From assembly GCA_019084435.1 (NCBI GenBank), contig JAHRFV010000147.1, forward strand, positions 1-8,141: a stretch of DNA of 8,141 nt, written 5' to 3'. The position numbers and the translations under genes were made by a program. Numbering within the stretch: the stretch's first letter is position 1; each line of letters opens with the position of its first letter. A model generated the notes under the pieces. The model saw nothing but the letters and a program-made list of their open reading frames with translations, ran no database searches and was not told the origin of the DNA. This DNA comes from Dethiosulfatibacter sp. Its GTDB lineage: Bacteria; Bacillota_A; Clostridia; Tissierellales; Dethiosulfatibacteraceae. This document shows, one piece after another, positions 1 through 8,141 of the stretch.

Positions 1-183
1 CAAAACAAAACATTGGCTATACAGTCATTGAAAATGACAAGATTATAAACCTTTATGAATCTGAGATAGCTATGCCCGTGCGAATTACTTATCAGTATGG
101 ATCTTATTTTCCGATAAACCGTGGTGCATACGGTAAAACAATCATGGCATTCTATAAGCCATTGGAAAAGCTAGAAGAAATTG
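1..183 (+). pseudogene. IclR-type regulator, internal fragment in inverted orientation
   Basis: Reading from base 3 on the plus strand gives the middle of an IclR effector-binding domain. It repeats the end of the minus-strand regulator fragment (…MPVRITYQYGSY) and then continues as FPINRGAYGKTIMAFYKP and LEKLEEI up to the junction at 183/184. That continuation fits the family, where a Gly/Ala-x-GKaxlA-type segment follows this point in the ligand-binding domain. It is therefore most likely the true downstream sequence of the gene at 184-578, displaced by the fold-back. Beyond the junction the plus-strand frame is the antisense of the gene and has no meaning. It is not an independent gene. 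Confidence 0.8.
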
Positions 184-289
184 TAAGATCCATACTGATA
201 AGTAATTCGCACGGGCATAGCTATCTCAGATTCATAAAGGTTTATAATCTTGTCATTTTCAATGACTGTATAGCCAATGTTTTGTTTTG
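1..289. repeat. Perfect 106-bp inverted repeat around a 77-bp spacer (fold-back junction)
   Basis: Bases 1-106 are the exact reverse complement of bases 184-289, with a 77-base spacer at 107-183. The left arm reaches the first base of the window, so the repeat may continue beyond it. Both arms encode the same stretch of an IclR-type regulator, once on each strand. The spacer continues that protein sensibly on the plus strand, whereas the minus-strand reading runs into a stop 13 bases beyond the arm. This is what a fold-back chimera made during DNA amplification, or a misassembled contig end, would look like. A true inverted duplication is possible but would have destroyed the gene. Confidence 0.93.
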
Positions 290-578
290 TTTGCACAGCA
301 ATATTGTCAACTATAGTTCGAATTTCTAGAAAATTGCTATTTCTATATAAATATTTGGACCCAATATGATACATAGAGGGTCCAATTGTATATTTCTTAT
401 TCAGATTATTTTGCACAACAAACAATTCCTGTTCAAGTTCATTTAGAATTCTGTGAACAGTAGTTCTGTTAATATTTAAAACATGACTCAGTTCTTGTGC
501 ACTATAAGAGTACGGTTCTTTGGCAACTGCCTTTAAGATCTCGATTGTTTTACCGATGGCCGTAAGCTTATCATCCAT
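184..578 (-). CDS. IclR-family transcriptional regulator, N-terminal part (cut by fold-back junction)
   Basis: DNA-binding regulator of the IclR family. The first 70 or so residues form the winged helix-turn-helix: AIGKTIEILKAVAKEP, then SAQELSHVLNINRTTVHRIL, then a wing ending in KKYTIGPSMYHIG. The start of the effector-binding domain follows. I start at ATG 578 (MDDKLTAIGK…) because AAGGAGAA lies just upstream and a strong promoter places transcription start near 626. The longer frame starting at 677 would begin upstream of that site. About 131 residues are present on this strand, against roughly 250 for the family; the rest is lost at the repeat junction at 184. The gene lies 155 bases beyond the MBL gene on the same strand and could control the neighbouring operon. 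Its ligand is unknown. Confidence 0.85.
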
Positions 579-632
579 AATTTCTCCTTGTTCACGATAT
601 GAACTTATGTGCGTATTATGAACTTTTAAATA

Positions 633-661
633 ATTGTAACATGTCATCAGTATGATGTCAA
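633..661 (-). promoter_or_regulatory. Sigma-A-type promoter of the IclR regulator gene
   Basis: On the minus strand a perfect -35 box TTGACA (661-656) is followed by a 17-base spacer and a -10 box TACAAT (638-633), one base from consensus. Transcription should begin near 626, leaving a leader of about 48 bases before ATG 578 and its AAGGAGAA ribosome binding site. The gene can therefore be transcribed independently of the pyl operon upstream. Confidence 0.8.
642..660. promoter_or_regulatory. Palindromic operator candidate inside the IclR promoter
   Basis: TGTCATCA, GTA, TGATGTCA (plus strand) forms two 8-base arms with one mismatched pair around a 3-base centre. It sits in the promoter spacer and overlaps the -35 box. 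A dimeric regulator bound here would block RNA polymerase, and IclR proteins commonly autorepress. The link is inferred from position and symmetry only. Confidence 0.5.
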
Positions 662-732
662 TAACTGACAGGTCCAACGTTTATTCCTTTAGTCATTATA
701 ACACTTCTAAAAATTTTTATTGCTAGTTTGAT

Positions 733-1485
733 TTATAGCTCATAGATGGTTTCGTGCCATTCCGGATGCAAAAAATCGGTTCCCGTTCCCTCCATTGCTT
801 TTTCAAATGATATTTTTTCCTGATTCTCATCAATTGCTTTTAAATACTTGATCCGATAATCAATCTGCTTCAGCAACTCAGTTTCATCTTGATCGGTTTC
901 TCCATGACTTGTCAATATGTAATTGCTCGCATACTGTTTAAGGTTTTCTAGAGAACTAATTTGTCGTTTGATTTTAGTCTTCCCTACCAATGGTATAACC
1001 GATTCACCATCATTCGAAAACATCAACTCATCACCTACATGCAAGTACTTGTCATTAATCAGTGTCAGCATGCTGCATTGAGCATGCCCGGGAGATCTCA
1101 TCAGCTTAATCCTAAAACTGCCGAATTGAAAAGTATAATCGTCATGAATCGCTATAGTAGGTTTATAAAAAGATTGTTTTTCCTTGTCCACATATATGTC
1201 CAAAGCTTCTTGATAGGAATCGCTGCCTATAATCTCCACCTTATCCAATGCATTTAATCCATTGATATGGTCCAGGTGAAAATGTGTGAATATGACCTTG
1301 GTAATTAAAATACCCTTCTGAGCAAGATAATCCTTAACCTCAGAGGCATGCTCCCTGAAACCTGTATCTATGATCAACGCCTGGCTTCCATCAACCAGCA
1401 CATAAAAATTGTATCCAAACTTCGTTTGTTTTCTTGGTCCGAAAATAAATCTGTAGAAATTCTTTTCCATTTCTTTGACTATCAT
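733..1485 (-). CDS. Metallo-beta-lactamase-fold hydrolase coupled to pylC
   Basis: A 250-residue MBL-fold protein with the full metal-binding set: THFHLDH (H68, H70, D72, H73), SPGHAQCS (H134), HVGDELMF (D152) and TSHG (H194). This predicts a two-metal hydrolase site of the glyoxalase II-like/lactonase-like group. No signal peptide or membrane segment is visible, so it should be cytoplasmic. The start ATG (1485-1483) overlaps the pylC stop in an ATGA arrangement, and AGGAG lies 6 bases upstream inside the pylC end, so translation is probably coupled. It is the last gene of the operon. I know of no established role for such an enzyme in pyrrolysine synthesis. Removal of a lactam, thioester or other side product is speculation. 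Fold is certain; substrate is unknown. Confidence 0.9.
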   Translation of the reverse strand: MIVKEMEKNFYRFIFGPRKQTKFGYNFYVLVDGSQALIIDTGFREHASEVKDYLAQKGILITKVIFTHFHLDHINGLNALDKVEIIGSDSYQEALDIYVDKEKQSFYKPTIAIHDDYTFQFGSFRIKLMRSPGHAQCSMLTLINDKYLHVGDELMFSNDGESVIPLVGKTKIKRQISSLENLKQYASNYILTSHGETDQDETELLKQIDYRIKYLKAIDENQEKISFEKAMEGTGTDFLHPEWHETIYEL

Positions 1486-2621
1486 ACTTTACTCCTCTCT
1501 GTATAAGTTTTCAGATATTCATGTACTTGAGATCTTTTTTGATTAACTTCATTCAAAGTTTTGCCGGTATGCACAAACGTACCTATGAGCTCGGTGTCGC
1601 CTACTTCATAGTCAGTTATTACCTCATCAGCTCTCATAAAATCCTCATAGTGAAATAATGGCTTCCTGATTGACATGTAGTGTTCTCCTACATCTTTTAT
1701 AATACCATTTTTTACCCATAAATGCTCATAAACCGTATGTTTGATATTATTAGTGTTTTGTGATAGTAATCTTCCTTCACAAAAAAGATTATATAATTCA
1801 TCAATTAAGTTGATTCCCGTCGAATGGTACACTGCTGTAGGTGTCTGGCTGGGAATCCTGGCATCTATCTCCAGAACCTTGGGTATACCATTACTTAAAA
1901 TCACTTCCACGTCCATGATGCCATTCAAATTTACTTCTTGAGCTAGTTTTATGGCTATCTTTTGTATATCCTCTCTAATTGAGTCTTCAATTTGACAAGG
2001 TGCTGTAACACGACAGCAGTCGTAGTTTTGATCTATGTGAATTTGTGTTATTTCATAGGTTTTGTAAAGCCCTGGTCTGCCTATGACCTCTATGGAATAG
2101 GAATCTCCTTCAAGATACTCCTGTATGACCATTTCTTCAGGATGAGCGTGCTTGGCTAAAATGATTTCCAGCTCTTCTCTAGTTTTAACCAGTCTAACCC
2201 CTTCACTGCCGCTTGAATGATTAGGTTTTATAATATAAGGTGGATTAGACTCAGGGTAATAAACAGGTGCTGGTATCTGACGGTTGATAAAAAGATTGTC
2301 TGATGAAATCTTAGATGAAGAGATTCGATAAGCATCAAAATCGAAGGCAATGTTTAAGACTTCTTTTTGTCCAAGCTTCTCCAAATAATCGAGAACGCCA
2401 TCATTTTCTAGAGCCGGCAATATCAAATCACTCTTTTTTAAGAAATCGATTAAGACATCACTAGGTTTCAAAATATCAATATTTAAAAATTCATCCGCCA
2501 TCAATGAAGCTAAGGCGTCTGGATTTTTATCGATTAAAACAGTCCTTATACCTGCCTTTTTGGCAAGATAACAGGCTTCAACTCCCTGGAGCTTACCTCC
2601 AATTACAACTATCGTCCTCAT
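1482..2621 (-). CDS. pylC: PylC, 3-methylornithine-lysine ligase (ATP-grasp)
   Basis: Second enzyme of pyrrolysine synthesis. It uses ATP to join (3R)-3-methyl-D-ornithine to the epsilon-amine of L-lysine. The 379-residue protein has an N-terminal nucleotide-fold domain (TIVVIGGKLQGVEA) followed by ATP-grasp signatures: IIKPNHSSGSEGV near 130-142, VIQEYLEGDSYSIEV near 165-179, GIMDVEV near 234-240 and LEIDARIPSQTPTAVYHSTG near 250-269, with acidic metal ligands in the last two. Length and motifs fit PylC. The start ATG overlaps the pylB stop by four bases (ATGA) and lacks a clear Shine-Dalgarno, so translation probably depends on pylB. Its own end overlaps the MBL gene in the same way. Identity rests on the motifs plus position between pylB and the rest of the cluster. 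Confidence 0.95.
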   Translation of the reverse strand: MRTIVVIGGKLQGVEACYLAKKAGIRTVLIDKNPDALASLMADEFLNIDILKPSDVLIDFLKKSDLILPALENDGVLDYLEKLGQKEVLNIAFDFDAYRISSSKISSDNLFINRQIPAPVYYPESNPPYIIKPNHSSGSEGVRLVKTREELEIILAKHAHPEEMVIQEYLEGDSYSIEVIGRPGLYKTYEITQIHIDQNYDCCRVTAPCQIEDSIREDIQKIAIKLAQEVNLNGIMDVEVILSNGIPKVLEIDARIPSQTPTAVYHSTGINLIDELYNLFCEGRLLSQNTNNIKHTVYEHLWVKNGIIKDVGEHYMSIRKPLFHYEDFMRADEVITDYEVGDTELIGTFVHTGKTLNEVNQKRSQVHEYLKTYTERSKV

Positions 2622-3676
2622 AATACTGCACCGGTAGCGAAATGTTCTTTTAACTCTCTTAGAACATTTCTGTACTCCTGCGTGGTAGCAACCTGCAAAC
2701 CCTTTTGAGATAGTATGGCATTTACTTCTTTGACTGTTCTACCACCTGCATCAACATCCATGGTATTTTGAGCTACTCCAACCAATCCGGTGTTAGGGGG
2801 TATGATTGATGTCACCACATTTGCTCCTGCGTCTAATCTGATGCTCAATCCCTTGATTCCTTCAATATCTAACGATGCTGGTATAAGGGCTTTGGGATGA
2901 GCCAATCTGAGTGCAGCTATAACCTTAATCTCCAACAGCTTGTCCCGAACTGGCAAATCAGCCATAGGGCTTCCTTTTTGAGGCACAAAGCTCATCACCC
3001 TGACTTGACTTGCATCAAGCCGCCTCATCTCCAAAATGGAGTCTGCAATATCATCCAAAGTTTCACCGACTCCTACCAGAATTCCCTCTTCCAGCAGCAT
3101 ACCCAGTGTTTTGGCATAAGACTTGGCGTCCATGCGGTTGTCATAGTCCTGATGAATCCTCAGTCGGTCATAGAGTGCACGGTTATGTGTCTCTTGATAA
3201 AGAGCATACCATTCCACATCCAATGCCTTAAATTGGCTAATTATGTCATTTGACACAACTCCAGGTGATATCATCACCGGTAAACCGGTACCCTTCTTTA
3301 TTCTTTTGGTTATGTCAATAACACAGGCAAAATTTTCATTATGGTACTGAGGGTCTTCCCCCATTGTAAGATCAATTAGATTGACACCTGAATCTGCAAG
3401 TGATTGTGCCAATAAGACTACCTCGTCAGGGGTTTTTCTATAGCGTTCAATATCATTAGATCGTCTATAATAACAGAAATTGCAATTGTTTTTGCACCAA
3501 GTGGAAAAATACACAAACCCATATAAGAATACTCTGTTTCCAAAATGGCGGTTTCTGATTGTATTGGCAGCCAGAAACAATTCTTCCATCTCAGAGGAAT
3601 CAGATATAGATAAAAGACTTAATATATCAGTCTTATTAAGTGTCTCCCCATTTAACGCTTTTTTGATTGTTTTCAT
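2618..3676 (-). CDS. pylB: PylB, 3-methylornithine synthase (radical SAM)
   Basis: First enzyme of pyrrolysine synthesis, a radical SAM mutase that rearranges L-lysine to (3R)-3-methyl-D-ornithine. The 352-residue length is usual for PylB. The cluster motif CKNNCNFC (C61, C65, C68) gives CX3CX2C for the [4Fe-4S] centre, followed by the aromatic pair YY. Downstream are LIDLTMGEDPQYH, GVGETLDDI and the barrel segment VRVMSFVPQKGSPM, all in keeping with the biotin synthase-like radical SAM group. AGAGGTG lies 4-5 bases before ATG 3676. It follows tRNA-Pyl by 38 bases with no terminator between, so it is probably on the same transcript, and it overlaps pylC at its 3' end. Confidence 0.96.
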   Translation of the reverse strand: MKTIKKALNGETLNKTDILSLLSISDSSEMEELFLAANTIRNRHFGNRVFLYGFVYFSTWCKNNCNFCYYRRSNDIERYRKTPDEVVLLAQSLADSGVNLIDLTMGEDPQYHNENFACVIDITKRIKKGTGLPVMISPGVVSNDIISQFKALDVEWYALYQETHNRALYDRLRIHQDYDNRMDAKSYAKTLGMLLEEGILVGVGETLDDIADSILEMRRLDASQVRVMSFVPQKGSPMADLPVRDKLLEIKVIAALRLAHPKALIPASLDIEGIKGLSIRLDAGANVVTSIIPPNTGLVGVAQNTMDVDAGGRTVKEVNAILSQKGLQVATTQEYRNVLRELKEHFATGAVL

Positions 3677-3714
3677 ATCACACCTCTTTTTACTCTAGCT
3701 GTGTACCCTGTTGA

Positions 3715-3786
3715 TGGCGAGGAGCCCGAGAGTCTCACTCGGCTACATAGAGTTAGAGTCTATGTGATCCATCCGATCCGCTCCCC
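3715..3786 (-). tRNA. pylT: tRNA-Pyl (anticodon CUA)
   Basis: Amber-suppressor tRNA for pyrrolysine, 72 nt with CCA encoded (3717-3715). On the minus strand: acceptor GGGGAGC/GCTCCTC (one G-U pair), a single base before the D arm, D stem GATC/GATC with a 5-base loop, six-base-pair anticodon stem CATAGA/TCTATG, loop CTCTAAC with anticodon CTA at 3756-3754, a 3-base variable region TAG, T stem CCGAG/CTCGG with loop TGAGACT, discriminator G. The six-pair anticodon stem, tiny D loop, single linker base and short variable region are the hallmarks of tRNA-Pyl, and the T loop lacks the usual TTC. It starts 7 bases after the pylD stop and must be cut out of the operon transcript or made from an unseen internal promoter. 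Confidence 0.98.
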
Positions 3787-3793
3787 ATATTCA

Positions 3794-4603
3794 TTAATGG
3801 CACAGCTCTCCTAGCATTGTAAGTGTTCCTATTTCCAGATAATCATGTATGAGTCTATGGGCATAAATCTCACTCATTTCGTCATCCAACGAAAGTGGTA
3901 TACCTGGTGCTGATATCCAGGCTTTATCATGTAGCATGCCTTTGTGTAGCCATTTACCTTCTGATGTGGCATCCATTACCAAATCATAGTTTTTGATTTT
4001 GTCTTTGTCTTCGAGTAATTGAACTCCTAAATCCACCGAAACATGGTTCATCAGTTCATGGTTTTTATCAAATACTACGGGAACTGCATTTTTAGTTTTG
4101 AGGTATTTTACTATTTCACAGCCCACAACACCACACCCCATAACAAGTGTCGCTTTATCTTTTAGAGTTTCAGTCACACATTCCAATGCTTCGACATACC
4201 CTCTTGCAGTGCTTATGTTGTTGTCGCTGAAGATGTTTTTACTGAAATGCCACCCAAGGTATCGGATATCATCGGCAAAGAATACCATAGTTGCATTTTT
4301 CAAACGGGATTCGTATAGTCCATCTATATCTGTTTTTTCAGTTACAAAAGCATTGAATCCTGCTTGTCTAATAATCGCTGCGACTGATTCTGAAAACCTG
4401 CTGATTACTCCAAGTCCAGATGTGATTGACACAACAGCAACCAGTTCATGAACAGCAGCTTGTTTGACAGTATATGTAGACAGATGATTTGAATGGGCTG
4501 CAAACTCCAAATAATTGAGACCTGTCAATTCTTTAAGCTTCTTTTCATTGGCTATTATTTTATTTATTAATTCGTCTATCCATTCTGTTTTGAGTCTGGT
4601 CAT
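3794..4603 (-). CDS. pylD: PylD, pyrrolysine synthase (NAD-dependent dehydrogenase)
   Basis: Last enzyme of pyrrolysine synthesis. It oxidises the PylC product, whose aldehyde then condenses to the pyrroline ring. The 269-residue protein has an N-terminal helical/mixed domain (TSGLGVISRFSESVAAI near 61-77) and a C-terminal Rossmann domain with VMGCGVVGCEIV (G156, G158, G161) for NAD binding, then VVFDKN after the second strand. Length and motifs match PylD. GGGGGA lies upstream of ATG 4603, 2 bases after the pylSn stop. The gene ends in tandem stops TAA TGA just before tRNA-Pyl. The tandem stop may keep ribosomes off the tRNA, which is inference. Confidence 0.95.
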   Translation of the reverse strand: MTRLKTEWIDELINKIIANEKKLKELTGLNYLEFAAHSNHLSTYTVKQAAVHELVAVVSITSGLGVISRFSESVAAIIRQAGFNAFVTEKTDIDGLYESRLKNATMVFFADDIRYLGWHFSKNIFSDNNISTARGYVEALECVTETLKDKATLVMGCGVVGCEIVKYLKTKNAVPVVFDKNHELMNHVSVDLGVQLLEDKDKIKNYDLVMDATSEGKWLHKGMLHDKAWISAPGIPLSLDDEMSEIYAHRLIHDYLEIGTLTMLGELCH

Positions 4604-4605
4604 TA

Positions 4606-4971
4606 TTATTCCCCCAATTTTTTCGGGTTTTGTTCGTTCAATTCAGGATTGCTGTCGATTAATTCTGTTCCGTAATGCTGCGAGAAAAATGTTTTTGAGT
4701 ATTTGTCCAATTTCCATTGTGGAACCTTACAAATCTTGCATGATTGACCGGCCCACTTGTTTCTTATCCAACGGGCTGCCCTGGATGTTTTGGAATTGTA
4801 GATTCTAAAAAACTCATCGCAATGAGTTGTGATTTCAATGTAATCGCCACGCAATTTAACCTCTTTGACCCCATGGAGAATTCCTTTCCGTGATGGCCAG
4901 AGCTTCATTTTATTGATTAAAGGATAGAGCTCAACATGTTTTCGATAATAGCGTTTTTTTTCACTTGCCAT
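4606..4971 (-). CDS. pylSn: PylSn, tRNA-binding N-terminal half of split pyrrolysyl-tRNA synthetase
   Basis: Binds the T arm and variable loop of tRNA-Pyl and helps the separate catalytic subunit PylSc. This 121-residue protein has the PylSn core: KMKLWPSRKGILHG near 21-34, a TTHCDEFF strand, NSKTSRAARWIRNKW near 59-73, then CKICKVPQWKLDKYSKTFF near 78-96. H33, C51, C78 and C81 align by eye with the zinc ligands of the archaeal PylS N-terminal domain. A charged tail of about 20 residues after the core is longer than I expect for the family. The ATG at 4971 lies 10 bases after an AAGGAG inside the end of the corrinoid gene, and the two genes overlap by 11 bases. A separate PylSn is typical of bacterial Pyl systems. 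Confidence 0.95.
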   Translation of the reverse strand: MASEKKRYYRKHVELYPLINKMKLWPSRKGILHGVKEVKLRGDYIEITTHCDEFFRIYNSKTSRAARWIRNKWAGQSCKICKVPQWKLDKYSKTFFSQHYGTELIDSNPELNEQNPKKLGE

Positions 4972-5614
4972 TTTTCATTAGCTCCTTGGCTTTTTTTATA
5001 GCATCCGATACATCGCCGCAATAAACATCTGCTCCTATCTTCTTAGCCCATCTTGCTGTGCATGGCGCTCCTCCAACCATTGTTTTATACTTTTCTCTGA
5101 TTCTACAGTCTCTTAAGGCAAATTCAAGTTTTTTCTGTTCTCCCAATGTTGTTGTCAGCAGGGCACTCGTAGCAATAATATCCACATCGTGTTCTTCCGC
5201 TTGATTAATGATCGTGGCAACAGACACATCTCTTCCTAGATCAATCACCTTAAATCCTGCCAGCTTCAAGCCGGTAGCCACAATGCTTTTTCCAATATCA
5301 TGAATATCACCTTCCACAGTTGCTATGAGAACTGTGCCAAGAGTCTCTATTTCTCTCGCATCTACCTTTTTAAAAACTCGAGCCAGAGCATTCTTCATCA
5401 ATTCACTCGAATATATCAGTTCAGGTAAGGAAATTTCTCCCTTGTCAAAAGCCTCGCCAACAATCTGATTGCCTTCTCCAAAACCATTCAGCAAAGCATC
5501 CAATGTCATTTTATCAGCTAGAATCAATACCTGGTCCGTTATTCTGAAAGCCTCTGTTTCATCTGCTTCTACTATTGCATTCTTTGCCCTCTTTTTTATA
5601 GCATCCAGATTCAT
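4961..5614 (-). CDS. Methylamine corrinoid protein (MtbC/MttC-type methyl carrier)
   Basis: Cobalamin-binding protein that accepts the methyl group from a methylamine methyltransferase and passes it on to a downstream methyltransferase. The 217 residues comprise an N-terminal helical cap domain (about 1-88) and a B12-binding Rossmann domain with EGDIHDIGK, the DxHxxG motif (D103, H105, G108; H105 is the cobalt ligand), then ATSALLTTT with S150 and VGGAP near 180-184. I start at ATG 5614, with AGGAG about 10 bases upstream. The frame extends to a TTG at 5635 that would overlap pylSc and has no ribosome binding site. The presumed partner is the dimethylamine methyltransferase encoded to the right, which would make this MtbC, but sequence alone does not separate it surely from the mono- or trimethylamine homologues. 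Its place between pylSc and pylSn is unusual. Confidence 0.9.
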   Translation of the reverse strand: MNLDAIKKRAKNAIVEADETEAFRITDQVLILADKMTLDALLNGFGEGNQIVGEAFDKGEISLPELIYSSELMKNALARVFKKVDAREIETLGTVLIATVEGDIHDIGKSIVATGLKLAGFKVIDLGRDVSVATIINQAEEHDVDIIATSALLTTTLGEQKKLEFALRDCRIREKYKTMVGGAPCTARWAKKIGADVYCGDVSDAIKKAKELMKNGK

Positions 5615-5631
5615 CTGTTCATCTCTCCTGA

Positions 5632-6474
5632 TCAAACTGTTAGTCTAGCACCATCAAAATATGTCAGGCTTCTACCTACTCGTTTAATATTGTTATAACC
5701 ATTCATCACCATGGCCAGTCTTTCTATGCCAAATCCCATTCCAATCCAGGCATCAAAAACGCCCCATCTCTCATCAAGACTATGGGGTCCGAATGAACAG
5801 GACGCCACTTCTATACCATCGACTACAATATCTAATGTCTCATTATAGACTTCTGAGCTCTCCATAATAAGTTCATAATCTTTTATTCTTAGAAATTCCA
5901 TAGCTTCTGATGCCATTTGTCTGAGAATATCCATCTGAGTTCCCTCATCAATGCCACCAAATTGTACCAGATTTAGCATTGTGAATTCATTAAGATGCTC
6001 AGCTCCTTGACTTTCTTTACGAAAGCATGATCCTACTTCAAAAATCTTTACAGGGTGTTTAACTGCCCGTTTCAGATCCCTCATCAGTTCATAAAGATTG
6101 GGGGCTAGCATAGGTCTCAAACATTTTTTCGCATCCAACCAAAACACTTGATTGAAGAGAGGGTGTTCGGGTGTGATCGTCATTTTTGACAGCATTTCTT
6201 TTGTTATGAAAGCAGGTGTCACCACCTGAGTGAATTGCTTGTTTTTTGTCAACCATTCAGATAATTGATTCTGGACTGTAACTAGTGTGACTTCATGTTT
6301 GTCATTGAGACAATTTACGATGCCTTGTCTGTTGATGTCAGCATAATATTTTTCTTTCTTACGATAAAAGGCATCTCTCTCTGTTGTCGTGTCAAAGTAT
6401 CGGTTCAGGTCGTCTTTATCTACATTTAGTTCGACAAGCCTCGTAATTTGCGTTTCGGTCATCTTTTCAGGCAT
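5632..6474 (-). CDS. pylSc: PylSc, catalytic half of split pyrrolysyl-tRNA synthetase
   Basis: Class II aminoacyl-tRNA synthetase core that activates pyrrolysine and charges tRNA-Pyl, with PylSn supplied in trans. Visible are KMTITPEHPLFNQVFWLD, CLRPMLAPNLYEL, motif 2 FRKESQGAEHLNEFTMLNL (151-169) and motif 3 GMGFGIERLAM (245-255). Pyl-pocket residues align by eye with archaeal PylS: A124, L127, Y128, N168, Y210 and W243 are kept, while the pocket cysteine is V170. I start at ATG 6474 (MPEKMTET…, 280 residues). AGGTGG sits 8 bases before this ATG, and the longer GTG frame from 6486 begins inside that ribosome binding site. The gene follows the GTPase by 24 bases and ends 17 bases before the corrinoid start. 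Confidence 0.97.
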   Translation of the reverse strand: MPEKMTETQITRLVELNVDKDDLNRYFDTTTERDAFYRKKEKYYADINRQGIVNCLNDKHEVTLVTVQNQLSEWLTKNKQFTQVVTPAFITKEMLSKMTITPEHPLFNQVFWLDAKKCLRPMLAPNLYELMRDLKRAVKHPVKIFEVGSCFRKESQGAEHLNEFTMLNLVQFGGIDEGTQMDILRQMASEAMEFLRIKDYELIMESSEVYNETLDIVVDGIEVASCSFGPHSLDERWGVFDAWIGMGFGIERLAMVMNGYNNIKRVGRSLTYFDGARLTV

Positions 6475-6480
6475 TAATCT

Positions 6481-6488
6481 CACCACCT
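6481..6488 (-). promoter_or_regulatory. Ribosome binding site fixing the pylSc start
   Basis: AGGTGGTG on the minus strand lies 6-8 bases before ATG 6474. The two GTG codons of the longer frame (6486 and 6483) fall within this site, so they are part of the ribosome binding site rather than starts. Confidence 0.7.
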
Positions 6489-6498
6489 ATTGATTTGA

Positions 6499-7416
6499 TT
6501 ATATGGAGATCTTTCCATTTAAGTATTTTCTGTTTGCTTCGGTTACAAGCGACATTAGTTTTATGCCAACTGATGATATCAGCACGATGTTACGGTAGTC
6601 TACTCTTCCTTCAAACGGTCTAACTATAAATCTATCTCTAACTGCACTTATTTCACGCAGTCCTTTTTCAGTTGTTACGAATCCTTTAATTCTAAAGGTA
6701 TGGGGTGTGACTTCTTCTAAAAAGCGATTTAATCCGGTTTCTTGCACCGAATCCATAAATGTCAATGTAATAACCATCGGTCTGTTCTCAACTGTGTTTG
6801 AGCTGCTTTTGGCCGACTGTGAAACAGGTGACAATAAATCTATCAATTCTACCAAATCAAGTCTGCAATAAGAAGTCACATACTGATAGGCAGTGGGATT
6901 GATAGACATCAAATGTTTGCTTAACTCTACAATCCGATTTTGGTCCACCAGATCACTTTTATTGATAATCAATGCATTACTGTATTCTATCTGCCTCTGA
7001 AGTGCTGGGAACACATCAAAGAGTTCAATGTGGTTTTCAGCGTCAATTATACACACCGAACCTATATAGTCTATTACCTTATCTGTCTGTCCGGATATGA
7101 CAGATAGTATCTCAGTCATGTTGGCAGGATCTGCCAATCCTGACGCTTCCACAAAAATGTAATCAATATCATATTTTGTCATGCTGACAAGGCTTTTCAG
7201 GAAGCTATCTTTAAGGCAGGCGCAAAATATTGAGCCATTTGACAGTTCAGCCATTTCAACCCCATCGCGATTTGTCAGAACAGCGTCAATATTGACTTTG
7301 CCAAATTCATTGACAATAACACCCACTCTTTTATTCTCATAATTATTTAGAAGCGCATTTAACATTGTGGTTTTTCCAGATCCAAGAAATCCGGTAAGTA
7401 GAATCAGTTTAATCAT
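6499..7416 (-). CDS. COG0523 (CobW/P47K) family GTPase with rearranged cysteine motif
   Basis: G3E-family GTPase, a group that delivers metals or helps load metallocofactors. The 305 residues carry Walker A GFLGSGKT (9-16), NEFG (36-39), EASG (90-93, switch/Walker B region) and the guanine-specificity motif NKSD (152-155). A C-terminal CobW_C-like domain spans about 205-300. The canonical NGCxCC metal motif is replaced by NGSIFCAC (60-67): only C65 keeps a canonical place and C67 is extra. There is no histidine-rich loop. I start at ATG 7416, since AAGGGG lies 5 bases upstream and the predicted transcript starts near 7443; the longer frame from 7437 has almost no leader. It is the first gene of the operon. 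A role in corrinoid or cobalt handling for methylamine methyl transfer is inferred from context only. Confidence 0.88.
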   Translation of the reverse strand: MIKLILLTGFLGSGKTTMLNALLNNYENKRVGVIVNEFGKVNIDAVLTNRDGVEMAELSNGSIFCACLKDSFLKSLVSMTKYDIDYIFVEASGLADPANMTEILSVISGQTDKVIDYIGSVCIIDAENHIELFDVFPALQRQIEYSNALIINKSDLVDQNRIVELSKHLMSINPTAYQYVTSYCRLDLVELIDLLSPVSQSAKSSSNTVENRPMVITLTFMDSVQETGLNRFLEEVTPHTFRIKGFVTTEKGLREISAVRDRFIVRPFEGRVDYRNIVLISSVGIKLMSLVTEANRKYLNGKISI

Positions 7417-7449
7417 ACAAGCCCCTTTTATCTTCATTGTTTAGTGTTA

Positions 7450-7478
7450 ATTATATCTAATGCGATACTGCATGTCCA
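7450..7478 (-). promoter_or_regulatory. Sigma-A-type promoter of the pyl operon
   Basis: On the minus strand -35 TGGACA (7478-7473, one base from consensus) is followed by a 17-base spacer and a perfect -10 TATAAT (7455-7450). Transcription should start near 7443, about 27 bases before ATG 7416 of the GTPase gene. It lies just past the terminator-like hairpin, so the pyl operon can be transcribed separately from mtbB. Confidence 0.82.
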
Positions 7479-7509
7479 GTCATCTAACGGATGTACAATA
7501 CAAAGCATC

Positions 7510-7558
7510 AAAAAGCTGACAGTAAAAATCTCGGTTCCAACACTGTCAGCTTATTTTT
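7510..7558 (-). terminator. Rho-independent terminator-like hairpin between mtbB and the pyl operon
   Basis: AAGCTGACAGT (7513-7523) and ACTGTCAGCTT (7542-7552) form an 11-base-pair perfect stem with an 18-base loop. On the minus strand the stem is followed by a run of five T (7514-7510), as expected for ending the mtbB transcript. On the plus strand TTTTT lies at 7554-7558, so the element could act both ways. The loop is rather long for a classic terminator. Confidence 0.75.
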
Positions 7559-7593
7559 AGATATACGTATCGGATTTAATTAAGTTGCGTTCA

Positions 7594-7620
7594 AATATCC
7601 TTACTCCTTGCAAGGATATT
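7594..7620. repeat. Hairpin-forming inverted repeat 1
   Basis: AATATCCTT (7594-7602) and AAGGATATT (7612-7620) are perfect 9-base arms around a 9-base loop. The loop region also contains the palindrome CCTTGCAAGG (7606-7615), so two alternative pairings exist. It lies between the terminator-like hairpin and the mtbB stop. Confidence 0.65.
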
Positions 7621-7636
7621 ATCAACAGGGTTCTTG

Positions 7637-7669
7637 GGTTCAGTTGGCGTTTCATACGCCATCTGAACC
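7637..7669. repeat. Hairpin-forming inverted repeat 2
   Basis: GGTTCAG (7637-7643) pairs with CTGAACC (7663-7669). After one T-T mismatch, TGGCGT (7645-7650) pairs with ACGCCA (7656-7661), leaving the 5-base loop TTCAT. Thirteen pairs with one mismatch is unlikely to be chance. There is no T-run next to it, so it is not a plain terminator. Confidence 0.7.
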
Positions 7670-7694
7670 TTAGAAACCGTTATCCAGGGACTCT

Positions 7695-7738
7695 ACAGTG
7701 CGTATCTCCCACTAAAAAAGTGGGAGTCCTAGCACTGT
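7695..7738. repeat. Two-tier hairpin directly after the mtbB stop
   Basis: The outer stem ACAGTGC (7695-7701)/GCACTGT (7732-7738) encloses an internal loop and an inner stem CTCCCACT (7706-7713)/AGTGGGAG (7719-7726) with an AAAAA loop. The outer arm ends within the mtbB stop codon (7740-7738). It could protect the mtbB mRNA 3' end or act as a terminator. With repeats 1 and 2 it could instead be the end of a small IS200/IS605-like element lacking its transposase. I cannot decide between these from sequence alone. Confidence 0.7.
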
Positions 7739-8141
7739 TAGTCATCGGACAGACCGGCTCTTTCCTTAAATCTTTCTACTGAATTGATTTTGATGTCTAG
7801 TGCTTTCGCTATCTGAAATTTGGCTGCCATTCCTGCGTTAGCTTCTGCGCATGGCTCTACGTGAGCTAGCCCAAGGCCCATTTCTTCTCTTTTTTCAGAC
7901 ATCGTAACCACGTCACACAATTCTTCTAGGTTCACACCAAGCTTCTCCGCCACATATGCTTTTGCCTCGTTGATTTTCATCTTTTTGGCTAGCTGCAAGC
8001 GCATAACCAGATCTCCGGCTGTACGCACACCGCCCATGCTTGCGAAGATTCCATGAGTTGCTTCTGCTCCTAGTGGATCACCTACGCCTATCTACAATCC
8101 ATCTATTTTACAGATTTCTATCAATGCCTTATCTGCCCTTG
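7738..8141 (-). CDS. mtbB: Dimethylamine methyltransferase MtbB, C-terminal part, with in-frame UAG (pyrrolysine)
   Basis: Transfers a methyl group from dimethylamine to its corrinoid protein; the active-site residue is pyrrolysine. The frame is open to the window edge except for one TAG at 8092-8094. Read through as Pyl (O), it gives ADKALIEICKIDGL-O, then IGVGDPLGAEATHG, then MGGVRTAGDLV, matching the MtbB context around Pyl. About 117 residues follow the Pyl, close to what I recall for MtbB, whereas MtmB and MttB have much longer tails after theirs. The apparent start at ATG 8037 is internal, not a true start. The C-terminus ends DIKINSVERFKERAGLSDD with a TAA stop. The 5' part lies outside the window. 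Routine gene callers would split this gene at the TAG. Confidence 0.93.
8092..8094 (-). other. In-frame amber codon read as pyrrolysine
   Basis: TAG on the minus strand, in frame with both the 15 codons before it and the 117 after it. It sits between DGL and IGVGDPLG, the position of active-site pyrrolysine in MtbB proteins. The window also encodes tRNA-Pyl with a CUA anticodon and both synthetase halves, so the means to read it are present. Confidence 0.93.

What the first reader, a model, noticed from the sequence alone, without database searches (positions are those of the whole stretch)
1482..7416. Complete bacterial pyrrolysine operon with an uncommon gene order
In transcription order the operon reads GTPase, pylSc, corrinoid protein, pylSn, pylD, tRNA-Pyl, pylB, pylC, MBL hydrolase. 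Methanogens typically show pylT-S-B-C-D, and the Desulfitobacterium type keeps pylSc-B-C-D-Sn. Here the synthetase halves, pylD and pylBC are rearranged, with the tRNA in the middle. All synthesis and decoding parts are present in under 6 kb, from a single near-consensus promoter.
Basis: partly seen in the sequence, partly recalled or inferred. Interest (0 to 1): 0.75.

Follow-up and report, generated by a model that had tools for sequence, protein, structure and literature searches.

The report
Bacterial pyrrolysine operon, lineage-specific gene order
This is a complete and apparently ordinary bacterial gene set for making and inserting the rare 22nd amino acid pyrrolysine; its gene order differs from the textbook ones but is an inherited rearrangement shared by a small group of related bacteria.

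Summary
On the minus strand lie a cobW-type GTPase gene, pylSc, a corrinoid protein gene, pylSn, pylD, tRNA-Pyl(CUA), pylB, pylC and an MBL-fold hydrolase gene, spaced -11 to +38 nt, behind a terminator and promoter shared with the nearest relative; mtbB with an in-frame TAG ends upstream. Among 61 bacterial pyl clusters compared, 7 carry pylSc-corrinoid-pylSn-pylD-pylT-pylB(-pylC): the window, L001 (also with adjacent cobW and MBL) and five others. They form one supported clade, so the order most likely arose once, among clusters ordered pylSc-pylD-pylT-pylB-pylC-pylSn. Relative to those, only a corrinoid gene and pylSn moved. tRNA-Pyl after pylD is usual in this group. cobW recurs in relatives' pyl operons but also near corrinoid methyltransferase genes without pyl; the MBL gene beside pylC was seen only in the window and L001. 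By-products: a structured repeat upstream of the operon, found in 23 to 140 copies in five genomes, and a fold-back artefact at the window's left end. Single transcription and all activities are inferred.

The parts
7738..8141 (-). 3' part of mtbB, pyrrolysine-type dimethylamine methyltransferase; in-frame TAG at 8094-8092, stop TAA 7740-7738; its last codons (TCC GAT GAC TAA) are also the start of the dispersed repeat
   Evidence: Pfam Dimeth_Pyl 105 bits, NCBIfam dimeth_PyL 82 bits (partial gene, below that model's cut-off); Rfam PYLIS_2 at 8094-7995; frame open on both sides of the TAG; homologous gene in L001 with TAG at the same place
7617..7749 (-). one copy of a dispersed two-hairpin structured repeat (not part of the pyl machinery)
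7509..7551 (-). intrinsic terminator (about 12 bp stem, then T run) between mtbB and the pyl operon; coordinates approximate
   Evidence: stem in the fold, kept in L001; recognised by eye, its 16-nt loop lies outside the limits of the scan
7450..7478 (-). sigma-70-like promoter TGGACA-17-TATAAT
   Evidence: (11 of 12), conserved in L001
6499..7416 (-). CobW/COG0523-type GTPase with NGSIFCAC in place of the usual NGCxCC-type motif (usual motif recalled)
   Evidence: Pfam cobW 137 bits; PDB relative YjiA 1nij, E 2.7e-21; motif alignment
5632..6474 (-). pylSc, catalytic half of split pyrrolysyl-tRNA synthetase
   Evidence: TIGR02367 284.6 bits; PDB 3dsq and 2zni, E below 1e-78
4961..5614 (-). methyltransferase corrinoid protein (contains DIHDIG)
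   Evidence: Pfam B12-binding, B12-binding_2; TIGR02370 174.6 bits, below cut-off; PDB 7xcn trimethylamine methyltransferase corrinoid protein, E 9.7e-47
4606..4971 (-). pylSn, tRNA-binding half of split pyrrolysyl-tRNA synthetase
   Evidence: TIGR03912 117.1 bits; PDB 5ud5 and 5v6x
3794..4603 (-). pylD
   Evidence: TIGR03911 201.6 bits; PDB 4j43
3715..3786 (-). pylT, tRNA-Pyl, anticodon CUA, CCA encoded
   Evidence: ARAGORN; fold with 5-nt D-loop and one base between acceptor and D stem
2618..3676 (-). pylB, methylornithine synthase (radical SAM)
   Evidence: TIGR03910 480.9 bits; PDB 3t7v, E 2.1e-87
1482..2621 (-). pylC, 3-methylornithine-lysine ligase
   Evidence: TIGR03909 413.9 bits; PDB 4ffl, E 8.3e-67
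733..1485 (-). MBL-fold hydrolase, start overlaps pylC stop (ATGA); substrate unknown
   Evidence: Pfam Lactamase_B 57 bits; weak PDB relatives only; ortholog in the same place seen only in L001
171..677 (-). iclR-family regulator gene, cut by a fold-back at the window end; likely the next transcription unit
   Evidence: Pfam HTH_IclR; intact gene in L001:9030-9884

Best explanation
A complete bacterial pyrrolysine (Pyl) operon, most likely one polycistronic transcript starting near 7445 and running through the MBL gene. PylB, PylC and PylD make pyrrolysine from lysine; the split synthetase PylSn+PylSc charges tRNA-Pyl, which is cut out of the message between pylD and pylB; the charged tRNA reads UAG in methylamine methyltransferase messages such as the mtbB gene just upstream. 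The corrinoid protein is the methyl acceptor of such a methyltransferase, and the CobW-type GTPase is probably an accessory of the corrinoid/methyltransferase system. The gene order is a derived, vertically inherited arrangement of one clade: in an ancestor with pylSc-pylD-pylT-pylB-pylC-pylSn, a corrinoid gene and pylSn came to lie between pylSc and pylD, once. Shown here: identity of the parts, order, spacing, single-clade distribution. Inferred: transcription as one unit, tRNA excision, enzyme activities, partner of the corrinoid protein, role of CobW, the ancestral order.
For: Families over curated cut-offs and solved-structure relatives; tRNA-Pyl; in-frame TAG plus PYLIS_2 in mtbB. Spacing: cobW +24 pylSc +17 corrinoid -11 pylSn +2 pylD +7 tRNA +38 pylB -4 pylC -4 MBL. 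Concatenated tree of 78 clusters: the 7 with this order form one clade (SH-aLRT 97) and need one change. A tree of 38 of these rows with bootstraps agrees (95/92). PylSn alone (37 rows) and the inserted corrinoid protein (75 corrinoid rows) each need one change.
Against: No transcript data. The clade's deepest branch is only moderately supported (95/92); the trees use LG+G4 without a mixture model; one search warned of long branches and uneven letter make-up in some rows. In the PylSn tree the seven hold together at 94, just under the star level, and in the corrinoid tree no starred set of exactly seven was reported (starred sets of 2, 4 and 21). One member (L007) has no pylC after pylB and none was found in its genome. 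The window has no whole genome, so other pyl genes or methyltransferases in its organism are unknown.
Confidence: 0.9

Rival explanations
1. The order is unique to this organism or an assembly artefact.
For: The window ends in a fold-back inverted repeat (1-106 / 184-289), an assembly or library artefact.
Against: L001, a record of another organism, has the same order including cobW and MBL; five more clusters share the core order. The fold-back lies in iclR, outside the operon.
Confidence: 0.02
2. The same order arose several times by independent shuffling.
For: pyl order is fluid: 18 changes of order state on the 78-row tree (states that differ only by a missing gene are counted too).
Against: The seven form one clade, and PylSn and the inserted corrinoid protein each need one change.
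Confidence: 0.07
3. The run is two or more transcription units, with its own promoter or processing step before tRNA-Pyl or pylB.
For: The longest internal gap, 38 nt, follows the tRNA; tRNA excision would cut the message between pylD and pylB.
Against: No terminator-like site on the coding strand inside the run (loops over 8 nt not scanned), gaps of 38 nt or less, three overlapping gene pairs.
Confidence: 0.2
4. The CobW GTPase is a dedicated Pyl-system factor rather than part of the corrinoid methyltransferase module.
For: In 393 genomes of one order, a close CobW (E<=1e-70) is in 23 of 31 genomes with PylSn and 8 of 362 without (Fisher); in several clusters it lies between tRNA-Pyl and pylSn.
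Against: In 8 of those 23 genomes the close copy is on another contig than pylSn or more than 10 kb away; of the 8 genomes without PylSn, 5 have corrinoid-protein, RACo or MttB-type genes near it; 8 PylSn genomes lack a close copy (one of them, G606, has a partial cobW match near pylSn). The E-value line was chosen after seeing the list and kinship is not corrected for. Odds lowered from 0.15 to 0.12 on recounting the 8 of 23.
Confidence: 0.12

Closest known systems
L001, Eubacteriales bacterium MAG C8_metabat.bin.24_sub (JAUYTY010000078.1)
   Same: same order mtbB-cobW-pylSc-corrinoid-pylSn-pylD-pylT-pylB-pylC-MBL-iclR, same repeat, terminator and promoter; 81% identity over the joined Pyl proteins
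   Different: pylC ends in TAG there, TGA here
   Same: pylSc-corrinoid-pylSn-pylD-pylT-pylB order with cobW upstream
   Different: a further gene lies between cobW and pylSc in all five, a RACo-type corrinoid activator in the three scanned, L007, L009 and L174; no MBL gene beside pylC; L007 lacks pylC
pylSc-pylD-pylT-pylB-pylC-pylSn clusters (e.g. Dethiosulfatibacter aminovorans L024, L012, L014)
   Same: same pylSc, and the same pylD-T-B-C run
   Different: pylSn last, no corrinoid gene between pylSc and pylD
   Same: same genes, split synthetase
   Different: pylD after pylC, pylSn last, tRNA first; Sc-B-C-D-Sn is seen here in 7 of 53 five-gene bacterial rows

Membership tests
bacterial pyrrolysine (pyl) operon | split synthetase PylSc + PylSn | tested here: met
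   TIGR02367 and TIGR03912 over cut-off in two separate genes
bacterial pyrrolysine (pyl) operon | pylB, pylC, pylD biosynthesis genes | tested here: met
   TIGR03910, TIGR03909, TIGR03911 over cut-off
bacterial pyrrolysine (pyl) operon | tRNA-Pyl with CUA anticodon, 5-nt D-loop, one base between acceptor and D stem, U and A beside the anticodon, G1:C72 | tested here: met
   (last two features read by eye from the sequence); features as stated in PMC9499178 section 13
bacterial pyrrolysine (pyl) operon | a UAG-containing methylamine methyltransferase gene | tested here: met
   3' part of mtbB with in-frame TAG and PYLIS_2
bacterial pyrrolysine (pyl) operon | published bacterial gene order pylTScBCDSn or pylSnScBCD | tested here: not met
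   order is Sc-corrinoid-Sn-D-T-B-C; the same paper (PMC3941956) says 'generally' and that clusters can be interrupted, so order is not a defining feature
bacterial pyrrolysine (pyl) operon | pyrrolysine incorporated at UAG | not testable with these tools
   needs mass spectrometry
CobW / COG0523 metallochaperone GTPase | CobW GTPase domain | tested here: met
   PF02492 137 bits
CobW / COG0523 metallochaperone GTPase | CxCC metal-binding motif (recalled) | tested here: not met
   GSIFCAC in 22 of 24 aligned copies, GSVFCSC in 2; a two-cysteine CxC remains, so metal binding is open

The most novel reading that the evidence does not exclude
The CobW-type GTPase with its altered FCxC motif is a so-far unrecognised accessory of UAG-decoding methylamine metabolism (for example a metal or corrinoid handling chaperone for PylSn, whose fold holds zinc by recall, or for the corrinoid protein), and the pylC-coupled MBL hydrolase is a further new enzyme of this branch.
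Probability: 0.12. Interest if true: 0.5.

Novelty: new variant of a known kind. Interest (0 to 1): 0.25.

Why it matters
It shows bacterial pyl arrangements beyond the two usually cited and a series of order changes that follows the Pyl protein tree in one lineage. An Anaerovorax strain (IOR16, if the contig match is right and the strain is in culture) would let co-transcription, tRNA excision from a message and the roles of the accessory genes be tested. It does not change how pyrrolysine coding is understood.

Tried and rejected
Riboswitch or T-box upstream of the operon: the 5' intergenic folds far better than shuffles (z -9.6), but within it no Rfam family reaches its gathering score and its first about 125 nt are a dispersed repeat, so a pyl-specific regulator was rejected. 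Plasmid-borne relatives: tblastn of PylB gave 96 records, all under 60% identity; of the 20 listed, those with a named gene are other radical-SAM enzymes. Virus-borne: 29 stretches matched a pattern, none was confirmed. MBL as tRNA 3'-processing enzyme: RNase Z models score only 27 bits and CCA is encoded; rejected as unlikely. UAG reassignment shown by stop-codon avoidance: none of nine protein gene ends in the window is TAG, but in L001 3 of 16 listed genes end in TAG, pylC among them, so rejected. One search translated mtbB in a wrong frame and was not used; one search replaced it.

Limits of the order count: one search kept the best 80 of 136 relatives, chosen by likeness to PylB of this group. 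17 of the 78 are archaeal by record title; rows known only by handle were taken as bacterial because they come from the order searches. The search for tRNA-Pyl (ARAGORN) missed it in 13 of 61 bacterial rows (48 found); some of these loci are cut by contig ends.

Papers: PMC3941956 outline, Results section and legends; PMC9499178 passages and section 13; PMC6778437 and PMC10653893 passages; other papers only as search listings.

Full report
The observation. Reading the minus strand, the window holds the 3' part of mtbB, an intergenic stretch, then cobW, pylSc, a corrinoid protein gene, pylSn, pylD, tRNA-Pyl, pylB, pylC, an MBL-fold gene and a cut iclR gene. Starts judged by eye from ribosome-binding sites are 7416 (cobW), 6474 (pylSc) and 5614 (corrinoid), shorter than the mechanical frames (sequences upstream). 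All five Pyl proteins pass NCBIfam cut-offs and match solved structures of the same enzymes. The tRNA folds with a 5-nt D-loop and a single base between acceptor and D stem, as described for tRNA-Pyl (PMC9499178, section 13, read).

One operon. Gaps are 24, 17, -11, 2, 7, 38, -4 and -4 nt from cobW to MBL. No terminator-like site lies on the coding strand of the run (hairpins with loops over 8 nt are not scanned). Upstream of cobW a terminator hairpin and a TGGACA-17-TATAAT promoter are conserved in L001. Promoter-like sites as a class are not enriched in the window (24 found, 25.6 expected). Co-transcription remains inference.

Function. The mtbB gene upstream has an in-frame TAG at 8094-8092 at the start of a PYLIS_2 match, and L001's homologue has TAG at the same place. 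The pyl genes would supply pyrrolysine and its tRNA for such enzymes; this follows from established knowledge of the families. The corrinoid protein's best solved relative is a trimethylamine methyltransferase corrinoid protein (7xcn).

Gene order elsewhere. PylB homologues gave an alignment and 80 loci from species genomes (best 80 of 136). Whole-genome searches with PylS_Nterm found it in 4 of 249 genomes of the order of the nearest relative (G001) and in 31 of 393 sampled from the order of G002; 30 regions were fetched. One search typed 111 loci; without 15 duplicates 96 remained, and 78 with at least four pyl proteins entered the tree. Among the 61 bacterial rows, 53 have all five pyl proteins once: B-C-Sc-D-Sn 18, Sc-D-B-C-Sn 10, Sc-B-C-D-Sn 7, Sc-Sn-D-B-C 6, B-C-D-Sn-Sc 4, three types with 2, two with 1. 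The window is one of the six; L007, with no pylC, makes seven with Sc-corrinoid-Sn-D-T-B.

One origin. The seven form one clade with one change of state (SH-aLRT 97; bootstrap/SH-aLRT 95/92 in a 38-row tree). Branches around them carry Sc-D-T-B-C-Sn, others B-C-Sc-D-T-Sn. PylSn alone puts the seven together (support 94), and the corrinoid proteins lying between pylSc and pylSn need one change on a 75-row tree, though no starred set of exactly seven was reported there. The simplest reading is a single event that put a corrinoid gene and pylSn between pylSc and pylD; in L008, L012 and L158 a corrinoid gene stands directly before pylSc, a possible source that was not tested. PMC3941956 (Results section and legends read) gives the bacterial orders as generally pylTScBCDSn or pylSnScBCD, with interruptions. 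The order found here was not seen in the listings of six full-text searches or in the passages read from four papers; most subscription papers are not held, and figures cannot be seen.

Accessory genes. A cobW match is present in 22 of 61 bacterial rows and in several lies between tRNA-Pyl and pylSn. In the five other members of the clade besides L001 a gene of about 1.6-1.9 kb lies between cobW and pylSc; three of the five were scanned and are RACo-type corrinoid activators. Window and L001 lack it there; G001 has a 39% identical relative elsewhere. A close CobW (E<=1e-70, line chosen after seeing the list) is in 23 of 31 PylSn genomes and 8 of 362 others (Fisher p 5.6e-24, kinship not corrected). 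Against a Pyl-only role: in 8 of the 23 the copy lies on another contig than pylSn or more than 10 kb away, and in 3 of the 7 such places fetched, and in 5 of the 8 places in genomes without PylSn, corrinoid, RACo or methyltransferase genes lie near. A link to corrinoid methyl transfer in general is therefore likelier than to pyrrolysine. The altered motif GSIFCAC is in 22 of 24 copies, GSVFCSC in 2. Among the loci typed, the MBL gene beside pylC is found only in the window and L001; L004 has a weak MBL match several kb away.

Possible transfer. G001 and the genomes of L174/L175 (the nearest other clusters) came from searches of two different orders, while their Pyl proteins group at 100. Transfer of the operon between orders would explain this, but no species tree was made and a mis-binned contig is not excluded.

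Verdict. A real, complete and probably working pyl operon, with a clade-specific order and an unremarkable mid-operon tRNA. Interest is modest.

Noticed in passing
window 7749-7617 (minus strand); L088-L129: A two-hairpin structured repeat of about 125-135 nt with sharp ends (TCCGATGACTAACAG...CTGTTGAT); 10 of 38 predicted pairs have a change on both sides in at least one of 11 sequences, though the covariation term is small. A covariance model hits 129, 82, 140 and 23 places in G001, G009, G010, G250 (at most 150 candidates scored per genome) and 29 in G272, none in 9 other pyl genomes. In 25 distinct copies it stands in both orientations to neighbouring frames; at mtbB and after three other frames its TAA is the stop codon. 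No Rfam family over its gathering score. Probably a mobile or REP-like element.
   Followed up: partly
window 1-289: Perfect inverted repeat, arms 1-106 and 184-289, 77 nt apart; the iclR reading frame continues on the opposite strand after the fold, matching L001's intact iclR. A fold-back assembly or library chimera.
   Followed up: yes
L007 / genome G003: A pyl cluster of the same order without pylC; no PylC match in the genome. Either an incomplete MAG or a defective pathway.
   Followed up: partly
L001:8215-8217: pylC ends in TAG in a UAG-decoding organism, overlapping the MBL gene; read-through would extend PylC.
   Followed up: no
L003 and L010/L066: Second pylB copies: pylB+cobW+RACo apart from the full cluster in the genome of L003/L175, and two pylB-pylC loci on one contig of Sinanaerobacter.
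   Followed up: no
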